Shown here: positions 1 through 64,000 of the stretch, piece by piece
How positions within the stretch are numbered: the stretch's first letter is position 1
How the letters are laid out: the number at the start of each line of letters is the position of its first letter
Assembly: GCA_905250025.1 (NCBI GenBank)
Contig: CAJNOJ010000068.1
Coordinates: 185,111-249,110, forward strand
Origin: Adineta ricciae
Lineage: Eukaryota > Rotifera > Eurotatoria > Adinetida > Adinetidae
Length of the DNA stretch: 64,000 bases
Direction: 5' to 3'
Position numbers and translations under genes: made by a program
Notes under the pieces: generated by a model
Database searches by the model: none
What the model saw: only the letters and a program-made list of their open reading frames with translations
Told to the model about the DNA's origin: nothing

Positions 1-54
1 GTAGCGACCATTTAAAAAGATATAGGAATATTTAGAATAATGGTTCCGTGAGAT

Positions 55-341
55 GCCTAATTCGACTTATATTATAAGTCGATCCCCGACAGGCTAGTAT
101 CAATTCGAATATAAATATATATCTATATAACACTTATAACAAATGACTAGATAGGAATAGAAATAGATTTAGTTTCACTTATACATACACACCCCACACC
201 CTCACTTATATCTATCTCGATTGAGGGTGCTGCCGTGGGTGTGGGTGCGCGTGAGGGTATATGTGTATAAGTAAAACTAAATCTATTTCTATTCATAAGG
301 GTGCTATGAATTGGTCATTTATATTATAAATCGAATTAGGC
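55..341. mobile_element. MITE-like element with nested inverted repeats
   Basis: The outer arms at 55-79 and 317-341 are near-perfect reverse complements ending in GCCTAATTCGA. A second inverted pair lies inside, at 155-194 and 255-294, starting GAATAGAAATAGATTTAG. The interior holds CACACCCCACACCC-like and GTGGGTGTGGGTG tracts, so most of the 290 bp can fold on itself. It has no coding capacity. This is the build of a non-autonomous foldback or MITE element. I cannot name the family, and target-site duplications are not obvious. Confidence 0.6.
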
Positions 342-496
342 AGCTACTCCTTTTCTGAAAGAAAGGGTTATAGCGTCATAAATCTGGTCGTTGAAATGCA
401 AAAAGTTTGCTTGCTTGTTTGTTTGCATAATCCAATCAGATTGCAGCATTCAATCAACGAATGAAAACTTAATCATGGTCATTAGCAAACGATTGA

Positions 497-768
497 TGGA
501 AGGTTCTCGGAGTCGAGGGACTCGAATCTGAGGTTAGCTTTTCGAAATTCTAATGACCTCATTAGCTAATTCAGCAATGAAAATTTTCTTCGTTGTCGAG
601 TAAGGGTTGACCGAAAGGTAATCGAGGTCGAGGAGCACGAATCCGAGGTTAGTGTTGCTTCATTAATTATTAATTATTAATTTTTGATTAACTAGTCACG
701 ACTCATTAACATCCATTGTCAGAGTAGACCGAAAGGTTGCTGACGTCGGGAAATTCGAAATTGAGGGT
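497..768. repeat. Degenerate tandem repeat, about 115-bp period, three copies
   Basis: A segment of the form GAAAGGT..CGAGGTCGAG..CGAATC.GAGGTTA recurs at about 500-536, 614-652 and 730-768, spaced 114-116 bp. The intervening sequence is AT-rich and poorly conserved. No gene is supported here. Confidence 0.55.
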
Positions 769-1034
769 AAATTTCGTCTTATTCGCTGAGCCTGAGCTTA
801 TTCCTTCCTCTTTACAAAGGAGATATTTTTCTTTATCTGTTCTGAAATCTTTTGTAGAAGATGGTGAGCTGAACGCTATTCATGGACGTCATGCATACAA
901 AGATAGTAGCTCAAGAACTTATACGAAAAGATCGAATGCATTGTACATAATGATGTTTCTAATTGAAGAAATCCGAAAAAGTGACATGAGCTTAGTATCA
1001 TCTTTGCTTTGTAGACTGTATACATCGGTAAAAC

Positions 1035-1255
1035 GGAAAATCGACAATAGGAATTTGGACAACGGAATTTGGGCAATATTGCCGGATTTAAAAAACTGCC
1101 TAGAGATAGGGTGAGGATGCAGATGAGGATGTGAGGGTATGGATAGGTCTGGGCAGTAGGATACTACATGAAAATTTGTACTGAAATACTCCTAGGAAAG
1201 CCTATGCAGTTTTTCAAATGTGCAAGATTGTCCAAATTCCTATTGTCGATTTTCC
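1035..1255. repeat. Inverted repeat, 28-bp perfect arms
   Basis: 1035-1062 and 1228-1255 are exact reverse complements over 28 bp (arm begins GGAAAATCGACAATAGG). A weaker second pair, AAAAAACTGCCTA near 1090 and TATGCAGTTTTT near 1203, nests inside. This suggests a decayed foldback element. Confidence 0.55.
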
Positions 1256-1589
1256 ACTAAACCGATTACAAGCAGTAAATGTAGTTTTGATTGTAGGAAT
1301 AAGACATACATTAACCTTTACTTTTGAGGAATGTTAAGAATCCTTGATCAACGAACGTATTTCAAAAAATAATTGTAAATAAGCAAAACTGTCTTTGGAT
1401 CTGGTTGAATCCTTAACGCCGTTATTTTTATCTATTAGACATATCTGTGATTTCAGATAAGGATGATATGGACCAGCATAAGACTAGAGATGAGATAAAG
1501 GGATTGGTCGGACACAGCAGCTCTTGATGTACTATTGAATTCGAATCTTTGGAATAGATCTACGCGGATTCCACAACAATCACGAAGGA

Positions 1590-1920
1590 TTAATTTATTT
1601 TGTTTGCATCAGCTAATAAAGAAGCATCGATTTTCTCTTTGTCTTCAATTGAACAAGGTACTTTTAATTCAACATGAGAGTTAATATGAGAAAGATTAAA
1701 TAAAGATTGATTATAATCCATTGTTGAAAAATTCATTAGACGATTGTATAAATATTTTCGAGAGCGTCGAACCCAAAAAGTAATCTTACTATCGTCACCA
1801 TAATCATAACGTGCCTTGACAGAAAGACCAACATGATTTCTCAACTGATATTGTGGCAAAAAAAAGGAACAATTCCAAGCACGATACATACTAAAGATCC
1901 ACGTATCTTGATGAGCACCA
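1590..1920 (-). CDS. 3' end of an unrecognised gene, truncated at the contig join
   Basis: The minus frame is open from the N at 1921 down to a stop at 1590, about 109 codons, with an internal Met at 1889. The frame reads GAHQDTWIFS, passes a basic aromatic stretch (WVRRSRKYLYNR) and ends LLADANKIN. The 5' part is lost at the gap. I do not recognise the family. The adjacent plus-strand gene is truncated at the same gap, which suggests two contigs were joined here. It may be the last exon of a real gene, or chance. Confidence 0.35.
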
Positions 1921-1921
1921 N
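1921..1921. other. Single N: assembly join
   Basis: One ambiguous base separates an open minus-strand frame on the left from an open plus-strand frame on the right, and neither continues across. The next bases (1922-1935, CTTTTGTACAAAAG) form a perfect palindrome. The only other N in the window (31729) is a demonstrable mis-join, so distances across this one should not be trusted. Confidence 0.8.
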
Positions 1922-3923
1922 CTTTTGTACAAAAGATTTCTTAAATCATCGCCAATGGCTCTCCGGAGAGTTTGAAAAACTCATTGAGTCCCGTAATCAT
2001 TTTCAAGAGACATTCAACGACAAGAGAAAACTGGAAGATTTTCAAGATGCACTTCGTTCTGAAGTTGACCAATGGGAAAGTGGTACTTGTAGCAAAGTAC
2101 GATGCACAGCTGAGAAAGCCCGTTGTCAATATTCGAAAATGTTGAACAGCGATATTAAAAATATCGACGATAGTTTACGTAGTGTAACTGAACGACTTCG
2201 CGAAATGTATGAGGCGGATAATTTCGTTGAAGATGATCTCACGCAACTCGGTGCTATTATTTGTGAATTAGAGAACAATTTCCAACAACTCACTAACTCT
2301 TCTCGAATCGCGCTCAATAAGGAAAACAGTGAACAGCTAGATTGGAACTTACTCATCTATGTCGATAGCAAGAACACTCATGACCAGAAGGTAATTATGA
2401 AATAAATTAACGAGAGATGATAATACCTACAAAAAATATGTATACTGTAGGCTGATGTACCATGTCCATCGGAAGATATTAATTGTCAATGGAAAGGTCC
2501 ACTCGATGAGATAAACAATCATATCGTCGTGTGTGCATTCATCCCTCGTCGATCGAAGATTGAAAGGTTTCATGCTATAATTGAGCAACTAAGCGAGCGA
2601 ATCAAACAGCAAGGAGTAAGAATCGATGGAGACGAGTACCAAATTGAACAACTACAAGAAAATCTACAGCAGCGAAAAAATGAAGTTGATCTAGGCAAGA
2701 AGAACATAGAGCAATTGCAAGATGAAATCAGACAACAAGTCATCCAAATCAGTATTCGTAATGTAGAAATTCAGCAACTTAAAGATCAATTGAAACGAGA
2801 AGAAATTCGAGCGAATATTAGCGAAGGTGTTATTCAACAATTGAGAGATAGGTTAAAACAGGAAGAAGCTGAAGCCAAACGAAACAATGCTACGAATCGA
2901 CAACTGAAAGATCAACTGGAACAAGTAAAGGCGCAAGCATCGGCACATCACATCGACATTCAACAGCTAGTAAGAAATTTGGAACAGTGCAAAAGTGAAG
3001 TGAAGGCAGGCGAGAGGAAAGTAGATCAACTGGAAGGACAAACAAAACAGCAACAGATTCAGGTTGAAACAAAAGACAAAGATCTCGAACATATGAGAAA
3101 GCAACTAGAAGCGAATGTAGCTGAGATAAGTACGTGTAAAAGTGAAATTCAGAAACTGAAAGGACAACTAGAATACCAAAAGAACGAAGTAAGAGCTCGT
3201 GAGAAAAAGATTCAAAGTTTACAAGAGCAAATACAAAAACAAAGCACGAAAGCTAACGCGGTAGCTGAATCTCAACTGCAACAGCTTCGAGAGCAGTTGA
3301 AACAACGAGAAAATCGAATAACTTCCAATGACATGGAGTTACATCAATTGAAAGAACAGTTGGAACTTCAAAAGCATAAACTCCATACGGCTGAGCGAGA
3401 TATACAACAGTTAAGAGAACGAACAAAAAACCAGAAAAATCAGATTGATGAAAATGAAAGTGGAATTCGACTGATGAAAAATTCGTTGAAACAACGAGAG
3501 GCGAAAATCGCAACAGATGAAGTAATCATTGAGAAACAATCTGGCGAGTTGGATGAGAAATCTTATAAAATAAATAGTCTACTATTGAGATTAGAACAAC
3601 AGGGAAAAGAAAATCGCACAAAGGAAATCAAAATACAAGAGATCGAAGACCAAATGAATCAACAAGCAGCGAAACTTTCGACAAAAGAATCAACTATCTC
3701 AACACTGGAACAAGACAGAAGATGTCAAAGGTTTCAGATTAGCGAACTCGAATCGAAGCTTCGACTAAGCGTGGAAAGTAAGTATTGATTCATAGTACTT
3801 CTCTTGACAATTTGTTATTGTCATCGTATTTCTTAAATAGATACGATGCTTTGGCAAATTGGTTTTGCGATTCTGCTCGTAATACTTGGCATAACTCTTC
3901 TGTTCGTCATCAGTCGACGTTAG
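1922..3923 (+). CDS. TRIM/TRAF-like zinc-finger coiled-coil protein with C-terminal membrane anchor (5' partial)
   Basis: Exons are 1922-2390, 2451-3777 and 3841-3923; introns of 60 and 63 bp have GT-AG ends and preserve frame. The 5' end is lost at the N. Exon 1 is helical and resembles the coiled-coil that follows B-boxes in rotifer TRIM-like proteins. Exon 2 opens with a TRAF-type zinc finger (VPCPSEDINCQWKGPLDEIN followed by HIVVC), then about 400 residues of heptad-rich Gln/Glu/Lys coiled coil. Exon 3 adds a hydrophobic tail (MLWQIGFAILLVILGITLL, then FVISRR), making a tail anchor. That last exon would be missed without the 3778-3840 intron. The likely role, by family inference, is membrane-tethered scaffold or ubiquitin-type signalling; RING and B-box presumably lay upstream. 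The family call is reasonably sure, the function is not. Confidence 0.75.
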
Positions 3924-5200
3924 ATTTACACAGAATTATTTACAAAATGAACCTAATAATCATTGAAAACTCAGTTTTTAGCTATTAAACTGATCTACTC
4001 ACATAATAAATTGGGTATGGGAGATTTACACTTTCATATTTCATTATTTTCTTCGATCTTTCGACACTAGTTCGAAGAATCCATATTCATTATCTTTATA
4101 TTAGACTCTTCATACTTAATATGAATAAAAAATTTCGTCATATTTCCGAGTGAATAGTTCACAACTTGTATACAGAAGATCCCATTTCCACAGATAAAAC
4201 CGTTTCTCTGCCAATGGTACGATGTAAGCTTCTGTAGGAGATCTCACATTACGGAAAAATCACCCGTTGTGATGGCACCTGTGCGATTATGAAAATAATC
4301 AATGATGTACATTACTAATGATTGTTATACTGAACATGAATCCTCATTACAACTTGCAATAAGTTCGTTATAGATACTTGTAAGCATTGGACGTTTAAAC
4401 TATAATCGAACATGCGGTTGATGTCCGAGAAGACTCAAGAAAATGTTATATGATTACATATTCCAGGAATACAGAGTCATTTACAATTAATTGAATATAT
4501 ATTAAAACGATCCGATACAGATGTTTGTTCATCGGGATACTGATGAAGACACAACATTATATTTATCAGCGTTTTTTTATTGTCGAACAAAAGTCGGTAG
4601 AGAATTGTTGAACTGTATTCGCCGCGTTTCGTTTCATGGATTTCGATGATCTGTTATCAGTGGTGATATAAATGTGAGTGTCCATCATATTCAAGAAAGA
4701 ATGTCTTACATCGCTGGTATCATGCGAAGTTTTGGTTGAATCTATTTAGAAATATTGTCTGTGGAATCGATTAACATTCCAACAAGAAGATTCTCAGAAT
4801 TGTTTCAATTGTCTATCGATGAAGTTCGATTCTCGCTCTGCAAAAAGGTAAGATGAAGAAGAAAATGAGACTCGATAAAGTAAACAAGTCATTAGAATTC
4901 TGCATAAATCTTATCTTCAATATGTTTCTGAAAAGAAATTGATAAATTTCTTCAACTCTCTTTTATTGTCCAATGGAATAGTTTCAGTTTTAGTTGTGAA
5001 ACAAAACGCATCGATTAATTCTTGCTGATGTGAAAAATAAAGATCGTGAAAACCTTTAATGAATCATGATGCGATTACATTCAGCTTCAGCTCTGACTAT
5101 TCATGGTCGTTTGGAAGCGAATTCACCATCAGTTACAACTAAGATATAACTCTTCTCTTTGAAAAACGACCCACGATGGTTTAGATCAGCGGTACATATC
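3924..5200. other. Gene-poor stretch with decayed coding-like fragments
   Basis: There is no open frame above about 60 codons. Short stretches near 4520-4850 and 5060-5130 look coding-like on the plus strand, with a possible donor at 4848 (AAAAAG|GTAAGA), but stops and frame changes interrupt them and I could not assign a family. Most likely pseudogene debris. Confidence 0.35.
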
Positions 5201-5214
5201 TGTGAAGGAAAAAC

Positions 5215-5640
5215 ATGAAACGGATAAGTCACATTCTGTTATTGTTTATAATAACAATCGATGCTGTCACTTCTGATACTGGACTTCGTACTCAACAAGG
5301 AACTATTTATGGTCGACAAACTGCAGGAAATATCTCGGATATCCATTCATCTATCTTATGTATTAACTCGTTCTTTGTGCTCTGTTTAACATACGATATA
5401 CAGAAGTAATTCGATGGCAACTGCCAGTCGATCTTTCTTCAGATGTGTTTGTAAATGATTCCTTTCATGCAGTATCATTTAGTCCGTGTTGTCTACATCC
5501 TGCTACGTACTGTTATTAATTCCCTATTCGATCAGCAAACTATCATAGTTACTCTTAACAACCGCTTGAGTGTGTTAGCAGATATCTTTCTAAAGGAATT
5601 AGTCGAAGAAGATTCACAATGGTCAACTATATATAAGCGA
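5215..5640 (+). pseudogene. Carboxylesterase (alpha/beta hydrolase) remnant
   Basis: The fragment begins with a signal peptide (MKRISHILLLFIITIDAVTS) and the type-B carboxylesterase opening TQQGTIYGRQ. In another frame comes VIRWQLPVDLSSDVFVND, then further on IVTLNNRLSVLADIFLKELV, the oxyanion-hole neighbourhood of the family. The pieces lie in different frames with stops between them. The region stops before the nucleophile elbow, so no active enzyme can be made. The 3' half of the gene is absent; 5641-6148 holds nothing I can assign. Confidence 0.6.
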
Positions 5641-6148
5641 ATCTTGCCTTGGTTCACCTGAAATATCTTCATTGTACTACAATATGAGTTCCGCTCTCAA
5701 TGCTCCTTTTGATGATCTATTACAAGCATACGGTGCTTGATTCACACGATCTATTATTGAGAACTATGTCTTTCTATTGTGTCCACCTTTGACGAATAAT
5801 GTTATTTCGCACTGGATCAATATTTTTCGGATTTTCGATGAGATTGAAGCACAACGTATGAGAGAATTATTTCGGTTCTGCAAAACAACAATACGCGTAC
5901 GTGTATGTGTGCCTATGAATCAAGTTATTGACAGAGCGAAAACAATCATTTTAAAACAACACTCCGTTTGTGTTCGGAAGTAAACTCTTTCCAAGCTACT
6001 GCTTGATGACGCTTATTTGCAAAAGTGCTGGTATTTCTGATAAAATACGTTGGAAAGATCAACTACCGAGGAGGAAATAGAACAAACAATGTCGGTCACT
6101 TCCGAATTCCAACATATTGCCGCAAGAAAATGCTGCTATTCACTATAC

Positions 6149-6157
6149 TATATAAAG
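6149..6157 (+). promoter_or_regulatory. TATA box of the 6223 gene
   Basis: TATATAAAG lies 74 bp upstream of the ATG at 6223, in a good position for a core promoter with a short leader. Confidence 0.55.
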
Positions 6158-6222
6158 CAAGAGGAGAGATCACAGTACACAGCAACAATCAAACTTAGAT
6201 CGTTAACCAAAACTTCGAAAAG

Positions 6223-6723
6223 ATGGCCATGATTGGTATGAATAGCTTTGATATAGAACAAACTGGACGCGTTGTTCAAGTTCCCAACAATGACATCGCA
6301 AGGTGCATGTATTATCTATCGTGCGTCTGTAACACAGTTGAATGCAACGAAGGTCAAATAGAGCGATATACTGATTATGAAAACTATTGGAAACTATCGC
6401 CTGCTGAACATCAAATCGTCTTTCGACTATGTATAACACTCAGTCCGGATGAGTTCGAAGATAAAATATTTTTTCAAAATGACGCCATGTGTGGAAATTC
6501 AGGCAATGAATTTTACAAAATCGGACAAGTACAAAATCGTCTCTTTGTCGTTCGATCGCTGATGGTCGCTGGACGAACACGAAGAGTAACCAATATCATG
6601 ACATACAAACAACACTGGATGATGAACAATTATTACGGTCCGATGAGTCGATTAGCTGATCGATTCAATCCGCAGCGACAACTCATGCGAGCAATTGAAG
6701 CAGCGGATTGCACCATTTCATAA
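6223..6723 (+). CDS. Unrecognised intact single-exon protein, 166 aa
   Basis: This is a clean 166-codon frame starting MAMIGMNSFDIEQ, with a TATA box 74 bp upstream and AATAAA at 6755-6760 just after the stop, so it has all the marks of a working transcription unit. It has no signal peptide or membrane segment. Six cysteines are spread along it, including a close cluster near residues 28-42 (CMYYLSCVCNTVEC), and the C-terminal half is Arg-rich. I do not recognise the family. A second in-frame Met (MIGMNSF) lies two codons in. It sits between an esterase pseudogene and a GPCR pseudogene, so it is the only apparently functional gene between 4 and 8 kb. Confidence 0.65.
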   Translation: MAMIGMNSFDIEQTGRVVQVPNNDIARCMYYLSCVCNTVECNEGQIERYTDYENYWKLSPAEHQIVFRLCITLSPDEFEDKIFFQNDAMCGNSGNEFYKIGQVQNRLFVVRSLMVAGRTRRVTNIMTYKQHWMMNNYYGPMSRLADRFNPQRQLMRAIEAADCTIS

Positions 6724-7102
6724 ACAGTTTTGAGTCCCTTCGTCCATATTTCAGAATAAAGTTGATTATTCTATTTGCTTTATACGATTTTACCGGTATG
6801 ACTATTTTAATTTGTACGTCAGCTTGAGTGTAAATGAAATAGAAATAAAAAGGTGTCTCATTTGTGTGACATTTATTTCTGGCTCTTTTACACGTGTCAC
6901 CCTTATACTTTCGATGATTTACTGCTGCTAATTGCCAAACAAAATCAGTATCTACGTTTTTTTATTCTGACTAGAAGAGTTTTCTGTAGAACTCAATCGA
7001 CGGAAAAGATAATCAGATTAATTCTACGGTCTTATTCGTTGTCGATGCCATCATCGAATAATCAATTGGAGCAACTGTTTCCGACAATATCTACTTGGTA
7101 AT

Positions 7103-7843
7103 CTATAGATATAGAATGAAAAGATCTGGTCTACACATGAAATCAGGAGGCAAATATTGGCAACTAGACTTTCGAAAGAAAGTCGCACGGGATTTCTGAC
7201 AAGAAATCATACACAATACTTCCAGACTGATTTTTCTCTTTCTTTCCGCCATTGTATATGTTCGTCGTGTTTTGCACAGGCGGCCCAATACCTTGAAAAA
7301 TAAAGTACAGTACAACTTCAAGCATTTCACATCTACCATCCCGCGGATAACAAGGTGTAGATTTGTCAAACTGCTGAGCTTTGAAACAATAGAGAATAGG
7401 AGAAAAAACAAGTAGTATGACAACAACAATGGCAGAGCCACCGCGTGTTATCGTTTGTCTATTGCTATACTTTGGAATGCGGATGTCACCTGACGATGAC
7501 AAGAATCGACCGATGCAGCCATAAACCAACTCTACAAGTAATATGACGAATAATATAGATAAAGGTGCAGTTTACAGACAACTGCTGAATGAAACGTAGG
7601 TGCAACTCGAAACCCAACCAACAGTCGAATTGTAACAAAGCAATAAATTAGAATAAGGTTCCATACAGACGCAGCGAACAACAAAAGAATACAAGATGAA
7701 AGGGTCCAGAGAGTATGCTTTCGGAGGAGAATCATATTTAATACATTACCTACTGTACCGAAAATAATACATGAAACACCGACAGATATGGCGAATTCAC
7801 TTTTGATGTCGCCAATCCAAGCAACCATAGTCGACATGCTCAA
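7103..7843 (-). pseudogene. Rhodopsin-like GPCR pseudogene
   Basis: From 7843 the minus strand encodes TM1 and TM2 (FGTVGNVLNMILLRKHTLWT; CILLLFAASVWNLILIY) and the start of TM3. An in-frame TAG near 7532 and a frameshift follow. The DRY-region equivalent continues in another frame as CIGRFLSSSGDIRIPKYSN, then TM4 (AIVVVILLVFSPILYCF), and another frame change near GIGPP in TM5. Later helices are not recoverable. The two other GPCRs in the window (37261-38211 and 44783-45825) are intact. Small introns cannot explain both the stop and the later frame changes. Confidence 0.65.
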
Positions 7844-8024
7844 ATGTTTGAAAAATGAGAATATCTCGTTCTACTACAAAATTGACTTCGCCATTATAGA
7901 TAATTTTATCATAAGCTTATTTAGCTAATTGAAAAGATGAAAATGAAGAATCTCGGTTTTTATTATTTCAGAAGATAATGATTGTTGCATTTATATAAAA
8001 TTCTTTGGTAAACAATGGTCACAA

Positions 8025-8855
8025 CTATGAAAAAAATTCCTGAAAACCAACGTGATTTCTAATACACAGCAAAAGACTGACTGTCACTGACCATATTGTA
8101 AACACTCTCCCATCCACATCTCGTCTTAATTGTACCGTAGGGTATCGATCATGTTTAATCTGTGCTAATCCGTGTTCAGTTTGTTCTTTAGCCAAGTAAT
8201 TTGGCCATTCAGGTAGCCCGTTAAGAATTTCGGTTAAAGGAAACCAATGAACAGAATGAACTTCATCATTTGAAGAATAGCTGTTCATCAACAGCTTAGC
8301 TTCGCTGGGGGTTACTTGAAATGGGTAGGCACTGATAGCATCAACGAATAAAAACCGTTTTAGACGCAATTGATAGTCTTGCAGAATTTCCTGTTGATCT
8401 GTAATCGTTTTTAATGCTTGTAGTGCCACTTCAGCTCGATCTTCGAATTTTCTGCGCGGATTCGCAGATGGAAACGCTAATAGCTGTTCTCGCATCGATT
8501 CTGATTGAAATCTTTTTTCTTTGAGACGTTTGGACACAAACAATAGCCATGTTGCATCCTCGTCGATCTTATAAATCAATAGCTGAACCATTGTACATCC
8601 TGTCGGATTTTCCGTTAATATTTTCCTATTGATTTCGTCGCGATCGAATAAACGATATTCGGCATTTGGACTGTAATAGATTCCTAATTTACCGTTCAGT
8701 TCATTGGGTCGATGCGAGCAATCATCGAATTCGTGCTGTCCTTGACAGCTATCTAGCCAATAACATGCATAGCGCGGATTAACAGAACGAGCAGCAGTGC
8801 GTTCGCTGAAACCGCTCTCCAAGTAGCTAGTTGTTCGATCGTTGTTTGAAGCCAT
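8025..8855 (-). CDS. Nudix-like protein, 276 aa
   Basis: A single exon starting MASNNDRTTSY. The middle (residues about 90-210) has the strand-turn pattern of a Nudix fold: MVQLLIYKI, then a helix with EDRAEVALQALKTITDQ where the Nudix box should be, and HSVHWFPLTEILNGLP, the usual closing strand-helix. The canonical GxxxxE..REUxEE signature is badly degraded, so metal-dependent hydrolysis is doubtful. The last 20 residues are hydrophobic. It is divergently transcribed from the CDC123-domain gene, with a TATA sequence at 8879-8888 only about 25-30 bp from this ATG, implying an almost leaderless mRNA or a trans-spliced leader. The gene is solid; the Nudix call is tentative. Confidence 0.6.
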   Translation of the reverse strand: MASNNDRTTSYLESGFSERTAARSVNPRYACYWLDSCQGQHEFDDCSHRPNELNGKLGIYYSPNAEYRLFDRDEINRKILTENPTGCTMVQLLIYKIDEDATWLLFVSKRLKEKRFQSESMREQLLAFPSANPRRKFEDRAEVALQALKTITDQQEILQDYQLRLKRFLFVDAISAYPFQVTPSEAKLLMNSYSSNDEVHSVHWFPLTEILNGLPEWPNYLAKEQTEHGLAQIKHDRYPTVQLRRDVDGRVFTIWSVTVSLLLCIRNHVGFQEFFS

Positions 8856-8878
8856 TGAGAAAAAAACACATTTTCTCT

Positions 8879-8888
8879 CTTTATATAT
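8879..8888. promoter_or_regulatory. Symmetric TATA element between divergent genes
   Basis: CTTTATATAT reads as a TATA box on both strands. It lies about 25 bp before the minus-strand ATG (8855) and about 50 bp before the plus-strand ATG (8937). No other TATA is seen in this 81-bp gap. Confidence 0.45.
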
Positions 8889-8936
8889 GGCCGCGAGACC
8901 TCAAAAGTTTGTTTTTCTCCATTCTGCACATGGCCC

Positions 8937-10289
8937 ATGCTATTGTTCTTTTTCAACGGCTTTTACAATCTAATGTCTCTAACATGCAATGCCGAGTTTG
9001 TTTTTCATCAATGCAATCCAAAGCGAGTAAACCCAAACTTTGAATTTTTAATTCAAATAATTCAATCAACATACGAACCATTGGTGGTGTCATCGGATGA
9101 GTCATCGTGTGTGATTTCGTGTCATTTTCTGCAAGAATTTAATGGCTTGAATCAGCCCGAACAACTTCGATTGTTCTCAAAAATCAGGAATTTACATGAA
9201 CTCTGGATGTTCTTAATATTGAATCCAACATCGTACGATTGTGAGATATTTTTCCAGGAATTCTATCAATTAACGTCCAAGTTTCTGTCAGTGAAGCAGC
9301 ATTTGTGTAAGACGCACACTCCTCACCTTTTCGATAAGAATTTTATTTGGTCTAATTTAGCTTTCCATTGCGAAGATTTTCTACTAACATTGGGTGTTTC
9401 ATACGATGATAAATTAAGATACAATTGCTTTCAAATCGTAGCTTTGTTAATTAATGATCCTCATCCGCAAAGTAAAGAAACGATAAGAAAGTTGGATCGT
9501 ATGTGCTATGAATGTTTATACGATTTTCATGTTTATTATGAGCAAATCAAAAGTTTCACAATTGAATCTCGAATAATTGATCTGACGAAAGAAGATGTTC
9601 GACAGTTAATCGATGGAAAAGTGATTCGAAGTGATCTAGAAGAAAGAATCACTAATGCAATTACTGAACTAGGCGGACTCGTGTTTTTCAAAATGCATCG
9701 AAGTCCGAAAGATGCGTATCAAAGTAATATATACTTTTCTTTGATCTCGATATTGCTTCGAACCTGTTAACGGTTAGGTCTATGCAAAGAAATCAATAAC
9801 GAATGGATTCAGATTTGGAAGCTCAGCTCTGACGAAGATCCTCAAATTCATTTCATGAAAATTCAAAATTGTGATCAATTGAAATTGCTTTTCAAGAACA
9901 GTTCTCGTCTTCGCGAAGATTTCAACGATGATTCTCTAAATGAAAAACTTGTTTTACGCAAGTGGGTCGATGCTCTTCCTCCTGAATTCCGATGTTTCGT
10001 TTGTCACGGACAACTGAATGCCGTTTCATCGCAAGGATCTCATCAACATAATGAACATGAATATCAAGAATTTTTCAACTCATCGTATTTTCATGATATC
10101 ATGCGATGTATTCCATATTCTCATGCGGTAATCGATTGTGCAGTTAACATGCATAATCATCAGGTGATCATCATTGAAATCAATCCATTCAGCAGGCGAT
10201 CATCGGCAGGAAAGTATTCATGGATTCTTGATAGGGATATTCTCTATAATCACTACAACAATCATCAATCGACAAACATTCGCGTGTAA
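8937..10289 (+). CDS. CDC123 (D123)-domain protein with long N-terminal extension
   Basis: Exons are 8937-9723 and 9778-10289 with a 54-bp GT-AG intron, giving 432 residues; an alternative start at 8973 would remove 12. The C-terminal 240 residues match the CDC123/D123 family, an ATP-grasp-like fold that in eukaryotes chaperones eIF2 assembly: FFKMHRSPKDAYQ, ELVLRKW-type NEKLVLRKWVDALPPEFRCF, a Gln/Tyr segment (EYQEFF) and the acidic strand VIIIEINPF, then KYSWILDRD. The first 190 residues are helical and not part of the family. AATAAA follows at 10405. It is likely a paralogue rather than the housekeeping gene, because that protein lacks such an extension. The family is secure, the role inferred. 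Confidence 0.85.
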
Positions 10290-10563
10290 AGAATTTTGTT
10301 CGTGCGCATAACGGCGACCGAAATTCTTCTCGTCGAAAAAGATTGCCATTAAAAAAAGAATATCCGCGATGCCTGTTTCTGTTTTGATGTAACATCGAGT
10401 TAAAAATAAATCTATCATTGTGACGAAAAACACAACAGCTTGTTCACCTGTACGCCAATTAAATATTGCTTATGTCATTGAGTGTTCTTTTGAAAAATCC
10501 GAGAAAAACGCTTTTGCACATTTATGTCAATATATGGCATGAAACATTAATCGAATTTTCACA

Positions 10564-11755
10564 ATGTCATACAACGCGGCGACGAAGAAGAAGAACAGCT
10601 GGAAACTTTTCCCTAAAGTAGATAGACAGCAAGAGCAGGCTGCTACGATCGATACTACAAAAGAAAATATCAATGCTTTGGAAATACCATTTGGTTCGAT
10701 TAATTTCTATCCAGGCAAGAACTTTTCGACGATATTTTCCTCGCTAGCCATCATTTGACTTTGTAGGGGTTCGTATGGCGAATAATTCTTATACTTGTCC
10801 AATGCTTGCGATTCATCTCCACACCCAGAAACAGTTCAGCAATGGTCGCACGTTGATTGATCGGGAAATTTTGACGGATAAGAAGAACGAAGAAGCGATA
10901 TTTATAGGTAATCGCCGGCTGAAAGAAGAAGCTGAAGCTCATGCTGTAGAGGAAGTAACTATGATTCCACTTGATGATGTGATGAATATCACTTATGCAT
11001 CGGATATTTCAAAAAAGATCCAAGCGGAAGTCCAGGAGGATATCGAAATAATACCTGATTCCAGTAATAGTTGCTGGAAGTCAACTCGTAAAACAGCAGT
11101 GGTGCCTTACGTAAAAGAAGGAACAGATTCCATGCTTTCAAATCGAAATGTAACTCGTTCACCAGATGAAATCCTTGTATCTAAGAATCGAGTCGATGGG
11201 ATTTTTTGTCGCAAGAAGAAGAAACAGAATCGGCTTCGAAAACAAACGAAAATTACCGATCACCAAATTGAACGAACAATCATCATGGTCATCGAATATA
11301 GTAAACACAATTATACTGGCACACCTACGGATACACAGTATCTTAGTAATGGGGGAAGATGCTGCTCCATAGCTGAACTGAGATTTTACCTAATGAAAGA
11401 TACGAAAACTGATCCGAAACAATTCGATTTGACAAAAAGATACGCCGAAACTTTATGTCGAACAGTAATGCAGATAAAAGGAATGAAACACAATTATCCG
11501 TCGAATAGTGAATTGCAAACGCTTCTTACACTCAATCATTTAGGCACATTTGGGTATGTTTACAACGAACCATCTATACAAGTTTCGACAGGACTGGTAT
11601 TACCCGGGACAACTGATCCTCAGTATCAACAATTTCATTTCGTACCACACAATTCTGGACAATACTATCAACGAAAAATGCCATATCAGCAAATATGCTA
11701 TCCAGTTCTAACTCCACGCGTTGTAGGAACTTCGCCATTCTTACGTCAACAATAA
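10564..11755 (+). CDS. Cys-rich family, copy 1 (cysteine-poor divergent paralogue), 379 aa
   Basis: Exons are 10564-10714 and 10767-11755. The 52-bp intron uses a GC donor (CCAG|GCAAGA), at exactly the position where copies 2 and 3 have GT. The shared backbone is a short N-terminal piece ending FGSINFYPG, then VRMANNSYTCPMLAIHL, an acidic link, VTMIPLDDVMNITYASD, a basic patch, IIMVIEYSKHNYTGTPT, FDLTKRYAETLCRTVMQIKG and HLGTFGYVYNEPS. Unlike its sisters it lacks the CCGFCKPP-type motif and the central CC clusters. No membrane segment or signal is seen and I do not recognise the family. Two amphipathic strand blocks around the VMIPLED motif suggest a beta-rich core. Confidence 0.75.
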
Positions 11756-11931
11756 ACGTCTAGAGTTATAGAATTTTTTTGTTTTTGTATTCTCTATCTG
11801 TATACGAACCCACGTGTTTAACTCGTTCTTCACCAACGTGCGCTAAGGACGACAATATATATATATATATAAACGATAATATACTCGTTCTTTCTTTTTT
11901 TCAAAGTTTCATCTCGCATTCAAGGACGAAC

Positions 11932-13162
11932 ATGACTGAATCAACCACGAACAAAACTAACGACTCGTTTCCAACGAAAATGGTCGCTGCACAGCAGAAT
12001 GGCTATGGTGAAGTACGTAATGTAATTACTCTTGGGAATGAAGTATCCGTTCCTCGACAATTATCGTCAAATCAAATTCTCGTTAAAGTTTACGCTGCAT
12101 CAATCAATCCAGTTGATTGGAAACTACTCAATGGCAATATGTCGTTGATTATTCGACCTTCATTTCCACATATACCTGGAAAAGATGTTGCGGGAGTTGT
12201 TGTGGATATTGGTGCATCTGTGAAACGTTTTCAAATCGGTGATGAAGTTTACGGAAATCTTCATATGGATGACGGTAGCTATGCAGAATATGTTCGAGGA
12301 AATGAAGGAAATTTTGCTTTGAAACCAAAGAATTTATCAATGATTGAGGCGGCTGCTGTGCCTCTAGCATGCGAAACGAGCTATCAAGCGTTGTTCGTTA
12401 AAACGTCACCACCTGTCGGAGCACAAACTAAAGTATTTATATGTGGTGGCGCTACAGCTACAGGATTATACGCGATACAGATGGCGAAAGCAGTTGGAGC
12501 TCATGTGGCTACAACATGTTCACAACGGAATTTTAATGTGATGGAAAAAGTCGGTAAGTCAATTCTTTTTTCAGACAAGTAAATTCATTGTGCATCGATA
12601 GGATATAAAATTGTACAAGACGTTAATGAAGTTAATGGTGATCCACAACAATTGTTGGTTATCGATTACAACAGTAAAAATTTTGGAGATGTATTAAAAG
12701 GTATTTTATCAAAATATTGAATACATCACAACAAACTCGTTTAATTTAGATCAAAACTATGACCTTGTCTACGATTGTGTTGGTGGCGAACAACAATGGA
12801 TAGCGGCAAAACAGATCCTTAGACAAGGTGGTCAGTTTGTAACTATAGCTGGTGACGATCCAGAAGCTTCGGTGTCTGTGAAGTCTGCAGTAACGATTGG
12901 ACCTCGTCTTTTATCGAGAAAATTGGGTTCTATTTTTGGATCCTCGCATCATGGTTATATATTTCATTTGCTTAGCCCAGTTTCTTCTGAACTTGACCTT
13001 ATACGCAGTGAATTTATCGAAACGGGCAAAGTCAAATCATTGATCGATACAGTTTTCGATTGGCGAACGGAGGGTGTTGAAGCTTTGTACAAAATGTATG
13101 AAAAATCAAAAAGTGGCAAAGCTCAAGGAAAACTAATTTTGAAAATCGCTGACTTTCAATGA
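11932..13162 (+). CDS. Zinc-less MDR (quinone-oxidoreductase-like) dehydrogenase, 377 aa
   Basis: Exons are 11932-12553, 12602-12700 and 12750-13162, with introns of 48 and 49 bp. The GroES-like N-terminal half shows VYAASINPVDWKL, FPHIPGKDVAGVV and GDEVYG, hallmarks of the NAD(P)H-quinone oxidoreductase/RTN4IP1 branch. The Rossmann half has VFICGGATATGLYAIQMAK, with the glycine motif partly altered. Structural zinc cysteines are absent. It should reduce quinones or enones using NAD(P)H in the cytosol or mitochondrion. It lies between copies 1 and 2 of the Cys-rich family without any evident functional link. AATAAA is at 13190. A frame open upstream to 11779 runs through AT-repeat leader, so I prefer the ATG at 11932. 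Confidence 0.85.
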
Positions 13163-13412
13163 GATGCCTATTTTCTTTTATTACTTTTCAATAAACGAAT
13201 TTTTGTCGAGAAAAAAAGAAGCATAGAGGAAAAAAACGACAGGGCCCAGCGTGATGCACTGAAGCATTATGACAAACGATTAAACAATCGTGGAGTAACG
13301 ATGATGAAGCAAATATTTCTTCGACGTATTTATACAAGGGTGTTTTTTCAGCGCATTACCTTTATGAAACTTGTGTACGATTTCGAACAAGCTATTCTTA
13401 CAATAAAACGGC

Positions 13413-14168
13413 ATGGGTAAACTCGACGGAAAGATTGCACTTATTACCGGTGGTTCTACTGGTATTGGCTTTTCCACTGCAGAGCGATTTCTTGCTGAAG
13501 GTGTGGAACATGTCTTCATTACAGGACGACGTCAACAAGCTCTGGATGAAGCCGTAAAAAAACTGAGTAGTAAACACGTTACAGCAGTACAAGGTGATAC
13601 CTCCAATTTCGATGACCTTGATCGATTGTATAGCATCATCAAGAAGGAAAAAGGCCATTTAGATATCATCTTCGCCAATGCAGGGGGAGGTGCATTTGTG
13701 GCACTTGGTTCAATTACTGAGAAGTATTTTGATGACACATTTAACAGCAACGTCAAAGGAGTATTGTTTACTGTTCAAAAGGCGTTGCCAATTCTGAAGG
13801 ATGGAGCATCGATTATATTGAATGGTTCTATTGCTTCCATGAAAGCAATACCGGCGTTCAGTGTTTACTGCGCTACAAAGGCAGCTCTTCGATCTTTTGC
13901 ACGGTGCTGGAGTGTTGATTTGAAAGAACGTAAGATTCGAGTGAATGTAGTAAGTCCAGGGCCAATCGATACACCTGGATTAGCCGGTTTGGCAAAAAGT
14001 GAAGAGGAAACCAAAGCAATGGCTGATACATTCGCATCGCAAGCAGTTTTGAACCGTCTTGGCACGCCTGATGAGATCGCGAAAGTAGTAGTTTTTCTCG
14101 CTTCAGATGATAGTAGTTACGTCACAGGCATCGAACTTTTTGTCGATGGAGGTACAGCGCAAATTTAA
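13413..14168 (+). CDS. Classical short-chain dehydrogenase/reductase, 251 aa
   Basis: An intronless frame of the exact size of a classical SDR. Present are the cofactor motif TGGSTGIG (residues 13-20), NAG (NAGGGAF, about 89), the catalytic Ser in LNGSIAS (about 138), YCATK (Tyr/Lys about 151-155), SPGPIDTP and a C-terminal YVTGIELFVDGG. An Arg-rich GRRQQ after the second strand suggests NADP(H) preference. The sequence is most like bacterial glucose-1-dehydrogenase/3-oxoacyl-reductase-type SDRs. Together with the lack of introns among intron-bearing neighbours this suggests acquisition from bacteria (inference). Substrate unknown. AATAAA follows near 14193. Confidence 0.88.
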   Translation: MGKLDGKIALITGGSTGIGFSTAERFLAEGVEHVFITGRRQQALDEAVKKLSSKHVTAVQGDTSNFDDLDRLYSIIKKEKGHLDIIFANAGGGAFVALGSITEKYFDDTFNSNVKGVLFTVQKALPILKDGASIILNGSIASMKAIPAFSVYCATKAALRSFARCWSVDLKERKIRVNVVSPGPIDTPGLAGLAKSEEETKAMADTFASQAVLNRLGTPDEIAKVVVFLASDDSSYVTGIELFVDGGTAQI

Positions 14169-14623
14169 TTTTTTTTGTATCGAGTTTTCAAAATAAAATC
14201 TATTCATTTCAATTTGCCTTTCTTGTTCACAAAGCAATCGTTTCACAGATTTCTATTACGGTCATATCTCTTTCTTTTCATGGCAGTTACTTCTTTCACT
14301 CAGTTGTTTCAAGAACATTTGCGTTTTCAATTCTAGACGTAGCGATCCTATGGTAACGTTGATTACAACCTTCGCCGATACACTTTTCTTCGTCGCTAAA
14401 TTAATAGCAAACAAAAATAGAACTCCTAAATGTATACTTTCTAGTAATTGAAAATTCATTATCAGAGTGGAAAAGGATATTTCCAACCAAATACTTAATA
14501 AATTGCGCTGTTGTCTTCATGAGAGCGTGTTACTTCATTTCCAGTTTCACAAACTATGTAAGAAAGAAAAGATGTAATGTAATTGCGTCTACGTTTTAGA
14601 TTTTATTGCCAGTTCGTATCTTC
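14169..14623. other. Intergenic, nothing supported
   Basis: Holds the SDR polyadenylation signal and the leader of the next gene. A 74-codon minus-strand frame (14486-14262) has no promoter, family or coding character. Confidence 0.4.
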
Positions 14624-15772
14624 ATGGAGAACGAAGTACAAAAAAGATCGTGCTTTAGATACTGTTGTCCAAATGGTTGTTGCGGATACTGCAAACCGCC
14701 TAGTCAAGAACAGAAACAAGTTGATGACATTTTCCATGTGGACAAAGCCGTGGTGCCTACTGATATACCTTACGGCTTCATTAAATTTTATTCTGGTAGG
14801 AATTTTAATGTTTAGATGTTTTCTATATCACTCTAATCGTCACTAGGTGTTCGCACGGTGGAAAACACTTATACGTGCCCAATATTGTCGTTCCATCTTT
14901 ATCGTCATGCGCAACATCGTGCCCGACGAGCACAAGACAACCGCACGATGTTTTTGGACAATAATAATCGAGTATCCATCCGTCAGGATGAACAGCAAGC
15001 AAGCCAGTCCGAGCAAAATCAAGGTGAAGAAGACGTTATGATGGTACCATTAGAGGACATTATCAACGTTAGTTTCAAAGCTGAATTTACAAAAAATATA
15101 GATGCCGATGTCAAAACAACCATTGAACCAACATATGAACGAAGTGAGAACTGCTGTGACCGTTGTGCAGCTCCAATCATCAGTTGCTGTCGTAAGACTC
15201 GAGATATTTGCTGTTGTATATCTCACGGACAAACGAAGATTGCTCCTCGAGTTGAAACTACGATATTTGTCATCAACGGACAGCCCAATACAACTTATCG
15301 AGAAGAAGATTTGCCCTTACCTGAAGTTAGAGAAGGTTGTTGTACTCATTGTACGAACAAATGTCGGTGTTGGTGCTGTCGAAGAAATATCTTGGTCAAA
15401 CTCACAAAGAAAATACACAGCAAAGCGGAACGAAAAGCTGAACGAGTCATCACAATGACTGTCGAGTATGTCAAATACAGCAATATTGATACACCTTCTC
15501 ATGTGCGTCTACTCACTGGACAAGAACAAGCAAACTTTTACAAAGATAAGTTTCACGTCGAGAAGGAACTGAAATTCTATTTAGTTAACAACAACGAATT
15601 CGATCCGACGAACTTTGATATGAAGAAAGAACAAGCAGAAGCTCTGTGTCGAATGATAAAGCAGCTGAAAGGAATGAGAAGTAAGTATCCATCGGAGACA
15701 GATCTATCCGAAATTCTCAATCAATCACACCTGAGAACATTTGGTCAAGTCTTTGCTGAACCAGTTCTATAA
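14624..15772 (+). CDS. Cys-rich family, copy 2, 365 aa
   Basis: Exons are 14624-14795 and 14847-15772 with a 51-bp GT-AG intron. The start was chosen by alignment with copy 3: MENEVQKRSCFRYCC leads into NGCCGYCKPP. After the splice comes VRTVENTYTCPILSFHLYRH, then MMVPLEDIINVSFKAEFTKN, a first Cys cluster (ENCCDRCAAPIISCCRK), a CCC patch, EEDLPLPEVREGCC, a second cluster with CRCWCCRRN, and VITMTVEYVKYSNIDTPSHV. The end, HLRTFGQVFAEPVL, is conserved. About 20 cysteines with no signal peptide suggest palmitoylation or metal binding in the cytosol (inference). It has no recognised family and lies about 600 bp upstream of copy 3 in the same orientation. Confidence 0.82.
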
Positions 15773-16313
15773 CTTTCATAGCATAACAAAGAACGCTCTG
15801 AATTCCAGTAAATTTAAATTACAGTATAGACGAAGATCCAGTGCAACACACGATGCAATTACGCATTTATTTTGTTTGATTCATATAGTCATCACATACT
15901 TTTCTTTGATATAATAAAAAATTTCCAACTTAACAGAGATCAAACACGCTTCGTAAACATTCTTGAAAGGAAAAGGAAAGAAATTTTTACCAACAACACT
16001 CGCGACGAACTCTGCTGGATCTAAGTTGTCATTGAATCAATATGTAAACTCTCAGAAGAAACTACAAAACAAAGTTATTACACCATCCCTGACAAACGAA
16101 AAATCATGAAAAAAAAACCTTACTAATGGAGTATTCCAATTCATAGTTCGAATGTTGTTTAAAAACAACAATAGTCGCCAAGAGCACAGCCAAACAGCGA
16201 GAGACCACTATTACTTTTTACGTTCTCTTGTAAAATTCCAACAACAATGTTTCGCTTTTTTTTCACAGAAAGAGGATTAATCAAAACAAAAATAGTAGTG
16301 CACTTTGCAACTG
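15773..16313. other. Intergenic between copies 2 and 3
   Basis: AT-rich, with no open frame of interest; it carries the 3' end of copy 2 and the promoter of copy 3. Confidence 0.4.
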
Positions 16314-16326
16314 TATATATATATAT
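16314..16326 (+). promoter_or_regulatory. TATA element of Cys-rich copy 3
   Basis: An alternating TA run lies 45-57 bp upstream of the ATG at 16371. Confidence 0.5.
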
Positions 16327-16370
16327 GCAATGTTGAGTTATTTTCGTCATTCATTTCAAAAAGTACTCCA

Positions 16371-17632
16371 ATGGTAGCCAATACCAAGAAGAAATCTTGC
16401 CCACGACGCACATGTCGAAACTGTTTTCCTGGTGGTTGTTGCGGATTTTGTAAGCCTCCCGTTCAAGAACACAAGCAAAGTGAAACCGCAGTTCATGTAG
16501 AAAGAGCTATCATTAAAACAGTTGCACCGTACGGTTATATCAATTTTTTTCCAGGTAACAATACTACTGCACCTTGAATGATATTTAGCTGATCTCACCT
16601 GCTCTTTTCCATATAGGCGTTCGCAAGTCCGACAATACATATACTACGCCGATGCTTTCTGTCCATCTTTATCGGCACGAACTATTTCATGCTAAGATGG
16701 CTCAAGCTGAGAGGAAAGTTGCTATGGGTGGTCAAAATGGTCTACAAATCACAAAAAATGAAAAACGAGCCAAGCAATCAGAGGAAAGTAAAGGTGAAGA
16801 AGAAGTTGTTATGATTCCATTAGAAGACATTATTGATATAAGTTTCAAATCGGATTACACAAAAAATGTTAACGCTGATATTCAAACAACGATTGAACCA
16901 ACACATGAGCTAAGTGAAAATTGTTGTGACCGTTGCTGCGACTCAATAATGAAATGCTGCTGTTTTTTATGTAAATCAAGTACTCAGGTTGCTCCTGATG
17001 CGTCAAAAATGACAGTTACAATGAACCTAGGTCAAGAACGAGGCTCAAACTACGAAGAAGAAGATCTACCTCTTCCCAAAGAGAATAGAAGCTGTTGCAC
17101 TAGATTCAAAGACCGTTTTCGTTGCTGGTGTTGTCGCAAACAAATTTTAGTCAGGCTCACGAAAAAAACCTTTACGGAAGCTGAACGGCAAGCACGGCGT
17201 GTTGTTACAATGACCATCGAATACAGTAGATACAGCAATCTCGATACACCAACGAATGTACGTCTGCTCGCAAATCAGCATCAGGTAGACTTTTACAAAG
17301 AAAGATTCCAGCCAGAGACAAAATTAGAGTTTAATCTGATTAACAACACTGAATTCGATTCGAAGAATTTCGAGACTAAGAAACAACAAGCCGAAACACT
17401 TTGCCGAACAGTTCTACACTTGAAAGCATTGAAAGGTAAATATCCATCGGAACAAGAGCTAGCTGAAATCCTTGATCAATCACACATACGAACATTTGGT
17501 CAAGTCTTCGATGAGCCAACTTTACAACTTGCAGCGAATGTCAACATGGGAGGATCGAATAATGCTCATCATCATCCACAAGGCCAACCGTCGCTACTCC
17601 ATGCAAGTCAAGCGAAGACAATATCAGAATAA
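16371..17632 (+). CDS. Cys-rich family, copy 3, 399 aa
   Basis: Exons are 16371-16554 and 16617-17632 with a 62-bp intron at the same phase-1 position as in its sisters. The order is TCRNCFPGGCCGFCKPP, then APYGYINFFPG at the splice, VRKSDNTYTTPMLSVHLYRH, VMIPLEDIIDISFKSDYTKN, ENCCDRCCDSIMKCCCF, YEEEDLPLPKENRSCC, RCWCCRKQILVRLTKK, VVTMTIEYSRYSNLDTPTNV and HIRTFGQVFDEPT. It adds a 30-residue His/Gln/Asn-rich tail that the others lack. AATAAA is at about 17679. The strongly conserved blocks between copies 2 and 3 argue for purifying selection on a real product. Function unknown. Confidence 0.83.
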
Positions 17633-18033
17633 AAATAAACAAAAATGCTTTTTCAACCTGTATGAATTAAACGCTTTCAATAAAAGACAAACACATGATT
17701 ATTTATTCTTCTTCTATTCATACTTGTTTTTCTTTGTTGAAAAATTACATATGATCCTATTCTTTCAAAGTATTATACTTACGAATAGGTAAGCTTCTAT
17801 TCATATATAACATATGTTGTTATAATTACTTTCATCAAGCTTGTCGTTATTTCTTTGCTTTGCATGTGTCTGCTCGCTTTCACATCTTTCTATTGATTGA
17901 TATCTCTATCCACGTGAATGAATAATCGAGCATATCTATTTATATTTCATACTTTATTCACTCACTCATTAGATAGTGATTTTTTGTTGCTTTGAGCAGC
18001 TGTGTATTGAATCATAGAGAGTAAACTTTTAAT
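17633..18033. other. Intergenic, 400 bp
   Basis: Holds the copy 3 polyadenylation signal and pyrimidine-rich AT sequence. No gene is seen. Confidence 0.4.
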
Positions 18034-20760
18034 ATGAAGACATCGTTTGAATCGAAAGCATCGAGGTAAATTCATTTTTATGAATAATTTGAATATGATG
18101 GACGAGTTGTTTCTTTTGAAGAAGAAAATATCGGTTCCCCGTCGGTTTGATGTTAATAGGATTAGTAATCCTCGGTTTGATTATAGCTGTAATGTATATA
18201 GAAAAGCCAAAGAACTACCGTGACGCCGATCCATGTGAGTTGATAATTGTTTTCTTGCTGGAAGAATATATTGTACTTCTAGCGATAGCATCGCTTGTAA
18301 TTGTCACGTACCGAAGTAATCGAACAAACTCGAAATCAGCAAAAATTGCGGTTACAGATTCATTGGCGACTGACGTACGTTTATGTAGTTATTTTACGCA
18401 CTCATTGGTTTGCTTTTCTTTCTTACAGTTTACGAAAGCTTTCCATTTGCACGGAATTCGTATTCATTCTGCTGAATTTCGATATTTATCTAAAGAAGAT
18501 GACAAATTTCGATGTGATAATGGCGTCGCGATAATTGGAGATTATTTTCAAATAATATTTTCTCTGGAATATCCATTCGAATGTCAGACATTCAGCTGTA
18601 AAGATGGATTGATCACGAAACTTCAATATGAAATCGCTAATCAGTATCATACGATGGTTTTATCGGAAAAAGTCACCAACGGTAACATGCGAAATATTCT
18701 GTTGAACTTCTGTTCGTTTTACATCAATTCCACAGGTTGATAGATATTTTTCTATCGTACATTCGCAAAACTTTTTGCGTTGCCATTTAGGTGAACACAA
18801 AACGGGCATTACAAAGATAGTTGTCAATTCACTAGACAGTATGGGCGCTTATGAAAGACTTCGAGGTGTAGCATATGGTCAATTAGATCCAACGAGTGCG
18901 TGCAACAGTATCATTACCGATGTGCAGCTTGCCCCGCGTAATAAAGCCGGTTTGGTCAACTATTCCATGGATTTCTATATCCTTAAACCAGTCAAGTTAT
19001 CCGGTGGTAATCGTAAAATATTCTTTGAAGTTAACAATCGTGGCCGGAAATTGTTCGGTAAATTTGCTCAGATATCAGGTGGGAACAGTCCTTCGATGGT
19101 CGGTGATGTTGAGCGAAGCTTCCTTCTGAAACAAGGATATACGATTGTATGGAGTGGTTGGGATCCAAGTGTTCCATCGACTGGTGATTCGAACTTGCTG
19201 CGTATATATGTACCAATCGCAAGAAATTCAGATGGCACATCAGTAACAGGTCCTGTTTATGAATATATTGTGTTCGATAATCCGATAAGTACGTCATACA
19301 TGACGTCGTATCATACGAGTAGTACAGACACAAGCACTGCAACATTAACAGTTAAATATCATTTAACGGACACTCCGATAGCAATTCCGTCGATGAATTG
19401 GACATGGACGAGTAGTAATACGATAGCTCTCTTGCCTTTGAACACACCATTTCAACAAAGTGCAATTTATGAATTGACCTATACAGCCAAAGATCCATAC
19501 GTTGCTGGCATTGGATTCGCTGCTACTCGAGATTTTGTTTCGTTTCTACGCAGTAAAAGACCCGACAATCCATTAGCTGGTGGCATCAACCGAGTCATAT
19601 CTTGGGGTGCTTCTCAAGCAGCACGTTACATGAACGATTTTCTTTCGTTGGGTTTCAACCAAGATTGCCAGGGAAAACAAATCTTTGATGGTACGTTCAA
19701 CTGGATGGGAGCTGGAAATGGCGTTGGTCTTAATTATCGTTTCGCACAACCGCAGCGCACGGAACGCAATCGACAGGATCATTTATATCCCGAAGCAGTG
19801 TTCCCATTTACTTATACTATTCTTCGTGATCCACTTACTGGAAAAATTGATGGTCGTAACGCTCGATGTATGCGAACCCGTACGTGTCCCAAGGTTATGA
19901 ACGTGAATTCTGCTAACGATTACTGGGTGAAGGCGGCTTCATTGCTGCATTCTGACCTTGGAGGTAATGACCTACCCGACCCACCGAATGTACGTTTCTA
20001 TTTGATATCTGGCACTCAGCATGCTGATCCATCGCCGCCTGGCTCACAAGGAATCTGTCAGCAGTTTGGCAACACTCTAGATGCTACTCCTATTCTACGT
20101 GCTCTCTTTGTTACATTAGATCAATGGCTGGATGGTATAAGACCACCCCCAAGCTTAACTCCAAGTCGTTCGAATGGAACTGCAACGTTCTCTGATATTA
20201 CCCATCATTCGTCTCTTGGTATTGGTCGTGTCTCACAACGATCATTGCGGTGGCCAACGATCCCTAATGTTCTTTACACTGGCTTGATCACCATCCGAAA
20301 TTTGTTCAATTTCGGATCAAATTATAGCCAAGGTTTTCTTAGTATTAATCCAGTTCAGTCGACAGGCAAATACTATTCGTCTTTCGTATCGAAAGTTAAT
20401 GAAGATGGCAATGAAATTGCCGGCATACGGCTTCCGCCTATCTCCGTGCCCGTTGCTACTTATACGGGATGGAATCACCGTCGAAACGACTATGGAGGTG
20501 ATGATGGCTGTGAAGCGATTGGTGCAGTCATTCCTTTTGCTCCTGATTTAGCTACGCGAATGGCGAAAGGCGACACTCGCTTATCATTAGTAGAACGTTA
20601 TGAAGATCATGATGCATATGTAGCAGCTGTAACTGTAGCTACCACTACTCTTGTCAATCAACGCTTGCTACTGCCCACGGATGCTACCACATACATTAAC
20701 AATGCAAAATTATCAATTCAAATTATAAATCATCAAACTTATGGAAACTATACTTGGTAG
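18034..20760 (+). CDS. Membrane-anchored Abhydrolase_10-type alpha/beta hydrolase, 836 aa
   Basis: Five exons: 18034-18065, 18125-18234, 18283-18374, 18429-18735 and 18791-20760. Introns of 48-59 bp keep phase. Exons 1-2 give a cytosolic basic start (MKTSFESKASRKYRFPV) and a signal anchor (LMLIGLVILGLIIAVMY). About 140 residues of unknown sequence follow, then the Abhydrolase_10 domain (PF20091 family): ERLRGVAYGQLDPTS, FFEVNNRGRKL, GYTIVWSGWDPSVP, the nucleophile region VISWGASQAARYMNDFLSLG, SGTQHADPS, LRALFVTLDQWL and ERYEDHDAYVAAV. The family is known mainly from bacteria, so a horizontally acquired enzyme domesticated with introns and an anchor is inferred. Substrate unknown. AATAAA is at 20807. 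Two of the introns are multiples of three and could be read through. Confidence 0.85.
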
Positions 20761-21135
20761 TTAAATATCTATGCTAATCAACGATCCATAAACAGTTTTT
20801 TTCAATAATAAAAACTTTTCTTCGTCAAATCAAAAATTGTAGATGTATGTGACCAAAAAGAATCTCCATCATCTATTCAAACTTTTATAGATTTAACTGA
20901 TATGTTTCATCATCAGAGATAACCAAAGAAGAGCTTCTTATCTTCACCGATACAGAAAATAAATACAAAAAAAGTTTTTGCTCGTTTGCAAATATCTAGC
21001 GTGGCTAACTGAATTTCTTGCATCTTCATCATATTATCTTTTAAGGAAACACCTCAAATCTCTCAACAATACGATGCTTGAGGGTGAACCTAAGCCAATG
21101 AACATTTATATTGCAGATGGTTATACAAAACGCAT
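20761..21135. other. Intergenic between convergent genes
   Basis: Contains the hydrolase polyadenylation signal; nothing else is recognisable. Confidence 0.4.
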
Positions 21136-21591
21136 TTAGTTGGTCGATTTTATTGTTGAAACAATTGAATCAATATAATCTTGAGGAAAGTCATGTTCAC
21201 ATGCGCCATCAATAATCGTTCGAAGATATTCATCCGACGGACGGTAGTTTTCGAACGGAGATGTTTCATCAATAAATGTGATAGCTCGAATCGTTGAATG
21301 ATCTGATTGCAATTCAATATCGACTTCAATCATTCGATATCCAGGCTCTGTTTTTAAAAGGAGATCTCGGTGTTCATTATTGATACCATACACTAAACCA
21401 TAGATATAAGAGCCTTTCTTTGGTATAATATTTGCTCTTCCTTCACCGTTTGGTTGTTGATGATTGAATCGTAATTCATAATCAAGCAGTCGACCAACAT
21501 CAACGCTCAATGGATGATCACCACCTATTCTTTCTTTCAATAAACTTTCTTTCAAATTGCTAGCATAACCAAAGTAATTCGATCGGTCCAT
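21136..21591 (-). CDS. Gamma-glutamylcyclotransferase-like protein, 151 aa
   Basis: A GGCT/AIG2-like fold, single exon. Motifs in order are YFGYASNLKESLLKER (substrate-loop YGSNL equivalent, Gly then Ala-Ser), LLDYELRFN, ANIIPKKGSYIYGLVYGI, a mid-domain Glu in LLKTEPGYRMIEVDI (the catalytic Glu position) and YRPSDEYLRTIIDGACEHDFP. The enzyme class releases 5-oxoproline from gamma-glutamyl compounds in glutathione turnover. The ATG at 21591 follows a non-ATG extension. The start codon lies exactly at the edge of a segment shared with the 3' flank of the LamG gene at 33 kb, so its promoter context is duplication-derived. Confidence 0.82.
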   Translation of the reverse strand: MDRSNYFGYASNLKESLLKERIGGDHPLSVDVGRLLDYELRFNHQQPNGEGRANIIPKKGSYIYGLVYGINNEHRDLLLKTEPGYRMIEVDIELQSDHSTIRAITFIDETSPFENYRPSDEYLRTIIDGACEHDFPQDYIDSIVSTIKSTN

Positions 21592-21606
21592 TTCGATTAC
21601 AAACAC

Positions 21607-21840
21607 AACGAACAGTGAGTTTTATCTTCGCGTCCTATCAAAAGAAAGAGAAAAAGTCAACAGACGGTATATTGTGGCAAGGAAAAAAGTGACATAGTTT
21701 ATTGACTCAAACAGAACGACAAACATGATGTTCATGAATTTGTTTAGGAGTGAGAGCATGATCATAAACAGTCGAAAACATAGACTGAGACCTGATGACC
21801 GTTGATCAAATTTTTTATTTAGATATTGTTTCAAAGGAAA
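21607..21840 (-). pseudogene. Truncated copy of the LamG-like gene 3' end
   Basis: On the minus strand this matches the last part of the gene at 33103-33837: FDQRSSGLSL corresponds to LDQRPGLSP, and the final VYDHALTP-region nucleotides, stop and 3' flank are shared, with about 75 bp of the WPCAIHDGG..VGQLGG segment deleted. No start or N-terminal domain is present. Confidence 0.6.
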
Positions 21841-23090
21841 ACAGGAATCGATTAGGAGTTAACATTTTTCTTACTATTAGCTTCACTGTTATCTAAAATA
21901 CAAAAGTAATCATTCAGATATCGCCTTCAAGATACTCACACTGTTGAGTGTTTGGCGGCTTGGTTCTCTTATAAATTAAAACATCAAACCATTTTATAGA
22001 GATCAATGATGCTTCTCGAAGAATTCATTGGTCTTTTCCTACAGAAACTGTTCTTCTGAATTTTAAACATATTATTTGTTCATGAGAAAAGAAAAACGTG
22101 CATTCCCGCTATCCTTTTCTTTTAGGTCCATCTGAATGTTTTAATTAAAGATCTTGCTCAGTTTCCACTCTCTGTACTCCACTTATCTTATTTCCAGCGA
22201 AGATGTACCGTAAAAGTAAACACAATCGGCAAGAATCTCTTATCGTTTGTTTTTATATTTAATATAGTCACTTAAGTCAGGAGAATGGCTAAGATGAAGC
22301 ACATGCGAAATTCATTCGCACGAGCGAATCCTCGTCGGATGATATACGTAGCAGAAATGGTAAAGTAGGGAATATGAACGCGCTTTTCCTTATTTTGTCT
22401 TGACAAGGAAACTCGAGAAAGGTGTGGCAGGATATCCAAGAAATTTAATAAAATACCCAAATTTTCCAGTTTATTTTTAGTAAAGTCTGTGTCGACTCTT
22501 CGATAGAAAAAGTCTTAATCAATCGGTACAAGTGCTGAAGCAACATTTAAATGATTTAATCTAACCGTACAAGTAAAATTCACAGCATTTCATGCATTAG
22601 TAAAACATTTCATTTATCAGAAACTAAATCAATATTCCTACATATCACATATGATGAAGTTTAGATTTGATTAATTTCTTGATTTTCTTCTGAAATCTTG
22701 CACTGAAACTAATGATTTCTTAAAATAAAAGTTTGTACCTATGCTTTGCTTGATCATTCAAGATATACGTAGCTCTAACGAACTGAATAAGAATTTGATT
22801 TGTCGTTCATTTCACACCTGAAGGAAATTCAATAACGAGACTCACGCTTCTACTTTCGAAATATTGAATCTTGATGCAGAATTTACTCTTTTATCGAAAC
22901 AATATCGACAGATGAACAAAACTAGCATTCTATCACTTCTCTTCTTTTTGCCTTATTATATCTCGTCATATTTTATTTAAAAAAGTGCTTGTGCAACTGG
23001 CTTATTTTCTATCACATAGTATATCAGTTTTCATAAAACATCGAGAGAAGGCGTCATTTGTCTACGTGTAGGTGATACATATACTTGCAG
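21841..23090. other. Gene desert
   Basis: No supported gene. A short phrase near 22315-22345 (GCGAATCCTCGTCGGATGATA) recurs in altered form near 23916, hinting at dispersed repeat remnants. Confidence 0.35.
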
Positions 23091-23103
23091 GGCGAAAACT
23101 TAA

Positions 23104-23166
23104 CTCCTGTCCTGTCCCTCCTGTACGCTATGCTAATTTGCTATTCTGCAGGATAAGACAGGACAG
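23104..23166. repeat. CCTGT-rich hairpin
   Basis: CTGTCCTGTCC at 23107-23117 pairs with AGACAGGACAG at 23156-23166 (10 of 11). The motif relates to the CAGGG array inside the large intron at 25061. Confidence 0.45.
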
Positions 23167-23281
23167 AAAAATCCGACCAGCGTAATCGCCTCCGGTGCGT
23201 ATCCATCCTAGGTATCATGCTTTGCTCTTCAGCATACGTAAGAAAAAGAACGCTGATTAGTTCGTTCTATTAATATACATA

Positions 23282-24228
23282 GATTGTTTTTGCTCTGGTT
23301 TTATACTGTTAATTATGAAAAGCAAATTTCAAAAGGTAAAATAATACGGAGAATGAAAAGCAAATTTTTTACTCGTTACGCTGCAATTACCTATCGTCGA
23401 ACGATTATAATACTTTTATGTCATACTGATCTATAGTAAATAAATAAATACCCGTATGTTGTTTTGTTATTGGAAAAAATAAAGAAATAATTCAGGTTTT
23501 CTTCACCGATTGAGACTTACATGAGCATAAGTGTTAAATTCTAAAGTACAAAATGTCGATTTTCGACTAGAAATCTACAAATACTGTTTATCATTTGCAG
23601 CGACTTTGCGTAGATTCCGATATAGCGCCGACAGTTTTTGACTTTATATAATTGGATAGTGCCTTGATTGCTGTTTTCAAACTGTGCATTCTTTATTTGA
23701 TTTATTTTCCATCGTTAGACAGAAAGAATTGACGAATATCTGAAACGAATGACGCATTACTTTTTTCAACGAATATTCTACTGAAAGTGAAACGAACAAG
23801 ATCTTCTTATTACGTTTATTCGGTTTTCTTTTTTTTTCATTTAATGTTGTATTCAGTTTAATGAATGAAGCTACGCAGTTAGTCAAGGTGAAATATACAA
23901 AAATACACTCATGCGAAGCGAACCTTCGTAGGATGATAAGCACACTCATTGTAAATATTATGTTTTCAGGCCAATGTACGCTCTTCGTTTCATTATGAAG
24001 AAAAAGGATATTGATTGACTAACTGTATTATTGTGATTGCTTTTGCTCTGTTTTTACACGCCAAATCAGAAAAATATAGATGCTTCGCGAAAGATAACGT
24101 AATAAGGGAGAACAAAAAGCAAACTTATTATTCCTCACGCTGTAATTATCCGTCGTCGGACGATTACAGCACTTTTATGTCTTACTGATTTATGATAAAT
24201 AAATATGCGTACTTTATTTTGTTATTGC
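23282..24228. repeat. Diverged direct repeat pair, about 193 bp each
   Basis: 23282-23473 and 24035-24228 align end to end at roughly three quarters identity: both run from GATTG(T/C)TTTTGCTCTG through AAAAGCAAA..TTATT/TTACTC, a CGTCG.ACGATTA block and CACTTTTATGTC, to TTTTGTTATTG. Homology fades after about 80 more bases. Probably two copies of a non-autonomous element. Confidence 0.5.
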
Positions 24229-24529
24229 ACTAATATATAAGAAATTTTTCACTCGTTGAGATTAGCTGTTTGTACTTCTCTTGTTACTTGTCGTTTTACA
24301 TCCTCTGAATGCGATGTTTCAGTGTAGGGATGTATCAATTTTGATTCCGTTCGATTCGAATTCCAAAATCGAAGTAGGAATTGGTACATCCGCAATCAGA
24401 TGTATAAATGAGTTTTCATTATTTTGAGTAAAACCTGAGCGTGCGTAAGATAAAATGTCGCAAAAACTAGCAGTTCACTAAGGATGTTGCTTATTCGTCG
24501 TGATTATTCTACTGGCTTTAGATTACACT

Positions 24530-27500
24530 ATGAACAATACTATTGATCATAGTAGTAGACATCACCGGCTATGGACAATTTGGTCAGTGTTCTTCACCAT
24601 ATTCTGTGGCTTGTGCTGTTTGGGGACTGTAGCAGCAGTAGTTGTTTTGGCTCTTATTCCGATCTATCTATCACAAAAAGGAAACGACATTGTAACTGAT
24701 ACAAGTATTTATGATACTTATCTTGCTCATATCAAACTAGCAACCCTCTTTCGCTAGGCTCGTCAGCATTCGCATTAACTTATGGCACATCAACGATGGG
24801 CATTTCATCTTTCGAAGTGCGTGACTTAAATGCACTAAGTACAGAGGTAAATACCCTCTAATGACTCCAAGATCATTGCTGTGTAAACCTTTCTTTTCAG
24901 TTGAATAAAGCGTTTGGTACCAACGAGGTTCAAGTAGTGGTTGCGAAGTATGACTCTTCATCAAATGGAAAAAAGAAAAAACGACAGTAAGTTTAACAGA
25001 TCAACTCTCACTCCTTTCGAATCAAAAGCGTCGACAGGACACTTTTTTTCCTATGCTTCGCAGGGCAGGGCAGGGCAGGGCAGGGCAGAGCAGGACAAAT
25101 GCATTATATAACTATGTTTACATAGTTAACGTTTTGTGTAACATAACCGGTACAATTCAATGCATGTACAGCCCACAAACAGAATAACATTCAATGAATA
25201 TACGTAGAAATACATTTAGCGGAAGAATATTACGGGATTTATTAAATTTTCCTCACAAAAGGCCTAATTAAATTTAGTAGTATTATTTATTTTTCGGTTG
25301 ATTCTCCTTTATATTACGGTTTGATTGACGTTTTCTGACAGTATTCCCTGCATAACTCAACCACGGTTATACCTTCATTAACAATTTTAAACCAAAGTAT
25401 CATACGTTCCTCGTTCTAGGAACGGAGAACGTTGACACCCATACTTTATGTACCAAAATAGATTATCTAGGATTAGAATTAAAGTCAGTGTAATACTTTC
25501 AGTTCAATTATGCAATAATCAATTTTATGTAGCAGAGTTGTTCATCCAACTATCCATGGGATCAAGATTTGATGAGAAAGACGGTTGTTTGCAGATGAAT
25601 ATCAACGTTCTGATTTTCTCACTAAATAGTTTCGAGTGAAATGAGGAATAAGCTTCTTCTTTGAGCGGCGATCTATTTTTAAAGTACTGAAAAAGCACAA
25701 AGTTGAATTAATAAGACGTATGAACCAGTCAGCATGTTCCTATCACAACGAGTTCTTATTTTGTAGTTTTGTTTACTCTTTGATCTCAGCAGAATTTTAT
25801 TAATTTCTTTTTCTAAAAATTTCTGTTATTTCATCTGAAATGTTCCTGGTTATAAAATATTACTTAGATCAACTATCATTTGATAAAGCTAGGAAAACGT
25901 TTGCTAATCATATAAAATAGTGTTCGACGTTATTCACAAATACAATCACGTTTTTTGAGTAGTTTTGCATACTTTTTAGGCAAAACAGCGATTTTTAGGA
26001 GTTTATGATAGGCATGAATAACTAGCACGACCACCCTGCCCTGTCATGTGGGCAACTCTATTTCGAACTATTGCATTCTAGAGCTCAACAATGCGAACAA
26101 AGTACGAACGTAATTGGAGATTTTGTCATGATTCAGTTTTCGCTGGACTTTTCGAAAACATGCAAGACATCAAAATGCCGTCAAAACCTTATCAGTAAAG
26201 TTCAGTTGCAAATCCGAAACTCTGCAGCGATTACTATTCCAATGACATTGGCGAACGGCACTACCATCAATGCATCGCTACGTTTTTGTTCATTAACGCA
26301 AATCACTTCTCAAGGTCTGTATATACACAGCACAGGCGTCCAAATAAGTAGAGCGTGTTGTGAAATTTAGTCCTGCCTTTTTTCCAAAAGAGGCCAGCGC
26401 ATAGTAGGAGAGAGCACTGACCTGTCGACACCTCAGATTGGCAGCTACATAACATCTATAATACTGCCTCACAACTAAGCAGCGTAGATGCCTTCTAACG
26501 AGGTCAGATTGTTTAAGGGCACACAAAGAACTATTTTCACCATATTAATATTCACAAACTATCTGCCGATTACAGGAAATTCAAAACGCATCCCGACCGG
26601 ATGAAAGACCTACTTAGTGCAAATATAGTACACTATTCGGATTACTTAAACGCACGCAGTTCTTTCCCCAATTACTTTTCTTTCTGTTTAAGAAAAATGT
26701 CTCGTTCTTTAGTTTCCTTCTGCTCCATCCTGACAGTTTGCAACTCGACTGGCGGCGGAGGCGTCTGTGAAGCGAATGGTGGCGATGTCACAAATTACAA
26801 ATGTACAGGCTGTAATTATGGTGGTAATGTAATGAACGGGCCTTGCCCAAGTAAGTGATACGCATCACTCCAAAAAACAGTGGATTCTCGTGTCTCTTCT
26901 CTAGGCACACCTTGCGCATCTGTCAATTGTAATTCAGCTGCTGGTGGCGGTGCTTGTCAGGCGGTTGGTGGTGGAAGTGCAAACTACAAATGCACAGGCT
27001 GTAGCTATGGTGCAGATGTAACGAACGGATTTTGCCCAGGTAGGTGATACGCACCACTCCATAAAACAGTGGATTCACATCTCTCCTCTCTAGGTACGCC
27101 ATGTGCATCTGTCCATTGTAATTCAGCTGCTGGTGGCGGTGCTTGCCAGGCAGTTGGCGGTGGAAGTGCAAACTACAATTGCACAGGTTGTAGCTATGGT
27201 GGAGATGTAACGAACGGATTTTGCCCAGGTAGGTGATACGCACCACTCCATAAAACAGTGGATTCACATTCCTCCTCTCTAGGTACACCATGTGCATCTG
27301 TCCATTGTAATTCAGCTGCTGGTGGTGGTGCTTGCCAGGCAGTTGGCGGTGGAAGTGCAAACTACAAATGCACAGGTTGTAGCTATGGTGCAGATGTGAC
27401 GAACGGGCCTTGTCCAGGTAAGTGATACGCACCACTCCAAAAAACAGTGGATTCTCGTGTCTCCTCTCTAGGTACACCATGTGCATCTGTCAACTGTAAC

Positions 27501-30317
27501 TCAGCTTCTGGCGGCGGCGTTTGCCAGGCAGTTGGCGGTGGAAGTGCAAACTACAAATGCACAGGCTGTAGCTATGGTGGAGATGTAACGAACGGATTTT
27601 GCCCAGGTAGGTGATACGCGCCACTCCATAAAACAGTGGATTCACGTCTCTCCTCTCTCTAGGCACACCGTGCGCATCTGTCAATTGTAATTCGACCGGA
27701 GGTGAAGGCTCTTGCGTTGCGGTTGGTGGCGGAGCGGCAGATTTCAAATGTATGAATTGTAGTGATGGGACGACAGCGTCCAATCAATCATGTCCAGGTA
27801 AAGAGAAAGATTCTAGTCGGCACGGAGAGAAAAGATGAAAGTGTTGAGTTAAAAATGTAATTTGTCGAAAAATTGTCTAGTAGCGTGTCCCATAGCTGTA
27901 TACTGTGAGCGTCACCATTTTCAGCGCGATGCATATGTGCTTTATTTTTCATTGCTATTCAAAACTCTTTCAAGATTCTCAAATCCACGTTACATTACAC
28001 TTAATACTCGGCTTGAGTTTTGCCCATATCTTAAGATAGTTTGTAATGCATTCATCGTCATATGAGAACCTCGAGCGATAGAAAATGCCGAAACATGTAA
28101 AATAGAAAAGTGACATTATTGTTGGAATACTTGCTTAAACATATGAACGATCCGGAAGCGGACATCATTCGTAGATAAGTGTTAATGATCCTCGCATGAG
28201 TTTAAATAGTGCTTCGGAAATTCTTTTTCATCTCTTCTGATTTCGTTTTAGCGCCGATCCCGCCAGTTACTCTCTTAGTGGCACATACTGATATAGTGGA
28301 TGTACAAAGTAATTATACCTGTCTGGTGACAATATTCAATTTAACAGCTACGGATAATTCCACGGTTAATAATGTGTGCGCACTTAATCAGTTGAATATC
28401 GAAGCCAATTCGAATGCAAGCGTCACTTCGACATCATCGTCCTGCCCAAAAGTAACCGATATCCACGCCGCAGGAACAGCAAATGTTAATAATGTATGCG
28501 CAATAAATTCTATGGATATAAACGCAAACGATGGATCGGTCGTATCTATTAGTAAAACAGCAACATGTCCTCAGGTGATTACTGTCACAGCGAATAACGC
28601 GTCTGAAATTGATAACATTTGTGCTATTAACCAAATGAATGTAGTAGTACATCAAGCGGATGATATCACATTTAACTCAGCATCGTCCTGTGCGAAAAAC
28701 AGTAGTTTTGACATGGCATTCATCGGTCCCGTCTCTAATCTTTGCGCAAGTGAACAAATGACTATTAAATCGATTGACACTGATAGTATTTCCATTGATT
28801 CAGCAACTGCATGTCCGAAACAGGTTACTCTTTCGTCAGAAAGAACGACGAGGGTTACAAATCTTTGTTCAAGCCAACAATTGAGTATTACATCAAAAAA
28901 TATGGGACCCATTTCTCTCAATTCATCAAATGTATGTCCCGAACAGGCTATTGTTAGTGTCCAAAATATGCAGGGTATTAAGGATCTCTGCGCTAGTCAA
29001 CAAATGAATATAACAGCAAGTAACACGGACCCAATTGCTATTAATTCGGTGACTGCGTGTCCACAACTAGCTGCTGTTACTACCCAAAATATGGCTGGAA
29101 TTACGAATCTCTGTGCAAGTCAACAAATGACTATAACAGCAAAGAACATGGGCTCAATTTCTGTTAATTCCGTGAATGAATGTCCAGCGCAGGCTGTTGT
29201 AAATGCCCAAAATATGGCTGGAATCACGAATCTCTGTGCAAGTCAACAAATGACTATAACACCAAAGAACATGGGCTCAATTTCTGTTAATTCCGTGAAT
29301 GAATGTCCAGTGCAGGCTGTTGTAAATGCCCAAAATATGGCTGGAATCACGAATCTCTGTGCAAGTCAACAAATCAATATTACAGCAAGTAGCATGGGCT
29401 CAATTTCTATCAATTCAGTGACTGCATGTCCACAACTAGCTGTTGTTACTGTCCACAATATGCAAGGTATTACGAATCTCTGTGCAAGTCAACAAATGAC
29501 TATAACAGCAAGTTCCATGAATCCAATTTCTATCGATTCATCAACTGTATGCCCACAACAGGCTGTTGTCAACGTCCAAAGTATGTCTGGAATCACGAAT
29601 ATCTGTGCAAGTCAACAAATGAGTATTAATGCAAATTACACGAACCCAATATCTATTAATTCAGCAAATGTATGTCCACAACAGGCTACTGTCAATGTCA
29701 ACTCTATGCAGGGTATTACGAATCTCTGTGCAAGTCAACAAATGACTGTTACAGCCAGCTATACAGATGAAATTTCTATTAATTCAGCAAATGTATGCCC
29801 ACAACAGGTTGTGATCAATGCTCAATATGCAGGTGGATTTACCAATCTTTGTGCGAGTCAAAGCATCAATATGACATCACAGGGAACTAGGTTGCATTCT
29901 ATGAATACGTCTTGGCCATGTCCAACATCAGCTTTTCTTAGCATTACACTAAACGGTACAATGACAGGCATTTGCGCAAATACCTCACTGATCATTAGTG
30001 GTTCTGACTCGATTGTTAATGCTAGTACAGCTCAATGTGCAGCATCTGTCACTATCACGAGTACTAGTGCATTGACAGTCAACAATCTTTGCTCGACCGG
30101 TCAAATAGAAATCAATGTTGTAAATTCTACGGTGACTACGGTGAAATCAACATGTCCAACAGTTGCCAATGTTGTAGCTGATATTTCGTCGGTAGTGTAT
30201 GTTTGTGCAACGACGGCCATCAACGCACTTGTTTCGAATGGTGCGACATTATATTATCAAGGGCCACTGAATCATACACAGACGAGCAATGGTGGTCAAA
30301 TATTGGCATGGCCATGA
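24530..30317 (+). CDS. Giant type II membrane protein: Cys/Gly exon-module array plus beta-solenoid, 1,145 aa
   Basis: Eleven exons: 24530-24704, 24758-24846, 24901-24986, 26082-26314, 26737-26850, 26905-27039, 27094-27228, 27283-27417, 27472-27606, 27663-27797, 28252-30317. The sum is 3,438 nt, in frame. The N-terminus is cytosolic (MNNTIDHSSRHHRLWT), followed by one membrane anchor (residues 20-50). Then come a juxtamembrane domain (YGTSTMGISSFEVRDL, basic GKKKKRQ) and a Cys-paired domain (CEQ..CKTSKCRQ). Six Cys/Gly modules of the CxGC type follow, five of them exactly 45 residues on their own 135-nt phase-1 exons. The last exon encodes about 690 residues of 41-residue repeats (LCASQQMTIT..ISVNS..CP) ending YYQGPLNHTQT, resembling an adhesin-like beta-helix (DUF2807 style). 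The extracellular region is rich in N-glycosylation sites. Likely a surface adhesin or jelly component (inference). Introns 3, 4 and 10 are unusually long (1,095, 422 and 454 bp). Confidence 0.78.
25061..25095. repeat. CAGGG pentamer array in intron 3
   Basis: Five CAGGG units, then CAGAG and CAGGA. An opposite-sense remnant (CCACCCTGCCCTGTC) sits at 26030-26045, near the other end of the same intron, as if bounding an inserted element of about 980 bp with no coding capacity. Confidence 0.6.
26905..27797 (+). repeat. Tandem exon array, 189-bp period
   Basis: Five 135-nt exons start at 26905, 27094, 27283, 27472 and 27663. The introns between them (54, 54, 54 and 56 bp) are also nearly identical, each carrying GTGATACGC.CCACTCCA and AAACAGTGGATTC. 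Phase 1-1 exons can be multiplied without breaking frame. The fifth is the most diverged. Confidence 0.85.
28360..30260 (+). repeat. 123-bp coding repeat (41 residues), about 16 copies
   Basis: The phrase CTCTGTGCAAGTCAACAAATGA recurs with exact 123-bp spacing in the central copies (ACGAAT at 29103, 29226, 29349). Terminal copies are more diverged. Each unit has two cysteines, one in LCAS and one in the CP motif. Confidence 0.85.
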
Positions 30318-30859
30318 AGATAGTTCAAAAATCATTATTTACAGACATATGTAACTTTTACCAATATTCATTTATAAGTAGTTTCGACATTAGTCGAATC
30401 TTTGATGCTCCATATTGCTTTTCATTAGAACTAGACAGCGAATATGTCAAGTTGATTGTAATGCATTCACTTCCAAAATATCACTAGACCAGCACTATAG
30501 TGTTCGACATACTCGAATGAATACTTAGTCCTGTTCGAACAATTATTTCTAAGTCGTTGACAGGTCTATTCATCAGTTTTGTACTGAAATAGGTACACTT
30601 GAAATGCATTACAATTATCTTAACATGTTCAGTATTTTTTATCTGCTATTATCTATTCACTTTGTTCTTTTTGCTTTTTTTCTGATTTAATATATATGCG
30701 TGCGCTTTTCATTACTAATCTTTATGTGCCATTTTAGATTATAACATACTAGGCATCTCAGAGATACTTCCCGACAACCATCTTGAGGGCAAGATTCATG
30801 ACTGAAGAATATACGAAACAGAACTTTTAATAATTGAAGATCATTTGGAGAAGTCAATC
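30318..30859. other. Intergenic, 540 bp
   Basis: AT-rich; no gene or clear core promoter. Confidence 0.4.
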
Positions 30860-32738
30860 ATGAGTTGCAGGACACTCGTCAGAATCGTGTTTATTTTCAT
30901 ATTGTTGCAACATTCGTTAGAAGCGACACGAATATCTAATTGTTACGTGAACATTACTTCCCAAGAAATTAACCCAACTCTTGCTGATAATATCTACCAT
31001 GTTCAAAGATCAATAACAATTGTCGATTTTCTTCAAACGTTATCCATATTGTTGATTATCATTCAAACTTCGGATGATATAGAACAAATCATATACACTA
31101 TCTTGCGAGTTGGTCTACCTTCGAAGTCACATCCTACGTTAAGTCGTGTGATGCCACCGTCGTCAACGGATGATGAATATCCCATGGTTGCTGTACAATT
31201 ACCAATGATGAACGAAAAGGAGTTTTGTATTTCAATGATAACGTGTGCTTGTAATTTAGAGTGGCCAAAAGATCGTTTGATTATTCAGGTACTGGACGAT
31301 TCGACGGATGAGACAGTTATGAAAATGATTGATATGTGTGTAGAAGAATGGTCAAGTCGAGGGTTTCAAATCGATGTTGTTCGACGTGACGATCGATACG
31401 GTTTCAAAGCAGGAAACTTGAAAAATGGCCTCGAGAAGATTCAACAATGTGAATACATTGCATTATTCGATGTTGATTTTCTACCCGAAAAGAACTTCCT
31501 AGTAAAAACAGTGCCTCTTCTTTTGCAAGATCCGAAAGTGGCCTATGCCCAAGCACGATGGATATTCACCAATGGAAAAGAGTCACTATTAACACAAATG
31601 CAAGAGATTTCTCTCAATCATCATCATAAATGCGAACAAGAAGTCAAATATCGCATGCATTCTTTTTTTCAATTCAATGGATCTGCTTGTGTTTGGCGAA
31701 CGAAAGCCATTCACCAATGTGGAGGTTGNCACCAATGGAAAAGAGTCACTATTAACACAAATGCAAGAGATTTCTCTCAATCATCATCATAAATGCGAAC
31801 AAGAAGTCAAATATCGCATGCATTCTTTTTTTCAATTCAATGGATCTGCTTGTGTTTGGCGAACGAAAGCCATTCACCAATGTGGAGGTTGGCATACAGA
31901 CACTCTGGTCGAAGATTTAGATATTTCTGTTCGAGCTTATATGAATGGCTGGTATGCTGCTTATACACTTGATGTTAAATGTTTGAACGAGTTGCCACCT
32001 ACTTTCACGGCATACCTCTCTCAACAATACCGATGGTTCAGTGGACCTGCACAGGTTTTTCGAAAGTTATTCACAGCTGTTCGTCGAACGTCTCACATGA
32101 ACGTTTATCGAAAGCTGCATTGTCTGTGGATGATTTGTCGGCCATGTCTTTACATTGTTCGTTTCGCTATATTTCTTCTGAATATAGCTATCAATGCTTG
32201 TTTACGGAAAACAGTCAATGTGAACATTTTTATCACATTTTTTCCATTAATTTTAGCCTCCAATATTTTATTCTACACATTTGAACAAATCCATTTGGTC
32301 AAAGTCTATTCCCTCTTTTGTAATGCTATGCTATTCCATCATGCAAGTTCAGCGATAGCAGGTTTTTTCAATTTCAGTTCTGCTAGAAAATGGATTGTTA
32401 CTCCAAAGTTTGGTAATCCGACGCGTATGAATGATCAAGAACGGAAAATTGCGGCTTGTCCAACTACCGACACCATGTGTCCATATCTCAATCGGTGTAA
32501 TCAGTATTGTCCAAGTTTGCATGTGGCTTCTGATAGTTTGCAGTCAATTTGTTTCGCAATTCAACACCAAATCAACGGCTTGCAAATTCATAGAGGATAC
32601 TTAGCTATGACTTTGTATATTCTTGTATTTTCATACATCGCATTCTTGAATGAACAGTATCTTATAAGTTTAGATTTGACGCTAAATGCATTGATGTATA
32701 CTGTGTTTACTTTGGGCTATTTGGGTAGATCTCAATAA
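30860..32738 (+). CDS. CslA-type GT2 glycosyltransferase (mannan-synthase-like), interrupted by an assembly duplication
   Basis: The frame from the ATG at 30860 (a TTG precedes it) is shifted at the N at 31729 and resumes in another frame because 162 bp are repeated there. Ignoring the repeat plus N (163 nt) the gene is one open frame of 571 codons. It has a signal or anchor (residues 1-22), a second hydrophobic segment, and GT2 motifs: VAVQLPMMNE, QVLDDSTD, the FDVDF DxD, the VEDLD acid and QQYRW (QxxRW). Several C-terminal membrane helices form the pore. The pattern matches plant CslA/CslC rather than animal chitin or hyaluronan synthases, so beta-mannan or glucan synthesis at a membrane and horizontal origin are inferred. 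It is single-exon in this stretch. Confidence 0.85.
31567..31891. repeat. Exact 162-bp duplication flanking an N (assembly artefact)
   Basis: 31567-31728 equals 31730-31891 base for base, with the single N at 31729 between them. Removing one copy and the N restores the reading frame of the GT2 gene. This is the signature of an uncollapsed contig overlap. Confidence 0.92.
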
Positions 32739-33102
32739 AAGTTATGTCCTATTGGACTTCACGTCATCTTTTCGCAAAGATCTATTGGTTTGTTACACAT
32801 TTCAACATAAACGAAAAGGAATGAATGGTGCAGTGTACTTCTGTTGTTTCTTTTGTTGACACGTAGTTACAAGAGAGTGATTCATGAGAGATGAATCAAT
32901 GATAAGCTATACTGTTTTATACGATAAAAATGTGGAGAATGACGAAAATTCAGATTTGTTTAATCTTTAGCACGAAACAATTCAATCAATCCATTTCGAT
33001 TACAAACATAATGAACAATAAGTTGTTTTTACAGTCAAGATGAGTTTAATCTCTGCGTTCTTATCAAGCGAGAGAGAAAAAGCAAACAGACAGTATATTG
33101 AC
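32739..33102. other. Intergenic, with a possible GGCT start remnant
   Basis: At 32960-32997 on the minus strand a short piece reads ATGGATTGATTGAATT, similar to the start of the GGCT gene at 21591 (ATGGACCGATCGAATT). It sits downstream of LamG in the same relative position as the complete GGCT does at 21 kb. It is too short to be certain. Confidence 0.35.
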
Positions 33103-33837
33103 TCAAACAGAACGAGAAACATAAAGTTCATGAAGTTCTGCAGGAGTGAGAGCATGATCATAAACAGCCAATCCTCCAAGTTGTCCAACGAACCAGTTGC
33201 CCATGGTGCCGCTACGAAATACTGAACCAACGGTAAAATCAGCACCTTGATCTCCACCATCGTGAATGGCACACGGCCAAAAATACGGACTGAGACCTGG
33301 TCGTTGATCGAGCTTTCCATTTAAATAAGCTTTAGCCCAAATGCCATCGAATGTGACTGCAACTTGTTGCCATTCGTTCCATGGTACAGCCGTTTGTCCT
33401 ATCGTAGCTTCCATACAATATCTATAATCAGGACTAGGAGCGCCCGTCGAAGACAGGTGGCCACACACTTGATTGGCACTACTCCAAATACCAAGATTGA
33501 GAAAGAGACAATATTGTCTTGCACTATTTGTTTCATTCCACATTCCAGCAATCGTTTCGCATTCTTTGTTACTCTTTTGCTTGCGTTTTATCCAAGCAAC
33601 GATAGATAACTGTGTACCAAGACCATGAAGATTAAGAGCAGGACAAGATGTACGTGGAATTTTAAACCATTGTTCCTCTTTTAATTCAGCTGAATACGGA
33701 CCAATAATTCCGTCTTCAACACGTGCAATTGGACCATTCATTTCTTCAAGTGCATAAGCATATTGACCTTCCGATTCTCGATGAGATCCCGGTGGTTCTT
33801 GAAACAGCCAGCGACAGAGAGAAGTAACACTTGCCAT
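33103..33837 (-). CDS. LamG/concanavalin A-like jellyroll protein, 244 aa
   Basis: A single LamG-like (Laminin_G_3 type) beta-sandwich: CRWLFQEPPGSH, IARVEDGIIGPYSAEL, a lectin-core LSIVAWIKRKQ, AGMWNETNSARQYCLFL, WNEWQQVAVTFDGIWAKAYLNG, the conserved LDQRPGLSPYFWP, and VGQLGGLAVYDHALTPAELHEL. There is no signal peptide or membrane segment, so it is presumably cytosolic unless a first exon was missed. The family is widespread in bacteria; single-exon structure fits acquisition (inference). The ATG at 33837 follows a non-ATG extension. A 3' fragment of this gene is duplicated at 21607-21840. Confidence 0.8.
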   Translation of the reverse strand: MASVTSLCRWLFQEPPGSHRESEGQYAYALEEMNGPIARVEDGIIGPYSAELKEEQWFKIPRTSCPALNLHGLGTQLSIVAWIKRKQKSNKECETIAGMWNETNSARQYCLFLNLGIWSSANQVCGHLSSTGAPSPDYRYCMEATIGQTAVPWNEWQQVAVTFDGIWAKAYLNGKLDQRPGLSPYFWPCAIHDGGDQGADFTVGSVFRSGTMGNWFVGQLGGLAVYDHALTPAELHELYVSRSV

Positions 33838-34217
33838 TACTGTGTATGCTAGACACACGCGCAAATGGATACAAGTAGAAGCTTCTTATCATAAGATGAT
33901 GATAATAATATTCGCCTTGTGTATGCTATCAACCGAATGTTGCAAAGTTCTCATATCTTTAGAAGAATTTTCACTAGTATGGTATTTGAAATTCAACTTA
34001 ATATCGGCACTGATTAACAAGCTTTCAAATTTGTCTTTATTTTTGTATTATGAATCGAAGAAGGATAGCACGTATTCATTTTCTTTTCTTGTTGCAAAAC
34101 AAGTGTTTTTATCAACTGCGTTATTAGATAAATCTTTGCGCATATGACGAAGAGATGACGACATACTTTCTACTACTACGTCTTTCTCACAATTCAGTTT
34201 TGAATCGGTGATTAGCG
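33838..34217. other. Intergenic between divergent genes
   Basis: No TATA or conserved motif stands out in these 380 bp. Confidence 0.4.
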
Positions 34218-37052
34218 ATGACACACGGTGATAACTCGATTGCACGTATGTTCCGTTCGAATACAACAATTCAACAGTCGACTTGTTCGATAATCTCACA
34301 ATTTTGTGACCTTCAACAACGATTTTTAAATGATATCAAATCAGTTTGTGATCAACTACAGACTCTTAAAGATCTCATTGACGTACTTCTAAACACAAAC
34401 AAAGTAACAACGCTCAAGCAATACAAAATAGAGAATAGAATAGAAGTGATTGTTTGTGGAGCGAAATCATCGGGAAAGGCATCTGTTATCCATGAACTTC
34501 TCCGATGTGGTCAATTTTTACCGGCTGACATCAATAGTATTTCACAACGGAATGTCAAATTTTCCTATGCTGCTTCTAATAAAGCTTGTTTAATCTTACA
34601 CGAAACGAATGGACAAACAGTCTCATCTACGAATCGTATTGATCTATCATCATTTTTCAAAACGCGCATTGCTTCAGAAGAATTAAAGGCAACGCTTGCA
34701 CCTTATTTACTCCAAGGAGAACATACCATTGAATCAGACGACTGGAAAGCATCTCTCGTTGAACTTTGTTTGCCATCAAATTTCCTACAATCAAATATTG
34801 ATGTATACGAAATATCAACGATTACCGCAATAAAGAATATTCATCTAACAAATCCATATTTTCTATTCGTGTACGAAGGTGCTACCATCTCCGATGAGAC
34901 AAAAACATATTACGAACAGCTGCGACGAACTCTTGGTAATACCGTTCATGATAATATATTCTTTCTCAACACTGAAATCGACCTCGACGATGATCGAGAA
35001 CGGAATCGTCGATATGAAAATTTAAGAGATGTTTTGACCATGAATAACCGATTGCCTCGCACATGTGATGAATGCAATTGCTTTGATGTTTTTAGTAGTG
35101 AACATCCACAACAGAACGTTATCGATCGTATCCTTCGTTTTATTTTCGATAGCGCTTTACGGAACACTCAAGAAGTCAGCAAGATTATGTTGGATACCAT
35201 TGATACATTTTTCGATTTCGTTCTAATGACCAATCAACGTTCGGCCAGAAAATGGGATCGTCTACGAGAAGAAGCATTACATTGGGCGACGGAATTCTTC
35301 CAACAATATCGCTTACAAGCCGATGCCATCGGTGACGAAGCACAAAAACAGTTTTCTGTTCGATTACGCCAGCAACGCATACAACTAGCGAAGAAAATAG
35401 TTGCGTATAGACGAGAACGAAGTGAACATTTGGATTTGCAAGTTTCAAGCATTAGTTTGATAAATGCTATCCAACCAATTCGAATATCCGATGACAAAAA
35501 TTTTTCGCATTCAATTGTTCAGGAAGAAATTGTTCGACCGGTTTTAAGTAAAATTTTCAATCAAATCAATGATCGAGTCAGTACGCACATCGACCAGAAC
35601 TTAGTCGAGAAACGACCCATTAAGCACAACGAATTAATTCTTGCAGCTTACCGTGCATTTCTTGATCGCATCAAAATTATCGATACGACAAAACGTCGAG
35701 ACTATTTCAAAAAGCAATCGTTCAAAGAAATTCTCGTCGGAATCAGTGGACTAATGAATACGCTTGGAACACTGTTCTCGATTAAAGAATTAGATATTGA
35801 TTCTTTGGGTGAACACATTATTGAGGAAGACGTCGAACGAAGTTTTGTCGACATTGGTGAAAGCATTAAACGGAATATTCGAGATGAAGTTGAATCGAAT
35901 GAAAGATTTGTTAAGCAGAAAATTCATGCTTACCATCAAGCTGCTTTAGCCACTGCAAATGTCCGACAACAAGCATATCGATTAGCTCGATTTTTTGCAC
36001 CGCAATTTGCTCGCCTCGAATGTCTTCTGCTCGCTAACTTAGATTTAGCTAAACATTATGGGAGGGCACCAAGGATCGATTTGGGCGACACGTTGGGTCG
36101 CGGTGGCTTCTTTTCTGTACACCCGGCCTCGTGGGATACAGAACGAGATCTTGTAGCTAAAGTTCTACTGAATTCAAGCAAATCACCCGATTTTGCTTAC
36201 ATGGAGGCCCACTTTCATCGGACGATAACTCGATTGAATATTGAACATATAGTTCCATTACATTCGCTGCATTATGACAATCAAAACGATCGATTGTATA
36301 TTCTTCTTCGGCGCTACCCTATGAGTTTACATACTTATCTGACAAATCACATGGCGGATTTAACCATGAGCGATGCTATGCGTATTCTACTTCATATAAG
36401 CCGTGCTATAGCACATCTACATGCGCAAAATCTTATTCATCGCGATATTAAAACTCAAAACATTTTGCTCGATGATCACAGAAACGTCTTTCTAGCTGAC
36501 TTTGGTACGTGTCAACATGGTACAGAAAATTATACGATCATTGGCTCGCAACCTTTACCCCCCGAATTTCATCGTGACCGTAGATCAATAGATTTTTCAT
36601 ATACAGGCACCGCTGTCGATGTGTTTTCACTTGGAGTATTGATGTATGCTCTTGCACCGAAAGCGGTTTATCAGAGTTCACATGATATCATCACAGAAGC
36701 TAACATTCGTGAGCTCACTCATGTGCCTGAGCGTTACAGAAGTCTGATAGTTGCCTGCCTTCATCCGAATGCCAATACACGACCAACCGCAGCTCAAGCT
36801 GTTGACCAATTAACGATGATTGCTGAACAAGTTGCCAAAGGAAAGGAATGCTTGATGTGTTTTGAATATCCGATTTTTAGTCGATGTTTACCATGTGGTC
36901 ATAAGACAGTGTGTGGAAAATGTTTTGTAATCTTACAACAGCGCGCAACGACGAGAAATCAACCAAAATGTATCATTTGTCAACAAGCGATTGCTAATAC
37001 GCGTGAAGATACTGATAATGCTACATTCGTAGAAATTCTCTCTTCATTTTGA
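34218..37052 (+). CDS. DSTYK-like protein: GTPase-like domain, kinase domain and RING finger, 944 aa
   Basis: A single exon. Residues about 75-340 resemble a dynamin-like GTPase with a P-loop CGAKSSGKAS (81-90) whose last Ser/Thr is replaced by Ala. A helical stalk spans about 340-610. A protein kinase domain spans about 618-872, with Gly loop GRGGFFSV, the Lys of VAKVLL, HRDIKTQN, ADFGTC and a DVFSLGVLMYAL F-helix, so catalytically complete. The last 67 residues form a RING (CLMC, CLPCGH, CGKC, CIIC). The GTPase-like/kinase order matches the dual Ser/Thr and Tyr kinase DSTYK; the appended RING suggests an E3-coupled version. AATAAA is at 37063. The domain calls are secure, pathway unknown. 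Confidence 0.85.
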   Translation: MTHGDNSIARMFRSNTTIQQSTCSIISQFCDLQQRFLNDIKSVCDQLQTLKDLIDVLLNTNKVTTLKQYKIENRIEVIVCGAKSSGKASVIHELLRCGQFLPADINSISQRNVKFSYAASNKACLILHETNGQTVSSTNRIDLSSFFKTRIASEELKATLAPYLLQGEHTIESDDWKASLVELCLPSNFLQSNIDVYEISTITAIKNIHLTNPYFLFVYEGATISDETKTYYEQLRRTLGNTVHDNIFFLNTEIDLDDDRERNRRYENLRDVLTMNNRLPRTCDECNCFDVFSSEHPQQNVIDRILRFIFDSALRNTQEVSKIMLDTIDTFFDFVLMTNQRSARKWDRLREEALHWATEFFQQYRLQADAIGDEAQKQFSVRLRQQRIQLAKKIVAYRRERSEHLDLQVSSISLINAIQPIRISDDKNFSHSIVQEEIVRPVLSKIFNQINDRVSTHIDQNLVEKRPIKHNELILAAYRAFLDRIKIIDTTKRRDYFKKQSFKEILVGISGLMNTLGTLFSIKELDIDSLGEHIIEEDVERSFVDIGESIKRNIRDEVESNERFVKQKIHAYHQAALATANVRQQAYRLARFFAPQFARLECLLLANLDLAKHYGRAPRIDLGDTLGRGGFFSVHPASWDTERDLVAKVLLNSSKSPDFAYMEAHFHRTITRLNIEHIVPLHSLHYDNQNDRLYILLRRYPMSLHTYLTNHMADLTMSDAMRILLHISRAIAHLHAQNLIHRDIKTQNILLDDHRNVFLADFGTCQHGTENYTIIGSQPLPPEFHRDRRSIDFSYTGTAVDVFSLGVLMYALAPKAVYQSSHDIITEANIRELTHVPERYRSLIVACLHPNANTRPTAAQAVDQLTMIAEQVAKGKECLMCFEYPIFSRCLPCGHKTVCGKCFVILQQRATTRNQPKCIICQQAIANTREDTDNATFVEILSSF

Positions 37053-37260
37053 TCATATCACTAATAAAATATTTTCAGTTATTTTCGAGCTATTGACTAT
37101 GCGAAAGTACCAAAGGCACAAAATTGGTCAGCTGTTAGAATATGAGATTTATTTTAGTAGTCAGTACCTGAATACTTTTTTTAATATGAACACGCTTCAG
37201 AACACAATCATCCTCAAGATTCAGATTCTATATTCGTTATTCATGCCTCCCGGAAACATT

Positions 37261-38211
37261 TTACATACGACGTATTTCAACACGATGACTTCGATAGCAA
37301 ACAAAATACGAAACTAACCTAAAGAGTTCTTTTCGGTAGGACTTAGCTGAAAAAAAGTATACATAGAAATTCGACGCATAACTAATGTATAGAAAGATAT
37401 TCGCTATATTAAAAACCACTGTTTCTTGAGCTAAACGATATGCTGTTTTGCTTGTTGATGTTGTTGCAATTTGATAGATAATAATGATTGAGAAAGGTAC
37501 TACGGGAATGATGATTAGGATACTTTGTAAAAGGATCATTGTAGTTAAACCTCGTTGAAATGTTCCTCCTGGGTGAACAAGCATTCGCAATTTGATATTC
37601 AAATATGTTCGCCAACCTGTAACAGCCAATACAGTTCCAGGCATAATCGAACCCAACATTGGTCGAGTAAAATAATTCACATACGAATTCCATGCTGTAT
37701 TAGTTCCGAAACATTGCTGATAGATTACATTGCCATTGGAATTGTTCACTTGAATAATATGATAAAATGCTATAAATGGTATATGAATCAACATGATAAC
37801 TGAAGTAGCGATCACAATAGCTAGTTTTGCCGTTTTCAATTTGCTTCGATGATGCCATTGGATATATTGACTTGAAACCAAATATCGATCAATTGAGGCA
37901 AAACAGATGCATGTTAAACTAGTGAAGGCACTTGTGTACGAAAGAAACCAGCGACTTTTACACCACATTAGACTAGTTGATGATGCATCAACGGAAAAGC
38001 CTATGCTTAAAATTCTCGGTAAAAGTCCTGCCAGTAGTGTGATGATATTGAAAATCGAGGCAAGCCATAATAAAAACGAACAAGGATTTGTTCGAGTCGA
38101 GAATAAGACGAAAAGATTGATTAGGTTTCCGATTAGACCAAGCTTTAATATAATGAAACCAGAATAAATACAAAATTGGCTACCAATGAAAATCAACGAT
38201 GTTGAAGCCAT
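37261..38211 (-). CDS. Rhodopsin-like GPCR, 316 aa
   Basis: A single exon with seven hydrophobic helices. Visible are TM1 with GLIGNLINLFVL (GN), TM2 WLASIFNIITLL, a TM3-end FASIDRYLVSS (DRY), a Cys in extracellular loop 2 (YQQCFG) matching one before TM3 (MWCKSRW), TM6 with a Pro (VVPFSIIIIY) and TM7 ISYASNFYVYFFSAKSY in place of NPxxY. It belongs to the class A-like receptors expanded in rotifers; ligand unknown. An AAATATAAAC element at 38261-38270 is in position for a core promoter. Confidence 0.85.
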   Translation of the reverse strand: MASTSLIFIGSQFCIYSGFIILKLGLIGNLINLFVLFSTRTNPCSFLLWLASIFNIITLLAGLLPRILSIGFSVDASSTSLMWCKSRWFLSYTSAFTSLTCICFASIDRYLVSSQYIQWHHRSKLKTAKLAIVIATSVIMLIHIPFIAFYHIIQVNNSNGNVIYQQCFGTNTAWNSYVNYFTRPMLGSIMPGTVLAVTGWRTYLNIKLRMLVHPGGTFQRGLTTMILLQSILIIIPVVPFSIIIIYQIATTSTSKTAYRLAQETVVFNIANIFLYISYASNFYVYFFSAKSYRKELFRLVSYFVCYRSHRVEIRRM

Positions 38212-38260
38212 CGGTGGAAACGCGAAAGAATGAACATGATAAAACGTTCAAGTCAGTTAA

Positions 38261-38270
38261 GTTTATATTT
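38261..38270 (-). promoter_or_regulatory. TATA-like box of the GPCR gene
   Basis: AAATATAAAC on the minus strand, about 50 bp upstream of the ATG at 38211. Confidence 0.4.
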
Positions 38271-38840
38271 GATACGCTTAATTACCTTCACATTTAATTA
38301 GAGAAGATGTCATTTGCATGAAGAACTATTTAATTTTCAACAAAATCCGAAGAATCTTGTTATTATGGTACCGAAGTACTGCGTCCTCGATTTAGCTGTC
38401 GAAAGATTATGATAAAGAAAGCGAGAAAATGTTTTTTTACTTATCAAAACAGACGCCTACTTTAGAGAAAAAGAAACGCACTTTTTTTCGATTAATCATA
38501 CTGCTCTGCTGTTTGCCGACGTGGCGAATTTTTTTTTGTTTACGATAACAATTCGTCACTCACATGTTGTTTTTTGCGCAGTTTTTTTTTTGAGTATAAA
38601 TTGAGGTATGGAGAGATGCGAACGATAACATATTTATTCAACATGTAGCAAACAATTGCAATGTGATGATTTAAGAAATTCTTGCTGTCGGCTGCACACA
38701 TTCAGATGCAACCGTTTCTGGCCACTGGTAAATAACGCAGCGACGTGTGTTGCATCAAAGCTAACCCGGCGAAAGCAAGCAACGATTCAAATAATGAATA
38801 GTGTCACATTCCAGGCCAACAAATCCGACGAAATTCAATA

Positions 38841-39019
38841 GAATTCCTGGTGACGGAATTGCATCGGATTCTGACTGGAAAAATCCGGTCATTTGTTGCA
38901 AATTTTATGAGTGTCATTTTTAACTAGGTGCTATGATGATCCTTAGAAAAACCGTGTTTCGGATCCGACATGGGATCCGTCATCGTCAGAATCCGATGCA
39001 AGTCCGCCACCAAGAATCC
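38841..39019. repeat. Inverted repeat element rich in GGATCC/GGATTC phrases
   Basis: 38841-38875 and 38985-39019 are inverted copies sharing the arm GCATCGGATTCTGAC and CTGGTG/TTGGTG. The arms continue outward with AATCCGAC. The middle contains GGATCCGACATGGGATCC. Probably a small non-autonomous element in the 1.1-kb gap 38212-39335, which holds no gene. Confidence 0.55.
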
Positions 39020-39335
39020 TGTCGGATTGTCGGATTCCGATATGGGATCCAAGTATGGGCTTTGTCGACCTGGGATATTTAGAGTTCTCTAGAACTCTAA
39101 ATGTGTAACACTACCAGGGTTTTCCAAGAGTCAATGGTGTGAAATTGTTTATAGCAGCAATTCGTCGACTCTACGAAAGTATCTTACATCCTAAATTTAT
39201 AGCTCAACGTGATAAAAAGGTTGCTTCATATGTGTCACTGTCGGTGCCGCGTATTTTTATACACAGATGTATTTATTTGTGTTTAAAATAAATAATCATC
39301 AAGAATATAGACAATGCGTCTATTATTAATAATGT

Positions 39336-39664
39336 TTATCTTTTCACAAGTTTGTATCCAGGATTTGTATCGACTATGCGATAGCTTTGAAACTGATTTT
39401 GTTGATTGTGCTGTTGAATATGTTGTTGCATAGCCTTCTCTGCATCTTTGCGCGTATGGTATCTTCCAAGTTCAATGTCATTCCCTTTGAAAATAACTCG
39501 ATATACATTTCAACGAAAGATCAGACTATGATTTCATAGATGAACTCTTTCTCTCGTCTCATACATACTTTTATTGATTAAGAGAAAAACTGTATTATAA
39601 ACGTACCTAAATCATCGGCACACCATACGATAAAATCCGGTGCTTCAGCTCTTTGATTATTCAT
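39336..39664 (-). CDS. Two-exon micro-gene, 72 aa, unrecognised
   Basis: Exons are 39664-39607 and 39496-39336, joined across a 110-bp intron (GTACGT donor, CGAG acceptor). The total is exactly 219 nt. The product starts MNNQRAEAPDFIVWCADD and continues VIFKGNDIELGRYHTRKDAE, then a Gln/His-rich run and GYKLVKR. The second exon alone is a coherent small alpha/beta-looking unit. The acceptor has a weak pyrimidine tract, so the join is less certain than the exons. Family unknown. Confidence 0.5.
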
Positions 39665-39986
39665 AGTGCGTCTAATCGCTAGCTAAATTCTGTTGTTCTG
39701 TTCTTTCACCCTCATAAACAAATGTGAGAAAGAAAAACGAAAGATAACGTTATACATGACTCATAGTCGTTGACTCTCTCAAACATTCACATAACGAGTA
39801 TAATCATTTTTTATTGAAACTCCAGGATAAATAAAATATAAATCGAATCAAGAGGTTTGCGTAATTTGATCAGTGCATAGAGACAATAGAAAACCAAGAG
39901 AGAATAAAGATAGTTAAGCAAAGCATGTGGAAAAAGCGTTTAGAAATATTTGAAAGTGTTCAAACGATATCATCGTTCCAGTCTTG

Positions 39987-41490
39987 CTATCCAACGGAGA
40001 AACTAACAGTTCCTTTCCCATAGACAATCACTGCATATGGACCAGTTACATTAGTCGAATATGTGGTGACAACTAGTACATAAGATGATATCGGACTGAT
40101 ATTTGTGGATAAGAGAAATGCACCATAGCCAGCGCCATCCTCATTGCTTATAAGAAAATTTGTATCCGGAGCAGAAGCCATAAAGCTACTATTGTAAATG
40201 TATCCATAGGCATAAAAGTTGTTATATGATACAATGTAATACGTCCCATTCGTACTTACATTGAGACGAAGTGCTGTGTAGTAATAATATAGACCATTGG
40301 AGCAATTTCCAACCCGGCAGAATGTTGCACTGCTATTGTTCAATGTTGATAAATACAATGATCGTTGAGTTGTTAGACCTTTAATTAGTCAAAATAAGAA
40401 AACTCAAATGACATGCTGTACCAGTTTTCGATTTTCTCACCTGTTATATTCATTAACGATAGCGCCACTGACCCAGGACCAGTAACAGTTACTGTATAAG
40501 GTCCTAAATTAAATGTATAATACGATGTCACCACGATGATATATTGTACTGATGTTTGGAGAGTAGCATTCATCATAAATTGCCGATTGCCACCATCATC
40601 ATCATTGGAAGTGACTAAATTGGTAGTTGGATTGAACGGATCAAAGGTACCACTGTATAGATACCCATATGTATCTAAATTGCCACTCGATTTCATAGAA
40701 TACGGACCAGTGGCAAGTACAGTCAATCGAAAAGCTTCAAAATATTGTTTTGCGTCCGAACAACTACCACTTCGGCAGAATGTTTGACTGGAAATGGTCA
40801 ACGCCGATGAATATTGAGAAACTAATTATGAAGTGAGAAATACATTATTCAGTTATCATGAAGTACTTTATATGAGAAGATTCTTGAAAGTATAATATTT
40901 GCTTTTTATATAGAAGCATTTACGCCTGATAAAGTGAGTTAATTTCAAAATTTTCTCTCAGTACAACACCGTTTATAGCATCATATTTACGTCATGTATA
41001 CCAATAAACAATTCTTCGTAAGATATATGATAAATTGAAGAACGTGTTGAATAACAAACCTGTATTATTAACGAATGCCGCTTGAGTCGTGCTTACGCTC
41101 ATTCGCGTACTGCTTATTGTACTGATCAACGTTGTTGTTGGGTTGGTGATACCAGTAGTACGGCTTGCATCATAAATCGTCGTGTTCACTCTATTTGTAG
41201 AAACGTCTGCAATAGCAATTGAAAGTAGCACATACTATCTGAGTGTTCTCTGTTAAATTTCGACTTACTAACGCCCATGAATCCACTCGTTGTTGTACTT
41301 TGTTGTACTGTTGTATTGTCTAACGTGCGTTGTCACAGACAAAAGAAAGAATAGAAAAACAAGACTTACTTGAAATAGTTGTTGGGTCAGTTTTTCGTTT
41401 GAAATAAAGAGTTAGTGCAGTAGCGACCGCTGCTGCGACTACGATACCGATCGATCCTAATATCAAAGCAATTTTAATCGTACGTCCCAT
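39987..41490 (-). CDS. Type II membrane protein with Ser/Thr stalk and two PPC-like domains, 363 aa
   Basis: Exons are 41490-41370, 41319-41269, 41206-41060, 40821-40441 and 40378-39987; all joins keep phase. It begins MGRTIKIALILGSIGIVVAA, a signal anchor. A Thr/Ser-rich stalk follows (exons 2-3), then two copies of a 115-130-residue beta-sandwich. Each copy has a Cys pair (TFCRSGSCS; TFCRVGNCS), TYGYLY/AYGYIY, an acidic loop (SNDDDGG; SNEDGAG), YIIVVTSY/YVLVVTTY and a final GPYTVTVTGPG-like strand, the layout of bacterial pre-peptidase C-terminal (PPC) domains. Each domain is one exon, so the tandem arose by exon duplication. It is likely a cell-surface protein and shares architecture with the 24.5-kb gene (anchor, Cys modules, repeats). 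Confidence 0.75.
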
Positions 41491-42350
41491 TGTAATGGTA
41501 AAAAGTATTCTGTAGAATTTCTTCACTGACTATGACCTAAATAAATAAGAATCAATAACACGAGTCTACATTTAAATAATATAATTGCAAGAAGAAGTTT
41601 TCTTCCCTATTCTACTGTATGACAATTACTGGAATAGAATAAGAAATAAACTGAGTTTTGCGATGAGAATATATGGTGGTACACTCGATAACTTTTTTTT
41701 AATTATCGAAAGGAAATAGTTTTCCGAAGAGTTGAAGATATAGGAAGCGCTTAAGATCACATATTCACAGAAAATGAAGTTAACATGACAACAAAACTTA
41801 TGCTAATGTATACAAAGATGTAAACAATGTGATTCTTGCGGAGTGTCCCATCTGTGTTAGTTGTAATCAAAATAATAACAATCCTCAAAAACTTCCGCAA
41901 AACGATGAGAAGTTGTTTTTAGCAAGCAATATTGAAAATAAAAGTAGCTTCCAGGCGACATGGAGCTAGGTAAGAAAATATAAAATAGTCAGAAAGTTGT
42001 TGTAATTCGATTTCTCTACAGTTTGAAAGAGAGGGTGAGATGATTGTATATCTATTCGAGACAAAAAAAAAACATTAGACTCACAACCATATTTAAATGG
42101 TTGTGAAATAAATCGGTGTCGCAATCGTATTTTCCCCGTACACCAGGAAAATGTACATGAGCAAATATAACGTTATGCGATGTTGCATTTTATTTAAAAA
42201 ATCGTTTGTATAAAAATCATACGAAAGCACATTTAAAATATTCAGAGACAGTCGCCAGAAGAGAACAGTGTAATAATTGAGATCTTGTTGTGATATATAA
42301 AATACAGAATTTTTGCTTGACACTTGTGATCATACACCTGAGTCTACTGA
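41491..42350. other. Intergenic, 860 bp
   Basis: A minus-strand frame at 42323-42093 contains a signal-like stretch (MQHRITLYLLMYIFLVYGEN) but ends at once; nothing follows it. No other feature. Confidence 0.35.
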
Positions 42351-42635
42351 CTATTCATTTTGATCGCTTGCTTCTACACCGAGCTTTGCATCACGCACCT
42401 CACTTAATAGAACTTCAAGTGTACTGCGCAACTGAGTAAGTTGTGCTCGAGAAGAATCAGTTTGTAAAACAAGCAGGCAGTCTTGCCGAAGTATCGTAAA
42501 ACCAATTTTTACCCGCAGCTCACCTTCTTCGAAAGTGTCGATCCACATACGTGGACCATTATTACCATTTGGAATATCCCTTACAGAAGGATAGATCGAT
42601 TCGTTTAAAATGTGGTATCTGAGCTTGTATCAATA
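42351..42635 (-). pseudogene. Coding fragment of unknown family
   Basis: An open minus frame reads NESIYPSVRDIPNGNNGP, MWIDTFEEGELRVKIGF, LRQDCLLVLQTDSSRAQLTQ and stops at 42351. Just upstream, behind a good acceptor (TTTATTTCAG), another frame reads FVYIAEYGQPVHHPYIQ and IRYFIDTSSDT, then stops. The two read like one protein broken by a frameshift. I found no intron that joins them in phase, so either the gene is broken or the sequence has an error. Confidence 0.4.
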
Positions 42636-42827
42636 AAATATCGAATACGGGCAGCGAAATAAATTTGAATATATGGATGATGCACTGGTTGACCATACTC
42701 GGCAATATAAACAAATCTGAAATAAAAACACAGCTTTAAAAATCAATAATGATAGTACAATTATTGGTAAAGAATATGAAAGTCTCTCACGTTCATTGCT
42801 CACATCTCAAAACCTTTTATTTTTGCA

Positions 42828-44198
42828 TTAGTCTCTCTCGTTGGCACTGATTGCAGCAAGATGGTCCAGTTGTTTTAAAATCTCAATACATTGATCAAAG
42901 CACCTTCCTGCATTAATTGTATCTTGTTTCTTCGCATGTCTGCCACCCACAATTCGATTATTCATTGCCATGTCAATTGCCGCCTGTACAACTAGCTCCT
43001 GGAGATTCTCTGAAATGTAACTAATGCGAAAATATTCTTTGAAAAAACTTTCTTTGTCCACAGGCAGTGCTCCAAAAAGGTAGATCGATGGAGGCGGATT
43101 CATGGAAGATAAACTGTTCAATAATATTTTATCATCATCGGTCGAAAACGAACAAATTATTGATGACGGCTGATGAAATTTTTGTAATCGATCGTAGCTT
43201 TCTTCTTTGGAAACAATTGTCAAGTTTTGACCGAAGAGCTGCTTGGATAATTTCGATATATTCTCGAAAGTTTTCTTTGAAAATGACGTTTCAAGAAGGT
43301 AGACTTGCGTAACAGAAGTATTTTCTTGTTGCATTGCGTTCTCTAATACTGTATCTTCGTGTCGATCATGTTTCACAGACATGGCTACGTCCCTTGCCTC
43401 TTTTAATTGAAGATATTCCGATAGGTCGTCTTTCTTACTATAAACGCCCGACCCACAACTAGTTCGATCATTGTCAGACATTGTTTCACGGAGTAGTTCT
43501 TTTGTAGCAGCAATGAGCTTATTAATGTCCGTGACACGATCCTTTGCTGTGATACCTGGCACTATATGAGTAGCGCGTGACGTGAGTGTCTTGGCCCAAA
43601 CGAAGTACATGAGTTGCTGGGATAGATTTTCATGAGTCGATATGTTTTTCCCAAGTTTAACGAAATAGTCTGCGATTTTGAGTGATATTTCAGACAGCAA
43701 AGATTTTTCATGATCGAAAAAGTGTACATGGCGCTGAATATCACCTAGGTTTATGTCTGAGTTTGCACCATCCATGTCGAGTATATAAATCGAGATGCTT
43801 TGGTCTTCGTAAGGTTTACAAAAAACATCAGCATGCTTCTCAATAATCTCTGAAACGAAATCATTAAATAAATGACTTAACAAAACTATGAATGTTCGTC
43901 TGCCTTTGGTTTCTTCTAAATAATATGCACAATAATTTTTATCACTGCACACGCAAACTTCATTAGCATCGCCTTTGTATGAAAACCATTGGCTACCAGA
44001 AGGGAATTGAATTACGGCCTGAAGATTCGTTCGACTTACATCCACTAGAGAATTCCACTCTGGATGCAATGTCTTAGAAACAGCATTTTTAAGTGTTTCA
44101 TACGAGTTAAATTGATCAACGCTTGCGGCAACAAAGATAATCAATGGTTTTGATGCTAAAAACATGTTGTATGAGATACTGAAAGTGAAAAAATACAT
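42828..44198 (-). CDS. Unrecognised protein, 456 aa
   Basis: A long single frame. Its first 11 codons overlap a splice-acceptor-like tract (TTTTTTCACTTTCAG), so the true start may be the Met at 44165 (MFLASKPLIIFVAASVD) or an upstream exon. The N-terminal 180 residues look alpha/beta (IIFVAAS, FIVLLSHLF, SIYILDMDG), the middle is Lys/Glu-rich helical, and a second alpha/beta segment (QVYLLETSF, SSIICSFST, IYLFGALP) follows before a helical C-terminus. This doublet of Rossmann-like segments is reminiscent of receiver- or TIR-type modules, but no diagnostic residues are clear. Confidence 0.6.
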   Translation of the reverse strand: MYFFTFSISYNMFLASKPLIIFVAASVDQFNSYETLKNAVSKTLHPEWNSLVDVSRTNLQAVIQFPSGSQWFSYKGDANEVCVCSDKNYCAYYLEETKGRRTFIVLLSHLFNDFVSEIIEKHADVFCKPYEDQSISIYILDMDGANSDINLGDIQRHVHFFDHEKSLLSEISLKIADYFVKLGKNISTHENLSQQLMYFVWAKTLTSRATHIVPGITAKDRVTDINKLIAATKELLRETMSDNDRTSCGSGVYSKKDDLSEYLQLKEARDVAMSVKHDRHEDTVLENAMQQENTSVTQVYLLETSFSKKTFENISKLSKQLFGQNLTIVSKEESYDRLQKFHQPSSIICSFSTDDDKILLNSLSSMNPPPSIYLFGALPVDKESFFKEYFRISYISENLQELVVQAAIDMAMNNRIVGGRHAKKQDTINAGRCFDQCIEILKQLDHLAAISANERD

Positions 44199-44695
44199 TC
44201 GTATTACTTTTCCTTTTCAAACAAAAACAAATACGCTATTAAGACGACATAAATCGTCATACGATAGGAAAAAAAATATTCAAATAAGCCTGTGTACAAG
44301 GGGGTATTTTTCTTGTTCTATGTTCTTCATCAAAATGCATTCGCCGATGAAATATGATCAAGCGTATACAAGTAAGAATAAGAATTGTTTCATAATATCG
44401 TGTCTATGCACCGAGTAAATGTTACTTTTTTACTCATTCACACGCGGAATGAGAATCACGATCTGTTATCATGTTACGTAAGAGGATGATGATACTACGG
44501 CGATTGGCGGACTAATGCAATCATCAGCTATCGTTTGCATTGACGGAATACATTATACGATAGTGAAAGAAAACTTGAAATACCCAATTAGACTATTTGA
44601 CATGTCAACTTTTCTAGTTGGAAATCGATGCTAATGATGTGCCTGATAGATCTAAATCTATTAATCCGGAGTAGAATGTGTGTTGATATAAATGA
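44199..44695. other. Intergenic, 500 bp
   Basis: Nothing supported apart from promoter sequence of the next gene. Confidence 0.35.
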
Positions 44696-44702
44696 CTATA
44701 AG
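44696..44702 (+). promoter_or_regulatory. TATA-like box of the 44783 GPCR
   Basis: ATATAAA lies 81 bp upstream of the ATG. Confidence 0.4.
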
Positions 44703-44782
44703 AGGATATTAAGTATCACGCAGACTTATATTGATAGTAGAAATAGAGGATTCAACAATACGTTCAAGAGGCATTTGGTAAA

Positions 44783-45825
44783 ATGGCAAATAACAGTTCC
44801 ATTATAAATGTTGAACTGAGTCGAAGACTTACATCTGTCTGCTTGTTGATATTGATTTTGCCGTCAATTGTTTGCTCTTTATTTATTTTGTCTTTTATTC
44901 TACGTAAAAAACAAATATGGACCCGCTTGAACAACCATATCTTCATCTGCATTTTCCTGCTTTATTTCGTTCAGGTAAAAACGTTAGCTGATGATCTCAT
45001 GTAAAAAGCTCACTGATCTTCTAGGGCACATGCGATCTGCCTTTAGCAATTATCTTATTCTATCAAGGGAAAGTTGCTTTCTCCTCTGATCGATTCTGCG
45101 CTTATTGGTACGTGTTGACCTCCTTTCTAAATATGAGTTCTGTACAACTGAATGCATATCTATCCATTGAACGTTATTTTCTCATCTTTCACAATCCATT
45201 TCTCATCAAGTAAGTACTACACTGACATTCATGCAAACCTATAATGAACGTTACTACAAATAGACACAAGATCATCGTACACTATATTCCGATGGTTACA
45301 TTCATTGTTATGCCGTTCGTGTACGTCGTCTATGTGGTCAACTTTATGCCATGTGTAAATCATTTTGATTACCATTCATGGGCATGTGGTACTGCTTGTT
45401 ATCTTACTCATCCAGTGACAGGAACATTTTCCTGGGTGTTTGCTATCATCGCGCCTCTGATTGTGATGATCATCTCGAACACATTTCTCATTGCACGTGT
45501 ACTTTATTTCAAAAAGCGAATGATGCAACGACGGATCTGGTATAAGAATCGTAAAATGCTCTTGCAGCTTCTGTCTCTAGTTGGAATGTTATACATTTCT
45601 TGGATGCCTTCAGGCATCACATCAATCATCAATAATTATTATCCAACTTCGATTTCCATGGAATTGACTTTTAATTGGACATTGATTTGCTTCATTTATG
45701 TTGCCACCCTCTTTTCACCACTGACGACTATTTTGGCAATACCGGAACTGAAAGAGGAAATCTTTCGAAGTCTCAATCAATGGACAAAACCTAAAACTAG
45801 TGCCCGAATTATTCCCGCAGCATAA
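44783..45825 (+). CDS. Rhodopsin-like GPCR, 312 aa
   Basis: Exons are 44783-44974, 45025-45209 and 45264-45825, with introns of 50 and 54 bp, in phase. It has seven helices: TM1 LTSVCLLILILPSIVCSLFI, TM2 NNHIFICIFLLYF, TM3 YVLTSFLNMSSVQLNAY ending SIERYFLIFH (ERY form), a Cys pair linking TM3 and loop 2 (RFCAYW; WACGTACYL), TM5 SWVFAIIAPLIVMII, TM6 LLSLVGMLYISWMPSG and TM7 LICFIYVATLFSPLTTILAIP. Loop 3 is basic (KKRMMQRR). It is a different receptor type from the single-exon GPCR at 37-38 kb. Ligand unknown. Confidence 0.83.
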
Positions 45826-45924
45826 TAAAAAAGAACACTGACGACAAAACTCTGTTCAAAGAAATGACATAAAATTTTATTAAATAAAAAACCATTCGCG
45901 AAAATATTTCTTTATAGAGTTGAT

Positions 45925-47637
45925 TTAATATCGATTATCATCGTCGGTCACAGTGATAACATCTACTCTAGCCGACCTTGGTCGAGTTCCTTGGCACGGC
46001 CGTCGACACAACTTTACTATCGTTCGATTTTTCAATTGAAAATTCTCAAATTGTTCATCGATATCTTCTAAAATAACACCGCGAGTTTCGGGACAGAAGA
46101 AATAAACAAATATCACCGCTAATAATGTCAAGCTACTGAAGAGATAAAACACACCGTGAATTCCCAACGGTGTAATCAATTCTAAGATATATGACATAAT
46201 TGTACCCATAAACCAGTTGCTCCCTGTTGTAATCGAAACAGCACGAGCACGAACATTGAGTGGGAAAATTTCGGCGGCATAAATCCAAGCAATTGGACCC
46301 CAAGAGAGTGCAAAGAATGAAACGAAGATCGCCGTGGCTACTAACATAATAATACCTGAACTTTTACCGCACTCCACGACCTCTTCAGTTGCTGTTGTTC
46401 CATCAACAATATTCTTCGTTACTTTACAACCTGTAACAAATATAGTTGCTGCGATAAGATGGCCGATAACCATCGCTAAACCGCAAAAGATTAAAAGTTT
46501 GCGTCGGCCAAGTCGATCGAATAGAAATAGAGCAGGTATTGTACTTAGTAAATTCACTCCGGATAAAACTAATAAAGAAATAATACCTTGACCAAGAATA
46601 CTTTCGTAAATGATCCCACCGAACGTAAATATCGGATTAATTCCCGTTGCTTGTTGAAGGATATGAATTCCAACCCCAATTCCAAGTCTTTCCAGCATTT
46701 TCTTCGTAGTGAATAATTCCTTCACCGATACCTGAACGCCTTCTTCTTTAATTGCATCATCGATTGCCTCTAATTCTGCGCTAACATTGTCAGTTCGTCG
46801 AATACGTTTCAAGCTTTTTTCTGCTGCATCGCGACCTTTTCTCTTGAATAACCATCGAGGTGTTTCCGGACAGAAGAATATTCCGATCATAATTGCAATC
46901 GGTGCGATTAAAATAATCCCATTGGATAATCGCCAGCCCAATGGATGATCCTTTAAGAAAAGATTGACAACATTCGCAATGAACAAACCAAGAACGACGG
47001 TCATTTGCATAAAACCGGAAAGCATGCCACGAATGTTCGTCGGAGCGATTTCCGAAGCGTACAACGGACAAGAAAACGACGAACAACCTACACCTGTCCC
47101 TTCGACGACGCGACCAATAAGAATTAAGATCATAATTGATTTGGATTTACCCGGTGGAAAGATAACCATCGACGTTCCAGAAAGAAATAAAATCGCCGCC
47201 GTGAAAATAATCGCTCGCCGTCCGAATCTTTCGGCGACAAACGATGAAATAAAGACAGCACCGAGAAAACACCCCACATTGTATAACAATGTGAAAAGCA
47301 CTAGAAATCGTCGATATTCTGATGGTAGAGCGGCAACAGGGAGATCACAAACAGTTTTATTTGCATATACATCAATACAAAAATCCTCTTTGAACGAAGG
47401 CATAACGACAATTCCACCAGTTACACCCTGATCGTACCCGAAAAACCATCCACCCAATGAGGAGAAAGCTGCTAAGAGAACTGCGAAATACGGCTTTTTG
47501 TACTGAATGTTTTCATGACGATGGTGAACGTTGGATTCGCCATTCGTTGCTATCGACATTCTTTTGATCTGTGGCTCAGGCTCCTGAGGCGAGTCATCTG
47601 CATACGAATCAGGATATACGATCGGTTCGTCGGACAT
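45925..47637 (-). CDS. Sugar porter (MFS), 570 aa
   Basis: A single exon, 12-helix major facilitator of the sugar porter family. Seen are GGWFFGYDQGVTGGI in TM1, a 40-residue loop with two Cys, AERFGRRAI, GRVVEGTGVGCSSFSCPLYASE, PETPRWLF, a helical intracellular loop, the substrate-binding QQATGINPI, DRLGRRKLL, SWGPIAWIYAAEIFPLNVRARA and the closing PETRG. The TM1 motif and overall pattern resemble fungal hexose and plant STP proton symporters more than animal GLUTs. With no introns, acquisition is possible (inference). Termini of about 60 and 50 residues are hydrophilic and cytosolic. Confidence 0.87.
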   Translation of the reverse strand: MSDEPIVYPDSYADDSPQEPEPQIKRMSIATNGESNVHHRHENIQYKKPYFAVLLAAFSSLGGWFFGYDQGVTGGIVVMPSFKEDFCIDVYANKTVCDLPVAALPSEYRRFLVLFTLLYNVGCFLGAVFISSFVAERFGRRAIIFTAAILFLSGTSMVIFPPGKSKSIMILILIGRVVEGTGVGCSSFSCPLYASEIAPTNIRGMLSGFMQMTVVLGLFIANVVNLFLKDHPLGWRLSNGIILIAPIAIMIGIFFCPETPRWLFKRKGRDAAEKSLKRIRRTDNVSAELEAIDDAIKEEGVQVSVKELFTTKKMLERLGIGVGIHILQQATGINPIFTFGGIIYESILGQGIISLLVLSGVNLLSTIPALFLFDRLGRRKLLIFCGLAMVIGHLIAATIFVTGCKVTKNIVDGTTATEEVVECGKSSGIIMLVATAIFVSFFALSWGPIAWIYAAEIFPLNVRARAVSITTGSNWFMGTIMSYILELITPLGIHGVFYLFSSLTLLAVIFVYFFCPETRGVILEDIDEQFENFQLKNRTIVKLCRRPCQGTRPRSARVDVITVTDDDNRY

Positions 47638-48118
47638 ACTTCACAACGTTTATTGACAAGTTTCGAAATGAAGCCTTCGTTTCGTTGGATGAAAATATAC
47701 AAAAGATAAACGACTTACATCTTATCTCGATCTCTACTCTTATGGTGATTCAAAACAATTCTATCTCCGTTGACTTAGATGAAGTGAAGTGCGAGTTTTT
47801 ACCTTGAAAATAAAAATGTTATAAAACAATCGTGTAATAAATCAATGGATATGCATATGTTGTTTCTATTGAGAATTCATCTCTATGATCATCGTTGCGT
47901 TTATGACAAATCCATTTCTTCTCTCCGGGGGTCATAGAATTTTATATTTAGTAGTGAAAATTATCTTATTTTAACCTTCACTTCTACTGATGTTGAAGAT
48001 TTTACAATTCTTTCAAATACAATCGAATGAATCAATATTTATATTTGGTCAATAACAAACGATTCGAGATAGAAGCCATGAATGCTTGAATAAGTCGAAG
48101 ATAATCTGTACATATATT
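47638..48118. other. Intergenic, 480 bp
   Basis: Plus-strand frames here are shadows of the transporter's 5' end. Nothing else is seen. Confidence 0.4.
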
Positions 48119-49207
48119 TTAAATCGCATCTAAAATACTATGCAATTTCAGATTAACGGAATTCCAGAAGATGCTGATATACGTGTCCGTGTCTCTCGCA
48201 TTGAATTCATTCGACATGGTATAGATAAAGTTTTCTCCATAGTATAAGTACTGTGAGTAATTATACAATGTTGAAAGTAATATTGGATATGTGTAAGTAC
48301 TCCATGCGAATATGATTACAGCAACGGCAACTTTTTGTAACTTCTCCGAATGGATCATCGGTACATGAAAGATCTTTTTGACTACCGGTATGTGCATTAA
48401 TACAAAGACAATAAAGAACAGAACAGCAAACCAAATAGCCATGTAAACTATCGTCATGAAAAGATATGCGAAGAACATTGGTATGATGTGAGTGATTAGA
48501 TATGGTACTATCAGCGCACCGGCAAAAAGAAATGTAATCAAGGCTGACCAAAACCCTAAATGAAAGTTTATTCTATCGAGACATGTAATTTTTTGTTCAT
48601 ATATCCTCTCGTCTCGTAAGGCGATCGTTTTCATCACAAAAACGCACACAAAATTCACGTAAGAGACAAATATGTAGTTAAATATTCGATAGCCGAATGC
48701 ATTGTAACAATTCCAATGAGTTGCACGATCAGCTGACATGCAAAAAGATTGGATGTAGCTGTACCAAACACAATGTCCGCAAATTGGAAGAAAATAAAAG
48801 ATAAAGTCGAATATATCAAATGATAATTTATCAATCAAATAATCATGTGCGAAAAAGGCGATGATATAATGTTCGTAATTGTTAGGAGAACTAATCCAAG
48901 CGTACGTTGTTGATTGTAAAGTTATTGGAACTAGATTGACAATTTCCGACCGATGAGTGATTAAATATTCGTAGAGACGTATTTGGTAGTACAATACCCA
49001 CCTAAGCAGTGCGATTTCTAAAGTCGAATTGAGCACATGATACCGAGCAAGATTCCAGAGACGTTGAATTATTTGTAATATGACAATTTCGACGATCATA
49101 ATCCAATATGGTTGGATATTCATATGTTCTTGTGGAAGAGTATACAACAGTGGGTTGGCATCTTGATGAAGAATTGGAATCGGCCCAGATGTACCATTGG
49201 AATTCAT
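48119..49207 (-). CDS. Multipass membrane protein of unknown family, 362 aa
   Basis: A single exon with about seven hydrophobic helices: IMIVEIVILQIIQRLW, LSFDIFDFIFYFLPIC, YRIFNYIFVSYVNFVCVF, WSALITFLFAGALIVPYLIT, FFAYLFMTIVYMAIWFAVLF, VAVAVIIFAWSTYTYPILL. It is unusually rich in Tyr, Phe and Ile. There is no GPCR, transporter or desaturase signature; His residues are scattered, without HxxHH boxes. An N-terminal hydrophilic stretch of about 30 residues (MNSNGTSGPIP) has one N-glycosylation site. I do not recognise it. Confidence 0.65.
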   Translation of the reverse strand: MNSNGTSGPIPILHQDANPLLYTLPQEHMNIQPYWIMIVEIVILQIIQRLWNLARYHVLNSTLEIALLRWVLYYQIRLYEYLITHRSEIVNLVPITLQSTTYAWISSPNNYEHYIIAFFAHDYLIDKLSFDIFDFIFYFLPICGHCVWYSYIQSFCMSADRATHWNCYNAFGYRIFNYIFVSYVNFVCVFVMKTIALRDERIYEQKITCLDRINFHLGFWSALITFLFAGALIVPYLITHIIPMFFAYLFMTIVYMAIWFAVLFFIVFVLMHIPVVKKIFHVPMIHSEKLQKVAVAVIIFAWSTYTYPILLSTLYNYSQYLYYGENFIYTMSNEFNARDTDTYISIFWNSVNLKLHSILDAI

Positions 49208-49640
49208 CGTGTACTGATGTTTGTTTATACTAGTTTTTGTCGCTCAAAATAAGAAAAAGGTATAGTTTACGTGCTTATGATCCTCAAGGTAATAATGTTT
49301 TCACATGGAAAGAGAACGTTCCTTGTAAGAGACATTGATTGATGCGTGAATGTTTTTCATTTACGCTTACTTTCGATATTTTCATACATCGCATAGTTTC
49401 TATGTAAACATCAAGGATATTTATTCAGATCGATAAGTGATTTCATTGATGTTCGAATGAAGAGACTCAAAACATGCCCATAATACCGTGTAAAAAAAAA
49501 ACAGATTTATCAAAAATCCATCAATGATGTTTTTAGTTTATGTTTATATTTTTCTTTTTAATAATCGCATGTTTAAGGTAATTTATTTGAAGAGATAGAA
49601 CGAAAAAGTAGACTCAATGAGATATTTTGTTTGTGGGTAA
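49208..49640. other. Intergenic, 430 bp
   Basis: AT-rich; nothing recognisable. Confidence 0.35.
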
Positions 49641-50560
49641 GGATTACTGCGAATTCATGATTTCAGAGTTTGAAGAATTTTTCTTACATGATATCCCATA
49701 GAGAGAGAGCTGCCACCTGTGCTAATTCTAACAATAGTTATACCAGTCGTACGTCTACTGCAGAATAATTCAACTCGAGAATTTTCAAAATCGGCTACGT
49801 AGATATTCGACCACTGATCGTGTGTTATATCAGTTGTGGAACTAAATTGTGTTGGTGACAATCTTGGAGAACCAAAATTGCCAGCTACAATTGTGCCATT
49901 GGAGGAATCAACCTGTTTGAAAGCTCAATTACTTAAATTGAAAAGAAAAGTATTCGAAAGTGTACTGTGGTAGTAAATGATCGGATCAATAACGTATCTA
50001 GCAAAGTTGTGCTTCCAGCAAGAAGAGTGCTCATTGCTGTATTTGGAGCCCATTTCGTTACTTGAATAATGGTATTTTCTACGACATACACATTGAGGCT
50101 GAAATCTATCACACGATTATCGAAGTAATGCGCAAAATAGATATTATGATGAGAATCAATCGATAGAAAATGGCAACCGGTTGTAATAAACTGATTCAAT
50201 GCACTACCATCCGTACCTAGAACCAGTTACAAGAATACCTATACAGTAGCATCTCGTGCATATTTCATGACACGTCAATTCAAATTATCACTAATATAAA
50301 GATCATCGTTAGAATCTACGAATAGACCAGTTGAATGTTTTAATTGAATCGATGCATTGCCCGCATATGTAATACCAATCGTATTCGAAAAAATACCACT
50401 AGTAGTTGATACAAACAATCGAAACTCGAAAAGATAAGAAATCTCGAATACATTTCTACATATACAAGAATTGACCAACGGCACTGCAGAAAATCTGAAA
50501 GAAAAACGAGAAAAACAATTACTTTTCACTCTCTCATTATTTCAGGTTAGATCATTTCAA
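49641..50560 (-). pseudogene. NHL-repeat surface-protein pseudogene
   Basis: On the minus strand, in order: HSTGLFVDSNDDLYISDNLN, then an in-frame TGA where NHL repeats have Arg (RVMKYARDAT follows), further stops, SALNQFITTGCHFLSIDSH and NIYFAHYFDNRVIDFSL, and after another break SPTQFSSTTDITHDQWSNIY and VADFENSRVELFC. These are NHL/six-bladed-propeller repeats of the type seen intact at 61-64 kb. Several stops and frame changes cannot be removed by introns. No signal peptide remains. Confidence 0.65.
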
Positions 50561-51293
50561 CGGCTCATTTTATTTTCAGCTTTTGCCCGATGGATATCAT
50601 GTTCAAGATATATCACACCTATGGTCGTTCCATAAGTCCTATTTCTATGTACATCTACAATCGTATTATTAAATAACTGACAGTTTGATGTCGACTGCTA
50701 AAATGTAAGTGCTGTGCAAACCATTTAATTCAAACAAGCTATTTGACATGGGCGACTGTTAGCCTTTGTCTTGTCTATTGACTTGTAAAGTAAATGGGCA
50801 GATAAGAAATACAAGAGAGATTGTTCCATATCAAATACAATTTGATGAAATGAACAAATGTAAAAAAGAAAATATTTATCGATACGGGAAATGATATTTT
50901 CTCTAAAGGAAACTAAAAGTACGCTGCCGATACTAATCATAGCGTATTACAATGTACCTTTCTTGTCCAATTCTTCCGACAGCTACTATGAGCAGCATCA
51001 CAGAAGAAATAATTTGTTTAATAAGTAATTAATTTCTGCAATTCAGGAACATTGAACCAATATACAGTTGAAAAACAACTTTCTACTTCGTTGATAGACA
51101 ATTGAATATTTCTAAATTAGATCGCACGACACTTAATTGTAACACTGTTGATGTCAAAAGGAATAAATGCACGATTACTAGTTCTGTATCTCTCAAAGCG
51201 ATCAGAAAGATATTCTTTTGTGTAGAATGTATTTAATAATGAGAAAAAGACAATGAAATCTGAGAAATTTCTTCTACATACAATAGAGCAGAA
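50561..51293. other. Intergenic, 730 bp
   Basis: No supported gene on either strand. Confidence 0.35.
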
Positions 51294-52383
51294 TTAAACT
51301 CGCGGTTCAACCTCTTGTCGTTTACGACAAAAACATCCATGTCTATTCTGTTCCGTATGATCATCAACTGTTGTCGAAGTATGTTCGCCATATAATTTAC
51401 TCAAATATGTTCCAAGTGGATCAGGTAGTGGTTTGTAGTGTTCAACATAATATGCATTGATTTGTGCACCAATGATGAGAATAATTGCAAAGTAATAAAA
51501 GAAAAGAATAAGAATCACAGCGAAACCGATTTGGCCTAATAGAAATCAAAACCAATCTAAACACAAACAACAATTCTTTCTTCATCTTACCAGCATAATT
51601 ACTCATAAACTGCCGTACGTAGAGAGGAAACAAAATGATGAATATTTCTATGGTAACAGCAGCTGTCAACGCACCACGCCATGTTGTTTTAAAACTCATC
51701 TTTTTATTCGGCACCAGCCAGTAAATGATTTCGAAAAGAGCAAAGGCAATACTGGATGATAGAGCAATCCCCGCCAGAAAAACTCCAAATCGAGCGCCAC
51801 CACTAGACACACTGTTCATCACTGCTGTTGGAACTGAGCTCGCAGTAAGCATTAAAACAATGACAATAATCAAAAGAAATAGAGTACCGAGTGCCATTAA
51901 ATTTTGTCGAAAAAATGAACGTTCGGGTAAACGATAAATAATTGTCATCGATTGATCGATTGCAATGAACAATCGAGAGGAACCGAACATTGCTAAAAGG
52001 ATGCCAATAACAAAAATAAGTCCAGCATCATTTGATAATTGATTGAAAGCAAGATCGACGATCTAAATCAAGTTTTATACTTATTAGATTTTCAAAGAAA
52101 TATATGTATATGCTTGTACTTGTTTTATGCCACCTTGTGTTGTGTTATCAGTAGGAAATGATTGGATGATTTTGTTTTTCAAATCATCTTGATGTTCTGG
52201 AGAGTTTCGTAGAATCAAACCAAGAAGTCCGAAGACTATTATAGCAATCGGTAAAATTGCCACTAACAAGTTATAAGCGAGCATCGAAGCTAAATCTAAT
52301 GACCAATCATGGAGGAATTTCTTTAATAGTTGACGAATTGGTTTCGTTCTATGTTTAGTTCGTTGAACAGTATCTTCGATCAT
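51294..52383 (-). CDS. YihY/BrkB-family membrane protein, 325 aa
   Basis: Exons are 52383-52120, 52062-51591 and 51535-51294; introns of 57 and 55 bp keep phase (978 nt in all). It has six hydrophobic helices with family landmarks: helix 1 region LASMLAYNLLVAILPIAII, GLIFVIGILLAMFGSSRLF, the AIDQSMTIIYRLPERSFF signature (bacterial ALN.IW..PE), then two pairs of helices and a final FFYYFAIILIIGAQINAYYV. The cytosolic tail is His/Cys/Arg-rich. The family (once called ribonuclease BN) is mainly bacterial; function is unsettled. An intron-bearing copy suggests old acquisition (inference). Confidence 0.82.
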
Positions 52384-53372
52384 GATTTTTCAATAAATAA
52401 CAGCAGGGATGAAACTCAAGGAGTAGAGAAAGGTCGATCAGTGCAACAGGCGAGCGAGCGAGTGAGGGAAAGAGAAATGAATGTGGAACATTCTCTCACG
52501 TGTGCGAAGAAAAGAACGTAAAGTTCATTATTGACACACCATCTGTGAAGGTTTCTCTGCTATGAGAACGAACTGTATGAGATGACCAAATGAAATCGCA
52601 TTTCAACATTGATCTATTAATATATAAAACTACATCTATCTTTTGAATTCATTTATCTCCATCAGTGTTCATCCTGATCTATCGAAACTATCTTCGGTTG
52701 CAACCAATGCCATTTGGTGAAGAGACTGCTGTTATTACACATGGTATTGCTATCTACTCTCAGTATTCATTATGATTGACCTTGTGCTTTGTATTCGTGT
52801 GTCAAATAAACGCCATCGCTAATAGGAATACAATTCTTATTCTCATTAGCGTATCTAGCAGACTAGAACTGTCCTGTTGAACGCAATAACGGCGCTAGAT
52901 TTATGCATTGTTTCGTTCAGTGTATAAGTTGAAACCAAATTCTGGGAGCAGTCAAATTGACTGATATTCCATTTGTGAGAAAAACCTCGTTCTTTATTGG
53001 CAATAACTTTTTGATGAGATATGAAAATACGCAATTACTTCTAGATATTTATTTTGTCATTTCTTCCATACTTGTTTTCTGCTCCACCTGTTCTCATACA
53101 GAAAAGATCGACAATCATGTTTTTGCATAACCAATAGCGTTTTGTCTACATGAGTCATCATATTTTGTTATTCATTACGATCGAAAAATAAATGTCGCTA
53201 TCGTCGAATATATTTGTTCCATGGCATCGCGCAGAAGTAGATCAGAATATTTTTCTGATTCTTGAGTCAATACTGCTTCGCGGCTCCTTGACAAGTAATA
53301 AATGCAACATTAATATTTTTTTTCAAGCTTTGTTATCAACACTTCGTTCTTATCATTTTCCATTTGAATCAA
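52384..53372. other. Intergenic, 990 bp, with one small hairpin
   Basis: CGCTAAT at 52817-52823 pairs with ATTAGCG at 52845-52851, with an extra inner stem. A 63-codon plus frame ending at 53383 overlaps the next start and is not convincing. Confidence 0.35.
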
Positions 53373-54917
53373 ATGAATTCTAGTGTCACAATAGTCGATG
53401 ATAAAGCTAAGGTTACAGAAGAAACAGATTCTCCATTGAAAGGAATCCATTGTGGTGCTGTTATTCGACCAGAACCGTTATTTCATCGCCGAACACGACT
53501 AATAATTGATACACATTATAATAATGAACATAATCTATTACGCAATGGTTTAGAACAAACGGAATTCGATCATATCAATTTAATTTCGTTAGACAAACTC
53601 TTTGACAATAAACGCGAAATTTTCCTTGGCTTTGGCTTACCAAATGTGTATTTAACAATTCCGAATGAACAATTCGATGGTTATATTAAATTCGCTGCAT
53701 TCATGTTTTGGCGTCAATTAAGTGCTGTTGTCAACACGAAAGGTCGCGTTCAATCCGGTTTTCTGATTCGATTTCGGAACACACCAGAAGATATGCTCAC
53801 GGCCATTCGCCAATCGATGCAACAACACTCGAATCAACGACATATTTCATGTGCATATGCCAATGCGTCTGTATTAACTGCATCTGGAATGACGAGCGGC
53901 GGCTCTGATCTTCGCAGTAATATCGGTGCACGTTCTTTGTTTCAACAAATCTATGAAAACGGATTGGAACTGAATGGCGAACCGATCAAATTCGATATCA
54001 TTCGAACAACTCCATTAACGTTAGAAGAGCATTTTCACGAAGTTCGCAAGAAGGAATTCACAAGTATCGGCCGAACTTTCAAGAAGATTTACAATGAATG
54101 TGTGCACTCAGATGATAAAAATCGTGCACCATTGATCGAAGTTCACGATAATCCTACGAATCCAATCATTGAATCGAACAAAGATTACTTGACTCGATTA
54201 GAAATTTCACGTCCGGCACGATTGGGTGCGATCATAAGAAAAATTTGGGGCTCACACACATTATTCAAAGTCATTCCTAATCAGGAAAAGATTGATATCA
54301 ATATATATCTCCCGGAAAGTCTTCGCGCGTTTCCTTCGAAAAATCCCGATTTATTCACACGCTTGAAAAAGTATTTACTCTTTTCTCGACCAGTCGTGTT
54401 AACCATTCGAAAGCAAATGGCATCACTTTGGGATGATCATGGAGAATTTTCTTCCTCGTCCATAGCATCAATGATGAGTATCAATACAAAAGCCGACGCA
54501 CATGTCTACAATATTGTGATTACGGGACATCATTTGATAGGAATGCATAGTAATCCGTTTCTGAGTTCGAAATTAGTCAACTGGATTTTGTCGAAACATG
54601 TTCTCATTTCCGGTTACGATGATGACGTCCGTTTTGCTGGCGAAGCCTGGATGGAGCATCAAGCGGACGGAGTGATCTTTCATATCACGAACAATTCGGG
54701 CACTTACAAACCGAATCGGGAGCATTTGGTAAAGACCGCTGAGTTTTTATCGGATGTGATTCCTGGATTGCATGTACAAACTCATGCAGCTGAGGATCTT
54801 CCGGCGACTTCTCCCGAAAAGAAGAACAAGAAGAAAGAAGGGATGTTGTTTAGCATGAAGAACCTTCTTATTCTTATCATCGCAATTCTCATTGGATTGT
54901 ATTTTACTAGAGTTTAA
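53373..54917 (+). CDS. Unrecognised tail-anchored protein, 514 aa
   Basis: A single long exon starting MNSSVTIVDDKAKVTEE; the frame extends 3 codons upstream only to a TTG. The body is soluble with many strand-like blocks (FLGFGLPNVYLTI, IDINIYLPESLRAF, HVYNIVITGHHLIGMH) and a distinctive DVRFAGEAWMEHQADG then FHITNNSGTYKPNREHLV segment that looks like an active-site region. The C-terminus is a Lys-rich linker (KKNKKKEGMLFSM) and a single helix (NLLILIIAILIGLYF), so the protein is tail-anchored to an internal membrane. I do not recognise the family. The absence of introns over 1.5 kb and the compact motif block would fit a foreign origin, but that is a guess. Confidence 0.65.
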   Translation: MNSSVTIVDDKAKVTEETDSPLKGIHCGAVIRPEPLFHRRTRLIIDTHYNNEHNLLRNGLEQTEFDHINLISLDKLFDNKREIFLGFGLPNVYLTIPNEQFDGYIKFAAFMFWRQLSAVVNTKGRVQSGFLIRFRNTPEDMLTAIRQSMQQHSNQRHISCAYANASVLTASGMTSGGSDLRSNIGARSLFQQIYENGLELNGEPIKFDIIRTTPLTLEEHFHEVRKKEFTSIGRTFKKIYNECVHSDDKNRAPLIEVHDNPTNPIIESNKDYLTRLEISRPARLGAIIRKIWGSHTLFKVIPNQEKIDINIYLPESLRAFPSKNPDLFTRLKKYLLFSRPVVLTIRKQMASLWDDHGEFSSSSIASMMSINTKADAHVYNIVITGHHLIGMHSNPFLSSKLVNWILSKHVLISGYDDDVRFAGEAWMEHQADGVIFHITNNSGTYKPNREHLVKTAEFLSDVIPGLHVQTHAAEDLPATSPEKKNKKKEGMLFSMKNLLILIIAILIGLYFTRV

Positions 54918-55099
54918 TTATACGAGAACTAACGCAGTTCTACTTTTGACAGATTATAAACTTAATTTTTTCAAACAATCGACTGAATAAAAACAAAAAA
55001 AAGTATGCCACTGTTTTCTCTGACGACGTTGTGCAATGACGACATCGTGTTATACTCTTATAATTGCTGTCGTTGCCAAGGACATTTTGGCGATCATAA

Positions 55100-56115
55100 T
55101 CAAATCAATTTTTTCGAATCTCTGATTGTATCATCGAAAATCATGTTGAAATATTTATTGGAATTGATCACATTCATTCTGGACAATTGCTTATTCCACT
55201 TCACTGCTCTTTTAATTCCTTCCTCACGCGTCGGCATGATGTAGTGATTGAGGCGCACTTGTTTCATATCGACATAGAGTGTATCTTTTGCTGAACTGTT
55301 CCTCCCAGTTAATTTATGAAAATGTACACCTAATTCGCGAATTTTACCCACTTTGATCATTTCCTGAAGTTCAAAAACAAAATCAAATAACACGTACGAA
55401 CTGACGCACACCATATACTCACTTTTCCGTATCCTTCATCACATGAATACCATCCGTTATTTGTGGTACAATTAAATAAATCTTGAAGATGTTTACTTAT
55501 GTATTCACCGAGATGTTCGTGTGGCTTTCGATAAACGTTCGTTTCTAATAACGAGTTATTAATCATTTCGGTATTCATATCATAAATATATCCTAAGTTT
55601 GCACGTGAGAACATTCACAAATTTGCAACTATTGTCTTACCGTAGCGAATTTCTTGAAAATGAAACTTATCATATTTATGATAGTTTTTAAAGATAACAT
55701 CAGCTTGTTTAACATTTAAAAACTCATCAATATCTTGAATGAAAAGTAGATCGTCTGATTTCATTGGTTGATCAAAACATGATAAACAATAGTTAAATTC
55801 TTGATGAAATTCATGTTTATGAATGATCCCTATCGAATATTGTGCTAGGAATGTTTTATTGAAAGTTTCTCCAACATTAATCAAACAAATGTTCTTGAAA
55901 CCAATGATATTCAACTGATATTTGATCCATTCAGTTAAATATTTTTCGGATTCATTCAATACTTGTGTACAGACATAATAAGAGTAAGGAGGAGTTGAGC
56001 TGCTTTGAAAGATATTTTTGACATCACGTCGTTGGCCTAGCTTATAGAAAATTACACTGTTTAAGATCAGAATCAAGAGGAGGATGAAAAGAGTCGCACG
56101 TGGTGTCGACACCAT
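55100..56115 (-). CDS. GT92-like glycosyltransferase, 302 aa
   Basis: Exons are 56115-55641, 55592-55423 and 55363-55100; introns of 48 and 59 bp keep phase (909 nt). A short cytosolic start is followed by a signal anchor (ATLFILLLILILNSVIFY), giving a Golgi-type II topology. GT92 (DUF23) landmarks are YYVCTQVLNESEKYLTEWI, YQLNIIGFKNICLIN, FNYCLSCFDQ, the metal-binding LFIQDIDEFL (DxD), the ELGVHFHKLTG turn and the basic helix RLNHYIMPTREEGIKRAVKW. The ATG at 56115 was chosen over a TTG extension. By family it should add galactose to N-glycan cores in the Golgi. Confidence 0.78.
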
Positions 56116-56599
56116 GAGGAATATGTATGATGCAGACAATGATTTCGTTACTTTTGTACTCGTACATTTATTTATTCAAGACACTCACGTCGTATTTTAC
56201 ATAAACGAACTCGTTTTTCTTTCTGAATTTTGTGGCATAAAGAGAATTTTCTTTTCCTTTTACTACGTTAATAATTTGACAGACAGTTAAAAAAAGTACA
56301 GGATTGAATTACTCGACACATCTAGGGATCAATGTTGTTATTCAGTTTTTATCCTCTATTATGTACAAGTTCATAACAATCGAAATCGCGCAGCTACCTC
56401 TCATTAAACTAAAACGTTTGAGAATCTTTCTGCAATTATCATCGTATTTTTCTCTCGATGATGGTGTTTTGCATTTGAATCACATGAAAAACAAAGTGCT
56501 TTTGCTTTTCTGTTGCAACATGATGCAAGTACCACGTGAGTCATTCGCACGTCATCCGATTTATTTTTCTTCTTGTAGTAGTACATTTGATACGAAAAA

Positions 56600-56690
56600 A
56601 GACTTCGCCATTGCAGGGAATTCAACCTTGGTCTTCGGTTAGACAAACCACTATACTACCATTGTACTACAGTAGCTCATTCGATCTCAT
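56600..56690 (-). other. tRNA-like remnant
   Basis: The minus strand reads GGTAGTATAGTGGTT (A-box-like, as in Glu/Asp tRNAs), about 20 bases, then GGTTGAATTCCCTG (B-box/T-arm-like with one altered base). A 7-bp acceptor stem and a 7-base anticodon loop cannot be formed, so it is a decayed tRNA or tRNA-derived SINE. The rest of 56116-56966 shows no gene. Confidence 0.35.
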
Positions 56691-56966
56691 TATGAATATG
56701 CATATAATATCTGTATTCTCGACTCAGCGAAAATTGGTATGTGCCATGACGATTTTGTCATTCAATGCGAACTGCATCGAGGAGCTAAATTTATTCAATT
56801 AATGTCACTGTGCAATATCCTCTTCTTTAAGCCAACTGATACGATAGATTTAGTACAGCAGTTCTCCGTATTAGGAAAGTTTTTATTTTAGAAATTGTGC
56901 GTACATACTGATCTCAGTCAAAATAAAAAGACAGTGGAACGCTGTTGAAGATGTTGGTGCAACCAG

Positions 56967-59648
56967 CTAATTTTTATAATTTTGCGATTGGTAGATGTTT
57001 TCAAAATATTCATCAATTTCGGGCTTATGACCAGCAATATGAACAATTTGCATAAAATGATAAAATGCTTTTTCCTGTTGTTGAAGAGCGTTTAATACAA
57101 GCGACAGGTTATAATGAGTGTTAGCCAAATCTGGATGTTCCGCTCCGAGAAATTTTTCTTCGATCTTGAGCGTTTTTTCAAAGAATTTTAATGCTTTACA
57201 GTAATATCTCTGTTCATAGTAAACACATCCTATATTATTGTAATTAGTTACTAAATTTCTATAATTTGAAACTGGAGATAATTCGCGAATAACTAATGCC
57301 TTTTTGTACCAAATCATTGCATCCTCATACTGCTCAGTGTTCGCGAAACACATTCCGATGTTGTTGAAAACTGACGCTAGAGATGGATGATCTGAACGAA
57401 AATACTGTTGTCGTATTGCAAGTGCCTTTTGTAAATAAAATAATGCATTTTTGTAATTTTGCAGTCCTTGATATACAAGTCCAAGGTCATTATAAGTTGT
57501 TGCTAACTTTGGATGCCCATGGTCCAAACATGCTTCTTGGATTATCCGAACTTCTTCGTGAAACGAACGCGCGTATGCGAAATTTTCCTGTTCTAGAAAA
57601 ATATGACCGATATTGCTATAAGTCGTCGCCATATCTAAGTTATTCACACGATTGTGCTTCCATTGGAGATATAATGCTTTGAAACAATATGACAATGCTT
57701 TAGAAATCTCCCCTGTTTCTAAGTATGCAAAACCAACGTTGCTGTAAGCAATAGCCAGCGATGGATATCTGTCGACAAGACGTTTCAATGGTATTTTGAG
57801 TGTAGATTCGTACAATTTAATGGTCTCCGAATAGCTTCCCATCTCAGTGTATACTGAGATCATGTTGTTGTAAGTGATAAGCAGGGATCTATGATCCGAA
57901 GGTAGCGTTCTTTTATTGATTCGTAAAGCTTCACGATAATGAGATAATGCTTCCGGATACTCACATAAGATTTGATATATTGTAGCTAAATTTTCATGGA
58001 TGGTTGCTAAGTTGGGATGATTCGGTGCAAAGATACTTTCTGCGATTTCCAATGCTTTCTGGCACGTGAGTCGTGCTGTATGATATTCTCCCATTGATTT
58101 GTCAAGAAGACTAATGTTGTTGTAGACGGGCGGCACCTTCGGATGATCTGGAGGCAAAATAAGAAGTGCTTTTTCATAGAAACTACGTGCCATAACGTAA
58201 TCGGCCAACGAGTGATAAGTTGCGGCAATATTACTGTACGTAGTAGCTAAATCCGGATGATTTGAAGGAACAAATAGTTCCTCAATTTCAGCTGTCTTTT
58301 TGAAGAATTCAAGCGCTTTTGAGTATTCATTCTTTCCATCATAAACCAATCCAAGCTGATTAAATAATAACGCCAAATCTTTCCAATCGGCAGTTGCAGG
58401 AAAAATGTCTAATTTCGAATATATCTGTTCTGCTATGTCAAATCTATCCAAAATAAGCATCAAGTGTCCTAACTGATACTGTCCATTCCCTTGTCCCATC
58501 TCTTGCCGGAACGAATCAGTAACATGTTTCAATTGTTTATCAATATCGCTTGACAAAGCTAGAGTAATTTTCCATAATTTATTACCAATGTTTTCCAGAT
58601 TACCGACGCGAAAAACCGTATTCATTGAGAAAAGTACTTCTTCTTCGTCGCTATGATGACTTGCATTTGTCAAGTAGGCGTACGACGAGCATGAAATTGA
58701 GCGATCGATCTCTATTTTGCATAGAATTCCAATGGTATCAGGTGCGTCGGAATTACTTTCCGCAAAAGATCGAGCTACAATTTCATCGGTGCTTGCAGAT
58801 AAAAAGTTATTGAAACATAAAAGAGCACCTTTCTTGTTTTTCAATTTATCAAAATCAGAAGTCGATACGCCTTGGCCTCGATAAACAGTAGATGGTACCA
58901 TATTTGCATTTTCCAGATGTAATTTAGTGATTTGCAGAAGAAGGTCTCGGATAAAAAATCCAAATTTTAAAATAATATCAATATTTTGAGTTCGTAAAGC
59001 TTCATTTAAAGTGCTATAGATAAAATATTCTTTTGTATAATAATGAATTGCATTATTGGAATCATATTGCTTTTCAAAATCATTAATTAATTTCAATTGA
59101 CTTTTATTGTTGAACTTTTTTTCACGTAAGAATACCAGCAGTCCCTCCATTTCTTTTGTTTTGTCAATATCTTTAATTTTGAGAAAAATTTCTTTAAATA
59201 ATTGAGCATACATAAATGACGGTTCAAGTCTATTTAAATTGTCAGCTTCAGAATCGACGAGAGAAACGTTAATAATGCCATGTAAAGAATCCTGGTATCG
59301 TCGCATTTCATTGATCAGTGAATCAAAGATCTTTTCGAATTGGATAAAAACACCTCTGACTTTTTTGCATCGGTTATGCCAGTGCGAATGATTACAGGAG
59401 AGCACATAGACAGATATTATTTGAGACGAATTCTGAATATAATCCACAAGTTTCTCGTCGAAATCATTTGATACAACCATAAAAACTTTATTTTCGATGT
59501 CAAGGTTTGTAATAAAATTGTCACATTCGTTCCATTCGGTGAATACATTCACGGAATCGATGATTTGTCGCAGTTGCTTAATTGTATTTTGATTGTCTTC
59601 GTTAGAATGATTGCTATTTAGATCTAACCAAACAATGTGATAGTGCAT
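56967..59648 (-). CDS. ADP-ribosyltransferase with TPR array (ART-TPR), 893 aa
   Basis: A single exon. Residues 1-115 form an alpha/beta module (HYHIVWLDLN, KVFMVVSNDF, SVYVLSCNH, VRGVFIQFEKIF). Residues about 200-370 are an arginine-type mono-ADP-ribosyltransferase with the R-S-E triad: VYRGQG (R257), FLSAST (S284) and DEEEVLF (E335-337). From about 395 to 880 run twelve 42-residue kinesin-light-chain-type TPRs (LATTYSNIA..YHSL.DY..A..FYEKAL). The triad is complete, so transfer of ADP-ribose from NAD to arginine is expected; the TPRs would choose partners. The ART-TPR combination is much expanded in bdelloids. A TATA box at 59701-59710 and a CRE cluster lie upstream. Confidence 0.88.
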   Translation of the reverse strand: MHYHIVWLDLNSNHSNEDNQNTIKQLRQIIDSVNVFTEWNECDNFITNLDIENKVFMVVSNDFDEKLVDYIQNSSQIISVYVLSCNHSHWHNRCKKVRGVFIQFEKIFDSLINEMRRYQDSLHGIINVSLVDSEADNLNRLEPSFMYAQLFKEIFLKIKDIDKTKEMEGLLVFLREKKFNNKSQLKLINDFEKQYDSNNAIHYYTKEYFIYSTLNEALRTQNIDIILKFGFFIRDLLLQITKLHLENANMVPSTVYRGQGVSTSDFDKLKNKKGALLCFNNFLSASTDEIVARSFAESNSDAPDTIGILCKIEIDRSISCSSYAYLTNASHHSDEEEVLFSMNTVFRVGNLENIGNKLWKITLALSSDIDKQLKHVTDSFRQEMGQGNGQYQLGHLMLILDRFDIAEQIYSKLDIFPATADWKDLALLFNQLGLVYDGKNEYSKALEFFKKTAEIEELFVPSNHPDLATTYSNIAATYHSLADYVMARSFYEKALLILPPDHPKVPPVYNNISLLDKSMGEYHTARLTCQKALEIAESIFAPNHPNLATIHENLATIYQILCEYPEALSHYREALRINKRTLPSDHRSLLITYNNMISVYTEMGSYSETIKLYESTLKIPLKRLVDRYPSLAIAYSNVGFAYLETGEISKALSYCFKALYLQWKHNRVNNLDMATTYSNIGHIFLEQENFAYARSFHEEVRIIQEACLDHGHPKLATTYNDLGLVYQGLQNYKNALFYLQKALAIRQQYFRSDHPSLASVFNNIGMCFANTEQYEDAMIWYKKALVIRELSPVSNYRNLVTNYNNIGCVYYEQRYYCKALKFFEKTLKIEEKFLGAEHPDLANTHYNLSLVLNALQQQEKAFYHFMQIVHIAGHKPEIDEYFENIYQSQNYKN

Positions 59649-59700
59649 GATCGATGAAACTGAAAAATGGAATCGAGCTTGTTCTGCTCGTAACAGTCTG

Positions 59701-59710
59701 TTATATATAC
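59701..59710 (-). promoter_or_regulatory. TATA box of the ART-TPR gene
   Basis: GTATATATAA on the minus strand, about 53-62 bp upstream of the ATG at 59648. Confidence 0.55.
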
Positions 59711-59857
59711 GATGTTACGGATCGTGTTTAGAATGTTCTTTTTTTGTTCGTTCTCCCGGATATATTATGATAAAAGAATGACGAAACATACAATACGAAA
59801 AATAAACATTAAATGCAGCTGTCGCATATCCATTCCGTTTTCGAAGCTGTTATATAA

Positions 59858-59989
59858 TGACGTCATATGTGATCGTCCTTACATGACGTCACTACATATA
59901 CGTATCTTCTTTCGTTCCGATCGTACATATATATGACGTCATAAAATCATACGTTCATCCATGAGATCAGATGTTATCACATGATGTCA
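59858..59989. promoter_or_regulatory. Cluster of CRE palindromes
   Basis: Perfect TGACGTCA octamers occur at 59858-59865, 59884-59891 and 59934-59941, and a near-match TGATGTCA at 59982-59989. CREB/ATF-type bZIP factors bind this site. The cluster lies 150-280 bp upstream of the ART-TPR TATA box and 50-180 bp upstream of a plus-strand TATA at 60039, so it could serve either direction. Confidence 0.65.
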
Positions 59990-60038
59990 TCTGTTTTATC
60001 CATGATATATGTGTCATGTTCTTTTTCCCTTTGAATCT

Positions 60039-60047
60039 TATATATAA
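60039..60047 (+). promoter_or_regulatory. Plus-strand TATA box without an obvious gene
   Basis: TATATATAA just beyond the CRE cluster. The first ATG downstream (60162) opens only 12 codons. The transcript may be non-coding, or have a short first exon I cannot connect. Confidence 0.35.
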
Positions 60048-61121
60048 ACCTGATCTTTTCATAATAAAAGTTCGATCGAATGTGAACAAACAAATCTTGA
60101 TAAAGTCGTTATTCTACCACTGAACACTAAGTAGATATTGCCTTCTATCAAAGCACAACGTTATGGGACACGATCAAAGAGCGAAGAACAGAGTGAAATA
60201 GAGTGTAGGTGAGAATATTAGTCTCTACTTGCATTTGAATTCCATTTCTGAAAGAGATGGATTAGTTGTGAGCTATTGTAGAAGAAAACTATAGCGTATT
60301 TCATTTATTTAAAATATTCATTCGACTAGCTTGTTATCTTCCGAGGAGAACGTATACATATTTGAAGGGGAAGAAAAGAAAGAAGACTAATCATACATCT
60401 CAATGCGCTGTTAGAGAAAAGAACTTATAATTTAAAGCTGTCAATATTCTCAGTTAAAGTAACACAACTAAAATCAACAGCAGCTATCGAGAATGACTCG
60501 AATATTCCAAATTTGTTAATATTTTAATTGACAACGTCAATACTTTGTTTATTATCATCAGTGGAATGGTGTTTAAGTGAATCTGACGATAAAGATACAG
60601 AAGTACCTTCATCCACAACGTAGATATTGGTTATGATGCACATAAAAAGAGTGAGGAATCTCAAGGTGTGCCTAATCGCTCAAATTCTCTCTCTACCTCT
60701 CTCGGCCATCCTCGCTGTAGATCGATTGGTGAATCTACCTTTTCAATCACAGTATTGTCTTTCCGTTAGTTTGCTAAGTTCTTCGGAAAAAAGCAAACAA
60801 GTATGATATGTTTACTTTCATTGCTTATGGAAGATCTCGGAAGTAGTGAAAGCAATTTGAAATATAACACTCCTGTTGAAAAAACGTTCTGAAAAAGTAC
60901 AGTTAAGTTTGAAACGATCCGCAGGCTGATGTTTATCTTCGATCGTTCAGCAACTCTTGTATGTCGTCTTTGCGAAAATTTACTTAATAGCCGATCGGAG
61001 AGAAAAACTAACAGCATTTATATTTCATGCGGTGTCAAAGAGTAGTCGAACACGTCCTCAGTAGAAAAACTATTGTGCACGCATTCGTTCTCATCTTCTA
61101 GAATCGCTTCGCAGTGTACAA
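60048..61121. other. Intergenic, 1.07 kb
   Basis: No open frame of interest on either strand. Confidence 0.35.
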
Positions 61122-64000
61122 ATGAGTATGAAAAGGAAAATGTACACTCTGATTTGTCTTCGTTCTTGGATGACTATAACGTTGTTCATTGGTCAGATAT
61201 CAGGTAAATAGTTGCTTGCGGGACGAATCAGGAGCACCTTTCAAATCATAACTATCATGATTTGTATTAAGGCTATTACCTTAATCGACCGAAAGTTTGT
61301 TCCAATACAACATGGAATCCAAATGCTACGACCTTTGCCGATAATAACACAGTTGGAACATATCCATATGTTATTTTTATCAACACACATAACGAAGTTT
61401 ACGTCCCGAGTTATTCATTTAATCGCATACTGATTTGGTCTAACGGAAGCTCCACTCCAGCCAGAACAATATCCGGGAATATAGTGAATCCGTACAGTTT
61501 ATTTGTTACAACAGCAGGCAACATTTATGTTGATAGCGACAGCTCAGTCGGCCGAATCGATCAGTGGACATCCAGTTCAACAAATGGTACACCAGTAATG
61601 TACACCTGTGCGAAATGTACCGGACTTTTTATTGATAGTAACAATAATCTCTACTGTTCAATGTTTACCGACCAACAGGTTGTCAGCAAATCATTAGATG
61701 CTCTTTCAAATGTATTGATAATTGTTGCTGGTACTCGCACGGCGGGAAATACTTCAAACATGTTGAACGGTCCTACAGGAATCTTTGTCAATACCAACTT
61801 TGATCTCTATGTGGCAGATTCCAACAATCACCGCATTCAACTCTTCTCACAAGGACAACCAAATGCGAGGACTGTTGCAGGAAATGGATCTTCAAACCCC
61901 ACCACCACACTTCAGTTTCCCACAGCCATCATTCTTGATTCTGATAGTTACATGTATATCGCAGATACCAACAATCATCGTATTGTTGGTGAAAGAGCAG
62001 ATGGCTTTCACTGTTTGATAGGGTGTTCTGGTTCATCAGGCTCGGCATCGAATCAACTATCTAGTCCACAAGGCATGAGTTTCGATAGTTACGGAAACAT
62101 GTATATCGTAGATACTAACAATAGTCGCATTCAAAAATTTAACTTAATAATGAATTTGTGCAGTAAGTGATATACTAAAAATGTTAAACGATAATGCTTC
62201 CTTCTATGAAATTCTTTCAGATGGAACTAGCACATCAACCGCTAGTACAGGTAAGCAGTATATTCTTAAATTATATAGAAGAACGATACAGTTTTAGTAA
62301 CAGCATCAACAATAACTATGAGTACTGTGGCAGCATCCTCAACAATGAAAAGTAAAGTTTCGTCACAAACTGCTCGTTGGAAATGATTGTGAATATTATA
62401 TAGATATTTCTCACAATCGACCAAAACTCAATGCTTATGCAGCGTGGAATCATAATGGAATTACTCTGGCTAATTATACACAACTGTCATGGAATACCTA
62501 CGGTATGTTTATTGATACCAACAACGTTTTCTTTATTCCTGATCTATCAAATAATCAAATTCAAGTATGGATTAATAATACTTTTAATCCAAGTAAAACA
62601 CTTTCTGGCAGTTTTTCATCACCATTAAGTGTATTTGTAATGAATAACAATGAGATCTACGTTGGTTCAAATGGTCGAATCGATAGACACATATTAGGTA
62701 CAAATGTCACCGATTCTATTATGTTCACAGACGGTCAATGTCTGTATATTTTTATTGACATTAGTAGTACTGTTTATTGCTCGATGTATGATACGAACAA
62801 AGTTGTGAAAAAATCTTTGAATAGTAATTCGAGTACAACAGCAATTGTGGCAGGAACAGGATGTTCAGGATCTTCACCATCGATGCTTGCTGGTCCACAT
62901 GGAATCTTTGTTAATACGAATTACGATTTATATATTGCAGATTGTGGCAATAATAGGATTCAACTTTTCAGACCAAGAGAATTACTTGGAATTACGGCTG
63001 CAGGAAGCTTTTCTCACAACCGAACGATCTCACTAAATTGTCCACGGAATGTTATTCTTGATCTTGATGATTACATGTTTATTGCGGATAGTTACGGTAA
63101 TCGTGTTGTAGGTCAAGGACCGTATGGTTTTCGATGTTTAATTGGATGTTTCGGTGGGCCAGGACCTACATCAAATCAATTAAACTATCCATACGATCTT
63201 AGATTTGATAATGACGGAAATTTGTTTGTTGTAGACAAGGCCAATGTTCGAATTCAGAAATATCTTCTCTTGAATAATACTAATAGTAAGTGAAGCTAGT
63301 CACTACGAAGAAATTTATTATTTTCTTGCATTCTAGTTCCATCTTATAATCAACCGAAACTTTGCTCTAATGCAACATGGGATGAAAATGCAACTACTTT
63401 GGTGGCTAGTAATTCTAGCAGTCTGTATCCTTACAACATTCATATCAATACGAATAACACGGTTTATGTTCTATATCGAACAAATAATGAAACTCAACTA
63501 TGGCTTGTCAACGACAGAACTCTCTCAACGAAAGTTTTTGGAAACTCTTCATCATCAAGTTCGATTTTTGCATCAAATAATGGTGACATTTACATCGATA
63601 ATGGACTGACACAGAATGAAGTTACTAGATGGACATTAAAATCGAACGTTCGCATTCCTGTCACGTATGTAAACAAATCTTGTTACGGTCTTTTTGTGGA
63701 TACAAGTGATAGTCTTTACTGTTCCATGAAATATAATCACCAAGTCGTTTCCATTTGGTTAAATGAGAATTCTAATACATCAACTCCTGTTGCTGGTACT
63801 GGAACCGCGGGAAATACTTCAAACATGTTGAACGGTCCTACAGGAATCTTTGTCAATACCAACTTTGATCTCTATGTGGCAGATTCCAACAATCACCGCA
63901 TTCAACTCTTCTCACAAGGACAACCAAATGCGAGGACTGTTGCAGGAAATGGATCTTCAAACCCCACCACCACACTTCAGTTTCCCACAGCCATCATTCT
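61122..64000 (+). CDS. Secreted NHL-repeat (beta-propeller) protein, 3' partial
   Basis: Exons are 61122-61203, 61272-62162, 62221-62250, 62298-62351, 62404-63285 and 63337 beyond the window end; introns are 47-68 bp and all in phase. A signal peptide (YTLICLRSWMTITLFIGQ) is followed by modules of about 295 residues, each opening with PKVCSNTTWNPNAT or similar and containing NHL blades such as GIFVNTNFDLYVADSNNHRI and GMSFDSYGNMYIVDTNNSRI. Modules 1 and 2 are separated by a Thr/Ser-rich linker on two tiny exons. Module 3 starts at 63337. NHL propellers bind proteins or glycans, and many N-glycosylation sites imply extracellular exposure. The function is inferred only from the fold. Confidence 0.82.
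61742..64000 (+). repeat. Exact 194-bp repeat inside the NHL gene (61742-61935 and 63807-64000)
   Basis: The last 194 bases of the window are identical to 61742-61935, although the sequence just left of each copy differs. Both encode the same NHL blades in the same frame. The right limit of the identity lies beyond the window. Confidence 0.85.

Follow-up and report, generated by a model that had tools for sequence, protein, structure and literature searches.

Gene architecture

What kind of protein is encoded between positions 24530 and 30317 of the window, a 64,000-nucleotide stretch of the genome of the rotifer Adineta ricciae, and how might it be displayed at the cell surface? The window has a GC content of about 37% and lies on contig C68 (437,712 bp) of the genome assembly that was searched (130.5 Mb). 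A search of this genome for short tandem arrays found none of TTAGGG or TTAGGC but some of TGTGGG, for which the backward control, a rotation of the same repeat, carries no information; PMC7943196 gives TGTGGG as the repeat of A. vaga. The first-pass annotation had read the locus as a giant surface protein of no named family, composed of an N-terminal membrane anchor, 45-residue Cys modules and a beta-solenoid. Splicing and translation bear out its gene model: all 11 exons have the expected intron borders, AG before and GT after, and join in phase into a single frame of 1,145 residues with no internal stop, an architecture that is kept in a tandem copy.

All features of the gene lie on the forward strand. 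Exon 1 (24530-24704) encodes a short N-terminal tail followed by a hydrophobic signal-anchor segment at residues ~17-46, and the same kind of exon is found in the spliced relatives described below. The anchor that had been claimed is supported by this single hydrophobic segment, and because the segment is N-terminal, we infer a type II topology, which would leave a cytoplasmic tail of ~16 residues. Exons 2 and 3 (24758-24846 and 24901-24986) encode the first half of a membrane-proximal head domain, as judged from translation and head alignment, and exon 3 ends in the codons of a KKKKR motif (24970-24984) resembling a proprotein-convertase site. The second half of the head is contributed by exon 4 (26082-26314). 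The six following exons encode Cys modules, identified by translation and Cys pattern: a short first module of 38 residues in exon 5 (26737-26850), and five full modules of 45 residues, each in one 135-nt exon with phase-1 introns on both sides, in exons 6-10 (26905-27039, 27094-27228, 27283-27417, 27472-27606, and 27663-27797). Exon 11 (28252-30317) encodes a repeat domain with 32 Cys, predicted to form a beta-solenoid and referred to here as the rod, together with the stop codon. Both arrays were also recovered by Tandem Repeats Finder, with a period of 189 for the Cys modules (exon plus intron) and a period of 123 for the rod (41 codons). Positions 25081-25326, within intron 3, belong to a dispersed repeat that is matched at 73-76% on six further contigs; the C68 copy matches separately.

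Pfam and NCBIfam scans of the 1,145-residue protein gave no family at its cut-off, in agreement with the claim that no named family applies, and a weak PHROGs match was found (E 0.0039). Among the papers listed in literature searches, none has a title or displayed abstract on such a protein family, which is no proof of absence.

The tandem copy begins 64,757 bp upstream, also on C68 and in the same orientation (C68:144000-153500). Its 13 exons are of the same types, with GT/AG sites, and read through as a single frame of 1,235 residues; eight of them, one short and seven full, are Cys exons, versus six in the gene. The two are 94-99% identical in exons 1-4 and 91.3% identical in exon 11. For exon 11, a count of 105.5 nonsynonymous and 74.5 synonymous differences gives a dN/dS ratio of 0.39. 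The head, with 19 nonsynonymous and 10 synonymous differences, has a ratio of 0.54, an imprecise value as it is based on only 29 differences. Since the introns are 84-93% alike and the first 500 bases past the stop codon 96% alike, the bias of conservation toward the exons is only modest, and the signal of selection between gene and copy appears moderate. The one-gene status is supported by this copy and by a locus on contig C896, in which the head and Cys modules occur in the same order on the same strand.

The membrane-proximal anchor

The anchor is a cassette of four exons: the transmembrane exon, two exons ending in the polybasic furin-like site, and an exon with four Cys. Searching the genome with exon 4 (78 residues) gave 29 matches at E<=0.001, 27 of them in addition to the gene and the copy. 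Eighteen of these 27 were spliced with a small alignment script, whose exon choices are uncertain in the more distant loci and in some cases clearly wrong (for example, exon 2 of L047). Among the 18, the second exon measures 89 nt in 10 and the third 86 nt in 8. Of the 18 relatives, 16 have a polybasic motif just upstream of exon 4, as do the gene and the copy, with varying exact letters. It is absent in L055 and L056, which are the head at 18.5 kb of the window and its counterpart near the copy; the head can thus exist without the site.

The segment that separates the membrane from the polybasic site is itself conserved in sequence across the spliced relatives. An alignment of nine heads contains eight invariant columns (Y25, C79, F94, C102, C107, N133, C144, and S145 in the numbering of row 1). 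No Cys is found between the membrane and the site, and four follow it in exon 4, so that no disulfide would span a cut at this position. Averaged residue propensities, a crude measure in which a second helix is indistinct, suggest that a strand, a helix and a strand precede the site and that strands follow it. None of the nine heads matched a Pfam-A family at its cut-off; the best sub-cutoff match (Curto_V3, E 0.0013, in one of the nine) and the best PDB match (E 0.43) were both taken as chance. As judged from these relatives, all found in searches of the animal's own genome, the anchor is a reused, probably cleavable cassette that is found with different tails.

By analogy, the layout of the head resembles that of a SEA domain cut in the β2-β3 loop. 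According to passages of PMC6954182, the SEA domains of Mucin-1, Notch-2, and GPR126 are cut in this loop, the cut consensus of GPR126 is (R/K)-X-K-R, and cleaved SEA domains remain intact until force is applied. The head would share with them a cut site between the halves of a small membrane-near domain and, like the furin-cut cases, has a polybasic consensus. For the ferredoxin-like alpha/beta fold of SEA domains, the head offers the averaged propensities given above, with their indistinct second helix. It differs in having four conserved Cys in its second half and in lacking a SEA profile match: SEA (PF01390) matched none of the nine heads in the Pfam-A search, and when the genome was searched with a SEA profile, the two matches obtained were below the cut-off and lay outside the head loci. 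SEA identity was rejected for lack of profile support.

Candidate tails behind the head

Tails were assessed at 20 loci within 1.5 kb of the head, using simple motifs in three frames, and the splicing of these tails to the heads is putative. Cys modules follow the head at three loci (the gene, the copy, and C896), DCGG-type modules at nine (L048-L054, L059, and L062), and Ser/Thr runs at seven (L052, L053, L057, L058, L061, L063, and L064), while none of the three motifs was detected at L055, L056, or L060. On C896, the Cys modules are followed by a 193-residue ORF without Pfam match; a solenoid was searched for after the modules and not found. L052 (contig C20), which has both a Ser/Thr run and DCGG modules, additionally contains a Hint-like (hedgehog/intein) stretch at positions 2546-3225, its Hint match being below the cut-off (E 1.2e-5, 25.4 versus 29.7 bits). 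The picture of a unique giant protein needs revision in one part: the locus is probably one gene, and it belongs to a modular set, in which the anchor recurs with other tails and the solenoid occurs elsewhere without a detected head.

The Cys modules

The 45-residue modules of the earlier description were found as five full units and the short one in exon 5. A full unit has six Cys, a GG before Cys3, and Y or F before Cys4, and occupies one phase-1 exon. EGF-like modules share these features, and EGF exons are typically phase-1. The modules differ from EGF in the spacing between Cys4 and Cys5, which is C-x-x-C in all six modules of the window and thus leaves two residues where EGF has one.

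No EGF match was obtained in the Pfam scan of the protein. Aligned by hhalign with EGF modules of the same genome, the Cys modules scored 19.1; among 100 column shuffles that preserve the Cys (mean 11.1, maximum 22.6), three scored higher. An EGF search of the genome placed none on C68 among the matches listed (150 of 1,446 candidates scored). The AlphaFold2 model for the Cys modules is weak, with two strands and a pLDDT of 74.1, and three of the five models fall below 50; it gave no PDB match at E<=0.001, and no EGF occurs among the 50 PDB matches listed. Given the shuffles that exceeded its score and the weak model that matched nothing, EGF identity was rejected, and the modules are best described as EGF-like in pattern, namely in spacing and exon phase.

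The predicted C-terminal rod

The rod has a 41-residue periodicity, with one Cys per coil in coils that alternate between 18 and 23 residues. All 31 intervals between its 32 Cys fall in the ranges 17-19 or 21-23, versus 12 in the best of 10,000 shuffles. The first-pass count of about sixteen repeats is right, because 31 intervals correspond to ~15.5 units of 41 residues.

Four repeats were modeled by AlphaFold2 with an alignment made of three other stretches of exon 11. The resulting model (pLDDT 86.4, pTM 0.83) is all-beta: it has 14 strands, lacks any helix that reaches four residues, and shows four strands per 41 residues in its inner repeats. The Foldseek search against the PDB gave no match at E<=0.001, the best being the CAP C-terminal domain (E 0.15); the 50 matches listed, all with low TM-score, also contain pectate lyases, RP2, tapirins, and ice-binding proteins. 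Against BFVD, the best match was a right-handed beta-helix protein, which is not significant (E 0.10), and no beta-helix profile matched the rod in the Pfam and NCBIfam scans. The proposed solenoid has a confident all-beta model with four strands per repeat in its favor, but it corresponds to no solved fold at this threshold. The rod likely belongs to the beta-solenoid class, as predicted from the model, and is assigned to no known fold. It would share regular beta coils with the parallel beta-helix and beta-solenoid proteins, which it matches only weakly in Foldseek, and differs from them in its alternating 18/23-residue coils, its single Cys per coil, and its conserved cap. This C-terminal cap (78 residues, 30081-30314) is 62% identical to its counterpart on contig C138 and 41% identical to that on C303.

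Relatives of the rod and coupled Cys changes

Beyond the two copies on C68, the solenoid has matches on C138, C303, and C171, in open frames of 491, 1,497, and 252 residues, respectively. No head was found near any of the three in the ~1.5 to 5 kb checked upstream. Ahead of the C171 solenoid lie a hydrophobic leader and a PAN_1 match that narrowly misses its cut-off (20.9 versus 21.4 bits); the corresponding stretch of C303 has a hydrophobic leader without Pfam match. With such leaders and no detected head nearby, these two proteins may be secreted. Near the C138 solenoid (L020), a glycosyltransferase-2-like frame was noticed by eye, suggesting a related neighbourhood.

The Cys rhythm is kept in 21 of 21 intervals on C138, 62 of 69 on C303, and 9 of 11 on C171. 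The Cys count is even in four arrays (32 in the window, 32 in the copy, 22 in C138, and 70 in C303); the open frame of C171 has 12 Cys, the first of which may fall outside the exon. In C303, three ladder positions (one A-type and two P-type) are without Cys, and after each lost Cys the next P-type coil gains one, located two residues before the regular Cys. Such doublets occur nowhere else in the array, and the chance of three doublets hitting the right coils among ~33 P-type coils is about 1 in 5,500 by a rough, post hoc count. Two of the three cases fit a scheme in which a P-type Cys pairs with the A-type Cys that follows it by 18 residues, and the third does not. The coupled loss and gain supports disulfide pairing along the stack.

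Pattern scans of prokaryotic genome contigs and viral contigs, in which distant relatives could be missed, and tblastn against phage and plasmid records revealed no relative of the solenoid. A bacterial or viral donor was rejected on the basis of these searches.

Proposed mode of action

Our favored reading, which remains tentative, is that the gene product is a convertase-cut adhesion or recognition rod displayed in type II orientation. Exon 1 would thread the precursor into the secretory pathway. A proprotein convertase would then cut the reusable head (exons 2-4) at KKKKR, which would lie in a loop joining the two halves of a single small domain. As SEA-type domains do, these halves may hold together non-covalently until force separates them or the ectodomain is shed. 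The Cys modules may form a disulfide-bonded, EGF-like stalk. Exon 11 would fold into a beta-solenoid of ~31 coils with a length of roughly 15 nm (coils × 4.8 Å), in which the stacked Cys would pair into a disulfide ladder and the conserved cap would close the end. The rod could thereby offer a contact surface toward matrix, mucus, or cells.

The site may instead serve delivery only, with cleavage freeing the ectodomain as a disulfide-held building block of a coat, such as the cuticle, a jelly, or an egg or resting-state envelope. This is a possible but rather doubtful alternative. It is consistent with the conserved polybasic site, with a cytoplasmic tail that has no room for a signalling domain, with the 74 Cys and 25 N-glycosylation sequons, and with the solenoid relatives on C303 and C171, whose leaders lack a nearby head. 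However, conservation of the part between membrane and site would be needless in a mere disposable linker.

An uncut membrane-bound adhesin or recognition receptor, in which the polybasic stretch has another use, is unlikely. The two head genes without a site (L055 and L056) are in line with it, but the site is kept at an equivalent place in 16 of 18 relatives despite its varying letters, and the short cytoplasmic tail also speaks against it. Very unlikely, too, is a division into two genes, of which one would encode a small head protein (exons 1-4) and the other a secreted protein of Cys modules and solenoid: solenoids do occur elsewhere without a detected head, but the exons join in phase and their order is kept in the copy and on C896. 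That the rod is an ice-binding beta-solenoid with T-x-T rows is hardly credible. In its favor, 4 of the 15 A-type coils in the window protein have T-x-T at the strand, and the weak Foldseek matches include ice-binding proteins. However, the motif is present in 3 of 15 such coils of the copy and absent from all 10 of C138 and all 31 of C303, and this identity was rejected for lack of conservation over the four proteins.

Around this proposed rod, a wider and speculative scheme can be drawn. The four-exon convertase-cut type II anchor might be the common part of a display kit with many tips (Cys-ladder solenoid, DCGG, mucin-like, Hint-like, and esterase-like hydrolase), and the solenoid might be a new disulfide-ladder fold, encoded in one long open frame, joined to various N-termini and possibly of foreign origin.

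Comparison with other surface proteins

Teneurins provide a working analogy for the gene product. Passages of PMC6297184 describe them as type II proteins with a predicted furin site before EGF-like repeats and a large beta-rich tip, and state that the cut ectodomain of teneurin-2 stays attached non-covalently. The gene product would share the type II orientation, the predicted furin site between the membrane and EGF-like repeats, and the large beta-rich tip. It differs from teneurins in its very short cytoplasmic tail and in its head, modules, and tip, the last being built of a 41-residue repeat; no beta-propeller or YD-repeat match was found in the Pfam scan of the protein.

Mate recognition proteins (MMR) of the rotifer Brachionus are surface proteins of tandem repeats as well. 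Passages of PMC2746195 give them a signal peptide and a motif of 87-92 codons predicted to be helical, with no introns seen in MMR-B. The gene product resembles them in neither repeat nor anchor, and identity with these proteins was rejected because the repeat is different.

If our reading is true, the locus would provide two unnamed building blocks for animal surface biology: a family of cleavable type II anchors, and a Cys-ladder rod with one stacked Cys per coil, in which lost Cys are matched by gained ones. The interchangeable displayed tips would then be a natural place to seek recognition or coat proteins of rotifers.

The gene neighbourhood

The gene is located between two neighbours that recur together with it. 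A related head exon (18510-18719, forward strand), in which the polybasic site was not found, is followed by an Abhydrolase_10 ORF of 684 residues (E 7.7e-44), the gene as a whole spanning 18510-20760; the rod gene and a glycosyltransferase gene come next. All three recur at a distance of ~65 kb with order and strand unchanged (window ~18500-32800 and C68:138600-153500), and on this sequence comparison the recurrence is a large tandem duplication. Within the glycosyltransferase-2 gene, a 163-bp unit is perfectly duplicated in tandem (positions 31567-31891 of the window), and unknown bases lie at the junction or close to it. This duplication may be an assembly error, since only one unit aligns with the C68 copy. 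Further downstream, an antisense ORF (33106-33885, reverse strand) has a Laminin_G_3 match (E 7.1e-12), and a 946-residue ORF (34212-37052) combines a kinase domain (E 2.1e-31) with a RING finger (E 1.6e-7) and has a sub-cutoff Dynamin_N match at its start.
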